From the NCBI RefSeq assembly GCF_000260715.1, contig NC_017834.1:186001-250000 (forward strand): a stretch of DNA of 64,000 bases, written 5' to 3'. Below the pieces are notes generated by a model. It ran no database searches, had not been told where the DNA came from, and was given only the letters and a program-made list of their open reading frames with translations. This DNA comes from Bifidobacterium animalis subsp. animalis ATCC 25527 (GTDB taxonomy: Bacteria > Actinomycetota > Actinomycetes > Actinomycetales > Bifidobacteriaceae). A program made the position numbers and the translations under genes. Below are positions 1 to 64,000 of the stretch, one piece after another. Numbering within the stretch: position 1 is the stretch's first letter; the number at the start of each line of letters is the position of its first letter.

Positions 1-2
1 TG

Positions 3-287
3 CTCGCCTCAAGTGGCATCGTGACGATCCCGGGCATGATGTCAGGCCAGATCATCGCCGGTCAGAACCCAGTGAACGCCGCCAAATACCAGTTCGTCAT
101 ACTGGCGGCGGTCTCCGCGCTCACGCTGCTTGCAGATTCGATAATCCTGGCGCTCGTCTACAAGCGCTGCTTCATTTCGTACGACCGCTATTTCGTGCCG
201 CCGGCGCGTGACTCGGTGAGCACGCTCGACCGCATACGCAGGCAGGCCTCGTCGCGCGCGAACAGTGCGCAGACCTCCGTCAGGTAA
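3..287 (+). CDS. FetB/YbbM-type ABC transporter permease, C-terminal part
   Basis: Only the last 94 codons lie in the window; the gene begins upstream of base 1. The visible protein has the family-typical stretch IPGMMSGQIIAGQNP followed by a hydrophobic helix (residues about 28-52 of the fragment) and a basic cytoplasmic tail. This matches the UPF0014 / FetB family, membrane subunits of an ABC system linked in E. coli to iron export and oxidative-stress resistance. The ATPase partner (FetA) would be expected just upstream, outside the window. The substrate is not shown by this fragment. Confidence 0.75.
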   Translation, partial: LASSGIVTIPGMMSGQIIAGQNPVNAAKYQFVILAAVSALTLLADSIILALVYKRCFISYDRYFVPPARDSVSTLDRIRRQASSRANSAQTSVR

Positions 288-468
288 CGATCTGCTAACA
301 AGCGGCGTGCGCGTGTTCCTCGACGAGTCACTCAAGCGCTTCGACACCGTGTACCCGGCGGCAGGCAGCGGCAACAGCGCAATCGGTCTCACCCTTGACG
401 AGCTCGAGCGGTACTCGGGGAGCGAGGCGTGGGTGGACGTCTGCAAGGATTGGCAAGCGGAGGCCTAA
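265..468 (+). CDS. Small unknown ORF or gene remnant
   Basis: An open frame of 67 codons starts with GTG inside the end of the FetB-like gene and continues past it. The part after base 288 has ordinary high-GC codon usage and a soluble, acidic sequence (for example FDTVYPAAGSGNSAIGLTLD). No ribosome site is visible and no family is recognised. It could be a short gene translated by overlap, or the 3' remnant of a longer lost gene. From 469 to about 665 I see no gene, only short repeats of GGCATAGATA near 528-555 and a possible -10 hexamer TAGAAT at 568-573 for the next permease. Confidence 0.3.
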   Translation: MRRPPSGNDLLTSGVRVFLDESLKRFDTVYPAAGSGNSAIGLTLDELERYSGSEAWVDVCKDWQAEA

Positions 469-668
469 CCGCATAGCCAGGCGTTCAAGGCGGCGATGGG
501 CGGCGGCAGATGGCGGCAGTCGCGATAGGCATCGGCATAGATACGGCATAGATATACGGCTCGCGCGTAGAATGGCGATACCGCGGCAACGTGCGAGCGC
601 GCGTGCGGCGGTGCAAGAGAGATGGGAGCGTCCGCGTATGCACACGCGGGCTATGCAAAAGGATGCCT

Positions 669-2165
669 ATGAGTGCTTCACAGGGTGCAGGGGAGCGGAA
701 CGCCGACCCGCAGCAATTGCATAAATCGTTGAAAAACCGCCATATTCAGCTCATTGCGCTGGGCGGTGCCATTGGAACCGGCCTGTTCTACGGGTCGAGC
801 GAGTCAATCGGGCTCGCCGGGCCGTCCATTCTGCTCGCCTACGTGATCGGCGGCGCGGCAATCTTCATGATTGTGCGCGCGATGAGCGAGATGAGCGTGG
901 AGGACCCGCGGGCCGGCGCGTTCAGCTACTATGCGTCGCGATACTGGTCGAAGCGCGCGGGGTTCATCTCGGGCTGGAATTACTGGTTCAACTATGTGCT
1001 CGTGTCGATGGTGGAGCTCGCGGTGGTCGGGTCCTTCGTCAACTACTGGTTCCCGAACATTCCGCAGTGGGCGTCGGCGGCGTTCTTCCTCGTGCTTATC
1101 ACGCTGCTCAATCTGTTCGGTGTGAGCGAGTTCGGTGAATTCGAGTTCTGGTTCGCGCTCATCAAGATCGTGGCCGTCATCGCCATGATCGCGGGCGGAT
1201 TGTGGGTGATCGTCGCGAATCTGCCCACCGACTCCGGCGTGCGCGCCTCGTTCGCGAACTGGTTCACTGTGGACGGCGGCTTCTTCCCGCACGGTGCCAT
1301 GTCGCGCGCGGCCGACGGTCACTGGGACGGCCTGCTCATGGCGCTCGTCGTGGTCATGTTCAGCTTCGGCGGCACCGAGCTCATCGGAGTGACCGCAGGT
1401 GAGGTGGAGAACCCGAGCAAGACGATCCCGCGCGCCACAAACGGCATAATCTGGCGCATTCTCGTGTTTTATGTGGCCGCACTTGGCATCATCATGGCCG
1501 TGGTGCCGTGGGATCGCATCGACGGCCAGATGAGCCCCTTCGTGCAGATCTTCGATTCCGTGGGCGTGCCAGTGGCCGCCGGAATCCTCAATTTCGTGTG
1601 CCTCACCGCGGTGATGAGCGTATATAACTCCGCACTGTATTCGAATTCGCGCATGCTGTTCTCGCTCGCTCGCCAAGGCAATGCGCCGGCGTATCTGGGA
1701 CGCGTGAACAAGCGCGGCGTGCCGGTGGCCGGCGTGCTCACCAGCGCCGCCGTGACCGTGGTGGCCGTCGTGGTCGTGTTCCTGTGGCCGCAGTTCGCGT
1801 TCAATTACCTGATGTCGATCGCCACGATTGCCGCGATTATCAATTGGACGATGATCATGATCACCGAGATGCTGTTCCGGCGGCGTGTGGCTGCCGGCGA
1901 TGGCCCGGGCGAGCTCAACGGATTGCGCGGTGCCGAGGCGCTCGCGAGGATTCGGTTCAAGCTGCCGGGGTGGAACTGGACGCCGTATGTGATCATCGCG
2001 TTCCTCGCCATGGTGGCCGTGCTCATGTGCTTCTCACCGAGCTACCGCATTGCGCTCGTCGCCGGTGTGATCTGGCTCGCCGTGCTGTTCGCCGCGTATG
2101 CGATCACCTCGCGCGCCTCGGCGAATCGCGACGCGAAGACCGTGCTCGACTCCACGCGCAAGTAG
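669..2165 (+). CDS. APC-superfamily amino acid permease (AAT family)
   Basis: The 498-residue protein has about twelve transmembrane helices. The signature LKNRHIQLIALGGAIGTGLF near the N-terminus and GEVENPSKTIPRA in the middle are hallmarks of the AAT family of proton-coupled amino-acid permeases (CycA, AroP, LysP, GabP relatives). It should import an amino acid across the cytoplasmic membrane; the substrate cannot be read from sequence. The start at 669 is chosen because AAAAGGA ends six bases upstream; an ATG at 663 is in frame but overlaps that site. A second AAT permease lies at 6156. Tandem repeats begin immediately after its stop codon. Confidence 0.9.
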   Translation: MSASQGAGERNADPQQLHKSLKNRHIQLIALGGAIGTGLFYGSSESIGLAGPSILLAYVIGGAAIFMIVRAMSEMSVEDPRAGAFSYYASRYWSKRAGFISGWNYWFNYVLVSMVELAVVGSFVNYWFPNIPQWASAAFFLVLITLLNLFGVSEFGEFEFWFALIKIVAVIAMIAGGLWVIVANLPTDSGVRASFANWFTVDGGFFPHGAMSRAADGHWDGLLMALVVVMFSFGGTELIGVTAGEVENPSKTIPRATNGIIWRILVFYVAALGIIMAVVPWDRIDGQMSPFVQIFDSVGVPVAAGILNFVCLTAVMSVYNSALYSNSRMLFSLARQGNAPAYLGRVNKRGVPVAGVLTSAAVTVVAVVVVFLWPQFAFNYLMSIATIAAIINWTMIMITEMLFRRRVAAGDGPGELNGLRGAEALARIRFKLPGWNWTPYVIIAFLAMVAVLMCFSPSYRIALVAGVIWLAVLFAAYAITSRASANRDAKTVLDSTRK

Positions 2166-2340
2166 GCGTTGCCGTCGGCCGCTGTGTGGTCGGTTTTGCG
2201 GAAGCATCCGTATGCTGTGCCGTTGATGGGGTGGTTTGCGGTCCGTTGTGCGGATGCTTCCGAAAGCTGTGCTGCTGACGGGGTGGTTTCTGGCCTGGTT
2301 CTCGGATGCCTCCGTATGCTGTGCCGCATTGGCAGGCGGC
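2166..2340. repeat. Tandem 52-nt repeat array A (3 units)
   Basis: Starting at the stop codon of the permease, three units carry the core CGGAnGCnTCCG, a short palindrome, followed by GCTGTGC and a GGGGTGGTTT block. The TCCG cores start at 2207, 2259 and 2311, exactly 52 bases apart. No gene is seen here. The cores resemble those of array D at 20.2-20.5 kb. Confidence 0.75.
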
Positions 2341-2384
2341 ACGCGGGAGACGGCCACTGTACTCCAGATTGGTTTTCGCATAAT

Positions 2385-2424
2385 CTATATATGTATGTTG
2401 TGCGATGGCGCGCAACATGTATAG
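2385..2424. promoter_or_regulatory. Imperfect inverted repeat ahead of the ABC ATPase gene
   Basis: TATGTTGTGCG (2394-2404) faces CGCGCAACATG (2409-2419) across four bases, with two mismatches, and the outer flanks add CTATA-like ends. It lies between array A and the ribosome site of the ATPase gene at 2437. It could be an operator for an unlinked regulator or a 5'-UTR hairpin. No regulator gene is adjacent. Confidence 0.4.
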
Positions 2425-2436
2425 ATGGAGGTGGCC

Positions 2437-3138
2437 ATGGCATACATCGAGTTCAATGATGTGGTCAAGGAGTACCCTGCCGGTTCCTCCTCCATCCGCG
2501 CGCTCGACGGTGCGAACTTCACTGCGGACGAAGGCGAGCTCAGCGTGATCCTTGGCCAGTCCGGCGCCGGCAAGACGACTGCGCTGAACATTCTCGGCGG
2601 CATGGATACCGCCACCTCGGGACGTGTGATCGTGGGCGGCCGCGACATCACCGACCTCAGTCACCATGATCTGGTGACGTACCGGCGCAACGACATCGGC
2701 TTCGTATTCCAGTTCTATAACCTGATTCCTAATCTGACGGCGCTCGAGAATGTGGAGCTCGCCTCGCAGATTTGCACAGACCACTTCGACCCGGCGCAGA
2801 CCTTGGCGAAAGTGGGGCTCGCGGATCGACTTGGCAATTTCCCGGCGCAGCTGTCTGGCGGCGAGCAGCAGCGGGTGTCGATCGCGCGCGCATTGGCGAA
2901 GAAACCGAAGCTGCTGCTGTGCGACGAACCGACCGGCGCGCTCGACTACGAGACCGGCAAGGAGGTGCTGCAACTGCTGCAGGACATCTGCCGTACCGAG
3001 CGCATGACCGTGCTCATTGTGACGCACAACTCCGCCCTCGCCCCGATGGCGCACAAGGTGATTCGGTTCCGCTCCGGCAAGGTGACGAGCCAGGAGACCA
3101 ACGAACACCCGGTGCCGATCTCGCAGATCGAATGGTAG
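2437..3138 (+). CDS. ABC transporter ATPase, MacB/LolD type
   Basis: This 233-residue ATPase has Walker [10 protein letters not shown], signature [14 protein letters not shown], Walker B LLLCDEP and an H-loop in IVTHN. The family (MacB, LolD, FtsE-like) powers FtsX-fold permeases that move or release substrates at the membrane exterior rather than conventional importers. The start at 2437 is supported by GGAGGT at 2427-2432; an in-frame ATG at 2425 overlaps that site and would lack one of its own. The next gene, an FtsX-type permease, follows after eight bases, so the two form an operon. Confidence 0.92.
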
Positions 3139-3146
3139 GTGGCGAG

Positions 3147-6101
3147 ATGGCACGGCGTAAAGGGGTTCCCGTTGGCGATGCCGACGTGCATGAGCAGATT
3201 GCCGATTCCGGCTCGTTGCATGCCGAACATGGGCATGCACGCGCAGTGGGCTCGGCATTCCTGCTCGATGCGATGCGCTCCTGGCTGCATGCGTGGAAGC
3301 CGTTCCTGTCGATTCTCATCATCACGATGCTGGGCGTCGCGGTGCTCACCGGCATCTACGCGGGCTGCCGTGACACCTTCGCGGCCGCGAACCGGTTCTA
3401 CCGTGCGCAGGGATTGCACGATGTGCAGGTGATTTCGACGATGGGGCTCACCGATGCCGACGTGGATGCACTGAAGCAGGTGGAAGGAGTGGAGCAAGCG
3501 CAGGGCATGCGCATGATTCGGGTGAAGGTGGCGGATGGCGACGGCAAGCAGCTGAACGCCACCCTCGAAGAGCCGGCAAGTGGCTCGCCGGCTGCCTTGG
3601 ACAGGCCCTATGTGAACGAGGGGCGGCTGCCGAGCAAGCCCGGTGAGGTGGCGGTGACCGCGCAGTTCACGCACGATACCCACAGGAAGCTCGGCGACAC
3701 AGTGGAGGTTGCCGCCGATGGTGAGGATGATGGCGCCCATGGGCTGAAGATCGTCGGCATCGTCACCGACCCCTCCGACCTGACGAATCCGGGTGGCTAT
3801 TCGGGATCCGCCTTCCGCTCGTCGATGACCAACGACTACACGTTCTACACGGCTCCGGACGGCATTCAGCACACTTTCGTCAAGGCCGATGGTACACCCA
3901 TCGCCGCCGCCGACCCGAAGGTGTACGGCTCGGTCGTGCTCCGGCTCGACAATGCCGAGAACGAGGACGCCTTCACGGCCGGTTACGACGATCTTGTGGC
4001 GGGAACGGTCAAACGCGTTGAGAACGGTGTGCAGGCCAAGCGCGAGCAGGCCCGGCGCAACGCCTTGGTGAAGGAGGCCCAGAACAAGCTCGACGCCGAG
4101 AAGAAGAAGGCCTTCGACCAGATTGATGCGACGCAGACCAAACTCGACGCCCAGCGCCGGCAGCTGGACGACCAGTTGAAGCAACTCGACGCCCAGGCTG
4201 CGCAGATTCCGGTCGGTGTTCCGGAGCCGGCCCAGCTCGCCGAGGCGCAGCGCCAATGGGCGGCCGCCGACGCGAAGATGAAGGAGGCGCAGCAGGCCGT
4301 AGACACGCAGCGGAACGAGGCATTCAGCACATTCGCCGCCGAACAGCAGAAGGTCGACGACATCGCCACGCCACGCTGGTACGTACAATCGAGATCGGCG
4401 CTCGCCGGATTCAGCTCGCTCAAATCCGACATCAGCTCGATCGAGTCGCTCGGCAAGGCGTTCCCGATTGTGTTCCTCGTGGTTGCCGTGATGATGAGCC
4501 TGACGACGATGAGCCGTTTGGTCGAGGAGGACCGCGGGCTCGTCGGAACCTACCTTGGCTTGGGCTATGGCCGCATCGCCATCACCTTGCGCTACGCTCT
4601 GTTCGCGTTGCTGGCATGCCTCATCGGCGGCGGATTGGGGCTGCTCATCGGCTTCCTCGGCATTCCCGCCTTCCTGCTCGTGGTGATTCGCGGACTCTAC
4701 GCGATTCCGGACTTGCGGCTCGAATACGACTGGCTCTATGGCTCTCTTGGCGTGCTGCTGTTCGTAGTGGGCGTGCTCGGAGCGGCACTCATTGCCTCGG
4801 TGCGCGAGATGCGCCAGATGCCGGCCGCCCTCATGCGACCGAAGGCGCCGAAGGCCGGCTCGCGTATTCTGCTCGAACGTGTACGCCCGCTCTGGAGCCG
4901 CATGAGCTTCCTGAACAAAGTGACGGCACGCAACATCTTCCGGTTCAAGGCGCGGCTCATCATGACGGTGGGTGGTGTGGCCGGCTGCACCGCGTTGATC
5001 CTATGCGGCCTGGCCATCAACGACACGGTGGCCGCACTCGGGCCCAACCAGTACCGTGGCGTGGACCAATACGACATGCTCGCCGTGGCCAACGACGGCG
5101 ACGAACAGGCATTGAGAAAGAAACTCGTCTCCGACGGTACAACGACGGCCATCATGGAGACGCGCATCGAGAACGGCGAGATCACCAATGCCAACGGTCG
5201 CGGCACGAATGTTCAGCTGACCGTGGTGCCGCAACGCCAGCTGGGCGAGCTCAACACGATGTTCGATCTGCAGCCGGAGCAGGGTGATTCCCTGCTCGGC
5301 TGGGTGCATGGCAGCAACCGAAACCAGCCGGTGCGCCTCGACAACAGCGGCATCATCGTTGCCCAGTCCGCGGCACAGTCGCTTGGCGTCAAGGCGGGCA
5401 GCGAGGTCACATTGCGTGGCGACGGCACCCAGCCGCACAAGGTCAAGGTGGCGCAGGTCACCCGCAGCTTGATCGGCGCGGAGGCGTTCATCTCCGAAGA
5501 CCTCTACCATCAGCTGTTCCCGGCGCAACAGGCCGGCGATGGCGGCACGGAACCAGCACTCACTTGGAACGCCGTCTACGCCAAGCTCAAAGGCAGCGAC
5601 GGCGAGCAAAGTGAATACGTGCAGCACCTCAAGAACGAGGCGACCGTCATGAGCGCCACCTCGTGCGCACAGCAGGCCGAGGATTTCAAATTCGACCTCA
5701 TGGGCGCGGTCGTGACGTTGATTGTCGCGCTCGCGGGCAGCCTCGCGCTCGTCGTGCTGTTCACGCTCGCGCACACCAACGTTTCGGAACGGTTGCGCGA
5801 GATGGCCACACTCAAGGTGCTCGGGTTCTACGACCGCGAGGTGCACCATTACGTGAACCGCGAAATGATGGTGCTCACCGTGATGGGCATCGTCATAGGC
5901 CTTCCGCTTGGCAGATGGGTGTCGGGCCTGCTCACGAACGCGCTCAACATGCCCGGAATCTACTTCGAGGTGCATATCTCGTGGTGGAGCTACATCATCA
6001 CCGTTGTGGCCACGCTCGCATTCGCATGGCTCGTGCAGCTGTTCGTCAATCCGGTGCTCGACCGCATCGACCCCGTCAGCTCGCTTAAGTCCGTCGAATA
6101 G
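3147..6101 (+). CDS. FtsX/MacB-type ABC permease with extracellular coiled coil
   Basis: The 984-residue permease partners the ATPase just upstream. The first transmembrane helix is at about residues 52-73, followed by an extracellular MacB-like core domain. A charged coiled coil at about 295-405 is rich in K, E, Q and A heptads. A first FtsX domain lies at about 436-555, a second extracellular domain at about 635-850 and a second FtsX domain at about 855-980. Duplicated FtsX architecture with a coiled coil is typical of large Gram-positive MacB-like permeases, often linked to lipid, peptide or antimicrobial handling. The start at 3147 is chosen for AGGTGG just upstream; a second in-frame ATG lies at 3132. 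Confidence 0.9.
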   Translation: MARRKGVPVGDADVHEQIADSGSLHAEHGHARAVGSAFLLDAMRSWLHAWKPFLSILIITMLGVAVLTGIYAGCRDTFAAANRFYRAQGLHDVQVISTMGLTDADVDALKQVEGVEQAQGMRMIRVKVADGDGKQLNATLEEPASGSPAALDRPYVNEGRLPSKPGEVAVTAQFTHDTHRKLGDTVEVAADGEDDGAHGLKIVGIVTDPSDLTNPGGYSGSAFRSSMTNDYTFYTAPDGIQHTFVKADGTPIAAADPKVYGSVVLRLDNAENEDAFTAGYDDLVAGTVKRVENGVQAKREQARRNALVKEAQNKLDAEKKKAFDQIDATQTKLDAQRRQLDDQLKQLDAQAAQIPVGVPEPAQLAEAQRQWAAADAKMKEAQQAVDTQRNEAFSTFAAEQQKVDDIATPRWYVQSRSALAGFSSLKSDISSIESLGKAFPIVFLVVAVMMSLTTMSRLVEEDRGLVGTYLGLGYGRIAITLRYALFALLACLIGGGLGLLIGFLGIPAFLLVVIRGLYAIPDLRLEYDWLYGSLGVLLFVVGVLGAALIASVREMRQMPAALMRPKAPKAGSRILLERVRPLWSRMSFLNKVTARNIFRFKARLIMTVGGVAGCTALILCGLAINDTVAALGPNQYRGVDQYDMLAVANDGDEQALRKKLVSDGTTTAIMETRIENGEITNANGRGTNVQLTVVPQRQLGELNTMFDLQPEQGDSLLGWVHGSNRNQPVRLDNSGIIVAQSAAQSLGVKAGSEVTLRGDGTQPHKVKVAQVTRSLIGAEAFISEDLYHQLFPAQQAGDGGTEPALTWNAVYAKLKGSDGEQSEYVQHLKNEATVMSATSCAQQAEDFKFDLMGAVVTLIVALAGSLALVVLFTLAHTNVSERLREMATLKVLGFYDREVHHYVNREMMVLTVMGIVIGLPLGRWVSGLLTNALNMPGIYFEVHISWWSYIITVVATLAFAWLVQLFVNPVLDRIDPVSSLKSVE

Positions 6102-6155
6102 TTTGCGGTGTGCGAACGCGATGTGCAACGGATGCCTGCTAGAGTCGGAAATATT

Positions 6156-7700
6156 ATGTCGGATGTGCAGCAACCAGCGGAACCTCATGAGACCCCTCAC
6201 GAAGAGGAAGTGAACGCCTCGCTCGAGACGCTCGACAAAGACAACGAGATGGAACGTGGCCTGAGCAATCGCCACGTGCAGTTCATCGCGATCGGCGGTG
6301 CGATAGGCACGGGCCTGTTCCTCGGCTCCGGCAAGTCGATCAATCTGGCCGGCCCGAACATCATTTTCGTCTACATTCTCGTGGGCGGCATCATGTTCCT
6401 CATGATGCGCGCGATTGGCGAACTCATGTACCGCGACCCGAGCCAGCACACGTTCATCAACTTCATTCGCTTCTACCTAGGTGACGGATGGGGCAAGTTC
6501 GCGCTGTGGTCGTACTGGATCGTGCTCATTCTCATAGGCATGACCGAGATCACCGCCGTGGGGCAGTACTGCGTCACGTTCTTCCGTACGCTCGGGTACG
6601 ACGTCTCCGCTTGGAAGGGGCTCATAGAACTCGGGTTCCTGCTGCTGCTCGTCATGATCAATCTCATTGCCGTCAAGGCGTTCGGCGAGGCGGAGTTCTG
6701 GTTTTCGATGATCAAGATCACGCTGATCGTGGCCATGATCGCCACCGCCGTGATCATGCTCGTCTGCGGTTTCAAATACAACGCCGTGCAGGTGCCCGGG
6801 CAGGACCATGTGTCGCCGGCCGGCAGTGTGACGCTCGACAATCTGACCCGTGGATTCTCGCTCGCGCCGAATGGCTGGCTGGCATTCCTGATGAGCTTCC
6901 AGATGGTCTTCTTCGCCTATGAGATGATCGAATTCATAGGCGTCACCGTCTCCGAGACGAAGAACCCGCGCAAGGTGCTGCCGAAGGCGATCAACGGCAT
7001 CATCGTGCGCGTGCTCATCTTCTACGTGGGCGCGTTGCTGGCGATCATGACGATTGTGCCGTGGCGCAACTTCCGTCCGAACAAAGACGGCTCCTTCGCC
7101 TCGCCGTTCATCATGGTGTTCGAATACGCGGGCGCGAACTGGGCGGCCGCCCTCGTGTTCTTCGTGGTGGTCACGGCCGCCGCCTCGTCACTCAACTCGC
7201 TGCTGTATTCGGCTGGGCGCCATCTGTATGAGATCGCCGAGGATTCCCCGTCGCCTACGATTGCGAAACTCGGCGTCGTCTCGAAGACGAAGGTGCCGGC
7301 GCGCGCGATCATCGCATCGGCGATCCTCGTGCTGCTCTCGCCGGTCATCGAGATGATCCCGCGCGTCTCGGGCGCTTTCGTCATGTTCTCGTCGGCGTCG
7401 TCGGCCGTGATCATCTTCATTTACATATTGACGATGATCGCGCACTACCGTTACCGCAATTCGCCGCAGTTCATGGCGAACGGGTTCCGCATGCCGGCGT
7501 ACCGCGTGCTCAACCCGCTCACCACCGCGTTCTTCGTGTTCATCTACTGCACGCTGTTCATTGGGGCAGACACCCGCGGACCGGCGATCGCCGGTTTGGT
7601 GTGGCTCGTGGTGTTCGGCGGCTACTGCGTGCTGCATGAGCGCTTCCAGAACCGCGATCTCAAGCAGTCCATAGATTCCGCGGGCGATGCGCACGCGTAG
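6156..7700 (+). CDS. APC-superfamily amino acid permease, CycA-like
   Basis: The 514-residue permease starts with a charged cytoplasmic tail of about 30 residues. It continues with LSNRHVQFIAIGGAIGTGLF, the AAT signature, then SETKNPRKVLPKAIN in the middle, and about twelve transmembrane helices in all. It resembles the D-serine/D-alanine/glycine transporter CycA and is paralogous to the permease at 669. The start at 6156 fits the conserved N-terminus but has only a weak ribosome site (GGAA). Its 3' end converges on the pseudogene at 7712 with an 11-base gap and no obvious terminator. Confidence 0.88.
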   Translation: MSDVQQPAEPHETPHEEEVNASLETLDKDNEMERGLSNRHVQFIAIGGAIGTGLFLGSGKSINLAGPNIIFVYILVGGIMFLMMRAIGELMYRDPSQHTFINFIRFYLGDGWGKFALWSYWIVLILIGMTEITAVGQYCVTFFRTLGYDVSAWKGLIELGFLLLLVMINLIAVKAFGEAEFWFSMIKITLIVAMIATAVIMLVCGFKYNAVQVPGQDHVSPAGSVTLDNLTRGFSLAPNGWLAFLMSFQMVFFAYEMIEFIGVTVSETKNPRKVLPKAINGIIVRVLIFYVGALLAIMTIVPWRNFRPNKDGSFASPFIMVFEYAGANWAAALVFFVVVTAAASSLNSLLYSAGRHLYEIAEDSPSPTIAKLGVVSKTKVPARAIIASAILVLLSPVIEMIPRVSGAFVMFSSASSAVIIFIYILTMIAHYRYRNSPQFMANGFRMPAYRVLNPLTTAFFVFIYCTLFIGADTRGPAIAGLVWLVVFGGYCVLHERFQNRDLKQSIDSAGDAHA

Positions 7701-7711
7701 CACACGGCTGA

Positions 7712-10032
7712 TCAGTCGCTGGCCACCGCTTCGAGCACCGGTTTCTTGAGCGCGCGGCTTGCCGGCGAGATGCTGGCGACCAACCCCACGAGAATGGCCG
7801 CGCCGAGGAAGCCGAGCAGTTGCAGCCATGGGATGCTCATGGTGGAAAGACCGTTGTCCCGATACGCCTGGCGAACCACCACGCCGGCGCCGAGCCCCAC
7901 GAGAATGCCGAGCACGGTGCCGAACACCGAGAGAATCACCGATTCTATGGCGATCATGCCACGTACCTGCCCGTTCGATGTACCGACACCTGCTCGCCCA
8001 CTTGCTGTTCGTATGCCGCGATGGCCTGCTTGGTGGCCGCTTCGTCGATGCCGATGTTCTTGGACTCCATTTCCACGGTGCTGCCGATTGCATACCCGTT
8101 GGAGTCTGCGACCTTGCGCCCGACGGCGATCTCGCCATGCTCGATGGCATGCGCCGCATCGCCTTCCTGATGGGTGGCCGGGTACATGGCATCGAGGAGT
8201 TCGCGGTCCACCGCCATGGCGGTGAATTGCTCGTTCGCCTGCATGAGCTTGACGGTGGGCAGTGTGCGCACCGCCGTTGTTGCGCCGACTCCGGCCGTAT
8301 GCTTCACGTCGTTGACGGCCTTGGGTGAGACGGATTGCGAGAGCGCGGCGGAGACGAGCACATAGTCGGCATGAAGATTGTCGTCGATCATATCGCTCAC
8401 CGAGGCGCGCATTGACGAGGCGAGTACGCTCAGGCAACTGACGATTGCCACGCCCACGAACAGGGCGGCGGCCGTGTTGGCGGTGCGACGTTTCGTGCGG
8501 CCGATGTTGCGGGTGGCCAGCGTGCCGGTCACCGGGAATGCGAGCGAGGGAAGCCACCCCAGCACCTTGGCGGCGCCTGTCACCAGAGCCGGGGCGAGCA
8601 CGATCACGCCACCCACCGTGCATACGCCGCCCAAACCGAGCAGCCAACCCGTGCCCACCGTGGTGAGCCATGCCCATGAGACTTTCTTGGCTGCCAGCAG
8701 CCAGCACAACAACCAGCACAGTGCTCCGAGCGCCACCATGCCGGCACCGATCCAACCGCGTGCCGTCACCGGTTTCTCGGGGTTCATCGTCTCGTTCATC
8801 GCCTGGATGGGTGGTGCCGTGGCGGCGGTGCGCGCGGGAATGGCGGAGCCGATGACCGTGACCACCACGCCCACCATGAAGCCGACGGCGACTGCCGTAG
8901 GCGAAGGCGTTGGAGAACCGGACAGTGGGAAGCCGCCCTTGCTCAGGCCCCAGTCGATGAGCTCTATGAGCCCCCACCCGAGGAGCACGCCCAGCACCGA
9001 GCCGATGACGCCAAGAATGAGCGCCTGAATGACCACGCTGAAGAACACCTGTGCAGGGGAGGCCCCGACCGAGCGCAGCAGCGCATAGCCGCGCATGGAA
9101 TCACGCACGATCATCGTGAACGTATTCGCAATGATGAACGCGCCGACGAAGAGGGCGATCACTGCGAAGATGAGAATGAGCGGCTGGACGAAGCCGAGTG
9201 ACTCCTGCGTGCTTTTCGTGGCCTCGTCGCGCACCGACTGGCCGGTGACCGCATGGGCTTTGGAATCCTTGGGCAGCGCCTTGTTGATGCGGTCCGCGAG
9301 CTGTTGTTGCTCCTGAACCGTGAGTGGGGTGGTGCGGTTGCCGTATACGCCGATCTTGTCTATCTTGGAGGTGTCCTAGCCCTGCAACTGCATGAGCTGA
9401 TTGACCAGCGCCGGCTGTGCGAGAATGATCAGCACGCCGAGTTCGGCGGTCTGTGTGGTAAAGATGCCCGACACCTTCATGGTGTGCGGCTCCCCGTTGA
9501 CGATGAGCCGCGTGGTGTCGCCGACCTGGAGTCCTGCCTTCTTCGCGGCGTCCTGGGAAAGGGCGATCTCATGCTCGTCGGTGGCATAGGTGCCGGCGAT
9601 GAAATTGGCGGCACGCCAAGGGTGTTCGGATGATGCGCTGATCATGAGCGTCGGCGCGCCGGTGGTGGCCACCGCATTGCCGTCATGGTCGAGCAACGTG
9701 GCGCCTATCGTGCGTTCGGGAGGGCTCACGTTGTCGATGCCCTTGACCTGCTCGATCTGGGTGACGAGGCTCGTATCGATCTTGTTGTAGCTCGTGCCGC
9801 TTGAGATCGGCCCGCTGGTAGCGAAGGAGCTATCGTTCTGCTCTTCGGTGGCGCCGCGCACATACACGTCGTGATCCGAATTGGTGCCCATCAGCTGCGT
9901 CACCTGATCGTTCAGCATGGAACGGAAGCAGAACGAACCGACCACGAACGAGACTCCCAGTGCAATCGCGATGATCGACATCACGAAGCGGTGAAAATGC
10001 GCTTTGGCATCGCGTAGACCAATGCGAATCAT
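7712..10032 (-). pseudogene. Broken FtsX/MacB-type ABC permease
   Basis: The reading frame begins at 10032 (MIRIGLRDAKAHFHRF) and ends after 218 codons at an amber codon (TAG at 9378-9376). The same frame then reads on coherently for about 470 codons through the first FtsX domain (VGAFIIANTFTMIVRDSMRG) and into the second extracellular domain. It breaks near 7960, where the sequence jumps into another frame with the final FtsX segment (GQVRGMIAIESVILSVFGTV) to the stop at 7712. The remaining periplasmic part and one helix of the second FtsX domain seem deleted. So there is one in-frame stop and one frameshifting internal deletion. The gene overlaps the stop of its ATPase partner by ATGA. Confidence 0.85.
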
Positions 10033-10844
10033 TGTTCCGCGCTCCTTGCCGTTGCAGACTCCACCTCCACCGGACCGTTCTGCGGGTCGTCGTCCTGCGC
10101 GAACACCGCGAGAATGTCGTCGTACGACGGATGGTCGAGGTCCTGCACAATGCTGCCGTCCGACAGTACGAGCACGCGGTCGGCGAACGACGCGGCACGC
10201 GGGTCGTGCGTCACCATCACGATCGTCTGCCCGTATTCGCGCACGCACATGCGCAGGAATTCAAGCACCTCATGGCTCGACCGCGAATCGAGGTTGCCGG
10301 TCGGTTCGTCGGCGAAGATCACGCTCGGCCGCTCCATGATCGCCCGCGCACAGGCGACGCGCTGCTGTTGGCCGCCGGACAGCTGGCTCGGGCGATGGTC
10401 GAGACGGTTCTGCAACTTGACCACCGACACCACTTTGTCGAACCAATCCATATCGATGGGACGATGGGCGATCTGCAGTGGCAGCAGTATGTTCTCCTTC
10501 GCGGTGAGCGTGGGCACCAGATTGAACGACTGGAAGATGAATCCGATCTCCTTGCGACGCAGCTGCGTGAGCTCGCGTTGGCCCATTGAGGAGACCTCGA
10601 GGTCTTCAATGAACACTTGGCCGCTGGTGGGGGTGTCAAGCCCGGCCATGCAGTGCATGAGCGTCGATTTGCCGGAACCCGAGGGACCCATGATCGCCGT
10701 CAGGGCTTTGCGCCTGAACTCCACGTTGACGTGGTCGAGGGCGGCGACGCTGTTGTCTCCTTTGCCATAGCGTTTGCACAGATCTACCGCACGGGCGACG
10801 ATCGGGTCTTTGCTGTCGCTGTTCGATGCCGTATGAGTGTTCAT
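10029..10844 (-). CDS. ABC transporter ATPase, MacB/LolD type
   Basis: The 271-residue ATPase has Walker A GPSGSGKST, signature LSGGQQQRVACARA and Walker B VIFADEP, followed by IVMVTHD. It is the MacB/LolD class that works with FtsX-fold permeases. The start at 10844 has GGGGAAGG upstream. Its partner permease is the pseudogene that overlaps its stop codon, so this intact ATPase may now be an orphan. It is divergent from the marR gene at 11129 over a 284-base AT-rich intergenic region and may be controlled by that regulator, which is inference from position only. Confidence 0.9.
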   Translation of the reverse strand: MNTHTASNSDSKDPIVARAVDLCKRYGKGDNSVAALDHVNVEFRRKALTAIMGPSGSGKSTLMHCMAGLDTPTSGQVFIEDLEVSSMGQRELTQLRRKEIGFIFQSFNLVPTLTAKENILLPLQIAHRPIDMDWFDKVVSVVKLQNRLDHRPSQLSGGQQQRVACARAIMERPSVIFADEPTGNLDSRSSHEVLEFLRMCVREYGQTIVMVTHDPRAASFADRVLVLSDGSIVQDLDHPSYDDILAVFAQDDDPQNGPVEVESATARSAEQ

Positions 10845-11085
10845 GGAAGCCTTCCCCAAAAAACAACACGTGATACATGACTCAATACTTGACACCGAAG
10901 AATACCGAACATGGTTTACGCAGTATCGCCTGTTATATTTCAGCGAAATTTGACAAATGACGAAAATATGCTAAAAACTCGCGAATACTTGTTTATTTTG
11001 GGTTTTCGGGCGCGAGATGACGTTTGACGCGCCGGTTTCATGTGCGATTCACTGGCGGGGAAGATTTGTCTTACACTAGAAGTAT

Positions 11086-11098
11086 TTTACGGTGTAAA
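11086..11098. promoter_or_regulatory. MarR operator, upstream copy
   Basis: The perfect palindrome TTTACGGTGTAAA lies 31 bases before the start of the MarR-family gene, next to a related half site TCTTACAC at 11069-11076. A nearly identical palindrome stands in front of the ABC exporter at 11774. This is the arrangement expected of an autoregulated MarR repressor. Confidence 0.6.
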
Positions 11099-11128
11099 GC
11101 AAATAGGGATATCGCATATGGAGCGGCA

Positions 11129-11722
11129 ATGGACTACAAGTTGGAAGCGGTGCACGAACTGATGTTCGCGATGTGGGCGTCGCGTTCGAAGGCGACGCGC
11201 TCGTTCGAGCGCGGGACCCAGGGTGAGATGTTCGTGCTGCGTGAGCTCGAGTTTCAGGGCTCCTGCACCCCCTCGCAGCTCGCCCAAGCGATGGGTGCGA
11301 CGAGCGGTCGCATCTCATCGATTCTCTCCGGGCTGACCCGGAAGGGCTGGATTGTGCGCACGGGTGATCCGCAGGACCGCCGGAGCGTGGTCATCGAGCT
11401 GTCCGACGAGGGCAGGCGAGTGGTGAAACAGCACAGCGACAAGCTCGTCGGGGACCTCTCGTGGGTGTTCTCGCAGATGGGGGAGCGCCGCACGCGCGAA
11501 TTCGTGGGCCTGCTCTCCGAATTCATGACCTACTTGTCGATCTGCGGGCCGAATGAGCCTCGCCCCACCGCGCAGCAGGTCGGGGAGGCGTTTGAGCGTC
11601 GCGCCCGACTCCACGAACGTATGCGCGAGATGGTGCGCAATGGCGAGCGATGGCATGGCTCGTGCAGGCCGCATGATGCGCCGTCGTCGAACGACGCCGA
11701 CGTCGACCGTCCCGTGCAATAA
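11129..11722 (+). CDS. MarR-family transcriptional regulator
   Basis: The 197-residue protein has a winged helix at about residues 30-105. The recognition helix region is TPSQLAQAMGATSGRISSIL and the wing is GWIVRTGDPQDRRSVVIELS. The DxRS wing motif is the MarR hallmark. The start at 11129 is the only ATG that suits the domain and has GGAG just upstream. It is followed after 71 bases by a heterodimeric ABC exporter and is divergent from another ABC pair. Palindromes TTTACGGTGTAAA and CTTACGGTGTAAG precede this gene and the exporter, so it probably represses both itself and the exporter. Confidence 0.9.
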   Translation: MDYKLEAVHELMFAMWASRSKATRSFERGTQGEMFVLRELEFQGSCTPSQLAQAMGATSGRISSILSGLTRKGWIVRTGDPQDRRSVVIELSDEGRRVVKQHSDKLVGDLSWVFSQMGERRTREFVGLLSEFMTYLSICGPNEPRPTAQQVGEAFERRARLHERMREMVRNGERWHGSCRPHDAPSSNDADVDRPVQ

Positions 11723-11773
11723 GGACGCCGTGCGCAGCTCCAGAATCCGCGCATCATCTGTTTGAGAAAAAAG

Positions 11774-11786
11774 CTTACGGTGTAAG
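11774..11786. promoter_or_regulatory. MarR operator, exporter copy
   Basis: The perfect palindrome CTTACGGTGTAAG lies directly against the ribosome site (AAGGAAAA) of the first exporter gene. Binding here could block both transcription and ribosome access. It shares the core TTACGGTGTAA with the site in front of the marR gene. Confidence 0.6.
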
Positions 11787-11793
11787 GAAAAAT

Positions 11794-13713
11794 ATGATAC
11801 GAATCATGAAATATCTCTCCAAAACGGAGATAGGGCAGCTGGTGTTGTCGCTGGTCACCATTGTGGGCCAGGTGTACTTCGACCTCGAACTGCCAAGCTA
11901 TATGTCACAGATCACGCGGCTCGTGGAGACGCCGGGCAGCCAGATGCGCGACATCTGGATCGCCGGCGGCAAGATGCTGCTCGTCTCGCTCGGCTCGCTC
12001 GCATGCGCGGTGGTCACCGGCTACTTCGCCGCGCGCGTGGCCGCCTCGTTCGGCCAGCGTCTGCGCTCGCTCGAGTTCCGCAAGGTGGAGTCGTTCGGGC
12101 CGTCCGAAATGCACCGCTTCTCCACGGCGAGCCTGATCACGCGTTCGACGAACGACATCACGCAGATTCAGATGTTCATCACGATGGGCTTGCAGATGCT
12201 CATCAAGGCGCCGATCATGGCCGTGTGGGCCGTGTGCAAGATCGCCGGCGAAGGCTTCGAATGGACGCTCGCCACCGGCATCGCCGTGGCGATCCTCATC
12301 ATCTCGATCGCCGTGCTCATGGTGCTCGTCATGCCGAAGTTCAAGGCAATGCAGCAGCTCACCGACGACATCAATCTGGTGACGCGCGAGAATCTGACCG
12401 GCATGCGCGTCGTGCGCGCCTACAATGCCCAGGACTACCAGGAAGGCAAGTTCGAGCGGGCGAACAGCAATCTGACGAACACACAGCTGTTCACGAACCG
12501 CGCGATGTCGGTGATGATGCCGCTCATGGGCACGATCATGAACGGGCTGTCGCTCGCGATCTACTGGATCGGCGCCTACCTGATCCAGGACGCCGGCCTG
12601 ACCGACAAACTCACGCTGTTCTCGAACATGGTCGTGTTCTCCAGCTACGCCATGCAGGTGGTGATGAGCTTCCTGCTCATGAGCATGGTGTTCGTGCTGT
12701 GGCCGCGCGCCGACGTCTCCGCACACCGCGTGCTCGAAGTGCTCGACACCGACCCGCTCGTCAAGTCCGGCACCGCCAAGCGTGGGCTCACGGTGCAGGA
12801 GGCCAAGCAGCGCGGAATCATCACGCCAGCGGAACGTGCGCGATATGCCGACGACCTCGAGCTCGCCGGCGAGATCGAATTCCGCGACGTGAGCTTCACC
12901 TACCCCGATTCACGCGAGGCGATGCTCGAACACATCAGTTTCACGGCGAACAGGGGAGACACGGTGGCGATCATCGGCTCCACCGGTTCGGGCAAGTCGT
13001 CGCTCATCAATCTCGTGCCGCGCTTCTACGATGCGACGGACGGCGAGGTGCTCGTGGACGGCATGAATGTGCGCGAATACGACTTGAAGACATTGCGCGA
13101 CAAGATCGGCTACGTGCCGCAGCGCTCCTTCCTGTTCAAAGGCACCGTCGAATCGAATGTGAGCTATGGCGACCGGCCCGACGAACCCGAAAACGTGCCG
13201 ATGATCGACGTCTCGCGCATGAGCGGCCGCAAGGCGGAACGGGAGTTCCTCAAGGCCGACGAGGCGCGCGAGCTCACCGCGCAGGAGGCGAACCGCGTGC
13301 GCGAGGCGAGCGACGTCGCACAGGCCACCGAATTCGTAAGCAAGATGCCGAAAGGCTTCCAGTCGCCGATCGCCCAGGGTGGCACGAATGTGTCGGGCGG
13401 CCAGAAACAGCGCCTGTCGATTGCGCGCGCCGTGTACCGCGACCCGGAGATTCTGATCTTCGACGACTCGTTCTCGGCACTCGACTTCAAAACCGACCGC
13501 GAGGTGCGCGACGCGTTGAAGGAGACGGCGAAGGATGCGACGAAGCTCATCGTGGCGCAGCGCGTCGGCACGATCATGGACGCGGACTGCATTCTCGTGC
13601 TCGAGGACGGCAAGGTGGTGGGTCAAGGCACGCACCGCGAACTGCTCGAGACCTGCGAGGTGTACCAGGAGATCGCGAAATCGCAGCTGAGCGAGGAGGA
13701 GCTCAGTGCGTGA
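11794..13713 (+). CDS. ABC exporter half-transporter with degenerate catalytic site
   Basis: The 639-residue protein has an N-terminal ABC exporter membrane domain of six helices (about 15-320) and a C-terminal ATPase with Walker A GSTGSGKSS and signature VSGGQKQRLSIARA. Walker B is ILIFDDSFSALD: the catalytic glutamate is replaced by aspartate, as in the non-catalytic partner of heterodimeric exporters such as BmrCD, LmrCD and TmrAB. An extra acidic segment of about 60 residues lies between the Q-loop and the signature. The next gene encodes the canonical partner. The role is probably multidrug or lipid-related export, with substrate unknown, under MarR control. Confidence 0.92.
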   Translation: MIRIMKYLSKTEIGQLVLSLVTIVGQVYFDLELPSYMSQITRLVETPGSQMRDIWIAGGKMLLVSLGSLACAVVTGYFAARVAASFGQRLRSLEFRKVESFGPSEMHRFSTASLITRSTNDITQIQMFITMGLQMLIKAPIMAVWAVCKIAGEGFEWTLATGIAVAILIISIAVLMVLVMPKFKAMQQLTDDINLVTRENLTGMRVVRAYNAQDYQEGKFERANSNLTNTQLFTNRAMSVMMPLMGTIMNGLSLAIYWIGAYLIQDAGLTDKLTLFSNMVVFSSYAMQVVMSFLLMSMVFVLWPRADVSAHRVLEVLDTDPLVKSGTAKRGLTVQEAKQRGIITPAERARYADDLELAGEIEFRDVSFTYPDSREAMLEHISFTANRGDTVAIIGSTGSGKSSLINLVPRFYDATDGEVLVDGMNVREYDLKTLRDKIGYVPQRSFLFKGTVESNVSYGDRPDEPENVPMIDVSRMSGRKAEREFLKADEARELTAQEANRVREASDVAQATEFVSKMPKGFQSPIAQGGTNVSGGQKQRLSIARAVYRDPEILIFDDSFSALDFKTDREVRDALKETAKDATKLIVAQRVGTIMDADCILVLEDGKVVGQGTHRELLETCEVYQEIAKSQLSEEELSA

Positions 13714-13772
13714 GTGGGGCGTCGCATGCCGTATGCACATGTATGGGTTTGAGATAGATAGGATGTGAGGAT

Positions 13773-15620
13773 ATGCCAGGACCAATGGGACATGGGCGTG
13801 CAGGCGCGCCCGTGGAGAAAGCCGATGATTTCGGCGGCGCGCTCAAGGAGCTGATGCGCTTCAGCAAACGGTACATTCCGGCGATCGTCATCGCGCTGAT
13901 CCTCGGCGTCGGCGGTGCGATCTGCCAGATCATAGGGCCGGACTACCTCGGCGATATGACCGACGAGATCACCAAGGGACTGCCCGCGCTCGTGCACGGC
14001 AAGCCGGTGCTGCGTTCGATCGACATGGCCGCGGTGGCGCACATCGGGTGGACGCTCGTGGCGCTCTACGTGGGCTACGCACTGCTTTCGTACGTGCAGA
14101 GCTGGATGATGGCCACCGTCACGCAGCGCACGGCGCAACGCCTGCGCGCGGCCATCGACGTGAAGATGAACAAGCTGCCGCTCAAATACTTCGACGAGCA
14201 CAGCACCGGCGACGTGATGAGTCGCATCACGAACGACGTGGACGCCGTGGGGCAGACGCTCGGGCAGTCCCTCGGCACGCTCATCTCGTCGATCACGCTG
14301 TTCGTGGGCTCGCTCGTCATGATGTTCGCGAACAACTGGATCCTGGCATTGTGCGCAGTGGGCGCGAGCCTGCTCGGCATGGTGCTCATGCTCGTCGTGA
14401 TGAAGTTCTCGCAGAAGTACTTCGTCAAGCAGCAGATGGCACTCGGCGACGTGAACGGCCATGTGGAGGAGATGTACAGCGGGCACACCGTGGTCAAGGC
14501 CTTCGGCGGCGAGGCCGACGCGATCCGCAGATTCGAACGCTACAACAACGACCTGTACGAATCGGGTTGGAAGAGCCAGTTCATCTCGGGGCTCATGATG
14601 CCGATGATGAACCTCGTGGGCAACCTCGGCTACGTGGTCGTGTGCGTGGTCGGCGCGGCGCTCGCGATGAACGGCACCATCGAATTCGGTGTGATCGTGG
14701 CGTTCATGCTCTACATTCGCCTGTTCACGCAGCCGCTCTCGCAGTTTGCGCAGGCGTTCCAGAATCTGCAACGCTGCGCCGCGGGCTCCGAACGTGTGTT
14801 CACCTTCCTCAACGAGCCCGAGCTCGCCGACGAGTCCGACAAGCAACCGCTGCTCGGCTACGGCAGCAACGGCGAGATCACGCCCGTCGAAGGGCGCGTG
14901 AGCTTCGAGCACGTGAAATTCGGGTATGAGCCGAACAAGCTCGTCATCCATGATTTCTCGGCGGACGTGGAGCCTGGGCAGAAAGTGGCGATCGTGGGGC
15001 CCACCGGCGCGGGCAAGACGACGATGGTGAATCTGCTCATGCGATTCTACGAGATCGCCGGCGGGAAGATCTCGATCGACGGCATCGACACGAAGAGCGT
15101 GCCGCGGTGGAACGTGCACGACCAGTTCTCGATGGTGCTGCAGGACACCTGGGTGTTCAACGGCACCGTGCGCGAGAATGTGGCGTATGCGAAGGAAGAC
15201 GTGACCGACGAGCAGGTGGTCGCCGCCTGCCGTGCCGTGGGACTCGACCGTTACATTCGCTCGCTGCCAAACGGCTACGACACCGTGCTCGACGAGTCGG
15301 CCACGCTGTCGCAGGGGCAGAAGCAGCTGCTCACCATCGCGCGCGCCATGGTGCAGGATTCGCCGATCCTCATTCTCGACGAGGCGACAAGCTCGGTCGA
15401 TACGCGCACTGAGGAGCTCATCCAGGCGGCGATGGACAAGCTCACCGAGGGGCGCACCTCGTTCGTCATCGCACACCGGCTCTCCACGATCCGCGACGCC
15501 GACATGATCCTCGTCATGCGCGACGGCGACATCGTGGAGCGCGGCACGCACGACGAGCTTCTGGCACGCAACGGCTTCTATGCCGACATCTACAACGCGC
15601 AGTTCACACTCGCGCAGTAG
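13773..15620 (+). CDS. ABC exporter half-transporter with canonical catalytic site
   Basis: The 615-residue partner of the preceding gene has a six-helix exporter domain (about 30-350). Its ATPase has Walker A GPTGAGKTT, the variant signature LSQGQKQLLTIARA and Walker B ILILDEATSSVD with the catalytic glutamate present. The glutamine in place of the second glycine in the LSGGQ motif is common in the paired subunit of heterodimeric exporters. A GAGG precedes the ATG at 13773, and 59 bases separate the two genes, so they are one operon. Its end converges on the deacetylase gene with only 18 bases between. Confidence 0.92.
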   Translation: MPGPMGHGRAGAPVEKADDFGGALKELMRFSKRYIPAIVIALILGVGGAICQIIGPDYLGDMTDEITKGLPALVHGKPVLRSIDMAAVAHIGWTLVALYVGYALLSYVQSWMMATVTQRTAQRLRAAIDVKMNKLPLKYFDEHSTGDVMSRITNDVDAVGQTLGQSLGTLISSITLFVGSLVMMFANNWILALCAVGASLLGMVLMLVVMKFSQKYFVKQQMALGDVNGHVEEMYSGHTVVKAFGGEADAIRRFERYNNDLYESGWKSQFISGLMMPMMNLVGNLGYVVVCVVGAALAMNGTIEFGVIVAFMLYIRLFTQPLSQFAQAFQNLQRCAAGSERVFTFLNEPELADESDKQPLLGYGSNGEITPVEGRVSFEHVKFGYEPNKLVIHDFSADVEPGQKVAIVGPTGAGKTTMVNLLMRFYEIAGGKISIDGIDTKSVPRWNVHDQFSMVLQDTWVFNGTVRENVAYAKEDVTDEQVVAACRAVGLDRYIRSLPNGYDTVLDESATLSQGQKQLLTIARAMVQDSPILILDEATSSVDTRTEELIQAAMDKLTEGRTSFVIAHRLSTIRDADMILVMRDGDIVERGTHDELLARNGFYADIYNAQFTLAQ

Positions 15621-15638
15621 AGTGCACGGCATTTGGGC

Positions 15639-17153
15639 TCACTGGGTGGCCTCCACGCCGTCGGCCGGTGCGCTGTCCTGCGCGGTGTCGCCTCGCGCAT
15701 AGAACACGGTGCCCGGTTCGAGTTCGCCATCGAGCAGCGTGGAGACGGTGACCGGTGTAAATCCGCGTTCGCGCAGGCCACTCACAATCTGCGGGATCGC
15801 TTCGACTGTGCGCTCGTTGCCGTCGTGCAGTGCAATGATCGCGCCCGATGACGCGCCATCGAGCACGGTTTTGGCGATGTCGGCGGCGGATGCCTGCGCG
15901 TCCCAGTCGCGTGAGTCGACGTTCCACAGAATCACCGACTGACCGCTGCGCTTTGCGGCATCAACGACATCTTCGCTCCACGCGCCGTCCGGCGGTCGGA
16001 ACAGCGTCGGCTTGCCCACGCCCGCGCTTTTGATCACGTCATCGGTGTCGTTGAACCATTTGGTGAGTTCGGCGGGGGAGAGCGTATGCAACTGCTTGTG
16101 CCGCCAGCTCATCGAGCCGATTTCGTTGCCCTGTGCGGCCATATTCGCGAGCAGTTGTGTGTTGCTGCCGGAGACGAACTGGCCCTGCACGAAGAACGTG
16201 GCCGGCGCATCCGCCTGCTTGAGCGCGGCGAGCAGCTGCGGGGTAATCTGCTTGTTCGGGCCGTCGTCGAAGGTGAGGGCCACGCAGGCGGCGAATTCAC
16301 AGTCGAGCGGCATCGCGTTGATCACCGCGTTCGTGGCGTCGGTGAGCGAGCCGAGCGCATCGTTGACCTGCGGATTCGTGGCCGTGGAGCCAGGTTCGAG
16401 CAGTGCGCCCGCGTTGGCGATCTGCGCCTGCAATGCGGCGCGCAGATTCTCGGCAGCCTTGTTCGCCGAGCGTTCGTATGCGGCCTTCGCAATGGTGAGC
16501 TGCTTCTGCAGTTCGCCGCGCCGGTTCGAGTTGCGCGCGCCCTCCACGAGTCGGCGCAGCGTGTCGGCGTCGGTCTGCACGTCGCGCATGCGGTTGACCA
16601 TGCTCGTGCTCGCGGTGCCGTATTTACGGGTGAGCTCGTTGAGGTCGTCGGTGCTTTGCCTGGTGCCGCACTCGGATTTCACGAGCGAGGAGACCGTATG
16701 CGTGTCGTCAATATGCTCGATTTTCGATGCCAGCGCAGTCGCGTGATCCTCGCTGATCGTTTTGCCGTCGCCTTTCGCGAGCTTGCCGGCGTTGGCAAGC
16801 GTGGCCCTGTATGTGGTGTTGAGCGTGGCGAATTCCCGTCGCGCGGATTCGCAGTCGGCGAGCGCGGCGGCGTGCGCCTCCTCGGCATGCCGGTGGTTGG
16901 CGCGGCTGATTGGAATGATGATCGCGGCAAGCACGCCGACAATGATGAGCGCAGTCACTGCAATGGCGATGACGGCGTTGCGGCGTTTGCGGGGCGCGGG
17001 CGGTCCGTATGCGGCGGAACCAGTTGTGGTGTCTGAGAATTCGGCGTGCATGGTGTCGAAATCGTCGGCATGCGCGGTGCTGTGTTGTGTGGCGTCCCGC
17101 TGCACCTCTTCATATGGTGTGTCGTTGCCCTGCCCGGAAGATTTGCCGCCCAT
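15639..17153 (-). CDS. Membrane-anchored polysaccharide deacetylase-like protein
   Basis: The 504-residue protein has a short cytoplasmic tail, one transmembrane helix at about 60-83, a long charged stalk (about 85-285) and a NodB-fold domain at the C-terminus. Visible NodB motifs are TFDDGP (motif 1), FRPPDGAWSE (motif 3), a motif 4-like LWNVDSRDWD and ALHDG (motif 5). In motif 2 the family has H-S/T-x-x-x-H; here it reads GSMSWRHKQLH, so one expected metal-ligand histidine appears to be methionine. The family removes acetyl groups from cell-wall peptidoglycan or chitin-like sugars. Activity here is therefore uncertain. Array B lies upstream of its start. Confidence 0.82.
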   Translation of the reverse strand: MGGKSSGQGNDTPYEEVQRDATQHSTAHADDFDTMHAEFSDTTTGSAAYGPPAPRKRRNAVIAIAVTALIIVGVLAAIIIPISRANHRHAEEAHAAALADCESARREFATLNTTYRATLANAGKLAKGDGKTISEDHATALASKIEHIDDTHTVSSLVKSECGTRQSTDDLNELTRKYGTASTSMVNRMRDVQTDADTLRRLVEGARNSNRRGELQKQLTIAKAAYERSANKAAENLRAALQAQIANAGALLEPGSTATNPQVNDALGSLTDATNAVINAMPLDCEFAACVALTFDDGPNKQITPQLLAALKQADAPATFFVQGQFVSGSNTQLLANMAAQGNEIGSMSWRHKQLHTLSPAELTKWFNDTDDVIKSAGVGKPTLFRPPDGAWSEDVVDAAKRSGQSVILWNVDSRDWDAQASAADIAKTVLDGASSGAIIALHDGNERTVEAIPQIVSGLRERGFTPVTVSTLLDGELEPGTVFYARGDTAQDSAPADGVEATQ

Positions 17154-17264
17154 GTTCGCCCCGTTCTCCGGCGTTGTGCAGTCTGTTCTGCTGTTGCTAG
17201 TGTACCTCGCGGAGGCAAGCGGATGCGCTGGTGTTTTGGTGGTCTGTTCGGGAAAACGCGGTGA

Positions 17265-17430
17265 TACGACGAAACTCGGCTGCGTATTTCGTCACCTGTT
17301 CGCCAGATTGCGACGATATGACGAAATCTGATCATCAGTTTCGTCATCGGTTCGCGAAAAGCCGCGCAGATGACGAAACCCGGGTGCTGGTTTCGCCATT
17401 GTTGCGGATTCGCGCGGCGTAATGACGAAA
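17265..17430. repeat. Tandem 52-nt repeat array B
   Basis: Units contain the inverted repeat TGACGAAA...TTTCGTCA spanning about 28 bases, separated by about 24 bases. TTTCG marks begin at 17287, 17339 and 17391, exactly 52 apart, and a fourth half unit TGACGAAA follows at about 17423. The stretch 17154-17553 holds no gene. From 17450 to 17510 shorter degenerate repeats of GATAGCCGAG and ATGGCGCG continue up to the PAP2 gene's 3' end. Confidence 0.75.
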
Positions 17431-17553
17431 ACGGCGCCCGGCAGAGTGTGCGATAGCCGAGCAGATGGCGCGCTTACAGATAATGGCGCGACTGCAGATA
17501 GCCGAGAGCCACGGCGATCAATCTGCCATCGGCTTCAATTGCGAGTGTATGGC

Positions 17554-18243
17554 TTATCGCTTAGCCGAAGATGCAGCCGGCGACGCGCGTTTGAGCAGTG
17601 TGCGCTTCATCACCGGCACATAGAACAGTGTGAGCCAGGCGATTGCGAACAGGAACCCCGCGCATACGTCGCTCGCGTAATGCACGCCCAAATAGACCCT
17701 GGTGAACATGACGACCGGCGGGATCAGGCACAGCAGTATAATCGCGACGGTCTTCCCCACGCGGGCACCCGAATCGCGCGCGGTGTGCCAGTAGCGGTAC
17801 AGCAGGTAGACGATGAATCCGTAGAACGCCGTGCTCACCATGGCGTGGCCGGAGGGGAAGCTGTACCCCTGTTCGAACACGAGATGCGGGAAAGTGGGGC
17901 GCGAGCGGCGCACAATGTGTTTGATGATCTCGTTGAGCACATAGATGCCCGCGAGATTGACGACCACAGCCACACCGATTTTCCAGCGTTTCACCACGGC
18001 CAGCACGGCGAGCGCGACCGCCGCCACGACGATCACGGTGATTGACCCGGAAAGCTGGGTGAGCACGCGCATCACGCTGGTCATGCCGGGGGTCATCACA
18101 TGCGCGGTGATCCAGTCATATACTGCGGTGTCCATGCCGAGTATATGGAACCGGCACACCGCTATCGTGAACCACAGCGCGCCGATCAGGCTCAGTGCGC
18201 CGATAATCTGCCAACAATGTTTCCTCACGAACAGCGAATCCAT
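17554..18243 (-). CDS. PAP2-family membrane phosphatase
   Basis: The 229-residue protein has about six transmembrane helices and the three PAP2 motifs in order: KHIVRRSRP, FPSGH and TRVYLGVHYASD. These supply the catalytic histidines. Family members dephosphorylate phosphatidic acid, phosphatidylglycerophosphate or undecaprenyl diphosphate at the membrane; the substrate here is not determined. It is divergent from the acetyltransferase gene at 18319 over a 75-base promoter region. Confidence 0.9.
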   Translation of the reverse strand: MDSLFVRKHCWQIIGALSLIGALWFTIAVCRFHILGMDTAVYDWITAHVMTPGMTSVMRVLTQLSGSITVIVVAAVALAVLAVVKRWKIGVAVVVNLAGIYVLNEIIKHIVRRSRPTFPHLVFEQGYSFPSGHAMVSTAFYGFIVYLLYRYWHTARDSGARVGKTVAIILLCLIPPVVMFTRVYLGVHYASDVCAGFLFAIAWLTLFYVPVMKRTLLKRASPAASSAKR

Positions 18244-18318
18244 AGTGCCAGACTAGCGGGCAGCCCAATACAATGGTGTCGACGGCAATGATGTACGAAA
18301 GACGTGTCAGGAGAGCAA

Positions 18319-18954
18319 ATGAGCGACATGAAAGACCGCATGCACACCGGTGAGATGTACCTGCCGCACGATGAGCAGATTCTCGCGCGCCAGTTCGACT
18401 GCCTTGAGCGGCTCTACGATTTCAACCAGACGCGCCCGCACGAGCTCGACCGCCGTGCCGAACTGCTGCACGACATGTTCGCCGAGATCGGCGACGGGTG
18501 CTACATCGAACCGCCGTTCCACGCGAATTTCGGCGGGGCGCATGTGCATTTCGGCAGCGACATCTACGTGAACTTCAATCTGACCTGCGTGGACGATACG
18601 CATATCTACGTCGGCTCGCACACGATGATCGGGCCGAACGTGACGCTCGCGACCGCCGGGCACCCGATTCTGCCCGAACTGCGCGAGCGCGGCTACCAGT
18701 ACAACATGCCGGTGCGCATCGGCGAGAACTGTTGGATCGGCGCGGGCGTGGTCGTGCTGCCGGGCGTGACAATCGGCGACAACGTGGTGGTGGGTGCGGG
18801 CAGCATTGTGACGCGCGACCTGCCGTCGAACGTCGTCGCCGTGGGCAACCCGTGCCATGTGCTGCGCGAAGTGGGCGAGCGCGACCGCGAATACTATTTC
18901 AAAGACCGCCGGATCGACTGGAATGAGATGCGCGCCGACGAGATGGCAGACTGA
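18319..18954 (+). CDS. Sugar O-acetyltransferase (maltose/galactoside type)
   Basis: The 211-residue protein has the N-terminal maltose-acetyltransferase cap (about 1-60, EMYLPHDEQILARQ...LYDFNQ). It continues with a left-handed beta-helix of hexapeptide repeats (about 60-190) containing NFNLTCVDDTHIYVG and the catalytic-type TAGHP segment. The family transfers acetyl from acetyl-CoA to sugar hydroxyls, for instance maltose or galactosides. AGGAGA lies five bases before the ATG at 18319; an upstream GTG at 18304 is in frame but less likely. Confidence 0.9.
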   Translation: MSDMKDRMHTGEMYLPHDEQILARQFDCLERLYDFNQTRPHELDRRAELLHDMFAEIGDGCYIEPPFHANFGGAHVHFGSDIYVNFNLTCVDDTHIYVGSHTMIGPNVTLATAGHPILPELRERGYQYNMPVRIGENCWIGAGVVVLPGVTIGDNVVVGAGSIVTRDLPSNVVAVGNPCHVLREVGERDREYYFKDRRIDWNEMRADEMAD

Positions 18955-19044
18955 CGCTACAATATGGGCGAATATGTGCGCCGCGCCGCCGATTGCGTCA
19001 CGGTGTGTGGCGTTCGGCAAGCGGAAGTGAAGTGAGGTGTTGGC

Positions 19045-19461
19045 ATGCGCGCGCTGAGGCGGTTCTACCGGCGCAACCGAATATTGGTGACGTGGGCGGT
19101 GCTGTGCGCGGCGTCGATGGCATTGGTGGGCCATGTGACCTGGCTGCCGGGCGCGGACTCGCTGTTCACTCCGGTGAGCGGCGCGAGCAGTTTCGTGCTG
19201 AGTCCGGCGGCGGGCGGCGCACTGCTGTGGCGGCAGCGTTCGCGGCGCGCAATCCGTTGGTATGTGGTCGCCGTGCTGCTCGGCGCCAGCATGCCGATGC
19301 TGTGGGGATATTTCCGCAACGAGTGGGCGAATCTGCAAATGCCCACGACGCTCGACGGCGTCGTCGCCACGGTCTCGTCGCTCGCTCCGGCGATTCTGTT
19401 CGCGCTCGGCGCGTTCTGCGTGTACCGGTATGCGCTCGGCGGGCGTCGACGCCGGCGTTAG
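19045..19461 (+). CDS. Small multi-pass membrane protein of unknown function
   Basis: The 138-residue protein has a basic N-terminus (MRALRRFYRRNR), three or four hydrophobic helices (about 14-36, 50-63, 71-90 and 108-131) and a basic arginine-rich end. This is topology consistent with the positive-inside rule for both termini. GAGGTG precedes the ATG by seven bases. I recognise no family. It stands alone: upstream is the acetyltransferase in the same direction, downstream is repeat array C. Confidence 0.7.
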   Translation: MRALRRFYRRNRILVTWAVLCAASMALVGHVTWLPGADSLFTPVSGASSFVLSPAAGGALLWRQRSRRAIRWYVVAVLLGASMPMLWGYFRNEWANLQMPTTLDGVVATVSSLAPAILFALGAFCVYRYALGGRRRRR

Positions 19462-19589
19462 TAGCGTGCGTTTGGCGCGGGCGTTGGCGCCTGCGTTGGT
19501 AGTGCGTGCGTTTGTTGCCGACGCTGGTTTTGGTGACGCGTGTGTTTGTTGCCGATGCCAGCGCTCGTGTTGGTGGCTCGTGTGTTTGT

Positions 19590-19925
19590 GAGGTCATGGT
19601 TGCAAAAGGGGCACGTCACAGTGTTCTGGAATGCCTGCTCGGGATTGAAGTTGCAAAAGGGACACGTCTGTGCGCTCCAGGATGGCTCGCTTTGCAGTCC
19701 CGGCCTCACGTGAGCATATTCAGGCATCTTAGATAGTCAATCTGAGATTATGCCTGCAAAGGCGGCACGTGTATCCGCTGGTTATGTGCTGCTCTGAGAT
19801 TGGTATTGCAAGGGTGGCGTGTTGGTGGGCTGCATGTGTGCTGTGGTGAGATTGAACTTGCAAGGGTGGCATGATGACGCGTTCTGCGTGTGCTGTGATG
19901 AGATTGGTATTGCAAGGAAGACCAT
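19590..19925. repeat. Tandem 51-52-nt repeat array C
   Basis: Repeat marks TTGCA or CTGCA begin at 19600, 19651, 19692, 19754, 19806, 19858 and 19910. Most are 51-52 bases apart and one unit is irregular. The conserved part is GAGATTGGTATTGCAAGG followed by a TGGC/GGCACGT block. On the minus strand two neighbouring units read in one frame as TCPFCNFNPEQAF and TCPFCNHDL. I do not call a gene because the frame has no ribosome site and breaks in later units. Confidence 0.7.
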
Positions 19926-19984
19926 TTTCTCTGCGTCTTCGCTGCTCGTGCTGCCAGTGCGATGGCCTATGATCTGCAAGCAAG

Positions 19985-20018
19985 AGAAAAGGCCGGCGGT
20001 TCGTGTGCCGCCGGCCTT
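19985..20018 (-). terminator. Intrinsic terminator, minus strand
   Basis: AAGGCCGGCGG (19989-19999) pairs perfectly with CCGCCGGCCTT (20008-20018). Reading the minus strand, the hairpin is followed by TTTTCTCTTG. No gene ends close by: the nearest minus-strand gene is the TetR gene ending at 20524. It may end read-through from that operon or a short unannotated transcript. Confidence 0.55.
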
Positions 20019-20063
20019 CCAGAGAGAAGAGAAGAAGAAAGAAGGGGTCAGCTTTTCAGCTGA

Positions 20064-20080
20064 TGTCTATATTGTAGACA
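20064..20080. promoter_or_regulatory. 17-bp palindrome in the repeat-rich gap
   Basis: TGTCTATATTGTAGACA is a near-perfect palindrome with six-base arms. It lies between the minus-strand terminator at 19985 and array D. It resembles a TetR-type operator but no promoter elements are clear. Confidence 0.3.
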
Positions 20081-20159
20081 AGTAATGCTTGAGGCTAATA
20101 TAGAGCATCCTGAGAGTTTGCTGTGAAATTGAGCCAGTTCGATTTCCTGCACTGTTTCG

Positions 20160-20520
20160 CAGATGCGCGGCATATTGCGTGGGTTTTTCCGTAATCCATG
20201 TCGTTTGCAGACCCCGCCGCGGCCCATTGCGCGGACGCTTCCGTGCACGCGACCTCACTGGGGTGCTTTCTTGGTTACCTTTTCGGAAGACTCCGTGAAA
20301 CATGCCGCGAAACTGCGGTTCTGCGGTCTGCTATGCGGAAGGTTCCGTGAGAACGACCGCGGGGATGGCGATCTGCGGTCTGTTGTACGGAAGCGTCCGT
20401 GAGATATGCCGCGGGGAGACTGCTTTGCGGTCTGTTATGCGGAAGGTTCCGTGAGGATGACCGCGGAGATGGAGATCTGCGGCATATCTTTCGGCAGATT
20501 CCGTGAGATGGACTGCGCAA
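20160..20520. repeat. Tandem 52-nt repeat array D (7 units)
   Basis: TCCGT cores begin at 20188, 20240, 20292, 20344, 20396, 20448 and 20500, exactly 52 bases apart throughout. A typical unit holds GCGGAAGGTTCCGTGAG, with the small palindrome CGGAAGGTTCCG, then ACCGCGG and ATCTGCGGTCTG. The array runs up to the last codons of the TetR gene on the minus strand. No gene is seen between 19462 and 20523. Confidence 0.85.
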
Positions 20521-20523
20521 TGG

Positions 20524-21171
20524 TCAGCGGGCGGTGAGCGTGGGCCACAGCAGGGAGGCCATGTCGTGCGCCCAGGTGTCGTGGGAGGAATCTGAAAGCG
20601 CTTTGGCGGCCATCATCGATCCGATGACCGCCTGGAACAGGAACGGCACGTTCACATCTCCGCGGAATGCGCCAGAGGAGACCCCGCGACCGATGAAATC
20701 GGCGAAGCGCTGCTGGGCGGGCGTGACCACGCGCTCGGCGAGGTTCGTGAGGTAGTCGTTGCTCGACGACAGCACGACGCCGATCGCTTTGAGTCCAAGC
20801 TCCTCGTCGAAACAGTCGACAATGCACTTGAGCACACCGCGCAACCCGTCGAACGTGGTGTCGAATCCGCTGAAATCGAGCGGCTCGCCCACGGCGACCG
20901 AGAGGTGGCGCAGCAGATCGTCGGTGTTCGCATACCGGCGGTAGATCGTGGTCTTCGCCACGCCGGACTTTTTGGCCACAGCCTCGATGGAGACCGCGCC
21001 AATGCCTTTCGCGAGAATGAGTTCGAGCACGGCGTGCATGATCTTGCCGTCGGTGCGTTCGCGGCGCAGCCCATGCCGCGGAATGCCAAGCGCCGGGCGA
21101 GGGGCGCGAGCGCAGGAGGCAGCGCGCGCGGCGGACGCAGAAGCGGCGGAGGCGGAGGAAATGGAATGCAT
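20524..21171 (-). CDS. TetR-family transcriptional regulator
   Basis: The 215-residue protein has an alanine-rich leader of about 40 residues and then the TetR DNA-binding domain (about 42-90) with helix-turn-helix SIEAVAKKSGVAKTTIYRRY. The ligand domain follows. It is the third gene of an operon behind two YhgE/Pip genes, with a nine-base gap, and GAGGTG precedes its ATG. It probably regulates this operon by feedback. The best operator candidate is the palindrome CGTAGCGCTACG in the promoter at 26201-26212. The ligand is unknown. Confidence 0.9.
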   Translation of the reverse strand: MHSISSASAASASAARAASCARAPRPALGIPRHGLRRERTDGKIMHAVLELILAKGIGAVSIEAVAKKSGVAKTTIYRRYANTDDLLRHLSVAVGEPLDFSGFDTTFDGLRGVLKCIVDCFDEELGLKAIGVVLSSSNDYLTNLAERVVTPAQQRFADFIGRGVSSGAFRGDVNVPFLFQAVIGSMMAAKALSDSSHDTWAHDMASLLWPTLTAR

Positions 21172-21180
21172 GGCGTCACC

Positions 21181-23379
21181 TCATCCCAGCAGCTTGGTGC
21201 GCTCGACCCTGACCTCATACCAATGGTTGAAGCCGAGCAGGGCGTGGCGCAGCACCAGGCCTATGAATAGCAACGGTACGAGGAACAGGGCGAGCTTGCC
21301 CATGGCGATCCAGTAGTCGTTTTCGTAGATGCCGGCGATGGCCCCGCGCATGGCGGTGACTGAATAGCTCACCGGCAGCCATGGGCTTATGGCGCCAATG
21401 AAGTGCGGCAGAATCGAGAGCGGGTAGGCCGCGTTCGAACCGGAGATCTGCATGACGAGGAACAGTACGCCTATGGCCTTACCCACGTTCGAGAACGTGG
21501 AGACGAGTGTGTATGTGAAGAACGAGTACACAATGGAGCTGAACCACCCCACCAGCATGAAGAGCCATGGGTGCACCACCTGCACGCGTAGGAAGAGCAG
21601 GGTGCCCGCGCAGGAGAATGTGCTCTGCAGCAGCGCGATTGCCGCGAACACCCCGTAGTGGCCGAGGAAGATCTGCCACGGTTTCGGGTTGCCGAGTTCG
21701 CGCTGGCGTTTGCGTGAGATGCCGATCTTCAAGGTGACCACCAGCAGCAGCGCACCCACCCATAGCGGAAGGAACGTGTAGAACGGCGTGAGTGCGGCGC
21801 CGAACGTGTCGACTGGGAACAGGGCGACGCGCTTGAGCTCCACCGGCGTGCTCAGTGCGGTGCTCAGCGTGGCGGTGTTGCCGCTGAGGAGCTTTTTGAT
21901 GGTGCCCATGTTGCCGGTGTCGAGTGCCTGGGCGAACTGGGTGTTGAAGTTCGTGAGCTCCTTCGCGGCGTCGGTGAGCTGGGTGGCCGCGTTGTCGATG
22001 AGCTCGTGCACCGAGTCGAGCTGTTTGTTCGCGTCGCTGGCCGTGCCCGACAGGCTGTCGAGTGAGGAGTCGAGCGTGCTGATGGTGCCGTTGAGCGAGT
22101 TCGCCGCGTCGGAGAACGCGTTCGTCATCGCGGTGAGGTCGGGCTTGATCGTCTCATCGAAGTCCTTGGAGATCGACGAGACCGACGATTGCGCCTTGCC
22201 TGCGAGATCCTTGATTTCCTGCCGGTTCTCCTTGCTGGAGCCGACCTTGGAGTCGACGTCGTTCGCGGCTGTGGTGAGGCGGTCTGCGATCTGGTTCAGG
22301 TCGTCGGCCACCGCGCCAATCCGGTTGATGAACGCCTGCACGGCGGATTTCGCCACCGGTCCCAGATTGTCGGATTTGTCGAGCAGTTCCTGCAGTCTGT
22401 CGCGCGTGGTCGCGTACGCCGTCGCCTCGATGCGCACGTTGCCGGCGAGGTTGTTGATTGCCGCAGACGTGCCGCCGGCCTGCTTGTCGACCGCCGAGAA
22501 CAGCTCGTCCACACGGTCGTTCAGACTGCCCAGACTCGTTTTCGAGGTGTCGATCGCCGTGCCGAGCGCATTCACCGACGTGCCGAGCGCGCCGGAGAGG
22601 TCGCTCACGCCGGTTTTGGCGGCGGAGAGGTCGTCGACGCCCGTTTTCGCGGATGCGCGCGCGTCGGCGATGAGCTTGTTCGAGCTGGCGAGCAGCGTTT
22701 TCGCGGAGTCGGTGAGCGACGAGTATGCGCGCAGTGCCGCCGCGCTGTCGTTCAGCATGCCCGCGAGGTCGGCTATGTTGCCGTTGAACGACTTGAGCCG
22801 CTGCTGGTATTCCGGCTTGCCGAGCATGTCGAGCATGGACGAGGCCAGATTCAATGCGGTGTCGGTGAGCGTTTTCGAGAACGTCTGGTTGATCGTGGCG
22901 GCGATGGTGTCGGCGCCCTGACCGGTCACCTTCGGGGCGAGCGCGTTGAGTTTCTCGTTGTTGTAGTAGTCGAGCGTGGCGTGGTGCGCGTCGTCGGTGA
23001 AGAACGTCATCATGTTCTTCGAGAAGTTCTTCGGAATCACCACGGCGGCGTAGTATTTGCCCGATTTCGTGCCGTCGATCGCCTCCGCGCTCGATTTCGT
23101 GAACGTCCAGTCGAGCTGCGAGTTCGCGCGCAGCGTGTCCACCACCTGCTCGCCGATGTTGATGCGCATGGGCAGCAGGTCGCCCTTGTACCCCTCGTCG
23201 TCGTTCGCGATGGCGAACTGCAGGTTCTTCGTGTTCGCGAACGGATCCCAGCAGGCCGCCACGTTGAACCAGGTGAACAGGCCGGGGATCACGATCAGGC
23301 CGATCGTGATGATGATCGAGACGATGTTGCTGGTGAGGTGCCGCACGTCATCGGCGAAGATCTTCGCGAGCATGCTCAT
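21181..23379 (-). CDS. YhgE/Pip-family giant membrane protein
   Basis: The 732-residue protein has one transmembrane helix near the N-terminus (about 18-40), then a long extracellular region of about 470 residues. That region is rich in S, T, A, D and leucine heptads, predicting coiled coil. Five helices follow at the C-terminus (about 515-720), an ABC-2-like membrane domain. This is the YhgE/Pip layout, related to the phage infection protein of lactococci and to ESX-like secretion accessory proteins; the function here is unknown. The start ATG overlaps the stop of the gene before it (ATGA), and GGGAGG lies eight bases upstream. Confidence 0.88.
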   Translation of the reverse strand: MSMLAKIFADDVRHLTSNIVSIIITIGLIVIPGLFTWFNVAACWDPFANTKNLQFAIANDDEGYKGDLLPMRINIGEQVVDTLRANSQLDWTFTKSSAEAIDGTKSGKYYAAVVIPKNFSKNMMTFFTDDAHHATLDYYNNEKLNALAPKVTGQGADTIAATINQTFSKTLTDTALNLASSMLDMLGKPEYQQRLKSFNGNIADLAGMLNDSAAALRAYSSLTDSAKTLLASSNKLIADARASAKTGVDDLSAAKTGVSDLSGALGTSVNALGTAIDTSKTSLGSLNDRVDELFSAVDKQAGGTSAAINNLAGNVRIEATAYATTRDRLQELLDKSDNLGPVAKSAVQAFINRIGAVADDLNQIADRLTTAANDVDSKVGSSKENRQEIKDLAGKAQSSVSSISKDFDETIKPDLTAMTNAFSDAANSLNGTISTLDSSLDSLSGTASDANKQLDSVHELIDNAATQLTDAAKELTNFNTQFAQALDTGNMGTIKKLLSGNTATLSTALSTPVELKRVALFPVDTFGAALTPFYTFLPLWVGALLLVVTLKIGISRKRQRELGNPKPWQIFLGHYGVFAAIALLQSTFSCAGTLLFLRVQVVHPWLFMLVGWFSSIVYSFFTYTLVSTFSNVGKAIGVLFLVMQISGSNAAYPLSILPHFIGAISPWLPVSYSVTAMRGAIAGIYENDYWIAMGKLALFLVPLLFIGLVLRHALLGFNHWYEVRVERTKLLG

Positions 23380-26144
23380 GCCGAGTGCCTCCCGTCGTGG
23401 TGGTTGCGCCGGCTTGTGCTCCCGCGGTGCTTCCTCTGCCGTTCCAGTTTGCGCAGTTCGTTGAGATTGAGGTCGAGCGTGTCTTCCAGATGGTTCAGAT
23501 CGCGCTCCTCGCGCCTCTTCTCGGCGCGTTCGCGGCTGTTGCTCGCTGCGCCCGACCTGAGCTCGTCCGCCGGCATGGTGATGTGGTGCCGGTTGTTGCC
23601 GAACACGCCCTGCGCCATGATCATGTCGCGCAGCGAATCCTCGCTCAGCGAGCCAAGCTCGGTCTGCCGGCGCAGCGATTCGCGAATCGACTCGACCGTC
23701 ATCAGGAAGATGATGATGATCAGAATCCACGCGATCCATGTGGCGAGCGCCACGAGCTTCGAGCCGTCGGAGGCGCCGACGAACGAGAAGACGATGAACA
23801 GGACGATCGGCACCACGAAACCGGCCACGAGTGCGCCGCGCATCAGCCGCGGGTAGAGTGTGGCGAAACGCTTGGCGCGGCGTTCGATGCGCCTGCGGTA
23901 TTCCCCGTGATCGGCGAGCACGTGGAGCGCCTGCGCGAGGTCGAAGCGGTTGGCGGGCATGTACACGCGCTCGCCGACGATCATGTCGCCCTCATGCACC
24001 TCGCGGGCGAACAGGTGGTTGAAATTGCCGAGCCAGGGGCGCACCACGAGTCCCACGAAGAACGCGATGGCCGTGAACAGGGCGAGCATGAGCATCTTCC
24101 GCAGCCAGTCGCCGTCGTAGAATCCGGCGATCGTCTCGCGGAACGCGTTGATCGAGTAGGTGAACGGGAAGAATGGGTAGAGCGCGCGGTAGAAGTCCGG
24201 CATCATCTCGATGGGGTAGAGGCCGGAGGCGCCGGGAATCTGCAGCATGACGAGCGCGACGACGAGGGCCTTGCCCACATGCATGAACGTGGCGGACAGC
24301 GCGTAGGCGATGGCCAGGTAAGCGAGCGAGGTGAGCCATGCGGTGAGTACGAAGACAAACCGGTTCGCGCATTGCACGCCTATGACGAGGTCGCCCACCG
24401 CGCACACGATGCCCTGCATGCCGCCGACGATCGCCAGCAGCAGGTAGCGGGCCATGTAGGTCTGGTTCGTCGTCACATGGCGTCCTTCCAGACCTTCGTT
24501 GTCCACTTCGAGCTTGAACAGCACCATGAGCATGAACACGCCCACCCACAGTGCCAGACTCGTGAACAGCGGCGCCATGGCGGAGCCGTACGTGTCTATC
24601 GGGTAGAGCGTATGCGTGTCGAGCACGGTGGGCGAGAGCATGAACGAGGCGATCCGCGAGGCGTCGAGCGTGCCGTTTTTGCTGCCGAGCAGGTCCGAGA
24701 GCACGTTTGTGTTCTCGAGCGTCTTCAGGTCGGTGTTCACGGTGTCGATGCGTGTGATGAACTTGCCGAGCAGGTCGTCGGTGCTGCTGAGCGAGCTGGA
24801 GGTGGATTGGCAGATCTGCGTGAGCTGGTCGAGGATCAGGCTCGTTTGCCCGGTGAGCGACTGCGTGCCGGTGAGGAAGCCGGAGAGCGTGCCGGCGGTG
24901 CCTGAAAGCGTGGCGAGTCCGGAATTGAGCTGCGGTATCGCACTCGAGTTGATCGTGTTGCGTGCGCCGGAAAGCGCGTCGACCGTGGTCGATGACGTCG
25001 TGGAGAACTGGTTGACCGTGCCGAGCGCGCTGTTCGCGGCTGCGGCGGTGGAGTCGTTGAGGGTGGTGAGCGTCTGCAATGTTTGCGCGACCCTTTCGTT
25101 CTCAGCGCTCAGGTCGGTGACGATCTCGTTGATCTGGTTGCTCAGCGGATTGGCGGGCAGTGCCTTGAGATCGGCGAGAATCTGCGCGTTCGTCTTGTTC
25201 ACGCTGGTGAGCTCGTTGAGTGCGCTGCCGGTGGCCCCGCTCGCGGTGAGCACGCCGTTGGCGACACGGGTGGCCGATGTGCTCGCCTTGCCGCTCGCCT
25301 GCAGGAACAGATTGCCGCCTTGGTCGAGTCCGGTGGACAGGTCGTTGCTGAACGAGGTGATGCCGCCCTGCGTTTTCGTGAGCAGGTCGGATGCGCTGGT
25401 GAGTCCTTGGGAGGCGCTTGTGGCGGCCGGGTCGACGCCAGCGAGCGCCTGTTTGGCGGCCGTGGTCTTCTCATCCACGCCGTCGAGCGTCTTGCGCAGG
25501 TCGGCGATCATCGTGCGCGATTTGCTCAGATTGGCCTTCGTGGCGTCGAGCTTCGCCGCGGTTTGCGCCACGGTGGCGTTGCCCTCCTGCGTGATCTGCA
25601 CATTCGTTGTGTTGATCGTGTCAGTGACCACCTTGCTCACGGTGGAGACGAACGCGCTGTTCACTTGGCGGTCCACGGTGTTCGCGCCGACGTCGGTCAT
25701 TTTCGGTGCGACGGCGTTCACTTTCTCGTTCACGTAGTATTCGAGCGTGGGGCGTTGGCCGCTGCCGGTGATCACGGCGGTCATGTTCTCGCTGAAGTTG
25801 CGCGGGATCACGATGGCGGCGTAGCAATGCCCGGATTCCACGCATTCCATGGCCTTCGCCTTGCCTAGGAAGGTCCAGCCGAGCTCGTGGTTCTCTTTGA
25901 GCGTGCTCTCGATCTGGTCGCCGAGCTCGAGCTTGCCCATCATGGCGTTGTCGGCGCCGGCGTCTTCGTTCGCCACGGCCACGGTGATGCCTTTCGTGTT
26001 GCCGTATGGGTTCCAGAAGCCGATGATGTTGAACCAGGCGTAGAGCGCGGGAATGAAGGTGAGGCCGAAGATGATTACCCAAGCGGCCGGATTGATGATG
26101 AGTCGCTTGAGGTCGCGCCGCAGAATGAACCATATGTTGCGCAT
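23376..26144 (-). CDS. YhgE/Pip-family giant membrane protein, longer paralogue
   Basis: The 922-residue paralogue of the next gene begins MRNIWFILRRDLKRLI, with a first helix at about 20-40. It has an extracellular region to about residue 515 with repeated LSGT/LDQL heptads, and a C-terminal membrane domain of five or six helices. A further basic cytoplasmic tail (about 855-922) ends in a histidine- and arginine-rich segment. AGAGGAG lies just before the ATG. It is first in the three-gene operon with the second Pip protein and TetR. Tandem large Pip proteins with a TetR are a common actinobacterial arrangement; the substrate or partner is unknown. Confidence 0.88.
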   Translation of the reverse strand: MRNIWFILRRDLKRLIINPAAWVIIFGLTFIPALYAWFNIIGFWNPYGNTKGITVAVANEDAGADNAMMGKLELGDQIESTLKENHELGWTFLGKAKAMECVESGHCYAAIVIPRNFSENMTAVITGSGQRPTLEYYVNEKVNAVAPKMTDVGANTVDRQVNSAFVSTVSKVVTDTINTTNVQITQEGNATVAQTAAKLDATKANLSKSRTMIADLRKTLDGVDEKTTAAKQALAGVDPAATSASQGLTSASDLLTKTQGGITSFSNDLSTGLDQGGNLFLQASGKASTSATRVANGVLTASGATGSALNELTSVNKTNAQILADLKALPANPLSNQINEIVTDLSAENERVAQTLQTLTTLNDSTAAAANSALGTVNQFSTTSSTTVDALSGARNTINSSAIPQLNSGLATLSGTAGTLSGFLTGTQSLTGQTSLILDQLTQICQSTSSSLSSTDDLLGKFITRIDTVNTDLKTLENTNVLSDLLGSKNGTLDASRIASFMLSPTVLDTHTLYPIDTYGSAMAPLFTSLALWVGVFMLMVLFKLEVDNEGLEGRHVTTNQTYMARYLLLAIVGGMQGIVCAVGDLVIGVQCANRFVFVLTAWLTSLAYLAIAYALSATFMHVGKALVVALVMLQIPGASGLYPIEMMPDFYRALYPFFPFTYSINAFRETIAGFYDGDWLRKMLMLALFTAIAFFVGLVVRPWLGNFNHLFAREVHEGDMIVGERVYMPANRFDLAQALHVLADHGEYRRRIERRAKRFATLYPRLMRGALVAGFVVPIVLFIVFSFVGASDGSKLVALATWIAWILIIIIFLMTVESIRESLRRQTELGSLSEDSLRDMIMAQGVFGNNRHHITMPADELRSGAASNSRERAEKRREERDLNHLEDTLDLNLNELRKLERQRKHRGSTSRRNHHDGRHSA

Positions 26145-26199
26145 GACTCCTCTTTCGCTTCCTTCCGCTTGGGGTGCGTGTACTTCTCAACGATACGGT

Positions 26200-26238
26200 A
26201 TACGTAGCGCTACGGACATAGTAGCGTTATTATACCCA
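26200..26238 (-). promoter_or_regulatory. Promoter and palindromic operator of the Pip/TetR operon
   Basis: On the minus strand a perfect -10 hexamer TATAAT (26236-26231) lies upstream of the perfect 12-bp palindrome CGTAGCGCTACG (26201-26212). The expected start of transcription falls between them. A palindrome at the start site is a usual place for a TetR-family operator; the assignment to the operon's own TetR is inference. Confidence 0.55.
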
Positions 26239-26437
26239 GAGATTCGCGCGGAGCTCCTCGCCATCTCGGATTTGTGTCCGGATTATGGAAATTGTTCCGG
26301 TGATTTCGCGAAACCCTTGTGTGCGCGGTGCATTCTCAATACATTGTGAATCGTTCGGAACCGCGGTGCGGGCGATTACGCCACGGGGCTATCCCGGCGC
26401 TACGCGGTGTTGCAGTACGAGGCGAGGAGGCGAAGGC

Positions 26438-27079
26438 ATGAGCGACATGGAACGAGACGTGCGGAGGCACGAGGTGCGGGCGGCTGGCGGCACACGTCTG
26501 ACCGTTGCCGATCTGATCAACGTGGGTGTGTTCGGCGCCGTCTATTTCGCGCTCGTGGGCGTCGCCGCATTGGCGAGTATGGCGGTGTTCGGTGTTGCCG
26601 GCAACATTCTGCTGCCCGCCATCGCGGCCGTGCTCGCCGGGCCGGTGTTCATGCTCATGGTGGCTCGGGTGCGCAGATTCGGTGCGATTACGCTCATGGG
26701 GCTCATGCTCGGCCTGCTCCTGTTCGTTTCGGGTCACTTCGCGACTTCGCTTGTCACGGCGATCGTGTTCCCGCTGGCGGCGGATTGCATTGCCAGATTC
26801 GGGGCATGGCGTCGCCCGTGGGCGCTCATGCTGAGCTACATCGTGTTCAGTTTCGGTTGCGCCGGGCCGATTCTGCCGTTGTGGATGATGAGGGACGCTT
26901 ACATTGCCGGCCTTGAACGCAAAGGCAAGGACGCCGCCTACATTGATGCGCTGTTCGGCGCGGTGAACGGCACGACCTTCGTGGTGGCGATGGTGGCGAT
27001 TGTGATTGGCGCGCTGGTCGGCGGCTTCTTCGGCATGCGCCTGATGCGCAGGCACTTCCTCAAGGCGGCCGTGGCATGA
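26438..27079 (+). CDS. ECF transporter substrate-binding (S) component, MptD-like
   Basis: The 213-residue protein has about six transmembrane helices. It starts with a hydrophilic tail then LTVADLINVGVFGAVYFALV, and matches the Trep_Strep/MptD group of putative ECF S components. GAGGAGG lies upstream of the ATG at 26438; the longer frame upstream has no such site. The next gene, the T component, overlaps its stop by ATGA, and a fused double ATPase follows. The vitamin or metal substrate is not known for this subgroup. I saw no clear riboswitch in the 293-base leader. Confidence 0.82.
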   Translation: MSDMERDVRRHEVRAAGGTRLTVADLINVGVFGAVYFALVGVAALASMAVFGVAGNILLPAIAAVLAGPVFMLMVARVRRFGAITLMGLMLGLLLFVSGHFATSLVTAIVFPLAADCIARFGAWRRPWALMLSYIVFSFGCAGPILPLWMMRDAYIAGLERKGKDAAYIDALFGAVNGTTFVVAMVAIVIGALVGGFFGMRLMRRHFLKAAVA

Positions 27080-27816
27080 TGGAGGTGGTTGTTCCATGTG
27101 AAACTCACGTGCCGATTCGTGCCACCCATGGTGTGCTGCGCCTCGACCCGCGCGTCAAGCTCGCCATGCTCGTGGTGGCCAATATGATGATGTTCCTGCA
27201 TGTGGGGCCGTACGCCGGCATGATGGGAGTGCTGCTGTTCTCGCTACCCCTGCTATGCGGGGGCAAGATCGCGCTGGGCGTGGGCATGCTGGCCTGCTAT
27301 GCAATGTGCCTGGGCGTGGACTGGCTCGCCGTGGCCGTGGCAGATGCGGCACCTCGGCTGCATGTGCCGGGGGCGTTGGCCGCTGGTGGCGCAATGATGC
27401 TGCCGTGCCTCATCGCCGGCATGAGCGCATTCGCAACCATGCCTCCCGGCGAGCTCGTCGCCGCCCTGAGGCGGTTGCATCTGCCCGATGCGGTGGTGAT
27501 TCCGGCGATCGTGCTGTTGCGGTTCTTCCCCACGATCGCGCGTGACTACCGCATGATCCGCTGCAGCATGCGCCTGCGCGGCATCAATGTGGGAGGCTGG
27601 GCCATGCTGTGCCACCCGATACGCTCGCTCGAGTACGTGCTGGTGCCGCTGTTGATGAACGCGGCGAATGTGGCGCACGATCTCACCGTCTCCGCCCTCA
27701 CCAAGGGCCTCGGACGGCGACGTGCCACATCCAGCTCCGCCATGCTGCACATGCGGGCAATCGACTGGGCCATGCTGGCATTGTGCTGCCTGCCGCTTAT
27801 GCCAGGGCAGGCCTAG
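27076..27816 (+). CDS. ECF transporter transmembrane (T) component
   Basis: The 246-residue membrane protein is of the CbiQ/EcfT family. It begins LRLDPRVKLAMLVVANMMMF and has the coupling-helix motif RLHLPDAVVIPAIVLLRFFP with the later IRCSMRLRGI. These short Ala/Arg-Gly coupling motifs contact the ATPases in ECF systems. It overlaps the S-component gene by four bases and is followed after 52 bases by the ATPase gene, so S, T and A1A2 form one operon. Confidence 0.85.
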   Translation: MMEVVVPCETHVPIRATHGVLRLDPRVKLAMLVVANMMMFLHVGPYAGMMGVLLFSLPLLCGGKIALGVGMLACYAMCLGVDWLAVAVADAAPRLHVPGALAAGGAMMLPCLIAGMSAFATMPPGELVAALRRLHLPDAVVIPAIVLLRFFPTIARDYRMIRCSMRLRGINVGGWAMLCHPIRSLEYVLVPLLMNAANVAHDLTVSALTKGLGRRRATSSSAMLHMRAIDWAMLALCCLPLMPGQA

Positions 27817-27868
27817 CACGGGTGTGGCGGGCGAATGACGGTGATGGCTGTGATATTCAAGGAGGGGT

Positions 27869-29356
27869 GTGAACGGGACTCGATGTGCGTTGGATGGTTG
27901 TTCGTTCCGGTATGCATCGGATGAATCCGTTGACGGTGTGGAACGCGGAGTGCATGCGATCGACCATGTGTCGCTGCAGGCGCGTGCGGGCGAGGTTGTG
28001 ATGCTTGTCGGGCGCAGCGGGTGCGGCAAGACCACGGTGACCAGACTGCTCAACGGGCTCGCGCCCGAGCATTTCCGGGGGAGTCTGCACGGTGAGGCCC
28101 GCGTGGGTGGACTCCATGCCGGCGTGGCGGCGGTAGAGGACTATGCGACCGAAGTGGGGTCGGTGTTCCAGAATCCGAAAACCCAGTATTTCCATGCGAA
28201 CTCGACCGATGAACTCGCGTTCCCCTGCGAGAACGCAGGCATGGAGCCCGGCGAGATCCGCCGTCGCATTCGCGAACGGTTGCGTGCGTTCGACGTCGAA
28301 CATCTGCGCGACCGCAACATTGCTGACTGTTCCGGCGGTCAGCAACAGCAGCTGGCGGTCGTGGCGGCCACGATGCTCGACCCGGGGGTGCTCGTGCTCG
28401 ACGAGCCGACGAGCAATCTGGACGCGGAGGCCATGGAACGGTTGCGCAACATGGTCAAGCGACTCAAACGCGACGGCATCGCCATCGTGATCGCCGAGCA
28501 TCGGCTCGCATGGGTCACCGATCTGGTCGACAGGTATGTCGTATTCGACGCCGGTCGCATGGTCGGCGAATACACCGCGGAACAATTCCATGCGCTGCCC
28601 GAGTCCCAGCGGCGTGCATGGGGTCTGCGTGTGCTCGAACTGAGCGGGCCGCGGGAACAGGTCGAGCGGATCGCGCAGCGAGCGGAACCGTCCGGCGAGA
28701 AGCCGGTGATCGCAACGCGTGGTCTGAAGGTCGGGTATGAGCGGCGACGCCTGTTCGGCCGAACCAAGCGCGGATTCGTGCGCGAGGTGGGCGATGTGAA
28801 TCTGTTCGCCGGGCAGATCGTGGGGCTCATGGGGCGCAACGGCGCGGGGAAGAGCACATTCGTGAAAACGGTGTGCGGGCTGGTCGAACCGGTGGCGGGC
28901 GAGATCCTCGTCGATGGGCGCGCGGCGAAACCGGGCAGGCTCTCCGCGTTGTGCGCGATGGTGATGCAGGATGTGAACTACCAGCTGTTCGCACCGAGCG
29001 TGCGTGAGGAGATGCTGCTCGAGGCGATGCAGCATGTGCGTACGGCCGAAGATGCGCAACGGGTGCGCGAGCGCGCCGATGGGATTCTGCGACAGCTCGG
29101 TCTGCTCGACTTCGCCGAACGGCACCCGATGACGTTGTCGGGTGGTCAGAAACAGCGGTTGACAATCGCCGTGGCGCTCATGGGCGAGAAACGGGCCGTG
29201 GTGCTCGACGAGCCGACAAGCGGGCTCGACCGCCACCATATGCTGCAGGTCGGGGCGCTCATGCGCGACCTGGCCGACCGTGGCGTGTGCGTGCTCGTCG
29301 TGACGCACGACGACGAGCTGGCCGCCGAGGTGTGCGACCGCATCGTGCGGTTCTGA
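27869..29356 (+). CDS. ECF transporter fused double ATPase
   Basis: The 495-residue protein contains two ABC ATPase domains in one chain. Domain 1 (about 1-235) has GRSGCGKTT, CSGGQQQQLAVVAATM and VLVLDEPTSNLD. Domain 2 (about 265-495) has GRNGAGKST, LSGGQKQRLTIAVALM and AVVLDEPTSGLD, then VVTHD. Fused EcfA1-A2 ATPases are known in group I/II ECF systems. The start is GTG with GGAGGGG three bases upstream. Together with the S and T components it completes the transporter. Confidence 0.9.
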   Translation: MNGTRCALDGCSFRYASDESVDGVERGVHAIDHVSLQARAGEVVMLVGRSGCGKTTVTRLLNGLAPEHFRGSLHGEARVGGLHAGVAAVEDYATEVGSVFQNPKTQYFHANSTDELAFPCENAGMEPGEIRRRIRERLRAFDVEHLRDRNIADCSGGQQQQLAVVAATMLDPGVLVLDEPTSNLDAEAMERLRNMVKRLKRDGIAIVIAEHRLAWVTDLVDRYVVFDAGRMVGEYTAEQFHALPESQRRAWGLRVLELSGPREQVERIAQRAEPSGEKPVIATRGLKVGYERRRLFGRTKRGFVREVGDVNLFAGQIVGLMGRNGAGKSTFVKTVCGLVEPVAGEILVDGRAAKPGRLSALCAMVMQDVNYQLFAPSVREEMLLEAMQHVRTAEDAQRVRERADGILRQLGLLDFAERHPMTLSGGQKQRLTIAVALMGEKRAVVLDEPTSGLDRHHMLQVGALMRDLADRGVCVLVVTHDDELAAEVCDRIVRF

Positions 29357-29362
29357 ATGCAC

Positions 29363-29400
29363 ATGCGGGGCCCCGGCCGAATGCGGTCGGGGCCCCGCAG
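29363..29400. terminator. Strong GC hairpin between convergent genes
   Basis: GCGGGGCCCCGGCC faces GGTCGGGGCCCCGC across about seven bases, between the ECF ATPase gene and the convergent zinc-lipoprotein gene. It has no U-tract on either side, so it may act as a bidirectional barrier rather than a classic intrinsic terminator. Confidence 0.5.
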
Positions 29401-29405
29401 GAACG

Positions 29406-31001
29406 TCAGTGGGCGAGCATCTCCTTGACGATCTCGTCGTCGTTCATCGACGCCGGGTAGTAGGTGGGCCAGTGCTCCATCTGCTTGATCACCTCGTCGT
29501 GGGAGTCGCCGGTGAAGATGTGGAAGTGCGCGGCCTTGCCCGGTGCGATGCCGTGGTCGGAGAACTGCACAGCCTTCGGCGCGCCCTGCGACACGTCGCC
29601 GGTGGCGGTGAACAGGTAGCGCACGCCGCGGTTGCCCTTCGCATAGTCGAGTATGCGGTGGCCGTCGTAGCGGTAGGTGGCCGTCACCTTGCGCCCGTTG
29701 GTCGTGAACGTCATGCGGTCGCCCTCTATGGTGATGGTCTCGGTGTCGGTCTTGTAGCCGGCGTCGTAATAGGCGGTGTACTCGTCTGCGGTCTTGTCGC
29801 CGGTGGCTGCCTTGTGCTCCATCACGCCACGCAGCTTGCCGTTCTTGAGCAGCGGGTAGACGGAACGCCATTGGCCGGCGTAGTCGGCTATGGTGCGGTC
29901 CTTCACCTGCTGCGTGAGAAACCAGCCGTGCTGGGAATCGTCGGCCAGCGCTTGGTTGGTGATCGTCGTGATCCAGCCCAGCAGCGTCTTCTGGTTCTCG
30001 GGCAGCTGCTCGGTGACGCTGATGATCGTCTTGCCGCTCTCGCGTGCGGCCGCGTCGAGCTTCTTGGCGAATCCACCCATTTCCTGCGGATTGACGATGA
30101 GCATGTCCACATTCGAACTCCTCACCGTGTCAAGCGCGTTCTTGAGGTCGGAGGCCGAGGGCTCGGCGTCGTTGTTCATCGCGTTCGTGTAGGAGTCCGG
30201 GGTCTTGTCGGTGGCGCCGATGTAGTCGAGCAGGTGTCCGATGATCGATTCGGTGGCCACATAGCGGCGCTGCAGGTTCTTTGCCCGTGCGCGGTTGACG
30301 AGCGCCGTGTATTCGGCGTATTCCGCGTTCCAGGTATTCGAGTGGCGCCGTGCTGTGGCGGCGGTGTCGCTCGTCTCGCCGGCCTTGGCCACATAGGCGG
30401 AGGTGATCGCCTCCGACATCTTGAGCACGGCCGCCGGGCTGAACCACAGATGCGGATTCACCGTGCCGTGATGGTGATGGTGCCCCTTGCCCTCTTCGTG
30501 GTCGTGGTCATGGTCGTGGTCATCCTGACTGTCGGCGATGCCCATGAGCGACGATGCCTTCACGATGCGCTGGCGACCTTCGTCGAGCTGCGCCTTCTGG
30601 GCCCATCCGTCGTAGCCGGCGCCGTTGAGCACCACGACGTCGGCGCGTGCGAGCTTCGTGAGGTCCGCCGGCGTCGTCTCGTAGTCATGTGGGTCTGTGG
30701 CCGTGGAGTTGATGATCGAGGTCACGTTGACGCAGGAGCCGCCGAGCTGCTGGGCGAGCGAACCCCACTGGTTCACCGATGCCACGACGTTGATTGTGGT
30801 GTCGCAGCTGTCGGTGGTCTGCCGTGCGGCTGCGGCCGAGGTCCTGTTTCCTCCGGCGTTGCCTCCGCAGCCCGACAGAGTGCCAGCGGCGAGTCCGCAC
30901 ACCGCAAGGCCGGCGAGGAATGCGATCGCGGTACGGGTGATCGGCCGGCGTCGCGGTTCGTCATGCGTTGCGGGGTGTTGGTTTGTAGATTGTTCTGTCA
31001 T
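29406..31001 (-). CDS. Zinc-binding lipoprotein, AdcA-like with C-terminal ZinT domain
   Basis: The 531-residue precursor has a signal peptide and lipobox LSGC (Cys45). A cluster A-I metal-binding domain (about 70-345) follows with a histidine- and aspartate-rich loop (DHDHDHDHEEGKGHHHHH) and NPHLWFSP. The C-terminal ZinT domain (about 350-531) has GKAAHFHIFTGD and HWPTYYP. This is the AdcA layout of streptococci: a zinc-capture component of an ABC importer. The permease and ATPase are not in the window. Two palindromes of Zur type in the promoter indicate repression by zinc. Confidence 0.9.
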   Translation of the reverse strand: MTEQSTNQHPATHDEPRRRPITRTAIAFLAGLAVCGLAAGTLSGCGGNAGGNRTSAAAARQTTDSCDTTINVVASVNQWGSLAQQLGGSCVNVTSIINSTATDPHDYETTPADLTKLARADVVVLNGAGYDGWAQKAQLDEGRQRIVKASSLMGIADSQDDHDHDHDHEEGKGHHHHHGTVNPHLWFSPAAVLKMSEAITSAYVAKAGETSDTAATARRHSNTWNAEYAEYTALVNRARAKNLQRRYVATESIIGHLLDYIGATDKTPDSYTNAMNNDAEPSASDLKNALDTVRSSNVDMLIVNPQEMGGFAKKLDAAARESGKTIISVTEQLPENQKTLLGWITTITNQALADDSQHGWFLTQQVKDRTIADYAGQWRSVYPLLKNGKLRGVMEHKAATGDKTADEYTAYYDAGYKTDTETITIEGDRMTFTTNGRKVTATYRYDGHRILDYAKGNRGVRYLFTATGDVSQGAPKAVQFSDHGIAPGKAAHFHIFTGDSHDEVIKQMEHWPTYYPASMNDDEIVKEMLAH

Positions 31002-31040
31002 GCTCGTCTCTGTTCCCTCTCCACTGTCTTCTATGCCATC

Positions 31041-31093
31041 TATTGAGAATCGTTCTCAATAACGAGCGTAGCAAATGAGAACGATTCTCAATA
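31041..31093. promoter_or_regulatory. Two tandem Zur/Fur-type boxes
   Basis: TTGAGAATCGTTCTCAA (31043-31059, inside perfect 9-base arms) and TGAGAACGATTCTCA (31076-31090) lie 40-90 bases before the zinc lipoprotein start. The TGAGAA-N3-TTCTCA pattern matches Fur-superfamily sites, and the regulated gene makes Zur the natural reader. Confidence 0.75.
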
Positions 31094-31196
31094 ATTGAAT
31101 CTGCATAGTGGACACAAATATGAGACGATAGATGGTGGGAGTCGCCCATACGGCATGGCAGGCGGAGTGTGCGACGCGGCTGCGATGTGTGCGGGA

Positions 31197-32078
31197 TTAC
31201 AGGAAGTTCCGCAGCACGGTCGCGTCGTTATAGGCGCGGTTGTAGAGGTTCTGAATCTTGTCGGGATCCTTGGTGAGCGTGCTTAGGCCGTCGATGCTCT
31301 TCGGCGCGATGATGCGCACCTTGCCTTGCGCCTCGAGTCTCTTGCACATGTTGAGCTCGACATTGTAGGTATGCGCGCGATTCGCCAGTGCGCGTGCCGC
31401 CTCGGGATAGCGGACGGCGAGCATCATCGAGCTCAGGATGTCTTTGTCGGGGTTGCGGTAGAAATCGCGCGGGCGCGTCAGAATGACGACGAGTTTCGTG
31501 CAGCCATCGGCAAATGCCTGGCGGAACGGGATCGGGTCGCTGATCGTGCCGTCGAAATACGGGCGCCCATCCAGCGGGTAGGGTTTGTCGAGCACCGGCA
31601 GGCAGGCGGTGGCCTTGAGCGCGTCGTAGTGATTGCGGCTCATGGACTCGGGGCCGAGGTACTTCGGCATGCCGCTGAGCGCGTCGGTGACGGTGATGCG
31701 GTACGGCACGCCGCCGGCCTTGAGCGCATCGTAGTCGAGCGGGTCTTCGCCGCCCTCGTTCATCAGTGTGCCGTAAATATAGTCGAACCCGAGATACGAG
31801 CCGGTGCGCAGGAAATTGCCCAGACCCATGTATTCGGGGCGCGAGCAGTACTTGGTGTAGAAACGCAGTGCGCGGCCGCGCTGGCCCGCGAGGTACGAGG
31901 TGATGTTCGCGGCGCCGGCTGAGACGCCCAGACCGTAATCGAAATGGATGCCGTTGTCGAGGCAGTAGTCGAGCACGCCGGTGCTGTAGGCGCTACGCAG
32001 GCCGCCGCCCACGTCGATGACGCCCACCTTCTCGCGGCGTGCGGGTCGTGTCGGCTGCGTGGTCTGCTGCACCGCCAT
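31197..32078 (-). CDS. Patatin-like phospholipase, YjjU/RssA type
   Basis: The 293-residue protein begins its domain with EKVGVIDVGGGLRSAYSTGV (oxyanion-hole GGGxR). It has the nucleophile elbow GVSAGA and the catalytic DG in YFDGTISDP, the serine-aspartate dyad of patatin-like lipid acyl hydrolases. It is divergent from a TetR gene at 32214. The start is uncertain: ATG at 32078 suits the family but its GAGGTG site is almost touching; an in-frame ATG at 32120 lacks a ribosome site. Confidence 0.85.
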   Translation of the reverse strand: MAVQQTTQPTRPARREKVGVIDVGGGLRSAYSTGVLDYCLDNGIHFDYGLGVSAGAANITSYLAGQRGRALRFYTKYCSRPEYMGLGNFLRTGSYLGFDYIYGTLMNEGGEDPLDYDALKAGGVPYRITVTDALSGMPKYLGPESMSRNHYDALKATACLPVLDKPYPLDGRPYFDGTISDPIPFRQAFADGCTKLVVILTRPRDFYRNPDKDILSSMMLAVRYPEAARALANRAHTYNVELNMCKRLEAQGKVRIIAPKSIDGLSTLTKDPDKIQNLYNRAYNDATVLRNFL

Positions 32079-32114
32079 CACCTCGATTGCGCTCGATCGT
32101 ATGCATTGATCTGT

Positions 32115-32134
32115 ATTCATTGAAATCGATGAAT
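32115..32134. promoter_or_regulatory. Candidate operator between patatin and TetR genes
   Basis: ATTCAT (32115-32120) and ATGAAT (32129-32134) form a palindrome with an eight-base centre in the divergent promoter region. This is a plausible binding site for the neighbouring TetR protein. Confidence 0.35.
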
Positions 32135-32213
32135 GAGGTGCGATGGCGGAGGGCGCGCTACAAATTCGCGAGAAATGTCTGCTTTTTTCGTGAGTCCCCA
32201 TGGGAGATTCCCT

Positions 32214-32981
32214 ATGCTGGTGCCTATGAACGACGTGAATCCGTATGCGGCTGCGGCGCACATCGAGGTGCTGCCACTCACGCCGACGCGCCAGTCGATA
32301 GAACGCACGCTGGTGGAATGGATGACGCAGACCGGCCGCCCGGCCGGTGATCTGAGCGTTTCTGCGCTGTGCAAGAAGGCATTCGTGGCGCGCAGCACGT
32401 TCTACGCGAATTACCAGCATATGGGGCAGGTGTATGAATCGGTGGAGAACCGGCTGCTGCGCCAGCTCTTCGAGTGCGCAGTGCCGATGCGCGTGCGTGC
32501 AGACGGCACCGATGAGACGATGCGTTCGTTCAACGCGTTCGTGAAGGTGCTGCGCGCGCATGAGAACGAGTTCCGGTTGGTGCTGGTGCGCCAGCCGAGT
32601 TCGCGGTTCGTGGCGTTGTGGAAGCAATCGCTCGAATACCATGTATGGCACCGGTTGTTCGAAGCCGAGCGCGGCGGTGCCGCGACAGCTGATGCGGTTG
32701 CGGAATGGGGTGACGGTGCCGCGCCAGGTACGTCGAATGGCGGTTCGGCAACATTTCAGGAGGGATTGCCGGCTGGAACGGATGCCGATGCGACGAACCG
32801 GAACGAATTGCCGGTGCGGCAGGGGCCTGCGACGGTGAATCGGGCGCTCGTGCTCGACATGGCCGCGACGGCGTTCATCGCGGGCGTCATGTTCTGGCTG
32901 CGCACGCCGCAGGCGGTCTCGTTGCCCGAGATTCGCGCCTTGGTGGTGAAACTCGTGAACAACATCGACGAAATCTGGTGA
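32214..32981 (+). CDS. TetR-family transcriptional regulator
   Basis: The 255-residue protein has a TetR-like DNA-binding domain at about 22-75 (RQSIERTLVEWM...LSVSALCKKAFVARSTFYAN), followed by a helical ligand domain. A low-complexity linker at about 155-205 is rich in G, T, A and N. GGGAG lies eight bases before the ATG at 32214; ATG 32226 is an alternative. It is divergent from the patatin gene and may control it. Palindromic repeats (family F) follow its stop codon. Confidence 0.8.
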   Translation: MLVPMNDVNPYAAAAHIEVLPLTPTRQSIERTLVEWMTQTGRPAGDLSVSALCKKAFVARSTFYANYQHMGQVYESVENRLLRQLFECAVPMRVRADGTDETMRSFNAFVKVLRAHENEFRLVLVRQPSSRFVALWKQSLEYHVWHRLFEAERGGAATADAVAEWGDGAAPGTSNGGSATFQEGLPAGTDADATNRNELPVRQGPATVNRALVLDMAATAFIAGVMFWLRTPQAVSLPEIRALVVKLVNNIDEIW

Positions 32982-33014
32982 TTGTTCTCTATCGTTCTCT
33001 TGAGTGATCTGCCC

Positions 33015-33120
33015 CTCTGCGATTCGCCTCTGCGTAATTTGGGACATTTGCATCATGCTTTCTGTCCCTTTTTACGCAGGAGGGGGCTGCGTGGTGTTTT
33101 CTGTCCCTTCTTACGCAGAC
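33015..33120. repeat. Dispersed palindromic repeat, family F copy 1
   Basis: CTGCGTAATTTGGGACATTT (33029 on) faces CTGTCCCTTTTTACGCAG (33062-33079) as a long hairpin. A second 3' arm, CTGTCCCTTCTTACGCAG, lies at 33101-33118. The copy sits between two convergent genes and close to the 3' end of the one at 33175. Other copies are at 44.2, 48.5 and 61.6 kb. Confidence 0.7.
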
Positions 33121-33174
33121 GGTGAGGTGCAGAGGGTGAGGCTGAGAGGGCGGCACGCAGATGGCGCCGCCGAC

Positions 33175-33882
33175 TCAGTTCTTGCTGGAATCCAAGCTGC
33201 CAGAGTCGACGTTCGTGTCGGAATCGTTGGACTGGCTGCGGTTGCGCGCATCGCCGTTCGACTCGCCATTGGCGCCGTCCGAATCCTGCATGCCCGGCAT
33301 CTGACCGTCCGCACGGTAGGAACGGCGGTTCCGCGAGCCGAAGTCCGGCATAGACTCGCCGTTCCCGTCGCATTCACCGAAGTCGCGGTCGCCTATGCCG
33401 CGCATCATCATGTTCGAATGCGACGGTTCGTTCGACCGGTAGATCGCGTTCGTGACCGCCGTGCCCGCGATGCCGGCGACGAGGCCACACCCGAGGCTGA
33501 TCGCCGCGATGATGCCGATGGTCTTGCCGCCCAGTTTGCCGCGCAACGTCGCCGTTCCGCGGTTGCCCGGTGCGCCGCCATTCATGGGCATCTGGCCGCC
33601 CTGCGGATTGTTCGGGACGCCGTTGCCGCCCACGTTCCCCATGCTCGGCTGCGCGGTGTTGGCCGCCGTGGTGAAGGGCTGTTCGCCGTTCTGCGGTGCA
33701 TAGCCCTGGCTCGGTGGAATCTGCTCGCCCTGCTGTTGTGCGAAGTCGAAGGCATAGCCTTGTGGCTGGGTGGGCGCATCCGCTTGGGTATGCGCGGTCT
33801 GCGTGGTGTCGGCCGCCGGTTGGGTTTGTGAACCGTCCTGCGGCCGGATGATCCCGGTGTTCGTGTTGTCGTGCTGTGCCAT
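33175..33882 (-). CDS. Low-complexity single-pass membrane protein, unknown
   Basis: The 235-residue protein has a Q-, T-, P- and N-rich cytoplasmic region (about 1-115), a basic stop LRGKLGGK, and one transmembrane helix at about 120-145 (IGIIAAISLGCGLVAGIAGT). A G-, N-, S-, D- and M-rich extracellular tail follows. The layout resembles small surface or stress-type membrane proteins but no family is recognised. ATG 33882 is preferred over 33888 because GGGGA lies about seven bases ahead of it. It lies just outside the left end of the integrated element. Confidence 0.65.
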   Translation of the reverse strand: MAQHDNTNTGIIRPQDGSQTQPAADTTQTAHTQADAPTQPQGYAFDFAQQQGEQIPPSQGYAPQNGEQPFTTAANTAQPSMGNVGGNGVPNNPQGGQMPMNGGAPGNRGTATLRGKLGGKTIGIIAAISLGCGLVAGIAGTAVTNAIYRSNEPSHSNMMMRGIGDRDFGECDGNGESMPDFGSRNRRSYRADGQMPGMQDSDGANGESNGDARNRSQSNDSDTNVDSGSLDSSKN

Positions 33883-34042
33883 ATTCATTCCCCAATCTGT
33901 GTCGATATCTGTAGAAAATTCGCAAACCGAATTGCGTATGGATTCAGTACAGCTGCCGAAGTTTGGGGCGAACTTCGCAACGGATTGGCGCAGACTGCCG
34001 AATTACTTAGGGATCACTGGAAGCCGTGTGAAGAAATTGAAA

Positions 34043-34081
34043 GTGCCCCCCCAGGGATTCGAACCCTGAACCCACGACTTA
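34043..34081. repeat. attL: duplicated 3' half of tRNA-Lys
   Basis: This 39-base copy is identical to 42398-42436 and contains the T-arm GGATTCGAACC (reverse strand of the tRNA). It is a tRNA fragment, not a gene: the sequence to the right departs from the tRNA. The stretch 33883-34042 to its left is chromosomal flank with no gene seen. Confidence 0.9.
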
Positions 34082-34236
34082 TAATCTTCTGTTTATCACC
34101 AGCTATCACGATATGACTGAATGCTTGAAATTGTCGGCGTGTCGCTTGTTTTGTTTTATCGGAATATAGCGCCCTATAGCGCCGATTCACGACCCAACCA
34201 CGACCCAATGCAGGAGGGCGACGCGACACGCCGAAG

Positions 34237-34302
34237 TGTGAAATTTTAAAACTTCGCGCTATTATCGCTTTATCGATAAATGTGCTAAATAAAAATTTCA
34301 CA
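34237..34302. promoter_or_regulatory. Operator-like region ahead of the AlpA-type gene
   Basis: TGTGAAATTTT (34237-34247) and AAAATTTCACA (34292-34302) are perfect 11-base inverted repeats. Between them lies a second inverted pair, TTATCG...CGATAA (34263-34278). The AT-rich stretch ends at the ribosome site of the first element gene. It looks like the control region of the element's rightward operon. Confidence 0.5.
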
Positions 34303-34315
34303 GAAAGGGGAGGTC

Positions 34316-34507
34316 ATGAAAACCATAGGCATCCAAGAACTAGCCAATATCACCGGACTATCAGTGCGCAGCATTTACCGGCGCAGGACATACATGAAGG
34401 AGACGCTGCCTCCGGCAGTAAAGGTTGGTGGCCGACTTCGTTGGGATGTTGACACGGTGAACGCATGGATGAGCGCACATGAAGAAGAACAGGAGGAGCA
34501 AAAATGA
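34316..34507 (+). CDS. AlpA-like helix-turn-helix regulator / excisionase
   Basis: The 63-residue protein is a MerR/AlpA-type winged helix: IGIQELANITGLSVRSIYRR followed by LPPAVKVGGRLRWDVDTVNAWM. This is the typical small DNA-binding protein at the start of satellites and prophages, acting as excisionase or transcription activator. AGGGGAGG precedes the ATG. The next gene overlaps its stop by ATGA. Confidence 0.85.
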   Translation: MKTIGIQELANITGLSVRSIYRRRTYMKETLPPAVKVGGRLRWDVDTVNAWMSAHEEEQEEQK

Positions 34508-34860
34508 TTCACCAACTCAAATTAGTGCTGTCTGTTCTCGCGAATCAGCTCAGCGCTGCCGTGGATGAAGTCAACGAAAACAATGTTGCTCCACTTGTGA
34601 CGATGCGCCAGATTACCGAATTAATGCGACTCGTGATGGGGGCGATCTTTCAGCTCAAGCGGGGCTCGGACAAGCCTGACGAGAATCGTCGTGTGCTGGA
34701 GAATCTGCTGGCGTCGCTCCGGCAAATTGCCGGGGACGAGCGGGTTGCGATGGATGGCCGGAACGCGGCGGTGGCGACACTTCAGTATCGAACGACCGCG
34801 TCCACGATCGCCCAGATCGAGGCCATAGCCGGTGCTCGTACGGGAAGCGGGGTGCGGTGA
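34504..34860 (+). CDS. Element protein of unknown function (118 aa)
   Basis: A helical, soluble protein with leucine-rich N-terminal segment (LKLVLSVLANQLSAAVDEV) and several Arg/Glu pairs; no family recognised. It overlaps the AlpA-like gene by four bases and the next gene by its stop, so it belongs to the same operon of the mobile element. Confidence 0.65.
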   Translation: MIHQLKLVLSVLANQLSAAVDEVNENNVAPLVTMRQITELMRLVMGAIFQLKRGSDKPDENRRVLENLLASLRQIAGDERVAMDGRNAAVATLQYRTTASTIAQIEAIAGARTGSGVR

Positions 34861-35045
34861 TGGGATTGATTTCACCTTCGCTGGCCCGTTCGCCGCTGGT
34901 GCGATTCAGTGATGCTGAGCTTGCGCGATGGGGCGATGGTTTGGTGAGGAACGCGGGGGGACAAGCAATAGAACCGCTAAGTGGCGGCAGGGTGCTTACT
35001 TCGGTGGAGATTGAGGAGGAGAGGAAGAGACATGCTGACAACTGA
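34860..35045 (+). CDS. Element protein of unknown function (61 aa)
   Basis: A short acidic protein ending in EIEEERKRHADN, translationally coupled to the gene before it: ATG 34860 overlaps the stop TGA, and a GTG at 34857 is an alternative start. It overlaps the DUF3631 gene by 14 bases. No family is recognised. Confidence 0.6.
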   Translation: MGLISPSLARSPLVRFSDAELARWGDGLVRNAGGQAIEPLSGGRVLTSVEIEEERKRHADN

Positions 35046-36219
35046 GCTTGACGCGGATGCGCTGCTGATTGAACGGCAGGATGCTCTTGCGGCTGTTGCT
35101 GCGATGCCCGATGATGGCGTGCTCAACGATACGAGGGCGTGGTTCGCACGGTTCATTGTGACGCGGAAGCCCTCTGACTTGGATGTGCTGTCGTTGTGGA
35201 CGCTGCACACGTACCTTCTGCAAGTGCTGCCGGTGTCGCCGCGACTCGTGGTTGATTCGATAATGCCAGGCTCCGGCAAGACCACAACATTAGAACACCT
35301 CGATCACCTATGTCACGCGCCGACACTGGCCAGTGCGTTCGGCTCGGCGGCGATGATTCCACGAATGATCGACGCTGCTGGAGATGCCTCACTCTCTCTG
35401 CTGATTGACGAAGTTGATAGGACGCTCGACCCATCAAAGGATGGCGTGGGCGATCTGCTCGCCGTGATCAATTCAGGCTACAAGCCGGGCGCGACCCGAC
35501 CTGTGCTCGTGCCGGACAAGAAAGAGGGGTGGAAGGCGGCGCCGATGGACACGTACGCCGCAATCGCGATGGCTGGCAACAGTCCCAAGCTACCGGATGA
35601 CACGAAGTCGCGTTCAATCCCAATCTTCCTTTTGCCGGACATCGACGGTAGCGCCGACGAGACGGATTGGGTGAGCGATGACACGTTGGCAAAGCAGGCG
35701 GCGGCATTGCATGCGAAGCTGGAGGCGTGGGCGACCATTCATGCTGAGCAGGTGCAGGCCACGAGGCCGGTGCTCCCCACCCGATGCCGGAACAGGGCGA
35801 AGGAAAGGTGGGTCAGCTTCGCCAAGATCGCCGCCGTCGCCGGTGGACAATGGCCCGACAAGGTCAACGATCTGATCGAAGCCGACCTTGACCGCGAGGA
35901 AGCCGAACGAGCGGATGGTATCAACGGATTGCCGCAAACGGTGAAGTTGCTCCGTGATCTTGTGACAGTTTTCGGTGAACGCGAGTCCATGCCGACAACG
36001 GAAATTGTTGCAAAGCTGGCGGCTTACAACTCAGAGGAGTGGGGCCTTGCCAGTCCATACGGGAAGCCAATCACAAGGCAACGGTTGGCGAAGATGATGT
36101 CCCCACTTGGAATTCATTCGGTTCGAAGTTATGACAACGGTGCCAAAACACCACGTTCGTACTTGCGTGCCGATATTGCCAAGGTTGCTGATTCCCTACA
36201 CCTCCCCACCCTTACCTGA
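35032..36219 (+). CDS. DUF3631 P-loop protein, probable replication/helicase-like
   Basis: The 395-residue protein has a P-loop MPGSGKTTTLEHL at about 80-92, an acidic Walker-B-like segment LSLLIDEVDRTLD, and the DUF3631 core with AAIAMAGNSPKLPDDTKSRS (a sensor-like asparagine) and a C-terminal helical domain. DUF3631 proteins occur in actinobacterial prophages and plasmids, often fused to or beside primase or virulence-associated E-like helicases. A replication role is inferred. GAGGAGAGGAAGAG precedes the ATG at 35032. Its stop codon runs into four 9-bp iterons. Confidence 0.8.
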   Translation: MLTTELDADALLIERQDALAAVAAMPDDGVLNDTRAWFARFIVTRKPSDLDVLSLWTLHTYLLQVLPVSPRLVVDSIMPGSGKTTTLEHLDHLCHAPTLASAFGSAAMIPRMIDAAGDASLSLLIDEVDRTLDPSKDGVGDLLAVINSGYKPGATRPVLVPDKKEGWKAAPMDTYAAIAMAGNSPKLPDDTKSRSIPIFLLPDIDGSADETDWVSDDTLAKQAAALHAKLEAWATIHAEQVQATRPVLPTRCRNRAKERWVSFAKIAAVAGGQWPDKVNDLIEADLDREEAERADGINGLPQTVKLLRDLVTVFGERESMPTTEIVAKLAAYNSEEWGLASPYGKPITRQRLAKMMSPLGIHSVRSYDNGAKTPRSYLRADIAKVADSLHLPTLT

Positions 36220-36288
36220 CGTGGGTCACGTGGGTCACGTAGGTCACGTAGGGCGTGATTTTTGTTGGAAGGAAGCCAAAAATGAATC
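36219..36288 (+). repeat. 9-bp iteron array with conserved flank, left copy
   Basis: Four units in a row: ACGTGGGTC, ACGTGGGTC, ACGTAGGTC and ACGTAGGGC (36219-36254), then GTTGGAAGGAAGCC and AAAA. The same order and flank occur inverted at 40246-40315. It could be a replication or packaging site, or a recombination site; its function is not shown. Confidence 0.8.
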
Positions 36289-36494
36289 GGTCGGGGGTAA
36301 CAATATCAGTCGCGCATGTACTTGACAAGAACAACAAAGTGCTGTGCGGCAAGCAGGTCGTGGGCGGTGTTCGCACCTCTCGCCAGAACATCGAAACGGA
36401 AACCGGATGGGTGTCATGCCCGCTCTGCGAGCTTGCAGCCGAATGCGCACGCATCGACGCCGTGAGCGGATGGCAGCAGGGGACGTTGTTATGA
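36282..36494 (+). CDS. Small element protein with CxxC motif
   Basis: The 70-residue protein has CPLCELAAEC near the C-terminus plus an earlier cysteine, so it may bind a metal ion. GGAAGGA precedes the ATG at 36282. This ribosome site lies inside the duplicated flank of the iteron array. No family is recognised. Confidence 0.55.
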   Translation: MNRSGVTISVAHVLDKNNKVLCGKQVVGGVRTSRQNIETETGWVSCPLCELAAECARIDAVSGWQQGTLL

Positions 36495-36569
36495 GAGGAG
36501 GCCCATAGAAACACAGCTGACACACCCCGAAGAATCAAGAGAATACAGAATAGCAGAAGGATAATGACG

Positions 36570-37103
36570 ATGAATAACAATACCATGACCAAATTCGAGC
36601 AGCAGACGGCGAACGCGCTACGCCTCATTGGAACAAATCTGGGCTGCTTAACGACCGCTGTGAGCCGACTGGAACCGAAGGAACCAGGCAACGACAACAA
36701 CATGGCCCGTATCGCGGACGCGCTGGAACAGCTCGTAGAAGTAGCGGAGGCGTGCAGGTTGAACCATGTGGAAAGCCTCACGTGTGGCGAGCTGATGGAG
36801 GGCGTCACGTTCAGCACGGAAGCGCAGCACGAGGATGTTGGCGACGGTGAGACACTGCACAGCTTCGTGCGGCTCGCTCTCGATGACATGGGCCTCGGAT
36901 TCGATGTGCGCGCGATCAACGACGAGCATGCAGAATGCTACGGCGACGCGACAGGCGAATGGAGCTTCCAATCACCCGACGAGTTGCACGCGCTTGCGGA
37001 TGCGTTCCGCACACGGTACGCGGCAGCGATTGACATGGTGGCGTCCGAGTGGGCCAAGCGCATCGCGGACGGAACCATACCGGCACGGGAGGCCGTGGCC
37101 TGA
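36570..37103 (+). CDS. Element protein of unknown function (177 aa)
   Basis: An acidic soluble protein (for instance EDVGDGETLHSFVRLALDDM) with predicted helices and no recognised domain. AGAAGG lies nine bases before ATG 36570 and three before ATG 36564, so the first is preferred. Its stop overlaps the next start by ATGA-type coupling, showing one operon toward the capsid gene. Confidence 0.65.
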   Translation: MNNNTMTKFEQQTANALRLIGTNLGCLTTAVSRLEPKEPGNDNNMARIADALEQLVEVAEACRLNHVESLTCGELMEGVTFSTEAQHEDVGDGETLHSFVRLALDDMGLGFDVRAINDEHAECYGDATGEWSFQSPDELHALADAFRTRYAAAIDMVASEWAKRIADGTIPAREAVA

Positions 37104-37276
37104 TGTGGGATCACGTGGACGGTATGAGCGCACACCACGGGCGGGCAGGTTGGAGGTTCACCATCAATGGCGAGCGGGTGAGCGAGGGGCTGTGGAAACG
37201 CCGTTATATTGCCGCCCTCGAAGCCGAGAACGAAGCCCTGCACGAGAAGCTCGCCAAGATCTTTGAACTGCTGTGA
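37103..37276 (+). CDS. Small element protein, unknown (57 aa)
   Basis: A 57-residue protein whose ATG overlaps the stop of the gene before it. The N-terminal half has GWRFTINGERVSEGLWKRRY; the C-terminal half is a short coiled-coil helix (ALEAENEALHEKLAKIFELL). It is unrecognised and lies in the structural-gene operon. Confidence 0.55.
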   Translation: MWDHVDGMSAHHGRAGWRFTINGERVSEGLWKRRYIAALEAENEALHEKLAKIFELL

Positions 37277-37290
37277 AAGGAGTGCCACAC

Positions 37291-37602
37291 ATGGATATGC
37301 AAACCATGTTGCGCCAGATGAACATCTTCGGCGGCAGTGACGCGCACAGTCGGCTTGCGGCCCAGCAAGAGCTGGAAACTCTGCAGCAATTGGCCCGGTT
37401 TGTACCCCTCGCCGCCGACACCACACGGGCCGAGCGACTGTTCGAGTTCACAGTGCGGAAGCGTTTGCAGGCGTGGCAGCGCGCAGGCGAGGCCGAACAC
37501 TTCTATGTGTCTGACCGGGCGCGTGCCCGGGTGGACGCGGAAATCCTGGACACAATCGAAAACAACAGCAGAGAGGAAGAAGATGAACGACCACACCAAT
37601 GA
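37291..37602 (+). CDS. Element protein, unknown (103 aa), before scaffold gene
   Basis: A helical protein (MDMQTMLRQMNIFGG...LQQLARFVPLAA) ending in an acidic tail. AAAGGAG lies nine bases before the ATG at 37291; a second ATG at 37297 is possible. It overlaps the scaffold-like gene by 20 bases. Position next to capsid genes suggests a morphogenesis or packaging role, but no family is recognised. Confidence 0.6.
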   Translation: MDMQTMLRQMNIFGGSDAHSRLAAQQELETLQQLARFVPLAADTTRAERLFEFTVRKRLQAWQRAGEAEHFYVSDRARARVDAEILDTIENNSREEEDERPHQ

Positions 37603-38230
37603 GCAACCCACATCGGATAACAACGACCACGAAGGCCGTCTGACGGCGGAGAACGCGAAAAGGCGAATCGCCGCGAAGGAAGCGCAGGCCCGCGCGGACG
37701 CCGCCGAAGCCGAAGCCGAGAGCTTGAGGCAGCAGATAGCAGAGCTTCGCTTGTCTCAGGCACGGCAGCAGGTGACGGCCAATCACCCGGAGTTGACCGC
37801 CGAACTGATTGAGAAGTATGCGCCGGAGGGCGTAGACGCGGACGGGCTGGCAGACTGGGCCGAGAAGTCGTTGGGGCTTGTTGTCGCGCTTCGCGGTGAA
37901 CCGGAACCGGACAGCGGAGCCATGAGCGACGCAGAACGCGAACTGGCTGCGGCGCGCCTCGACCTCGCAATACAACAGGCCGTAACGGAGCATGAGCATG
38001 TGACGGTGGACGTGCTCGATGCGCTGTGCGGAGCGGACACGCCGGAAGGCGTTGCTGAATGGGCGGCGACGTTCGAGCAGGTTGCTTCGGCCCTCGCGGC
38101 CAAGTCTGCGGAGCCTACTCAGTTGCAGCTCATCATGCAGGGTGTGCGCGCGAACAAGGTCGGCGGCGGCAAGATGAAGCGTCCTGGCAGCGGCATGGAG
38201 GGTGTGGCTCAGAAGCTAGTTAATCGTTGA
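37583..38230 (+). CDS. Probable phage capsid scaffolding protein
   Basis: The 215-residue protein has a charged coiled coil at about 20-62 (KRRIAAKEAQARADAAEAEA) followed by a helical acidic region and a basic glycine-rich C-terminus (NKVGGGKMKRPGSGMEG). A coiled-coil, acidic protein encoded just ahead of an HK97-type capsid gene is the usual profile of a scaffold. No protease catalytic motif is evident, so it does not look like a prohead protease. AGAGGAAG precedes the ATG. Confidence 0.7.
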   Translation: MNDHTNEQPTSDNNDHEGRLTAENAKRRIAAKEAQARADAAEAEAESLRQQIAELRLSQARQQVTANHPELTAELIEKYAPEGVDADGLADWAEKSLGLVVALRGEPEPDSGAMSDAERELAAARLDLAIQQAVTEHEHVTVDVLDALCGADTPEGVAEWAATFEQVASALAAKSAEPTQLQLIMQGVRANKVGGGKMKRPGSGMEGVAQKLVNR

Positions 38231-38255
38231 AATCAAGCCGATTTCATGGTATAAT
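38227..38255 (+). promoter_or_regulatory. Strong sigma-70-type promoter for the capsid gene
   Basis: TTGAAA (38227-38232) and a perfect TATAAT (38250-38255) are separated by exactly 17 bases. The -35 box overlaps the stop codon of the scaffold-like gene. Transcription would begin near 38262, within the capsid leader. Confidence 0.75.
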
Positions 38256-38290
38256 CGGAGGAGTGAACAGGGTTCACGACCCGTAACGCA

Positions 38291-38341
38291 GGGCGTGCGG
38301 TGCATTCATTAATTGATGGTGCCGCACGCCCCGTTTTCGTT
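38291..38341 (+). terminator. Terminator or attenuator hairpin in the capsid leader
   Basis: GGGCGTGCGG (38291-38300) pairs perfectly with CCGCACGCCC (38322-38331), then CGTTTTCGTTT. It stands between the capsid promoter and the capsid start codon, so it would both end the scaffold operon transcript and attenuate the capsid's own transcript. Confidence 0.7.
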
Positions 38342-38379
38342 TCTACCGGGCTGCGCGGCAGAGACGAAAGGACATATAC

Positions 38380-39246
38380 ATGGCGGTTTTCAAGACAACA
38401 ACAACCAAGGGGGCATTCCCTGATGCGCAATTCATCGCAGCTCGCGAGGCCATTCCCGAGGCCATCGCACTCAACCCACTTGTGGCAACACAGTCGGTTG
38501 TAATCAGTGGCGACGCGCCTAGGGTTAATGTGCCCTACGTGTCGGTAGATCCCACGGCAAACGTCGTGGCCGAGGGGGCGGAGATAGCCACGAGCAACCC
38601 GGCGTTGAACCAAATCAGCTTCGGCACCCACAAGATTGCGCTTCTCGTACCGTTCTCGAACGAGAGCCTCCGCTACGAGGATGCCGTGACGCTTATCACC
38701 GATTCGGCGCAGAAGGCGCTCGTGGCGCAGGCCGACCATCTGTTCCTTGCGGCGGACGCTGATACGAACGGCGTGCTTCCCACTGGTATCGCGAAGATTC
38801 CGGCGGCGACGGAAGACACGAGCGGGGTGACCGAGGTTACGGCCGCGAGCAAGGCGAAGACCCTCGATGCGGTTCTCGACGTGCTGGCGGCCGTCACCGA
38901 CAAAGGGGCCACGCCCACGGCTATCGTCATGCGTTTTTCGACGTGGGCAACCCTCATGGCGCTCACCGCTACAGACGGGCGTCCGCTTATCGAGCCCGAT
39001 GTGACGGCTTCCGCGTCGCCCATGCTGTTCAACGTCCCCGTCCTGTTCAACAGCCAAGTCCCCGCGAACACCATCCTCACGATGTCCGCGCCCGATGTGA
39101 TTGTGAGCGTTTCGGATATTGCCGCAGATACTGATTCTTCTGCGATGTTCACCAGCGATTCCTCGTTGTTGCGCATGACGTTGCGCCTCGGGTTTGGTGT
39201 CGCGAATCCTGGACGTCTTGGTCGCGTGATCGTCCCGACGAAGTGA
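38380..39246 (+). CDS. HK97-type phage major capsid protein
   Basis: The 288-residue protein resembles short actinophage HK97-fold capsid proteins. An N-terminal arm of about 30 residues is followed by VNVPYVSVDPTANVVAEGAE (E-loop region), HKIALLVPFSNESL (P-domain), a long helix (DAVLDVLAAVTDKGA) and LRLGFGVANPGRLGRV near the end. It lacks the long N-terminal delta domain, fitting a separate scaffold. AAAGGA lies eight bases before the ATG. It is the last structural gene of the element: no portal, terminase or tail gene follows. Confidence 0.88.
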   Translation: MAVFKTTTTKGAFPDAQFIAAREAIPEAIALNPLVATQSVVISGDAPRVNVPYVSVDPTANVVAEGAEIATSNPALNQISFGTHKIALLVPFSNESLRYEDAVTLITDSAQKALVAQADHLFLAADADTNGVLPTGIAKIPAATEDTSGVTEVTAASKAKTLDAVLDVLAAVTDKGATPTAIVMRFSTWATLMALTATDGRPLIEPDVTASASPMLFNVPVLFNSQVPANTILTMSAPDVIVSVSDIAADTDSSAMFTSDSSLLRMTLRLGFGVANPGRLGRVIVPTK

Positions 39247-40085
39247 CGGCTGCATAGCTGCTGATGGGCCTCGCTGATATGGTGGGGCCCTTTTTCATGC
39301 CCATCGAAGGTGTTGTAAAAACGTCGTAACACCTACTGCCGCTTGTGTTTTCGGGAACATGTCACGCCTCTTCCAAATAGTCTCAGAACGCATTCGGGGC
39401 CGGAACCAGAACCGCATGCGGCCAAATCGTTTTTGTGGGGGGCACCCCTCCCCGCCCCTATATCCTCTCAGGCTTTCGTCTCCGGCTCGTTTTGACTGTT
39501 TGTGTGGGTTACTCGTGTGCGCATGTTGCTCGCGTTAGAGGGGCGTTTATGTGCGTTACAGAGGGTATGTTGTTGTGTGAGGGTGTAGCGTGCGGTGTCG
39601 CGGCGCGACTGGGATTGGGACTGCCGACAACTTTAGTAATTGTAAAGTTGATGCTTGGTAGGTGTGGGGTGGTGGTCTACCACCTCATGCGTGTGTGTCG
39701 TATCAGACACTATGTCTGAAGTGTCGTAAGTGTCTTAAATAACTTGGGAACACTTGGAATCATTGGCTTTTGGAATCAGACACTTTTGCTGTGTAAGTGT
39801 CTGAAGTGTCGTATCCGCTGGATTGCAGGTGGGTTCATGGCATGGTATCCAGATGGGTGTCTGATTGAGCTGGCGGACGCTGCTGTGGGTGCTCGTGGTT
39901 CACGACCACCTTGCAGCATAGGTGCAGTCCTGCTTCGGGATTCCCGCATGATCTGCAATCACTGCATCGCACTGCATACACCGCACGCCGCTACATACAC
40001 CACTGCACCACACATCACCCACCACTGCACGTCTGCTGCATCGTATTCCTTATGCCTGTGTTGTGCTGTTGCCCAGGTGGTGTGC

Positions 40086-40183
40086 GGCTGGAAATCGTTG
40101 CGGTTACGCCGGTTACACTTTTACTTTCTTTGGTTACGCTGGAAATCGTTGCGGTTACGCCGGTTACGCCGGTTACGCCTTTT
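40086..40183. repeat. Direct repeats with CGGTTACGC iterons
   Basis: GCTGGAAATCGTTGCGG begins at 40087 and again at 40138, 51 bases apart. Each is followed by CGGTTACGC-type 9-base units: one and a half in the first copy, three in the second. Iterons of this form are common at replication origins of small elements, which is inference here. Confidence 0.6.
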
Positions 40184-40245
40184 CAGGGTATGGGTGTGGG
40201 GGCGTCTTTGGCTATGGTGTGTCGCCAGCATGTTTGTTGAGTGTG

Positions 40246-40315
40246 TGGGGCGTTTTCGGCTTCCTTCCAACGTTTCCGTGCTCTATGTGACCTACGTGAC
40301 CCATGTGACCCACGT
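40246..40315 (-). repeat. 9-bp iteron array with conserved flank, right inverted copy
   Basis: On the minus strand from 40315: ACGTGGGTC, ACATGGGTC, ACGTAGGTC and ACATAGAGC, then GTTGGAAGGAAGCC and GAAAA. Order and flank match the array at 36219-36288 in inverse orientation, about 4 kb away. Confidence 0.8.
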
Positions 40316-40361
40316 CATATATGGGTGGCGGTAGTTAAAAGGTCGGCATACTCTAGAGTGC

Positions 40362-41120
40362 ATGACAGACCGCAAGAACGAACCTGTGCAGCTTCCAGAA
40401 CCGTGGGAAGATGTCCGTCTCTATGGAACTGAAAACCACAAGTTACATGCCGTAAACAGTGAATTTCGTGAGGTATTGGAATATATCGAGGACAAGAATC
40501 CCCCAAAACACCCCTTTGCTGTTGGCCGCATGGGCTTGTTTGAGTTTGCAAAACATGCCGAGTGGAAGCTAGTTCGAAACACGGCTAATGGCATGATTGT
40601 CGCCCTACTGCTTGGGACCACGTACAGTGGTCAACCTGATGGTATTGGGGTGAATTTCCGGCTTCTTGAAATGTTCATTGTGGCGCAACCGTATACAGAG
40701 GATATAAGTACCACTGATTTGCATGATTTCCCGCTGAAGGCAATCATATCTGCTTACCTGAAGGTCAGATGGTCGAGAGAGGTTGTAGTGAACCGCGGAA
40801 TGTTATTGAATTGCCCAAAGGAAGCGGGTATTCCGACACTGTATTGGAATGATGAAGATATTCCGCGAGCTTGTCCGCCAAAGAATATTCTCACGCCACT
40901 GCCGGTGGAGTATTCGAGACGTAACTGGTTCTATGCTCTTGTGGCTGAACAGTATGATGCGGTTGCCGAGAAATATCCGAATGCGAACGCTGCAAATAAG
41001 ATGGTTGAGATCAACAGTGATGTAGCACCGGGTAGCGTGCGCCGTTGGATTACGAAGGCACGGAAGATGGGCTTGCTTCTTCCGGCTGATTGGAAGCGTG
41101 GTGATAGTGATGCCGCGTGA
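40362..41120 (+). CDS. Unknown element protein with C-terminal HTH-like segment
   Basis: The 252-residue protein is encoded by visibly lower-GC sequence than its neighbours. Its C-terminal segment (about 205-245, YPNANAANKMVEINSDVAPGSVRRWITKARKMG) looks like a helix-turn-helix, suggesting a regulator; the N-terminal part is unrecognised. There is no ribosome site; TACTCT (40349-40354) lies seven bases before the ATG, which would suit a leaderless transcript. It overlaps the integrase start by 11 bases, so the two are probably co-expressed. Confidence 0.65.
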   Translation: MTDRKNEPVQLPEPWEDVRLYGTENHKLHAVNSEFREVLEYIEDKNPPKHPFAVGRMGLFEFAKHAEWKLVRNTANGMIVALLLGTTYSGQPDGIGVNFRLLEMFIVAQPYTEDISTTDLHDFPLKAIISAYLKVRWSREVVVNRGMLLNCPKEAGIPTLYWNDEDIPRACPPKNILTPLPVEYSRRNWFYALVAEQYDAVAEKYPNANAANKMVEINSDVAPGSVRRWITKARKMGLLLPADWKRGDSDAA

Positions 41121-42279
41121 GCGGATTCCGTTGGGTCAGCATGGTGATGTTTGGTTCGAGTCGGTTGGTGAGGGTTGGCGTGCTCTCTGCCAGTATCGGA
41201 CGCCTGATGGGAAGCTGAGGAAGCTCAAGCGGTCGGGCAAGTCGAAAGAGGCTGCGCGACGGAATCTGGAGCAGGCGTTCAGCACCTTGCCTCTGAATGC
41301 TGGCGGTGATGTTGATGGGCGTATGCAGCTGGACAGGCTGGCCGAATTGTATCTGGATGATGCCGCGCGTCGTGTGCGTCAATCGAGTCTCGCCCCATAC
41401 AGGTCGGCGGTCAAGACGATTGACGCCGGTTTGAGTGGGTTGCGCGTGTTCGAGGCCACTCCGATGGTGCTGCAACGGTTCATCGACAACGTGGTGGAGG
41501 AACATGGGCGCGGTGCAGCCAAAACATGTAAAAACGTGTTAAGCGGCATGTTCAAGCTGGCGGTTCGGAATGGCGCTATCATGCATAATCCGGTGGCGGA
41601 GCTGGACATGGTGAGGCGTTCCGATGATGATGAAGAACGGCAGGCGGATGCGATTCCTTTGGAGGGCTTGGAGGATGTGTTCCGGGCCATCTCAACCATT
41701 TCCGATTTGGTTAGAAACGATGAAGTAGATCTACTGCGATTCATGGTTGGCACCGGGTTGAGGGTGTCCGAGGCGTGTGGTCTGCTCTGGGATTGCGTGG
41801 ATTTTGACACTGGGCAGATTTCGGTTGAACGCCAGTCGAAGCGTGTTCCCGGTGAGGGTGTGCAGGTGGTTGATGATGTCAAGACGAGCGCGAGCCGGAG
41901 GCGTATCCATATTCCATCTGCGACGGTTGATTTGCTCAGGAGGCGGCATGAGGAGCAGGTGCGCGATGGTGGGGGCGGTGAGCATGATTTGGTGTTTCCG
42001 CTGCCGAATGGGAATGTCCGTGAGGCGAATCTGCTGAACAAGCATCTGCGGTTGAATCGTGATGCGCTTGGCTATCCTGAGTTGCGGTTCACGTCCCATT
42101 CGTTTCGGAAGACGTGTGCGAGCATCCTTGAGGCGCAGGGAGCGCCGCAGCTGGCCATACGTGACTATCTGGGGCATGAGGATGAACAGTTGACCGAGCG
42201 TGTCTATATTGCCCGTAATCTGCACACGGTGGAGACGGCGAGCACGTTGGACAAGTGGGGCGGTCTTGACTCGATATGA
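41110..42279 (+). CDS. Tyrosine-type site-specific integrase
   Basis: The 389-residue protein has an N-terminal arm-binding domain, a SAM-like core-binding domain (about 75-165) and a C-terminal catalytic domain. Catalytic residues are visible in order: Arg in GTGLRVSEACGL, His-x-x-Arg in TSHSFRKT, His in YLGHED and the nucleophile Tyr in ERVYI. It sits next to the intact tRNA-Lys, as expected for the enzyme that recombines attP with the tRNA's 3' half. The start at 41110 overlaps the preceding gene; a GTG at 41098 is also in frame. Confidence 0.93.
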   Translation: MPRERIPLGQHGDVWFESVGEGWRALCQYRTPDGKLRKLKRSGKSKEAARRNLEQAFSTLPLNAGGDVDGRMQLDRLAELYLDDAARRVRQSSLAPYRSAVKTIDAGLSGLRVFEATPMVLQRFIDNVVEEHGRGAAKTCKNVLSGMFKLAVRNGAIMHNPVAELDMVRRSDDDEERQADAIPLEGLEDVFRAISTISDLVRNDEVDLLRFMVGTGLRVSEACGLLWDCVDFDTGQISVERQSKRVPGEGVQVVDDVKTSASRRRIHIPSATVDLLRRRHEEQVRDGGGGEHDLVFPLPNGNVREANLLNKHLRLNRDALGYPELRFTSHSFRKTCASILEAQGAPQLAIRDYLGHEDEQLTERVYIARNLHTVETASTLDKWGGLDSI

Positions 42280-42351
42280 CCTTTTATCGCTGTTTCACGA
42301 CCATAACATGACCTTTTCCGGCACCGGAATGGCCTTGTGGTGGTAAGAAGT

Positions 42352-42394
42352 AAGGCTCTGAATCGTTGGTATTCCAATGGTTCAGAGCCTTTTC
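42352..42394 (+). terminator. Intrinsic terminator after the integrase
   Basis: AAGGCTCTGAA (42352-42362) pairs perfectly with TTCAGAGCCTT (42381-42391), followed by TTTC. It protects the convergent tRNA-Lys gene from integrase transcription. Confidence 0.85.
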
Positions 42395-42397
42395 ATT

Positions 42398-42436
42398 GTG
42401 CCCCCCCAGGGATTCGAACCCTGAACCCACGACTTA
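42398..42436. repeat. attR: tRNA-Lys 3' half
   Basis: The 39-base direct repeat identical to 34043-34081, within the intact tRNA gene. The identity block runs from the anticodon loop to one base past the tRNA's end, as is usual for tyrosine integrases. Confidence 0.9.
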
Positions 42437-42471
42437 AAAGGACGCTGCTCTAACCGTTGAGCTAGAGGGGC
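42399..42471 (-). tRNA. tRNA-Lys (UUU)
   Basis: The minus strand folds as a cloverleaf of 73 bases: acceptor GCCCCTC/GGGGGGC, D-arm GCTC-GAGC, anticodon loop CTTTTAA (anticodon UUU), T-arm CAGGG-TTCGAAT-CCCTG, discriminator A, no encoded CCA. The anticodon stem GCGTC/GTCGT carries one U-U mismatch. Its 3' half from the anticodon on comes from the integrated element (attR), which restores the gene. Confidence 0.93.
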
Positions 42472-42567
42472 AACACCGCACATATTACAACGAGTGCGGG
42501 AAAACGCAAAATGCGGGTGTACGCGGTCGGCGTGGCGGGTGAGCGGTGCGCTGAGTAGTCTGTAACT

Positions 42568-44136
42568 ATGTCTTGCACAACGCTATTGGTAGGAAAATCA
42601 GCGAGTTACGACGGCTCCACGATCATCGCGCGCAACGATGACTCGGGCAGCGGCACCTACGACCCGAAGAAATTCGTGGCGGTGCGTCCCGAAGACCAGC
42701 CGCGGCACTACCGCAGTGTGATCAGCCACATGGAGATCGATCTGCCCGACGACCCGTGCCTGTACAGCATTGTGCCGAACGTGCGCCCGAATCGCGGCGT
42801 GCTCGCCGAAGCGGGCGTCAACGAATACAATGTGGCGATGAGCGCAACCGAGACCATCGCCGTGAATTCGCGCGTGCTCGCCGCCGATCCGCTCGTCAAG
42901 CTCGTGCCGGCGCACGGCGAACCCGGTGACGCTGACTATCGCGAGGAGGTGCCCGGCGGTTTCGGCGAGGAGGACATCATCACGCTCGTGCTGCCGTATG
43001 TGAGGACGGCGCGTGAGGCAGTCGCGCGCATCGGCGAGCTGCTCGCGACCTACGGCACCTATGAGTCGAACGGGATCATCGCCAGCGATGTGGATGAGAT
43101 CTGGTATGTGGAGACGATCGGCGGCCATCACTGGATTGCGCGCCGTGTGCCGGACGACTGCTACGCCGCCATTCCGAACCAGCTCGGTATAGATTTGCTC
43201 GACATCGACGACGCGATGAGCGAATGCCGCAACAATATGTGCAGCGCCGATCTGGCCGATTTCATCGAGGCGAACCATCTCGACCGCGCCATGCCCGACC
43301 CCGAGTTCGCAGACCACACCGCGCAGCATGTCAATCCGCGCACGGTGTTCGGCACGGCGACGCCGAAGGACGCGATCTATAACACCCCACGCGCCTGGTA
43401 CATGCAGCGGTATCTCAACCCGAGCGACGACTGGGATTCGTCGGCCGCGCAGTACCGCCCGGATTCGCAGGACATGCCGTGGGCGCGCGAGCCGGAGAGC
43501 AAAGTGACCATAGAGGACGTCGCGTTCCTGATGGGCTCGCATTTCCAAGGCACGCCGTTCGACCCGTACGGCACGACCGGCACGGCGGAATCCCGGCACC
43601 GCTACCGCCCGATCGGCGTGAACCGCACCGGGCAGATGGTCTGCATGCAGATTCGCCCGTATGCGGCCGCCGCCTACCGTTCGATCATGTGGATCTCATA
43701 CGGTTCCAGCGCGTTCACCACTCCCGCGCCGTTCTACGCGAATGTGACCGATACGCCGGCCTATCTACGCGACACCGACGGCGAAAATGCGTCGACGAAC
43801 TCGCTGTACTGGACGAACCGCATACTCGCGGTGATGGCCGACGCGCATTACTATGACACGGACGGCGAGATCGAACAGTACATCGAAGATGTGCAGGCGC
43901 ATGGCCACCGGCTTGTCGCGGACACCGACGCCTCGATCCGCGCCGATGCCGACGCGTTGGCGAGCGACTCCGCGCGCGAGGGGCTCAAGGCGGTGCGTCT
44001 GGAGTTGCAGACTGCAAACGAGGCGATGGCAGATTGGCTGCAGACGCGCACGCAGACGCTGCTCAATCAGGTGCTCTACACGACGAGCAATCTCATGCAC
44101 AACGCGTTCAAGATGAGTGACCACTGGATGAGCTGA
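42568..44136 (+). CDS. pepD: C69-family dipeptidase (PepD type)
   Basis: The 522-residue protein begins MSCTTLLVGKSASYDGSTII. The cysteine at position 3 would be the N-terminal nucleophile after processing, and RNDD follows, as in C69 dipeptidases that cleave a broad range of dipeptides. SNGIIASDVDEIWYVET and the SHFQGTPFDPYG region are family-typical. No ribosome site is present, but TAGTCT (42556-42561) six bases before the ATG fits a leaderless transcript. It is transcribed away from the tRNA-Lys gene. Confidence 0.9.
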   Translation: MSCTTLLVGKSASYDGSTIIARNDDSGSGTYDPKKFVAVRPEDQPRHYRSVISHMEIDLPDDPCLYSIVPNVRPNRGVLAEAGVNEYNVAMSATETIAVNSRVLAADPLVKLVPAHGEPGDADYREEVPGGFGEEDIITLVLPYVRTAREAVARIGELLATYGTYESNGIIASDVDEIWYVETIGGHHWIARRVPDDCYAAIPNQLGIDLLDIDDAMSECRNNMCSADLADFIEANHLDRAMPDPEFADHTAQHVNPRTVFGTATPKDAIYNTPRAWYMQRYLNPSDDWDSSAAQYRPDSQDMPWAREPESKVTIEDVAFLMGSHFQGTPFDPYGTTGTAESRHRYRPIGVNRTGQMVCMQIRPYAAAAYRSIMWISYGSSAFTTPAPFYANVTDTPAYLRDTDGENASTNSLYWTNRILAVMADAHYYDTDGEIEQYIEDVQAHGHRLVADTDASIRADADALASDSAREGLKAVRLELQTANEAMADWLQTRTQTLLNQVLYTTSNLMHNAFKMSDHWMS

Positions 44137-44153
44137 GTGCAGGCCGCAGGCCG

Positions 44154-44236
44154 TTGCGTAATGGGCTCGGCCCGCTACGCAATTCCTCTGCATGAGTGCA
44201 GTCCTCTTAGTGCAGGCCTCTTAGTGCAGTCCTCTG
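44154..44236. repeat. Hairpin plus 14-bp triplicated repeat after pepD
   Basis: TTGCGTA (44154-44160) faces TACGCAA (44176-44182) around GGGCTCGGCCC, forming a GC hairpin that may end pepD transcription. Then AGTGCAGTCCTCTT is repeated three times with slight changes (44195-44236), running straight into the family F palindrome. Confidence 0.6.
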
Positions 44237-44284
44237 CGTAATTTGGGACATTTGCACGGTGTGTTCTGTCTCTTTTTACGCAGA
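44231..44284. repeat. Dispersed palindromic repeat, family F copy 2
   Basis: CTGCGTAATTTGGGACATTT at 44234 on faces CTGTCTCTTTTTACGCAG ending at 44284, a 50-base hairpin. Its right arm contains the stop codon of the TetR gene at 44276. Confidence 0.7.
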
Positions 44285-44974
44285 AGGGGATTCGGTGCGC
44301 GTTTCCTCCGTGCCGTCATTCTCCGCCGCCTGTTGCGCCGCCTTTTTCGCCTTCTCGCCCTCGAAGCGCAGTTCCGGCTTCGCCTTCATGCGTGACAGGC
44401 CGTTCCATGCGAGGTTCACAATGAGCGCGGCGAGCTGCTCCTTGCTCACCTTGCGTTGGTCGGCCCAATACTGCCCGGTGAACACCGTCATGCCCACGAG
44501 CATCTGTGCGTAATACGGCACGCCTTTCGTGGGGAGCTTCTGCTTCTTGAACCATTCGCTCAGGATCTCGCCGACGCGCATCGATACATCGCCCAGCAGC
44601 GACGAGAACGAGCTCGACGGGTCGGTGCTTGGCGAATCGCGCACAAGCACCTGGAATCCCTCGGCGTTCTCCTCTATATAGGTGAGCAATGCGAGCGCCG
44701 TGCGTTCCACGATCTGCCGCGGATGCACGTCCTGTGCCGACAGCGCGGCCACCAATGTGTCGTTGAGCGCGCGCATCTCGCGGTCGACCACCACCGCGTA
44801 CAGGCCCTCCTTGCCGCCGAAATGCTCGTAGACAATCGGCTTGCTCACTTTCGCGGTTGCCGCGATCTCCTCCACGCTCACCGCTTCGAACCCCTTGGCG
44901 GCGAACAGCGAACGCCCTATATGCAGCAGCTGTTCACGACGTTGGTATGAAGACATTCTCGAAGCACTGGCCAT
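44276..44974 (-). CDS. TetR-family transcriptional regulator
   Basis: The 232-residue protein has a textbook TetR DNA-binding domain at about 8-60 (RREQLLHIGRSLFAAKGFEA...VSVEEIAATAKVSKPIVYEH). A ligand domain and a charged, alanine-rich tail follow. ATG 44974 is taken as the start, with ATG 44956 possible. It is divergent from ftsY at 45101. No target operon is evident nearby. The stop codon TAA lies inside the family F palindrome, so the last codons are part of that repeat. Confidence 0.9.
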   Translation of the reverse strand: MASASRMSSYQRREQLLHIGRSLFAAKGFEAVSVEEIAATAKVSKPIVYEHFGGKEGLYAVVVDREMRALNDTLVAALSAQDVHPRQIVERTALALLTYIEENAEGFQVLVRDSPSTDPSSSFSSLLGDVSMRVGEILSEWFKKQKLPTKGVPYYAQMLVGMTVFTGQYWADQRKVSKEQLAALIVNLAWNGLSRMKAKPELRFEGEKAKKAAQQAAENDGTEETRTESPSA

Positions 44975-45100
44975 GTGCCCATCTTTTCACGCGCGCTGGA
45001 AATCCTAAGCATATGCATATGCGACACGCTTGGTTTTCCAACAGATTTCAGATTCGTGCGGATCCACGGCACTGTCCGTTGCGCTTTTTACGCTGGGGTT

Positions 45101-46501
45101 ATGGATACAAACACGATTTACGCCATTGTGATCTTCGCGGTCATCGCCGCCGTGCTGATCATCGGCAGCTGGCTCATCGGCCGCTCGCGCCGGAATGCGA
45201 TCAACAAATCGACCGAGCACGCGAAGGCGGCCGCCGACGCGCGCCTGGCCGCAGAACGCGCGCAGGCCGAGCAGGAGGAGCGCGAGGCACATGAACGGGC
45301 GAAGAAGCCCGCCGAAAGCGGGGGCGGGCAATCTTCCGGCGGAAAACCGGCGGAGCCGACCAACGAAGAGAAGATCGAGGCCGAGGAGCCGGCGATCTCG
45401 CACGCCGAACTCGAGGCGCAGGAGCGTGAGCGGCTGTCCCAGACGCCGCCGAAGCTCGCCGCGGCGGAGGAGGTGCCGGGCGAGGAGTCTGCACAGGCGG
45501 AATCTGTGGTCGAAGACCTGGCCGTGGTCGAGGAGGTGCCGACGCCCCCGGCCGAGCAGATCGAGAAGCCGGCCGGCAAGAAGAGCCGACTGCAGCGGCT
45601 GCGCGAACGGCTGAGCAAGTCGAGCAACCCGTTCGGCAAGGCCCTGTTCAACATTCTCGCGAAAGACCAGCTGTCGGAGGCGGACTGGGAGGACGTCGAA
45701 GACACGTTGTTGCTCGCCGACGTGGGCGCCGAGGCAAGCGAGGAGCTCGTGGACAAGCTGCGCACCGACGCGCGCGTGACCGGTGAGAGCGATCCGCAAC
45801 AGCTGCGCGACGCACTGCGCTCCGAGCTGCTCGCGCTGGTGGGGCCCGACATGGACCGCACGCTGGAGGCCGAGAAGCCGGATGCGAAGAAGCCGAGCGT
45901 CATCATCATGGTGGGCGTCAACGGCACCGGCAAGACGACCACAGCGGGCAAACTCGCGCGTCTGTTCGTCTCCGAAGACAAGACCGTGCTGCTCGGCGCC
46001 GCCGACACGTTCCGCGCCGCCGCCGCCGACCAGCTCGAGACGTGGGGTGCGAAGGTGGACGTGCCGGTCGTGCGTTCCGATCGCGAGGGCGCCGACCCGG
46101 CGTCAGTGGCCTTCGAGGCGAGCGCGAAGGCGAAGGAACTTGGCACCGACGTGCTCATCATCGACACCGCAGGCCGTTTGCAGAACAAGGCCAACCTGAT
46201 GGACGAGCTGGGCAAGATCCGCCGCGTGACCGAGAAGAACCTGCCGGTGGACGAGGTGCTGCTCGTGCTCGACGCGACCACCGGGCAGAACGGCATGGCG
46301 CAGGCGAAGGTGTTCGCCGAGGCGATCGGCATCACCGGCGTCGTGCTCACGAAGCTCGACGGTTCGGCGAAGGGCGGCATTGTCATCTCGGTGCAGAAGG
46401 AGCTCGGCGTGCCGGTCAAGCTTGTCGGCGTGGGCGAGGGGCCCGACGATCTGGCGCCCTTCGACCCTGAGTCGTTCGTGGACGGCATTCTGGGCGAGTG
46501 A
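45101..46501 (+). CDS. ftsY: Signal recognition particle receptor FtsY
   Basis: The 466-residue protein has an N-terminal transmembrane helix (about 5-25), an acidic and lysine-rich linker (about 30-160) and the NG GTPase domain (about 165-466). Motifs are GVNGTGKTTTAGKLA (P-loop), DTFRAAAADQL, DTAGRLQNKANLM and TKLDGSAKGG. It docks ribosome-SRP complexes at the membrane for co-translational insertion. The long frame upstream of 45101 lacks a credible start. A terminator hairpin follows. Confidence 0.95.
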   Translation: MDTNTIYAIVIFAVIAAVLIIGSWLIGRSRRNAINKSTEHAKAAADARLAAERAQAEQEEREAHERAKKPAESGGGQSSGGKPAEPTNEEKIEAEEPAISHAELEAQERERLSQTPPKLAAAEEVPGEESAQAESVVEDLAVVEEVPTPPAEQIEKPAGKKSRLQRLRERLSKSSNPFGKALFNILAKDQLSEADWEDVEDTLLLADVGAEASEELVDKLRTDARVTGESDPQQLRDALRSELLALVGPDMDRTLEAEKPDAKKPSVIIMVGVNGTGKTTTAGKLARLFVSEDKTVLLGAADTFRAAAADQLETWGAKVDVPVVRSDREGADPASVAFEASAKAKELGTDVLIIDTAGRLQNKANLMDELGKIRRVTEKNLPVDEVLLVLDATTGQNGMAQAKVFAEAIGITGVVLTKLDGSAKGGIVISVQKELGVPVKLVGVGEGPDDLAPFDPESFVDGILGE

Positions 46502-46526
46502 TCTGCGTTTGCGCGCCTTTCGTTCA

Positions 46527-46566
46527 ACCGCCGCTGGCATTCTGGCAATACCGGCGGCGGTTTTCG
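46527..46566 (+). terminator. Intrinsic terminator after ftsY
   Basis: ACCGCCGCTGG (from 46527) pairs with CCGGCGGCGG (46551-46560) with one mismatch, followed by TTTTCGTT. It separates ftsY from the ammonium transporter gene. Confidence 0.75.
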
Positions 46567-46606
46567 TTATGCAATGCAACCGCAAAGGGCATATGCAGCG
46601 CATATG

Positions 46607-46631
46607 GTTACACTCTCGTAACGCGTCGTAA
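46607..46631 (+). promoter_or_regulatory. Candidate GlnR-type box ahead of amtB
   Basis: GTTAC (46607-46611), GTAAC (46618-46622) and GTAAC (46627-46631). The first two are 11 bases apart, the half-site spacing of actinobacterial GlnR boxes (GTnAC-N6-GnAAC). Regulation of the nitrogen cluster by such a factor is inference; no glnR is in the window. Confidence 0.4.
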
Positions 46632-46761
46632 CGTTTTCAAAACTCGGCGGGGGTTCCATAGCACATGTGGGTTTCGTAGGCCCCTCGCCAAGCGGAGCCG
46701 CGAAAGAGAGTTATCCGTTGTAGAGGCGGATGGAAAGTATAGAAAAGAGAGGGGTGTTCGC

Positions 46762-48397
<1,636 letters not shown>

Positions 48398-48429
48398 CGC
48401 CTTTACGGATTTCTCCAGATAACCCTAAG

Positions 48430-48473
48430 TGACATCCCCGCCACGCACGGCCCGTGTACGGCGGGGATTGTCA
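48430..48473 (+). terminator. Hairpin after glnK
   Basis: TGACATCCCCGCC (48430-48442) faces GGCGGGGATTGTCA (48460-48473). No long U-tract follows. It probably limits read-through from amtB-glnK into glnD. Confidence 0.55.
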
Positions 48474-48489
48474 TATTCGCGCGTGTCCT

Positions 48490-48680
48490 CCCTGCGTAAA
48501 TTATGTGGCTTCCCCTCCTCCTGCGTAATTGGGGACAGTTTCAGACTGCAATCTGTCCCTTTTTACGCAGGGGCTTGTACGCAGATCATTACCTTTTCCC
48601 TTTGCGTAATTTGGGACATTTTTGGAGCGCTATCTGTCTCTTTTTACGCAAGGTATCTTTACTTTTTACGTAAAAAGGGG
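48490..48680. repeat. Dispersed palindromic repeat, family F copy 3 (multiple units)
   Basis: CTGCGTAA arms begin at 48492 and 48531, with a TTGCGTAA arm at 48602; 3' arms CTGTCCCTTTTTACGCAG and CTGTCTCTTTTTACGCAA end near 48570 and 48651. A perfect 16-base palindrome CTTTTTACGTAAAAAG closes the cluster at 48662-48677. The stretch 48474-48731 holds no gene. Confidence 0.7.
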
Positions 48681-48731
48681 TGTGCATGCAAAGGGCACGG
48701 CAAGCGCAACGAAATGAGGAGAGATGAGAAC

Positions 48732-50558
48732 ATGGCGATGAGCACATTGAAACAGCAGTTCCTCGAGCTGAGCGAGCCGGACGACGATGGAGTCTACCGC
48801 AATGGCAGCGCCAAGCGCATGGCCCGCACGAATCTGGCGATGCGCGAGCTTGAGTCATTGTGGAACGAAGCCGTGCACTCCGTGCCGTTCCAGATTCCAG
48901 ACTCCGGCATCGGCCTGGCTGCGGTGGGCTCGCTCGCACGCGGGCAGATCGGCCCCGCCTCCGACCTCGACCTCGTACTGATCACCGCCGACCATGTGGC
49001 GCTCTCCACCGCGCAGCTCAACGAATTCGCAAACAAGCTGTGGTACCCGATCTGGGACAGCGGGCTCGACCTCGACCATTCGGTGCGCACGGTGAGCCAA
49101 TGCGAATCGGTGACCGACCACGATCTGCCCGCTGCGATGGGCTGGCTCAACGTGAACCCGATCGCCGGCGACCGGCACCTGATCGAGACCACGGCCACGG
49201 CGATCCTCGAACGGTGGCGCAAGGCGGCACGCAAGCGGTTGCCCGAACTGCTGGAATCTGCAAACGTGCGCAACGAACGCTTCGACAGAATGTCGTATGT
49301 GAACCAGCCCGACATCAAGGAATCGCGCGGCGGTCTGCGCGACACGGTGCTCCTCTCCGCGCTCGCCGCCTCCTGGCTCGCCGACCGCCCGCACGGCCGC
49401 TATGACGACGCGGTGGAACGTCTGCTCGACGTGCGCGATGCAATCCATTTGATTACGCGCAAAGACACGAACAGATTGCTCACGCAATACCAGGCCGAGG
49501 TCGCCGCGATGCTCGGTCTCGCCGATCCCACGCTGCCGGAGGGGGAGCGCGGGGCGAAGTCGATTGACGACCTGCAGACGCTGCTCGCGAGCCTGAGCCG
49601 CACGATCGCGTTCGCGCTCGATTCGACCGCCTCGCGCGCGCAGCGCACGCTCGTGCATGACAAGCCGCGGTTCTCGTTCTTCCAGATTCTCTCACCGCGC
49701 GCCGGCGGCAAACGTGAGGCGCCGAAATTCGAGACGCTCGCGCCGGGCGTCGCCAAACACGAGCAGGAGATCGTGCTCGCCCCACAGGCGGACCCGCTCG
49801 CCGACCCCGCGCTGCCGCTGCGCGTGGCCGCGGTCGCCGGGCGTGAGGGTCTGCCGATCAATACGTCCACGTTGGTGAATCTCAAACGTGCGCCGATTCA
49901 CGACAACGTGTGGAGCGACGAGATGCGCCGGCTGTTCGTGGAATTACTGGCGAGCGGCGAGCGGTTGCCACAGGTGTGGGAGGAGCTCGATTTCGTGGGC
50001 ATTCCGGGCAGACTGATGCCCGAATGGGACGCGATTCGCAACCGGCCGAGCGCCTCCGCGGCGCATCGCTACACGATCGACCGGCATATGCTCGCGGTGA
50101 CCGCGCAACTGGGGCGTGAGCGGCCAGTCAGCTGTGGCGCCTTCGATGACGCCCACTACACGGCGCTGCTGCTCGCGGGGATTCTGCACGACATAGGCAA
50201 GCGGCCGGGCGTGGCCGATCATGCGGCGGAGGGCGCGCGCCACGCTGCGGTGATCGTGCGGCGCATGGGATTCGACAATCAGATGGTGGATTGGGTGCGC
50301 CTGCTCGTGCGCGAACACCTGACACTCTCGGATTTCGCCAGCTCGCGCAACCCAAACGACCCGGAGGTGGGCGCCGAACTGGCGTCGCGTGTGGGCGGCG
50401 ACCCCCAGCTGCTCGACATGCTGTTCGCGCTGACGAAGGCCGACATGTCGTCGTTGGGCGCCACCGCCGGCGAGACGATCTCGAACACGGTGGGGTGGAG
50501 CAAATGGCGCGCGCGTCTGGTGACGCAGATGGCCACGCTGGCGCGAAACACCATGTGA
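48732..50558 (+). CDS. glnD: PII nucleotidyltransferase GlnD, lacking ACT domains
   Basis: The 608-residue protein has the nucleotidyltransferase domain (about 30-140) with GSLARGQIGPASDLDLVL, a helical GlnE-like domain containing DIKESRGGLRD, and an HD domain (about 440-560) with LHDIGKRPG. Enterobacterial GlnD (about 890 residues) continues with two ACT domains that sense glutamine; here the protein ends soon after HD with MATLARNTM. It should modify GlnK, encoded just upstream. GAGATGAGAAC precedes ATG 48732; ATG 48738 is possible. Confidence 0.88.
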   Translation: MAMSTLKQQFLELSEPDDDGVYRNGSAKRMARTNLAMRELESLWNEAVHSVPFQIPDSGIGLAAVGSLARGQIGPASDLDLVLITADHVALSTAQLNEFANKLWYPIWDSGLDLDHSVRTVSQCESVTDHDLPAAMGWLNVNPIAGDRHLIETTATAILERWRKAARKRLPELLESANVRNERFDRMSYVNQPDIKESRGGLRDTVLLSALAASWLADRPHGRYDDAVERLLDVRDAIHLITRKDTNRLLTQYQAEVAAMLGLADPTLPEGERGAKSIDDLQTLLASLSRTIAFALDSTASRAQRTLVHDKPRFSFFQILSPRAGGKREAPKFETLAPGVAKHEQEIVLAPQADPLADPALPLRVAAVAGREGLPINTSTLVNLKRAPIHDNVWSDEMRRLFVELLASGERLPQVWEELDFVGIPGRLMPEWDAIRNRPSASAAHRYTIDRHMLAVTAQLGRERPVSCGAFDDAHYTALLLAGILHDIGKRPGVADHAAEGARHAAVIVRRMGFDNQMVDWVRLLVREHLTLSDFASSRNPNDPEVGAELASRVGGDPQLLDMLFALTKADMSSLGATAGETISNTVGWSKWRARLVTQMATLARNTM

Positions 50559-50575
50559 GTGTTTCGCCACTGTGA

Positions 50576-50677
50576 TTATCCACAACGGGAATGCGGTTTG
50601 TGGATAACTGCATAGGTTATCCACAGGGTTATCCCCATCATGTGGATAACTCGAGGATTCTCCCACAGTTATCCACA
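50576..50677. promoter_or_regulatory. Cluster of six DnaA boxes upstream of dnaB
   Basis: Five perfect TTATCCACA boxes (50576-50584, 50617-50625 and 50669-50677 on the plus strand; 50599-50607 and 50641-50649 on the minus) plus TTATCCCCA at 50629-50637. All lie within about 100 bases between glnD and dnaB. The density suggests DnaA binding that regulates dnaB or titrates DnaA. Confidence 0.85.
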
Positions 50678-50698
50678 GGCACCGTTCCTCCGAGCCCC

Positions 50699-50727
50699 TT
50701 GGCTGCGACGCACTGACCCCATATAAT
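50699..50727 (+). promoter_or_regulatory. dnaB promoter
   Basis: TTGGCT (50699-50704) and a perfect TATAAT (50722-50727) are separated by 17 bases. The predicted start of transcription is within two or three bases of the dnaB ATG at 50736, so the mRNA would be almost leaderless. Confidence 0.7.
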
Positions 50728-50735
50728 CGAGAGCT

Positions 50736-52115
50736 ATGGCTGACGGATTCCACAACAACACTCGCACCGACACCAGCGCCAATGCTGCTGGTCTCTTCGA
50801 CCGCGTCCCCCCGCACGACGACAACGCCGAGATGGCGACGCTCGGCGGCATGCTCATGAGCAAGGACGCCATTGGCGAGGTTTCGCAGATCATTTCGGTG
50901 GATGACTTCTATGAGCCGAAACACCAGACGATCTACGAGGCGATCATTGGCAAGTTCTCCGCATCCGAGCCCGCAGACGCCGTCACCGTGGCCAACAGGC
51001 TGAGCGACTCCGGAGACCTCGACAAGGTCGGTGGCATCGACTACCTGCATTCGCTCATCGCCTCCGTGCCCACGGCTGCGAACGCCTCGTATTATGCGGA
51101 GATTGTGCACCAGCGCGCGCTGTTGCGCCGCGTGATCGCCTCGGGTACGAAGATCGCGCAGCTCGGCTATGACGCCGAAGGCTCGCAGGCGCAGGATGTG
51201 ATCAACATGGCGCAGGCCGAGGTGTATGAGATGAGCACCGGCCGCGTGCGCCAGGACTACGCCCCCGTGCAGGCCGCCGTGCACGATGCGCTCGACCAGA
51301 TCGACAGCATTCAGAAGGGCGAGCTCCAGGCGGGCGTGCCCACCGGCTTCCAGGAGATCGACGAGGTGACCAAGGGCCTGCAACCGGGCCAGATGGTGGT
51401 GGTCGCCGGTCGCCCGGCCATGGGCAAGTCCACGCTCGGTGTGGATTTCGCGCGTTCCGCCGCCATTCACCACCACGACACGACCATCCTGTTCAGCTTG
51501 GAAATGAGCAAGGTCGAACTTGCGCAGCGCATCATCTCGGCGGAGACGGGCGTGCCGCTGGCCGCCTTGCGCAATGCCGACGACATTGACCCGAACCGCT
51601 GGAATACGCTCAACAACTTCTATGCGAGGCTTCAGGACGCCCCGCTGTTCATAGACGATTCGCCGAACATGAGCCTCATGGAGATCCGTGCGAAATGCCG
51701 CCGGCTCAAGCAGACGAACGACCTGAAGCTCGTCGTGATCGACTACCTGCAGCTCATGACCTCGGGCAAGGCGGTGGAGAGCCGACAGCAGGAGGTCTCC
51801 GAGTTCTCGCGAGCACTCAAGCTGCTCGCCAAGGAGCTCGAGGTGCCGGTGGTGGCGTTGAGCCAGCTCAACCGTGGCCCGGAAATGCGCAACGACAAGA
51901 AACCGCAGCTTTCCGACCTGCGCGAATCCGGTTCCATCGAGCAGGACGCCGACGTGGTGTTCCTCGTGCACCGCCCGGACTTCTACGACGAGGAGGACCG
52001 CCCGGGCGAGGCCGACATCATCATGGCCAAGCACCGCAACGGCCCGACGCGCACCTTCGGCCTGGTGTTCCAAGGCCAGTACTCACGCTTCAGCGACATG
52101 AACCGCGAGGTGTGA
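50736..52115 (+). CDS. dnaB: Replicative DNA helicase DnaB
   Basis: The 459-residue protein has the N-terminal primase-interaction domain (about 25-130) and a RecA-like helicase domain (about 180-455). Motifs are GRPAMGKST (Walker A), LFSLEMSKVELAQR, LVVIDYLQLM (Walker B), LSQLNRGPEMR and DLRESGSIEQDADVV. It unwinds DNA ahead of the replisome. No intein interrupts it, unlike some mycobacterial dnaB genes. It stands behind a dense DnaA-box cluster and a near-leaderless promoter. Confidence 0.96.
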   Translation: MADGFHNNTRTDTSANAAGLFDRVPPHDDNAEMATLGGMLMSKDAIGEVSQIISVDDFYEPKHQTIYEAIIGKFSASEPADAVTVANRLSDSGDLDKVGGIDYLHSLIASVPTAANASYYAEIVHQRALLRRVIASGTKIAQLGYDAEGSQAQDVINMAQAEVYEMSTGRVRQDYAPVQAAVHDALDQIDSIQKGELQAGVPTGFQEIDEVTKGLQPGQMVVVAGRPAMGKSTLGVDFARSAAIHHHDTTILFSLEMSKVELAQRIISAETGVPLAALRNADDIDPNRWNTLNNFYARLQDAPLFIDDSPNMSLMEIRAKCRRLKQTNDLKLVVIDYLQLMTSGKAVESRQQEVSEFSRALKLLAKELEVPVVALSQLNRGPEMRNDKKPQLSDLRESGSIEQDADVVFLVHRPDFYDEEDRPGEADIIMAKHRNGPTRTFGLVFQGQYSRFSDMNREV

Positions 52116-52211
52116 CGCGAAGGCATCTCACGGGTGGGCGCGGCATGCGAGTATGAATTGGCATAACAACAGCGAACACGATTGACGACACGATTGATAA
52201 GAGGCAGGCAT

Positions 52212-53714
52212 ATGGCAGATTCCGGCACCTCCAATGCGAACCCGGTGCGCGCGCACGCACCCTGGTATGGCTTTGCGACCCCGTTCGTGGGCAAATCCGT
52301 GCGCTGGGCCTCGCGCCTGCTCCATCACGGCGGCAGCGCGTTCCCCGGCAAGGTGGTGGAACGGTTCGACCCCACGTTCCTGAGCCGCACGCTGAGCACA
52401 TTGCCGCTCGGGGTGGTGCTCGTCTCCGGTACGAACGGCAAGACCACCACCACCCGCATGGTCGCCACGATGCTCGAATCGCTGGGTCTCAAGGTGTTCA
52501 CGAACCCGACCGGCTCCAACTTCACGCGTGGCGTCGTCTCGTCGATCCTCACCGAAGTGCCGTTGAACGGCCGCTTGGACGCCGACATCGCCGTGCTCGA
52601 ACTCGACGAGGCCTACGCCGTGCACTTCGTGGAGCAGGTGCAGCCACGCTATGCGCTGCTGCTCAATGTGATGCGCGACCAGCTCGACCGTTTCGGCGAG
52701 ATCGACAACACCGCTCGGCTTCTCGGCCATGTCGCCGCGGCGACCCGCGGCACCGTGGTGCTCAACCGGGAGGACCCGCGCATCGCACGCCTGCGCGACG
52801 TGGTGAAGGACGGCGTACGTACCCGCTACTTCGGCTTGGCCGAAGGCCTGCACCACTATTTCCCCGCCGACGACGATATGACCACCACGTTCCAGGTGCA
52901 GCCCGCAGATTCGGCGCAGGCTCCCGAAGCCGCGGATGCGCAGATCGTCGACGTCGCGCATGATGTCGGCAGCGCGCACGAGCTGCACGCCGACGTCATG
53001 CTCACCAAGGTGGGCGACCACCATGCGCAGATGATCGTCGACGGGCGTGAATACGAGTCAGACGTCAAGCTGGAAGGCGTCTACAATCTGTTCAATGCGG
53101 CTGCCGCGCTCGCCGTGGTGCGCGCCGTGCAGGCCGACCTGCGCAGGCCGAACGCGGTGGGATATGCGGCCGCCCAATTGGATCGAGCAGATTCCGCCCG
53201 CGCATTCACCGCGCGCGCTCACACATTCGCCGACGCCGACACCGACGCGCTGTTCGCCGCGCTCGCCGACGTGACGCCGGCATTCGGCCGCGGTGAGGTG
53301 ATCGACGTGAACGGTTCACCGGTGGAGCTGCTGCTCGTCAAGAACCCGATGGGCTTCCGCCTGGCGCTCGCCTCGTTCCCGCCTGAAGGCGCCGACACGA
53401 TGATCGCGATCAACGACCAGTACGCCGACGGCCGTGACATGAGCTGGCTGTGGGACGTCGATTTCACGAGTCTGCGGCCCACAGGCGTCGCGATGGTGTC
53501 CGGCGTGCGCGCGTGGGACATGGCATTGCGTTTGGAATACGACCAGGTGCCGGTGGCGAAGGTCGAACCCGATCTGCACGCCGCCGTGCGCGAGTTCGTC
53601 GACGCGAATCCGGGCACGCCGAAACACATCTACTGCACGTACACGGCCATGCTCGCCATTCGCGCCGAGCTCGCCGCCGTGGCCGATGTGGCCGACGCCG
53701 GCGTGGGCAAGTAA
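52212..53714 (+). CDS. murT: Lipid II isoglutaminyl synthase subunit MurT, lacking the zinc ribbon
   Basis: The 500-residue Mur-ligase-like protein has the ATP site SGTNGKTTTTRM, the central domain with LNREDPRIARLRD, and the DUF1727 C-terminal domain with NDQYADGRDMSWLWDVDF. With GatD it amidates glutamate in lipid II. MurT proteins usually carry a four-cysteine zinc ribbon inside the middle domain; here that region (about 215-265) is Ala/Asp/Gln-rich and the whole protein has a single cysteine. GAGGCAGG precedes the ATG at 52212. gatD follows. Confidence 0.92.
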   Translation: MADSGTSNANPVRAHAPWYGFATPFVGKSVRWASRLLHHGGSAFPGKVVERFDPTFLSRTLSTLPLGVVLVSGTNGKTTTTRMVATMLESLGLKVFTNPTGSNFTRGVVSSILTEVPLNGRLDADIAVLELDEAYAVHFVEQVQPRYALLLNVMRDQLDRFGEIDNTARLLGHVAAATRGTVVLNREDPRIARLRDVVKDGVRTRYFGLAEGLHHYFPADDDMTTTFQVQPADSAQAPEAADAQIVDVAHDVGSAHELHADVMLTKVGDHHAQMIVDGREYESDVKLEGVYNLFNAAAALAVVRAVQADLRRPNAVGYAAAQLDRADSARAFTARAHTFADADTDALFAALADVTPAFGRGEVIDVNGSPVELLLVKNPMGFRLALASFPPEGADTMIAINDQYADGRDMSWLWDVDFTSLRPTGVAMVSGVRAWDMALRLEYDQVPVAKVEPDLHAAVREFVDANPGTPKHIYCTYTAMLAIRAELAAVADVADAGVGK

Positions 53715-53777
53715 TCGGCGATGCAACACAGCAGTTTTCCGATCGGGCAATACGACAGGAGCAGGGGAGGAGCCGGA

Positions 53778-54527
53778 ATGAGCAAGGCAATCGACGTGGT
53801 GTCGCTCTACCCGAAAGATATGAACATATACGGCGACAGCGGCAATGTGCTCGCCGTGGAGCGCAGGCTCGCACTGTACGGGTACGAGCCGTATGTGCAT
53901 GCCGTGAACCAGAATGACCCGTGGCCCGAACATGCCGACATCATTCTGGGCGGCGGCGGCCAGGACACCGGTCAGAAGAAGATCATCGAAGACCTCTTCC
54001 GCCGTGCCGACCAGCTGCGCGACCTCGCTCAGAGCGGCGTGCCGATGCTCATGATCTGCGGGCTCTACCAGTTGTTCGGCGAGTATTTCGAAACGATCGA
54101 CGGCACGAAGCTCGAGGGCATCTCGATTATTCGCGCCTACACGGTGGGCCGTGACGTGCGCATGATAGGCAATCTCGTCGAGCACAGCGCACAGTTCGGC
54201 GATGTGATCGGCTATGAGAACCACTCCGGGCAGACCTTCCTGCGCGAGGGCGTGCAGCCGCTCGGCACGGTGGACGGCGACGGCGCGGGCAACAACGGCG
54301 AGGACCACACCGAGGGCGCGCGTGTGCACAATGTGATCGGCACCTACATGCACGGCTCGTTGCTGCCGAAGAACCCGAAGATCACCGATTTCATGATCCG
54401 CACGGCGGCCGAACGCCGCTACGGCGCATTCGACCCCGAGCAGACGGACGCCCAGCGCGCCGAGCTCGCGCGCATCGACGAATATGCGGCACACGCCCGC
54501 GAGACGGCGGCCACACGACCCCGGTGA
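53778..54527 (+). CDS. gatD: Lipid II isoglutaminyl synthase glutaminase subunit GatD
   Basis: The 249-residue class-I glutamine amidotransferase-like protein has the nucleophile Cys94 in MLMICGLYQLFG and the catalytic His in IGTYMHGSLLPKNP. It supplies ammonia to MurT for amidation of the second residue of lipid II's stem peptide. GGGGAGGAG precedes the ATG at 53778, 63 bases after murT, so the pair is one operon. Confidence 0.94.
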   Translation: MSKAIDVVSLYPKDMNIYGDSGNVLAVERRLALYGYEPYVHAVNQNDPWPEHADIILGGGGQDTGQKKIIEDLFRRADQLRDLAQSGVPMLMICGLYQLFGEYFETIDGTKLEGISIIRAYTVGRDVRMIGNLVEHSAQFGDVIGYENHSGQTFLREGVQPLGTVDGDGAGNNGEDHTEGARVHNVIGTYMHGSLLPKNPKITDFMIRTAAERRYGAFDPEQTDAQRAELARIDEYAAHARETAATRPR

Positions 54528-54634
54528 GTGTGGGAATCTGTGCTCTCGGGTAAAAAACCCACGGCGTGACCGTCTGCGTTTGCGGGCGTGTAGAGTTGAG
54601 CGTACCAGCTTCAACACACACCCAGGAGGGCACT

Positions 54635-54982
54635 ATGACTGACGAAACCAAGAACGAAACCGAGAACAAGACCAACTCCGCAATGCCGAACTTCGGCGAG
54701 GGCCTGCGCAGGGTGTTCCTTGCCGGCGTGGGCGCCATTGCAGCTACTGCCGAGAAGGGTCAGGAGCTCGTGAACGACCTCGTCAAGCGTGGTGAGCTCA
54801 CCGTGGAGCAGGGCAAGAAGCTCAACTCCGAACTCGCCCACAAGGCCGGCGAGAAGTCCGACTCGCTCAAGGAGAAGCTCGCAGACGCCTCCAACACCGT
54901 TCGCGATGCGGCCGCCGGTCTGAGCGACCAGGCCGAGCAGACGATCAAGAAGGCCACCGAGAAGAAGTCCGACGAGCAGTGA
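54635..54982 (+). CDS. Phasin-like small helical protein
   Basis: The 115-residue protein has a hydrophilic start, then RRVFLAGVGAIAATAEKGQE and LVKRGELTVEQGKKLNSEL, a pattern seen in the phasin / PhaI-like family of granule-associated proteins. A long amphipathic Lys- and Ala-rich helix follows. AGGAGGG lies just before the ATG. A polyhydroxyalkanoate role is not implied in this organism; the family call rests on pattern alone. A GC hairpin ends the transcript. Confidence 0.65.
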   Translation: MTDETKNETENKTNSAMPNFGEGLRRVFLAGVGAIAATAEKGQELVNDLVKRGELTVEQGKKLNSELAHKAGEKSDSLKEKLADASNTVRDAAAGLSDQAEQTIKKATEKKSDEQ

Positions 54983-54997
54983 TCCTGTGATTCCCCT

Positions 54998-55033
54998 ACG
55001 CGTGCGCCGTCTGGATTCAGGCGGCGCACGCGT
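54998..55033 (+). terminator. GC hairpin after the phasin-like gene
   Basis: ACGCGTGCGCCG (54998-55009) pairs perfectly with CGGCGCACGCGT (55022-55033). No U-tract follows, so it may act as a barrier hairpin rather than a full intrinsic terminator. Confidence 0.55.
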
Positions 55034-55090
55034 GTATGTTCACCCGTATGCGCCGGCGACGCCGGCCTCCCGACTGGGTAGGATTCTTAT

Positions 55091-57241
55091 ATGAGCGACA
55101 AGAACAGCGACAAGTCCAAGCGAGAAACCGAGGCGCATGAGCTCAGGCGTGACGTGCGACGCGAGGAGGCCGGGCAGCGCCGGCAGCAGCGCAAGGACGC
55201 CCGCGAGGCACGCCATCTCGAACACGAGGAGAAGCACGAGACCTCCGAGCTCATCGACCTGAGCAACCGTTTGGAGAACCAGGAGGCCCACAGCGACGGC
55301 CCGGCCTTCGACAATCCGACCGACGACGCATTGCGGGCGACGGTGGAGACCGCCGAATCCGAGAAGATCCTGCATCTTGGCGATGAGGTGGACGAACAAG
55401 GCGCCATCATCGAACACAATCTGCAGCGCGAGGAAGCCGAGCAGTCCGGCGGCGAGACGAGTGAAACCGCGGCACAGCCGGAAACGCCAGCGCCGCAATC
55501 TGCGCAGTCCGAACGCCCGGCGGACGCGCACACCCACGACATCCCGGTGAGCATCGCGCGCAGGCAGCAGCCGCAGGTCGAGGAGACGATCGGTCTGTTC
55601 GGCGCGCACAAGCGCAATTTCTCGAGCGAATACCACCTGACGCGCATGAGCAAGGCGAAACGCCTCAAGCAGATTGGCAAGATCGCGCTCGAATACGACG
55701 CGCTGCGCGGACTCACGCCGGTCAAGATGCGCCTTATGTTCGAAGCGCTCGGGCCCACCTTCGTGAAGGTCGGTCAGATTCTGTCGATGCGGTCGGAGAT
55801 TCTGCCCGAGTCGTTCTGCGCCGAGCTTTCCAAACTGCGTGCGGACGCCGACCCGATGCCGTACGCGATCGTGCTCGAAACACTGGAGAACGAATACCAG
55901 CGGCCCATCGACGAGATCTTCGAGCACATCGACACCACGCCGCTCGGCTCCGCATCGCTCGCGCAGGTGCACCGTGCGACGCTGAAGACCGGCGAGGACG
56001 TGGCCGTGAAGGTGCAGCGGCCGGGCGTGCGCGAAACAATGGCGCAGGATGTCTCGATCATGCGCTCGCTCGCCAAGGGCGCCACGAAGATCATGCACAA
56101 CTCGCAGGTGGTCGATTTCCGCGGCGTGGTGGAGGAGCTGTGGGAGACCTTCGACGAGGAGACGAACTTCCTGAACGAGGCGCGTAATCTGGCCGAATTC
56201 AAACGGTTTTGCTCGCACTATGCGTACATGGACTGCCCGACGCCGTTCACCGACCTGTGCACTGAGCACGTGCTCGTCATGCAATACATCGACGGCATAC
56301 CGATCTCGCATACGCGCGAACTGATCGACGACGGCTACTCGCTCAACGAGATCGGCACCAAGCTCGTCGACAACTACGCCGCGCAGATTCTTGACGCCGG
56401 CTTCTTCCACGCCGACCCCCACCCCGGCAACATCGAGATTCGCGACGGCAAGATCATTCTGCTCGACCTCGGCATGACTGGCAGACTCGACGCGCGCACC
56501 CGCATGGCCCTCAAACAGATGCTGTTCGCCGTGGCCAAGCAGAACTCGGCGGACCTCGCCGACGCGCTGCTCCGCTTCGCCGGCACCGATGTGGAGCGGG
56601 CGGACTACCCGTCGCTGCTCGGCGATCTCGACGGCATTGTGGAGGAGTTCGGCACCGTGGACCTCGCCGACCTCGATCTGGCGGCGTTCATCACCTCGCT
56701 CACGCAGATGGCACGCCGGCACGGCATAGAGATCCCCAGCTCGGTGACCACGGTGGGCCGCGCGCTCGTGACGTTGGAGGGTCTGCTCGACGAGTTCATT
56801 CCGAACGTCAACATGATTGAGATCATCTCCCAGCACATCGAATCGTCGAAAACGCCGGTGGAGATGGTGAAATCCGAGGTGAAGAGACTCGGCATAGAGA
56901 GCGAGCAGGCGCTGCACAGCGGGCTCAAGGGCATCGTGGACGCGCAGACCGCCCTGCACATGCTCACGCGCGGCGAACTCAAGATGAATCTCGAGCTCGT
57001 GGGATCCGAGGAGCCGCTCAGCCAGATGAGCGACATGGTGAACCGGCTGACGATGGCACTCATTGTGGTCGGTCTGTTCATCGGCTCCTCGATCGTGTAT
57101 TACGCCGGCATGAAGCCGATCATCTTCGGCATACCGGTGGTCGGGTTCCTCGGGTACGTGGCGGCGTTCGTGCTGTCGGTCTGGATCGTGATCGACATTC
57201 TGATCAAACGGCACGCGGCGAAACACAAGACGCGCAAGTAG
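55091..57241 (+). CDS. ABC1/UbiB-family atypical kinase, membrane-anchored
   Basis: The 716-residue protein has a charged, low-complexity N-terminal region of about 185 residues and then the UbiB kinase-like domain. Motifs are ALGPTFVKVGQILSMRSEIL (KxGQ), PLGSASLAQVHRATL, AVKVQRPG, GFFHADPHPGNI and LLDLGMTGRL. Two transmembrane helices are at the C-terminus (about 660-705). Family members are linked to isoprenoid-quinone biology; bifidobacteria are not known for quinones, so the role here is open. The 190-residue disordered extension is unusual. Confidence 0.88.
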   Translation: MSDKNSDKSKRETEAHELRRDVRREEAGQRRQQRKDAREARHLEHEEKHETSELIDLSNRLENQEAHSDGPAFDNPTDDALRATVETAESEKILHLGDEVDEQGAIIEHNLQREEAEQSGGETSETAAQPETPAPQSAQSERPADAHTHDIPVSIARRQQPQVEETIGLFGAHKRNFSSEYHLTRMSKAKRLKQIGKIALEYDALRGLTPVKMRLMFEALGPTFVKVGQILSMRSEILPESFCAELSKLRADADPMPYAIVLETLENEYQRPIDEIFEHIDTTPLGSASLAQVHRATLKTGEDVAVKVQRPGVRETMAQDVSIMRSLAKGATKIMHNSQVVDFRGVVEELWETFDEETNFLNEARNLAEFKRFCSHYAYMDCPTPFTDLCTEHVLVMQYIDGIPISHTRELIDDGYSLNEIGTKLVDNYAAQILDAGFFHADPHPGNIEIRDGKIILLDLGMTGRLDARTRMALKQMLFAVAKQNSADLADALLRFAGTDVERADYPSLLGDLDGIVEEFGTVDLADLDLAAFITSLTQMARRHGIEIPSSVTTVGRALVTLEGLLDEFIPNVNMIEIISQHIESSKTPVEMVKSEVKRLGIESEQALHSGLKGIVDAQTALHMLTRGELKMNLELVGSEEPLSQMSDMVNRLTMALIVVGLFIGSSIVYYAGMKPIIFGIPVVGFLGYVAAFVLSVWIVIDILIKRHAAKHKTRK

Positions 57242-57352
57242 CAGCACAGACGGTGGCGCGCGCCGCATAGCTGAGCGCGTAGGCTGCGCGCGTGCGCGGA
57301 TTCGGGTAGTCTCGTGCATAGTGACGTGCTTTCGAGTTTAGGGAGGGCAAAT

Positions 57353-58390
57353 ATGGCCAATGCATTGAAGAAAGCGCTGATTGGCGGCGCAGTGGCCGCG
57401 GGATTGGGCGTGTGGGCGGTGGCCCCGCGCACTTTCAACAACAAGCGGAAGAACTACGTGCCCACGCTGCCGGATGTGCTGTATGCGCACCGCGGTCTGC
57501 ACGACGCCGGCTCCGGTCTCTCGCAACAGCATGCCGGCGAAAGCGGCGAGTACATCGCACTCGCGCGCCGCATGGCATTGCGCGCCGGGTACGGCTCCAT
57601 CGACGAGCCCGGCCCGCTGGCACCTGAGAACTCACTGGCCGCATTCGCGGCGGCGGCCGAGGCGGGGTACGGCATCGAACTCGACGTGCAGCTGACGCTC
57701 GACAACAAGGTGGTCGTGGCCCATGACCCCGATCTGCTGCGTGTGGCGGGAGATCCGCGCAATATTCGCGATCTCACCTACGACGAGCTCGTGCGCATCC
57801 CGCTGTTCCCCACGGCGGCTCCCGGTGCCGAGGTCTCCCCGTTGCTGCCCGGCGCCACCGAGAATCCGCCGCTTGTGACCACGCCATCGCAGGCACAGGC
57901 CGGGTATTACCAGCATGTGCCGCTGCTCGAGGATGTGCTGCGTGTGGTGGACGGCCGCGTGCCGATCATCGTCGAATTCAAATTCGAGAACTACCGTACG
58001 TGGGACGACCGCGACGAGGAGCTCATGCAGACCGCGGCCGATCTGCTCGACGCCTACCAGGGACTGTATGTGGTGGAGTCGTTCAACCCGGCCGCAATGA
58101 ACTGGTACAAGCGCGAGCACCCCGATGTATGCCGCGGCCAGCTCGCCGAAGACACGGCGTTCACTGCGAACCCGATGCTGTGGATGGGCGGCAAGCTCAT
58201 GTTCAACGAGATCTCGCGCCCGGACTTCGTGGCATACGATTTCAAGAACGGCGACGGCGCCATGCTGCGCTTCGTGCGCAGAATGGGCGCGATGGCCGTG
58301 GCGTGGACCGTGCGCACCTCCGACGAGCTCGCGGGCGCGCAGCCGTACTTCGACCGCTTCATTTTCGAGGCATTCGTACCGAAGCAGTGA
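57353..58390 (+). CDS. Glycerophosphodiester phosphodiesterase family protein
   Basis: The 345-residue protein starts with a hydrophobic helix (about 8-28) that may anchor or export it. The GDPD domain has LYAHRGLHD (catalytic His-Arg), PENSLAAFAAAAEAGYGIEL with the metal-binding ELDVQLT, VVVAHDPDL and, near the end, AVAWTVRTSDEL. It hydrolyses glycerophosphodiesters, possibly from lipids or lipoteichoic acid. GGGAGGG precedes the ATG at 57353. A strong terminator separates it from the convergent upp gene. Confidence 0.9.
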   Translation: MANALKKALIGGAVAAGLGVWAVAPRTFNNKRKNYVPTLPDVLYAHRGLHDAGSGLSQQHAGESGEYIALARRMALRAGYGSIDEPGPLAPENSLAAFAAAAEAGYGIELDVQLTLDNKVVVAHDPDLLRVAGDPRNIRDLTYDELVRIPLFPTAAPGAEVSPLLPGATENPPLVTTPSQAQAGYYQHVPLLEDVLRVVDGRVPIIVEFKFENYRTWDDRDEELMQTAADLLDAYQGLYVVESFNPAAMNWYKREHPDVCRGQLAEDTAFTANPMLWMGGKLMFNEISRPDFVAYDFKNGDGAMLRFVRRMGAMAVAWTVRTSDELAGAQPYFDRFIFEAFVPKQ

Positions 58391-58428
58391 ATCTGAGCGT
58401 TTTCTGACCCGTACCCCTCAACAAAAGA

Positions 58429-58468
58429 CTGTACCCCCGAACATGAGTAGATCTGTTCGGGGGTACAG
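58429..58468. terminator. Bidirectional terminator between GDPD and upp genes
   Basis: CTGTACCCCCGAACA (58429-58443) pairs perfectly with TGTTCGGGGGTACAG (58454-58468). On the minus strand TCTTTTGTTG follows, making it a good terminator for upp; on the plus strand only TTTG follows. Confidence 0.85.
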
Positions 58469-58480
58469 TTTGCCGGTAGG

Positions 58481-59122
58481 TCAGTCGATGACGCCGTAGA
58501 GGCGATCGCCGGCGTCGCCCAGGCCGGGGACGATGTAGCTCTTGTCATTGAGGCCTTCGTCGACGCCGCACACGACCACGCGGAAGTTAATACCTTCGCG
58601 AATGTTCTCCTCGACGAACTTGATGCCCTCCGGAGCGGCGATGATGCAGATCGCCGTGACATCCTTGGCACCCTTGTCCATCAGATAGTGTGTCGCGGTG
58701 ACGAGCGTGCCGCCGGTCGCGAGCATCGGGTCGATGAGGAAGCACTGGCGGCCGGAGAGATCGTCAGGCAGGCGGTTCGCGTACGTGATCTGCTGGGTCG
58801 GGTGCTCCTCGTCGCGCTTCATTCCCAGGAAGCCGACCTCGGCGCTCGGCATCATGCGCGTCATGCCGTCGAGCATGCCCAGACCGGCGCGCAGCACCGG
58901 CACGATGATTGGGCGCGGCTTGGCAATCTGCTTGCCGACCATGGGCGCGACCGGGGTCTCGATCGGCTTGTCTACGACCTCGAGATTGCGGGTCGCTTCG
59001 TAGGCCTCCAGCGAGACGAGCTCGGAGACGAGTTCGCGGAACGTGGAGGAGGGGGTGTTCTTGTCGCGGAGCACCGTGAGCTTGTGCTCGATGAGCGGGT
59101 GATTGAGTACATGCAATTCCAT
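58481..59122 (-). CDS. upp: Uracil phosphoribosyltransferase
   Basis: The 213-residue protein has [10 protein letters not shown], the PRPP-binding motif [12 protein letters not shown] and the C-terminal GVDEGLND...[15 protein letters not shown], all conserved in bacterial Upp. It makes UMP from uracil and PRPP in pyrimidine salvage. No ribosome site precedes ATG 59122; TACTCT (59135-59130 on the minus strand) lies seven bases upstream, which fits a leaderless transcript. Confidence 0.96.
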
Positions 59123-59404
59123 AGTTACTAGAGTAAGCCTTGTTTGTGTTCGCGGGTGACAAAACACGAAATTCAGTGCCGAATTATGCGTTCAGATTGC
59201 GCACGCTGCCGTTGTCGATGAGCTCGCGGTGAACAGACGGCAGAAATATTAGGAAAACGCCGGACCGCAAAAGCGCCTGTCGGCGCAAAGGCCGCTCGCG
59301 GCGGCAAAAAACGGAGCCCGGGGCTATGTACGGCCCGGCGCAATACCCAAGCATACACCTTTCGCCAAGGTGTGTCGGCCTGCAGTGCTCTGAACGATGA
59401 ATCT

Positions 59405-59745
59405 GCGATCTCATATGACAAATATGCGCGAGAGTACACGGGTTTGTCGCGCTGGCAATCTGCAGATATGACAAACCCGTGTGTGAGGGTGCCTGTTTAT
59501 CATGTTGGGAACATGCAAACGCGACAAAGCAGTGCGTGGGTGTACGGAGTCGTCGCGGGAGCGATGCGCAGATGTGACAAAGCAGTGCATGCGTGTACGG
59601 CATTGTCGCGGGAACGGTCTGCAAACATGACAAACGCGTGCATGAGCGCATATGTTCGTCATATTGCGGGCCTGTCAATGCGACGAATGCGCGCAGATTC
59701 GCACTGGTTTGTCACGCGGGAAGTGCGCGCCCCGCAAAACCGGCC
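59405..59745. repeat. Tandem 53-nt repeat array E (6 units)
   Basis: TGACAAA or CGACAAA/CGACGAA marks begin at 59416, 59469, 59522, 59575, 59628 and 59681, exactly 53 apart. Each unit pairs TGACAAA with a downstream TTGTCGCG or TTCGTCA arm. The array ends two bases from the stop codon of the gene at 59748. The stretch 59123-59404 upstream of upp has no gene, only short GC hairpins near 59270-59300. Confidence 0.85.
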
Positions 59746-59747
59746 GG

Positions 59748-60467
59748 TTACTCGAGCTTGCCTTGGCGCCACAGGGCCGCGCCGTGCTTGAAATCCTTGC
59801 TCGTGATGTTCAGATTCGCCGCGGTGTGCAGCAGTTGCGCGGCCTGCGTGCGCCACCGCTTGCTCTGCTCGGCGGTGAAATCGATCGGATTCAGATTCGC
59901 CCGCTGCGTGAGATTGCGCGCCTCGACGCGCAATCCGAGTGCGACGATGCCAACGAACACCGATGCGCGCGTCAACGCGACCGCGAAATCGCCGCGGAAC
60001 GCGCCGGTGAGAATCGAGTCGGCAGTGCGCGCGATGTCATCTTCGGTGGGGGCGGAATCCACGCCGGCGATCGCGGAGGCGGAGGTGGCGATTGGCTCGC
60101 CCAGGCGCCATAGCCGGGCGATGGTGTCGCGCTGCTTGCGCATCCATGACCGCAGCAGATACAGCCGCCACAGCACGCCGGGCAGCGAGTCCGGCTCCGC
60201 TTTGCTCCACAGTTCGGCGATCACGTCGACCCCTTCGCGGTCCACCAGCGTGAGCACGCGCTCCACAATGGCGGGGTCGTCGGTCTTGTGCACCTTGCTC
60301 AGCAGGGCCCAGGCGGTGGTGTGGGCGACTTCGCGCAGGCGTTCGGGATTGACGTCGCTGGCCAGTCCCTCGGCAATCGCCTGATCGAGCTGGCCAGGGC
60401 GAGCGGGGCGGGGCGAGCCCGTGTGCGTGAATGCGGAACGGCTCGCGATAATCGAGCCGGAATGCAT
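59748..60467 (-). CDS. Conserved-looking soluble protein of unknown function
   Basis: A 239-residue, mostly helical, Ala- and Arg-rich protein (for example LREVAHTTAWALLSKVHKTD and LWRLYLLRSWMRKQRDTIARL). No domain is recognised. ATG 60467 is four bases after the stop of the MutT-like gene, so it is translationally coupled and may work with it; a TTG at 60482 is a less likely start. Array E abuts its 3' end. Confidence 0.7.
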   Translation of the reverse strand: MHSGSIIASRSAFTHTGSPRPARPGQLDQAIAEGLASDVNPERLREVAHTTAWALLSKVHKTDDPAIVERVLTLVDREGVDVIAELWSKAEPDSLPGVLWRLYLLRSWMRKQRDTIARLWRLGEPIATSASAIAGVDSAPTEDDIARTADSILTGAFRGDFAVALTRASVFVGIVALGLRVEARNLTQRANLNPIDFTAEQSKRWRTQAAQLLHTAANLNITSKDFKHGAALWRQGKLE

Positions 60468-60471
60468 GGAA

Positions 60472-61533
60472 TTAGTAGACAATAGGCGTCACTTTCTGTA
60501 TGTCGATGATGCGCGGGCCATCTTCGGTCTGCACGAGGAACAGCGCGAACGCGTTCGCCGTGGCCATGTACGGCGATTTCGCGACGAGTCTCTTAGCCAG
60601 CGATTTGGTTGCGCACAATGGGCGCAGATGTTCAAACATACCACCGATCACCGGCCTGTGCATGCAAATCGCCATCGTGTTGCCGGTCTCGAGCACATGT
60701 TTGATCTGCTCGGCGAAGCAATGCCAGGCCGCCTGCGGGTCGCGCTCGAACGCCTCCTCGGTGAGCGGCGGCAGTGCGCGGCGCTCGCGTTTCGTTTGCC
60801 AGGAGAGCATTTCTATGGTCTGTTCACAGCGGGTCCACGGCGAGGTGGCGAGCTCGACCGGATTATAGCAGGCGAGTTCGCGGTCGAGCGCATACGCGGC
60901 GGCGGCGCCCTCCGGGGTAATCGGGCGGTGCGGCTCGGTGCCGTCCCACTGCTTGCGCGGCTCCGCCTTGGCATGGCGCACGAGCAGCAATGGCGTCGTT
61001 GTGAGCGCGCCCTCCTCGATGCGGTCCACGAATAGCGCGAGCATATCGCGGTCGGTGGAATGCGTGAGCCTCTTGCGCGCCTTGTCGAGCGAGAGCCACG
61101 AGATCTCGCTCACCTCGCCCAGATCGACCGCGTGAATGGGGGCGAAGGCCTCGCGGCGGTGCCAGTTGTCGTCGTCGCTGATTTGCGTGGCCATCCAGTA
61201 CAGCACATGCTTGGTGGCGTCCTTGCCGTCGCCGCGGCCCGTGTGACGCGTTTTCTTGCCCTCGGAGGAGAGCGGGTACTCCACTTCGCCCAGGAACGGG
61301 CCGAGCGCGACGGGGAAGCCCGTTTCCTCGCCGATTTCGCGCACCGCCGCGTGCCGGTGCGATTCGTTGATCTCCAGTTTGCCTTTCGGCCAGCTCCAGT
61401 CATCGTATTTCGGGCGGTGCACGAGGCACACCTCCACGTCGTTCGCGCTCAACGGAGCCATCATTGAGCCGATGCTGCGCACAATGCGGTACACGATGCC
61501 GCCCGCAGCCTCCACAGTTCGTTTCTCACTCAT
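60472..61533 (-). CDS. NUDIX hydrolase fused to histidine phosphatase (MutT1-like)
   Basis: The 353-residue protein has an N-terminal NUDIX domain (about 8-160) with a complete Nudix box from [20 protein letters not shown] to TGF. The C-terminal histidine-phosphatase domain (about 180-335) has [12 protein letters not shown] (RHG motif) and CMHRPVI. The same fusion in mycobacterial MutT1 sanitises 8-oxo-dGTP/8-oxo-GTP and diadenosine polyphosphates. It lies between ppk1 and an unknown gene, all on the minus strand. Confidence 0.92.
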
Positions 61534-61552
61534 GGTTTCAGATTACGCCATT

Positions 61553-61720
61553 CGCTGCGTAAAAAGATTCCTCTGCGTAAAAAGCTGCCTTGTGCAAGAG
61601 CCGCACTGGCGTGAAAGCCTCCTTTGCGTAGAATGCGGCTTCCTCTGCGTAAACTTCCTCTGCGTAAAAAGGGACAGATTGGCGCTGGTAATGTCTCTTT
61701 TTACGCAGAGAGAAGGCGGT
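61553..61720. repeat. Dispersed palindromic repeat, family F copy 4 (multiple units)
   Basis: CTGCGTAA arms begin at 61555, 61573, 61645 and 61660, with TTGCGTAG at 61624. A full hairpin CTGCGTAAAAAGGGACAG (61660-61677) faces TGTCTCTTTTTACGCAG (to about 61710). The cluster fills the gap between the mutT1-like gene and the 3' end of ppk1. Confidence 0.7.
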
Positions 61721-61740
61721 CTACGCAGAATGGCGGCAGA

Positions 61741-63975
<2,235 letters not shown>

Positions 63976-64000
63976 GGTTCTACTTTAGAACGAGCGGGCT

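Follow-up and report, generated by a model that had tools for sequence, protein, structure and literature searches.

An element of about 8.4 kb with a capsid gene, and without recognisable genes for portal, terminase or tail, raises the question of what kind of mobile DNA it represents, and of how its shell might be filled. The element spans positions 34043-42439 of the window, the 64,000-nt stretch of Bifidobacterium chromosome analysed here, and lies between direct repeats of the end of a tRNA-Lys gene.

Gene content of the element

The left repeat, attL (34043-34084), repeats 42 nt of the 3' end of tRNA-Lys, and is identical at 41 of 42 positions to attR (42398-42439), which lies within the tRNA-Lys(TTT) gene (42398-42471, minus strand), the sole match above its cut-off in an Rfam scan. 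The G+C content is 56.6% in the element versus 62.7% in the rest of the window. All called genes lie on the plus strand, and their reading frames are open. Here as in the family and order loci, genes were called by our own script, not by an established caller, and boundaries were chosen from the longest repeats at a tRNA or at the outer ends. The integrase, the att repeats, the DUF3631 protein, the HK97 capsid and the common orientation of the genes, on which the original prediction was built, were all confirmed. As expected of a PICI, a tyrosine integrase (41098-42279; Phage_integrase, 1e-20) is accompanied by att repeats at a specific site. A gene described as AlpA-like encodes a 63-aa protein (34316-34507), which matches HTH_17 (1.1e-6) and a PHROG excisionase family (3.3e-10), but stays below the cut-off with Phage_AlpA (0.012); we label it an HTH_17/AlpA-like excisionase-regulator, which may correspond to the AlpA-type regulator of PICIs. 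The P-loop NTPase encoded at 35032-36219 (DUF3631, 2.5e-20) is, to judge from its sequence, probably a replication protein, and may correspond to the replication module of PICIs. Families other than DUF3631 sit in the same slot in relatives.

Short genes occupy three intervals, four at 36282-37602, two at 34504-35045 and one at 40362-41120. On the left side, a 118-aa protein (34504-34860) has homologues in the related loci L032 and L033, and its identification as a small terminase is unsupported by profile comparison; the adjacent 62-aa ORF (34857-35045, plus strand), which our gene caller dropped, looks similar by eye to short genes of L031 and L032 and to the beginning of the NTPase of L033. 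In the central interval, a small protein with an LCG...CPLCE pattern, noted by eye (36282-36494), has relatives, counted over two clusters, in 16 of the 24 elements of the family. It is followed by a 179-aa protein (36564-37103) with a homologue in L033, a 57-aa protein (37103-37276) found in a cluster of four (window, L031, L032 and L033), and a 103-aa protein (37291-37602) included in the Pfam and PHROG scans of window proteins. Homologues of the 252-aa protein (40362-41120) in L032, L037 and L053 adjoin the integrase, and other elements have HTH regulators there.

The gene called scaffold-like encodes a 215-aa coiled-coil protein (37583-38230). Its label, a soft one, is based on position, on the coiled coil and on a profile match to the scaffolds of relatives over the coiled-coil stretch (P 93%, E 2.7e-7), and not on a scaffold family match of its own; alone it yields weak PHROG matches (E 0.004-0.3) to unassigned-function, spanin, chemotaxis and minor-tail families. 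Scaffold families are matched in L034, L047 and L053; five of ten scaffold-position proteins of relatives have no such match, the L032 protein matches solely a tail family (4e-4), and the scaffold profile has no match in PDB. The next gene encodes an HK97-fold major capsid protein of 288 aa (38380-39246; Phage_capsid, 3.5e-26), which aligns with the mature region only of HK97 gp5. A major capsid protein of its own is a property that the element shares with capsid-forming PICIs. The best reading of scaffold and HK97-fold capsid without delta domain, as deduced from their sequences, is that they probably form a shell-building pair. Neither the window capsid, by tblastn against 50,697 phage records at 1e-3, nor the L045 capsid matched any phage record.

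The capsid gene is preceded by a leader (38227-38379, plus strand; z -4.75) with a promoter-like TTGAAA-17-TATAAT, a hairpin, a U-rich stretch and a second hairpin near the ribosome site, and is followed by a terminator-like hairpin (39266-39290, plus strand); taken together, the promoter and terminator predictions do not exceed chance (7 promoter-like sequences versus 4.1 expected, 6 terminator-like versus 7.2). A folded leader lies upstream of most capsid genes of these elements, and is absent before the capsids of three full prophages. No consensus leader structure emerged from a MAFFT alignment, which is not structure-aware; the stems differ in sequence. A stretch of about 1.1 kb with no gene kept by our caller (39291-40361) hosts short repeats (39713-39813, 40087-40182) and the right arm (40253-40328) of an inverted repeat, the left arm of which, made of 9-nt tandem units, lies at 36206-36282 (49 nt at 88%, 19 nt at 95%). 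In L031-L033 the motifs of this repeat are not found again in that form. The stretch is a candidate origin and/or packaging site.

Of the 12 window proteins scanned, none significantly matches a terminase, portal, connector, protease or tail family, which bears out the original prediction on this point. The sole such match below 0.001 relates the 63-aa HTH protein to the small-terminase family phrog_57 (1.6e-4), and is weaker than its excisionase match. Portal and large terminase, expected in a capsid-forming PICI, have no family match, and the largest unassigned window protein measures 252 aa. Head protease, connectors and small terminase have no family match in the window, though small divergent proteins could escape, and neither a small terminase nor a packaging site can be recognised there. 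The alternative that a divergent terminase or connector is concealed among the small genes is unsupported in the window; a small-terminase homologue is present in at least five relatives (L044, L046, L052, L101 and L106). The window's genome was searched for four kinds of portal and terminase genes with no result, and therefore no resident helper was found. SPP1-type portals occur in 11 of 25 satellite genomes versus 47 of 164 others, a difference which is not significant (p 0.16). In the 11 genomes hosting both satellite and portal, no portal match lies on the satellite's contig, as judged by eye.

Relatives in the family and the order

The 31 capsid-bearing neighbourhoods read in the family comprise 24 intact elements, four decayed copies (L051, L055, L056 and L057), set aside before counts and tree, and three full prophages. 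Capsid matches were found in 36 genomes of the family; eight of these, at E 1e-4 to 1e-3 (G001, G052, G090, G112, G122, G123, G153 and G158), were left unread. All 24 intact elements carry the capsid and one replication-type NTPase, and 23 the integrase, the exception (L046) being cut by the contig. Their size ranges from 6.9 to 9.1 kb (n=22, L039 and L046 not being counted). No other protein is longer than 299 aa, which leaves no room for a portal or large terminase of normal size, and hidden ones were rejected on protein size and Pfam. Pfam analysis of 134 of the 253 other proteins revealed 17 families, with no terminase, portal, connector or tail; the PHROG scan covers the best 25 of 87 matched families.

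Intact elements reside in five genera of the family and similar ones in a further nine genera of the order, mostly at tRNA sites other than that of the window; a search of bifidobacterial genomes for the same gene block at such sites had been proposed with the original prediction. The lack of conservation that would have spoken against an element of this kind was not observed. In one relative the window's tRNA-Lys site is devoid of an element, and in the L050 contig the element start is repeated after att, as expected of a circle or a tandem. The L032 boundary was set from a 15-nt match, a 41-nt match at 88% being present there too, and L038 has no called tRNA. One gene of L037 and L041 is 63-66% identical with full prophages. 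Searches of named genomes retrieved three loci, all in the genus Bifidobacterium, and searches of IMG/VR with close patterns and of plasmids retrieved none. Capsid genes of relatives are under constraint, with dN/dS of 0.07-0.55 in seven intact capsid-only pairs.

At the order level, 20 of the 21 best loci were read; G352:C39 (L135) was examined for ends, integrase and capsid only. No portal or terminase was found in 17 of the 20. One is cut: L092 cannot be judged because the contig starts just before the scaffold. The remaining two, L107 and L108, of about 10 kb each, carry portal and large terminase, the latter being assigned in L108 by clustering with L107. Pfam was run on the large proteins of 16 of the 20 loci. 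The scanned proteins of L094, L104 and L109 gave no match, those of L105 weak HTH matches only, and L097 has no protein larger than 285 aa. The NTPase of L095 and L096 was assigned solely by clustering with L090 and L101. A serine-recombinase-like protein was seen by eye in L091, L099 and L100. In the capsid tree, a branch with support 98/97 separates the 42 capsid-only capsids from those of L107, L108 and the prophages.

Favoured reading, alternatives and shell size

Shell genes without genes for filling or delivery, and relatives of similar size, suggest that the element is probably a phage parasite with its own shell. The explanation that we favour, and regard as likely, is an intact PICI-like phage satellite encoding its own scaffold and shell, and relying on the portal, large terminase and tail of a helper. 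Gene content, att repeats, conservation, the narrow size range, capsid constraint and the lack of a recognisable portal or large terminase were computed directly; helper induction, portal capture, packaging, shell size and borrowing from the helper are what we infer. A helper phage would trigger excision of the satellite, and the NTPase would drive its replication. Satellite scaffold and capsid would assemble shells around the helper's portal, to be filled with satellite DNA by the helper large terminase, which would act through a packaging site of the satellite or, in some relatives, through a small terminase that the satellite encodes. Helper tails would finish the particle.

The capsid might also act as a decoy, or redirect size, by co-assembling with the helper capsid rather than forming a whole shell. 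SaPIbov5 Ccm, a satellite-encoded capsid homologue entering shells made of helper capsid and portal, is a precedent (PMC8569155). Yet Ccm is homologous to the capsid of its own helper, whereas the window capsid is unmatched among phage records and only 24-26% identical to the capsids of the full family prophages (L058-L060), and the elements also have a scaffold-like gene; we deem co-assembly unlikely. It is harder still to believe that the element is what remains, no longer mobile, of a prophage or capsid-forming PICI after loss of portal and terminase. The existence of L107 and L108, and of decayed copies, lends this idea some ground. Against it are the position of capsid-only capsids on one branch side, the spread over 14 genera, the att repeats and the unbroken genes; in decayed copies frames are broken and dN/dS is 0.39-1.16, overlapping the top of the intact range. 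Decay from a full prophage, by which the original prediction would have been refuted, is unlikely on gene order, capsid tree and constraint, as compared with the three full prophages read, in which the genes are in a different order.

Packaging of element multimers in a larger shell has a parallel in PICMIs, which package concatemers in helper-sized shells (PMC10803314). PICMIs, however, lack capsid-remodelling genes, and scaffold and capsid genes are kept here, so that we give this option little credit. Least plausible, and very improbable, is that the shell serves as a nanocompartment or in defence rather than in DNA transfer. Encapsulin shares the fold of the window capsid, but the sequence profile of the latter is nearer to phage capsids and a gene-transfer-agent capsid and matches no encapsulin at E 1e-3; integration and replication genes and the narrow size range speak for a packaged genome.

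Returning to the satellite with its own shell, a genome-to-T model relates about 8.1 kb to T~2.33, 11.8 kb (8.1-17.1) to T=3, and 18.0 kb (13.2-24.5) to T=4 (PMC7762592). According to this model, a shell smaller than T=4 would match a single unit of 6.9-9.1 kb. The satellite P4, whose 11.6 kb reside in a T=4 shell although a smaller one is predicted, counts against a small shell (PMC7762592). The same report finds it puzzling that tailed phages with T=1 and T=3 are lacking, and lists nine genomes of 7.3-8.5 kb from gut metagenomes that carry capsid genes. By size alone the element does not stand out among satellites, since PICIs average 9.5 kb (PMC10803314). We propose only tentatively, leaning somewhat towards doubt, an actinobacterial class of shell-only satellites, with an own shell below T=4 for a genome of about 8 kb, portal, motor and tail from the helper, and capsid output set by the leader. 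If real, this class would offer a candidate for the missing small capsids of tailed-phage type, and would demonstrate that a shell and its portal can stem from unrelated lineages.

Comparison with known systems

The nearest published kin are the Mycobacterium candidate PICIs, which include phiRv1 and phiRv2 and had already been listed as candidate satellites with integrase plus capsid (PMC10654092). Like the window element, they belong to the same phylum and carry integrase and major capsid genes in a phage-like region, a definition that the window element fits; some have helicase and scaffold genes, and tyrosine types reside at tRNA genes, serine types elsewhere. Unlike it, some have a terminase, and the group is defined by integrase and capsid alone. 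The part of that report available to us makes no claim of a class free of both portal and terminase, of a narrow size or of a capsid leader. Capsid-forming PICIs, which average 14 kb (PMC10803314), encode portal, protease, connectors, both terminases and HNH (PMC10690885), none of which was recognised here. A capsid structure of one of them, EcCI2, is available (9gyi).

MulchRoom and MiniFlayer are, like the window element, actinobacterial satellites with scaffold and own small capsids, the likeness being one of genes alone on our side. They differ in having both terminases, portal and adapter, and no known primase (PMC10690885). SaPIbov5, with a satellite-encoded capsid-fold protein and a helper portal, can be likened to the proposed element, again by genes alone on our side; in contrast to the window capsid, Ccm has a delta domain, and it forms no capsids alone, SaPIbov5 being without a satellite scaffold (PMC8569155). 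Known satellites either reshape or fill the shell of a helper, or come with a whole head that includes portal and motor. With a satellite bringing the shell only, the shell and the portal vertex would be specified by separate genomes, and the rules of portal capture would thereby become directly testable.

The element and its relatives in Bifidobacteriaceae

The 8.4-kb element, a putative phage satellite with a capsid gene but no recognisable portal, terminase or tail, spans positions 34043-42439, and is flanked by a 42-nt repeat whose two copies differ at one position, the right copy residing inside a tRNA-Lys(TTT) gene. All genes have the same orientation. Products recognised by family are an HTH_17/AlpA-like protein, a DUF3631 NTPase, an HK97-type capsid and a tyrosine integrase, and a 215-aa coiled-coil protein is encoded upstream of the capsid gene; family scans gave no convincing family for six short proteins and one 252-aa protein. 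The genome, a single 1.93-Mb contig, has one capsid match. An inverted repeat (36206-36282/40253-40328; 49 nt at 88% and 19 nt at 95%), built of 9-nt tandem units, brackets the region from a small LCG/CPLCE gene to past the capsid; its motifs are absent in the same form from the three nearest elements. Outside the element, an intergenic repeat family containing TGTCCC...TTACGCAG and its reverse complement occurs at 33027-33118, 44231-44260, 48521-48570 and 61570-61675. The tRNA-adjacent gene (42568-44136) has DNA-similar stretches in the same genome (G000:C1 277683-278347 and 279782-280497), the query having included the tRNA too.

Capsid matches were obtained in 36 of 189 family genomes at E 1e-3, 25 of these at 1e-26 or better. 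Leaving out eight weakly matching genomes, 30 neighbourhoods besides the window were read, from 28 genomes including the window's, and their genes were called with our own script and then clustered. Three, L058-L060, are full prophages whose capsids are distantly related; the other 27 and the window comprise 24 intact elements, found in five genera, and 4 decayed ones. The decayed copies (L051, L055, L056 and L057), with broken capsids and weaker constraint, are a useful yardstick. One NTPase of >340 aa is present in all 24 intact elements, an integrase in 23 (L046 is cut by the contig start), and a small HTH protein of the counted clusters in 21. Portals and large terminases normally exceed 350-400 aa. 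Neither fits the intact elements, since the largest remaining protein is only 299 aa long.

Protein scans covered 134 of the 253 proteins left once integrase and capsid are set aside (at most three per cluster, plus singletons, all of at least 60 aa). Pfam returned 17 families in total, including HTH types, AAA_25, KaiC-type ATPase, DUF3631, DUF3987, Prim-Pol, DnaB_C, Resolvase, HNH_3, Phage_scaffold and a few others; no terminase, portal, connector or tail is among these 17 in the 134 proteins from intact family elements. Head scaffolding is present among the 25 PHROGs families, out of 87, that were listed. Ten proteins in scaffold position were tested: those of L034, L047 and L053 match scaffolding families clearly, that of L037 weakly, that of L032 a tail family alone (4e-4), and five have no scaffold-type match. 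The window's 215-aa scaffold-like protein alone matched no scaffold family; its group aligns with the relatives' scaffold profile (P 93%, E 2.7e-7) over a coiled-coil stretch, to be read with caution.

Repeat-to-repeat distances in 22 bounded family elements range from 6923 to 9082 nt (mean 8145, s.d. 562), and elements integrate at, among other sites, genes for tRNA-Lys, Gly, Ala, Phe, Arg, Leu, Pro and Val. In one genome (G075) the window's tRNA-Lys site is without the element; the neighbour on the right is the same as in the window, and on the left ~1.2 kb separates the tRNA from a weak homologue (33% identity). The L050 contig carries an element, its att, and then 426 nt repeating the element start, as a circle or a tandem would. 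L097, a locus from elsewhere in the order, is a contig of 9087 nt whose two 95-nt ends are identical; it encodes scaffold and capsid, and is possibly a free circle; a tyrosine integrase was looked for in it and not found.

Distribution in the order and capsid phylogeny

The capsid profile matched 52 of 396 order genomes at 1e-10, a count that takes in members of the family and some phage-like matches. Outside the family, 20 of the 21 best loci were read. Of the 20, 17 are built alike and add nine further genera, and scanning part of their proteins turned up no terminase or portal; L092 is cut by the contig end. Eleven such capsid-only loci that have repeats are 7.5-10.6 kb long. Two loci carry both portal and large terminase, at 5621-8498 in L107 and 11721-14464 in L108. 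Both portals match PF05133; the L107 terminase matches PF03354 and PF20441, and its L108 homologue was assigned by clustering with it. Neither locus has a recognised replication NTPase, and their sizes (10.5 and 9.9 kb) are close to that of capsid-only elements. One of the two modules, portal/terminase or replication, may thus replace the other at similar size. The capsid-only L094, L104, L105 and L109 are also without a recognised NTPase.

In a midpoint-rooted tree of 47 capsids, flagged by the program for long branches within the prophages, the 42 capsids of capsid-only loci (L092 counted in) fall on one side of a 98/97 branch; those of the three prophages and of the two elements with a portal fall on the other. 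dN/dS is 0.07 to 0.55 in seven pairs of intact capsid-only capsids versus 0.39 to 1.16 in six pairs of the decayed set, so that the ranges overlap. Two family capsids searched against 50,697 phage records had no match, nor did IMG/VR, with the patterns used, yield any match to family capsids.

The leader of the capsid gene

The leader in the window (38227-38379) takes in the 149 nt that separate scaffold and capsid genes. It has a promoter-like site (11/12), followed by a hairpin of ~13 pairs and a U-rich stretch; another hairpin precedes the start codon. Promoter and terminator scans, taken whole, were not above chance. Across 44 loci, among them L107 and L108, pre-capsid spacers have a mean folding z of -4.4, and 39 are below -2; control spacers from the same loci average -1.8, with 19 of 45 below -2 (p 2e-7). 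The median stem has 14 pairs versus 11 in controls (p 4e-5). In the 24 family leaders the best hairpin ranges from 8 to 23 pairs, with a five-prime arm that is different in each of the 24, and in 15 leaders at least 5 T occur within the next 12 nt, a count made without control. L043 and L053 have the weakest leaders. Plain alignment revealed no consensus fold, and Rfam had no match for the leader in the window. The three full prophages have just 10-14 nt ahead of the capsid gene. The leader is best read as a putative attenuator or ribosome-site control that adjusts capsid output; the alternative is that it is a DNA packaging site. Strongly folded and variable in sequence, it may represent a new cis-regulatory RNA.

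Links to phages and putative life cycle

Two order loci, L101 and L106, encode small-terminase homologues (7.5e-21 and 1.5e-16) of the family that in prophage L058 (5.5e-24) lies beside the large terminase; a different small-terminase family is matched in L044, L046 and L052 (1e-6 to 2e-5). A primase-like protein in L037 and L041 is 63-66% identical to one of prophages L058/L059, and L058 and Bifidobacterium phage Bbif-1 share 88% identity in their large terminases. These links make L058/Bbif-1-type phages plausible helpers. Searches of the window's genome found no PF05133 portal, no PF03354 or PF20441 terminase, and no L058-type terminase. Presence of portals and of satellites are not significantly linked (11/25 versus 47/164, p 0.16).

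Portal, large terminase and tail of the particle would have to be supplied from elsewhere. Among papers listed by searches of an open-access library, judged mostly by title and abstract opening, none was recognised as describing a shell-only class free of portal and terminase. The element is most likely a phage satellite that would replace the shell of its helper, instead of reshaping that shell.
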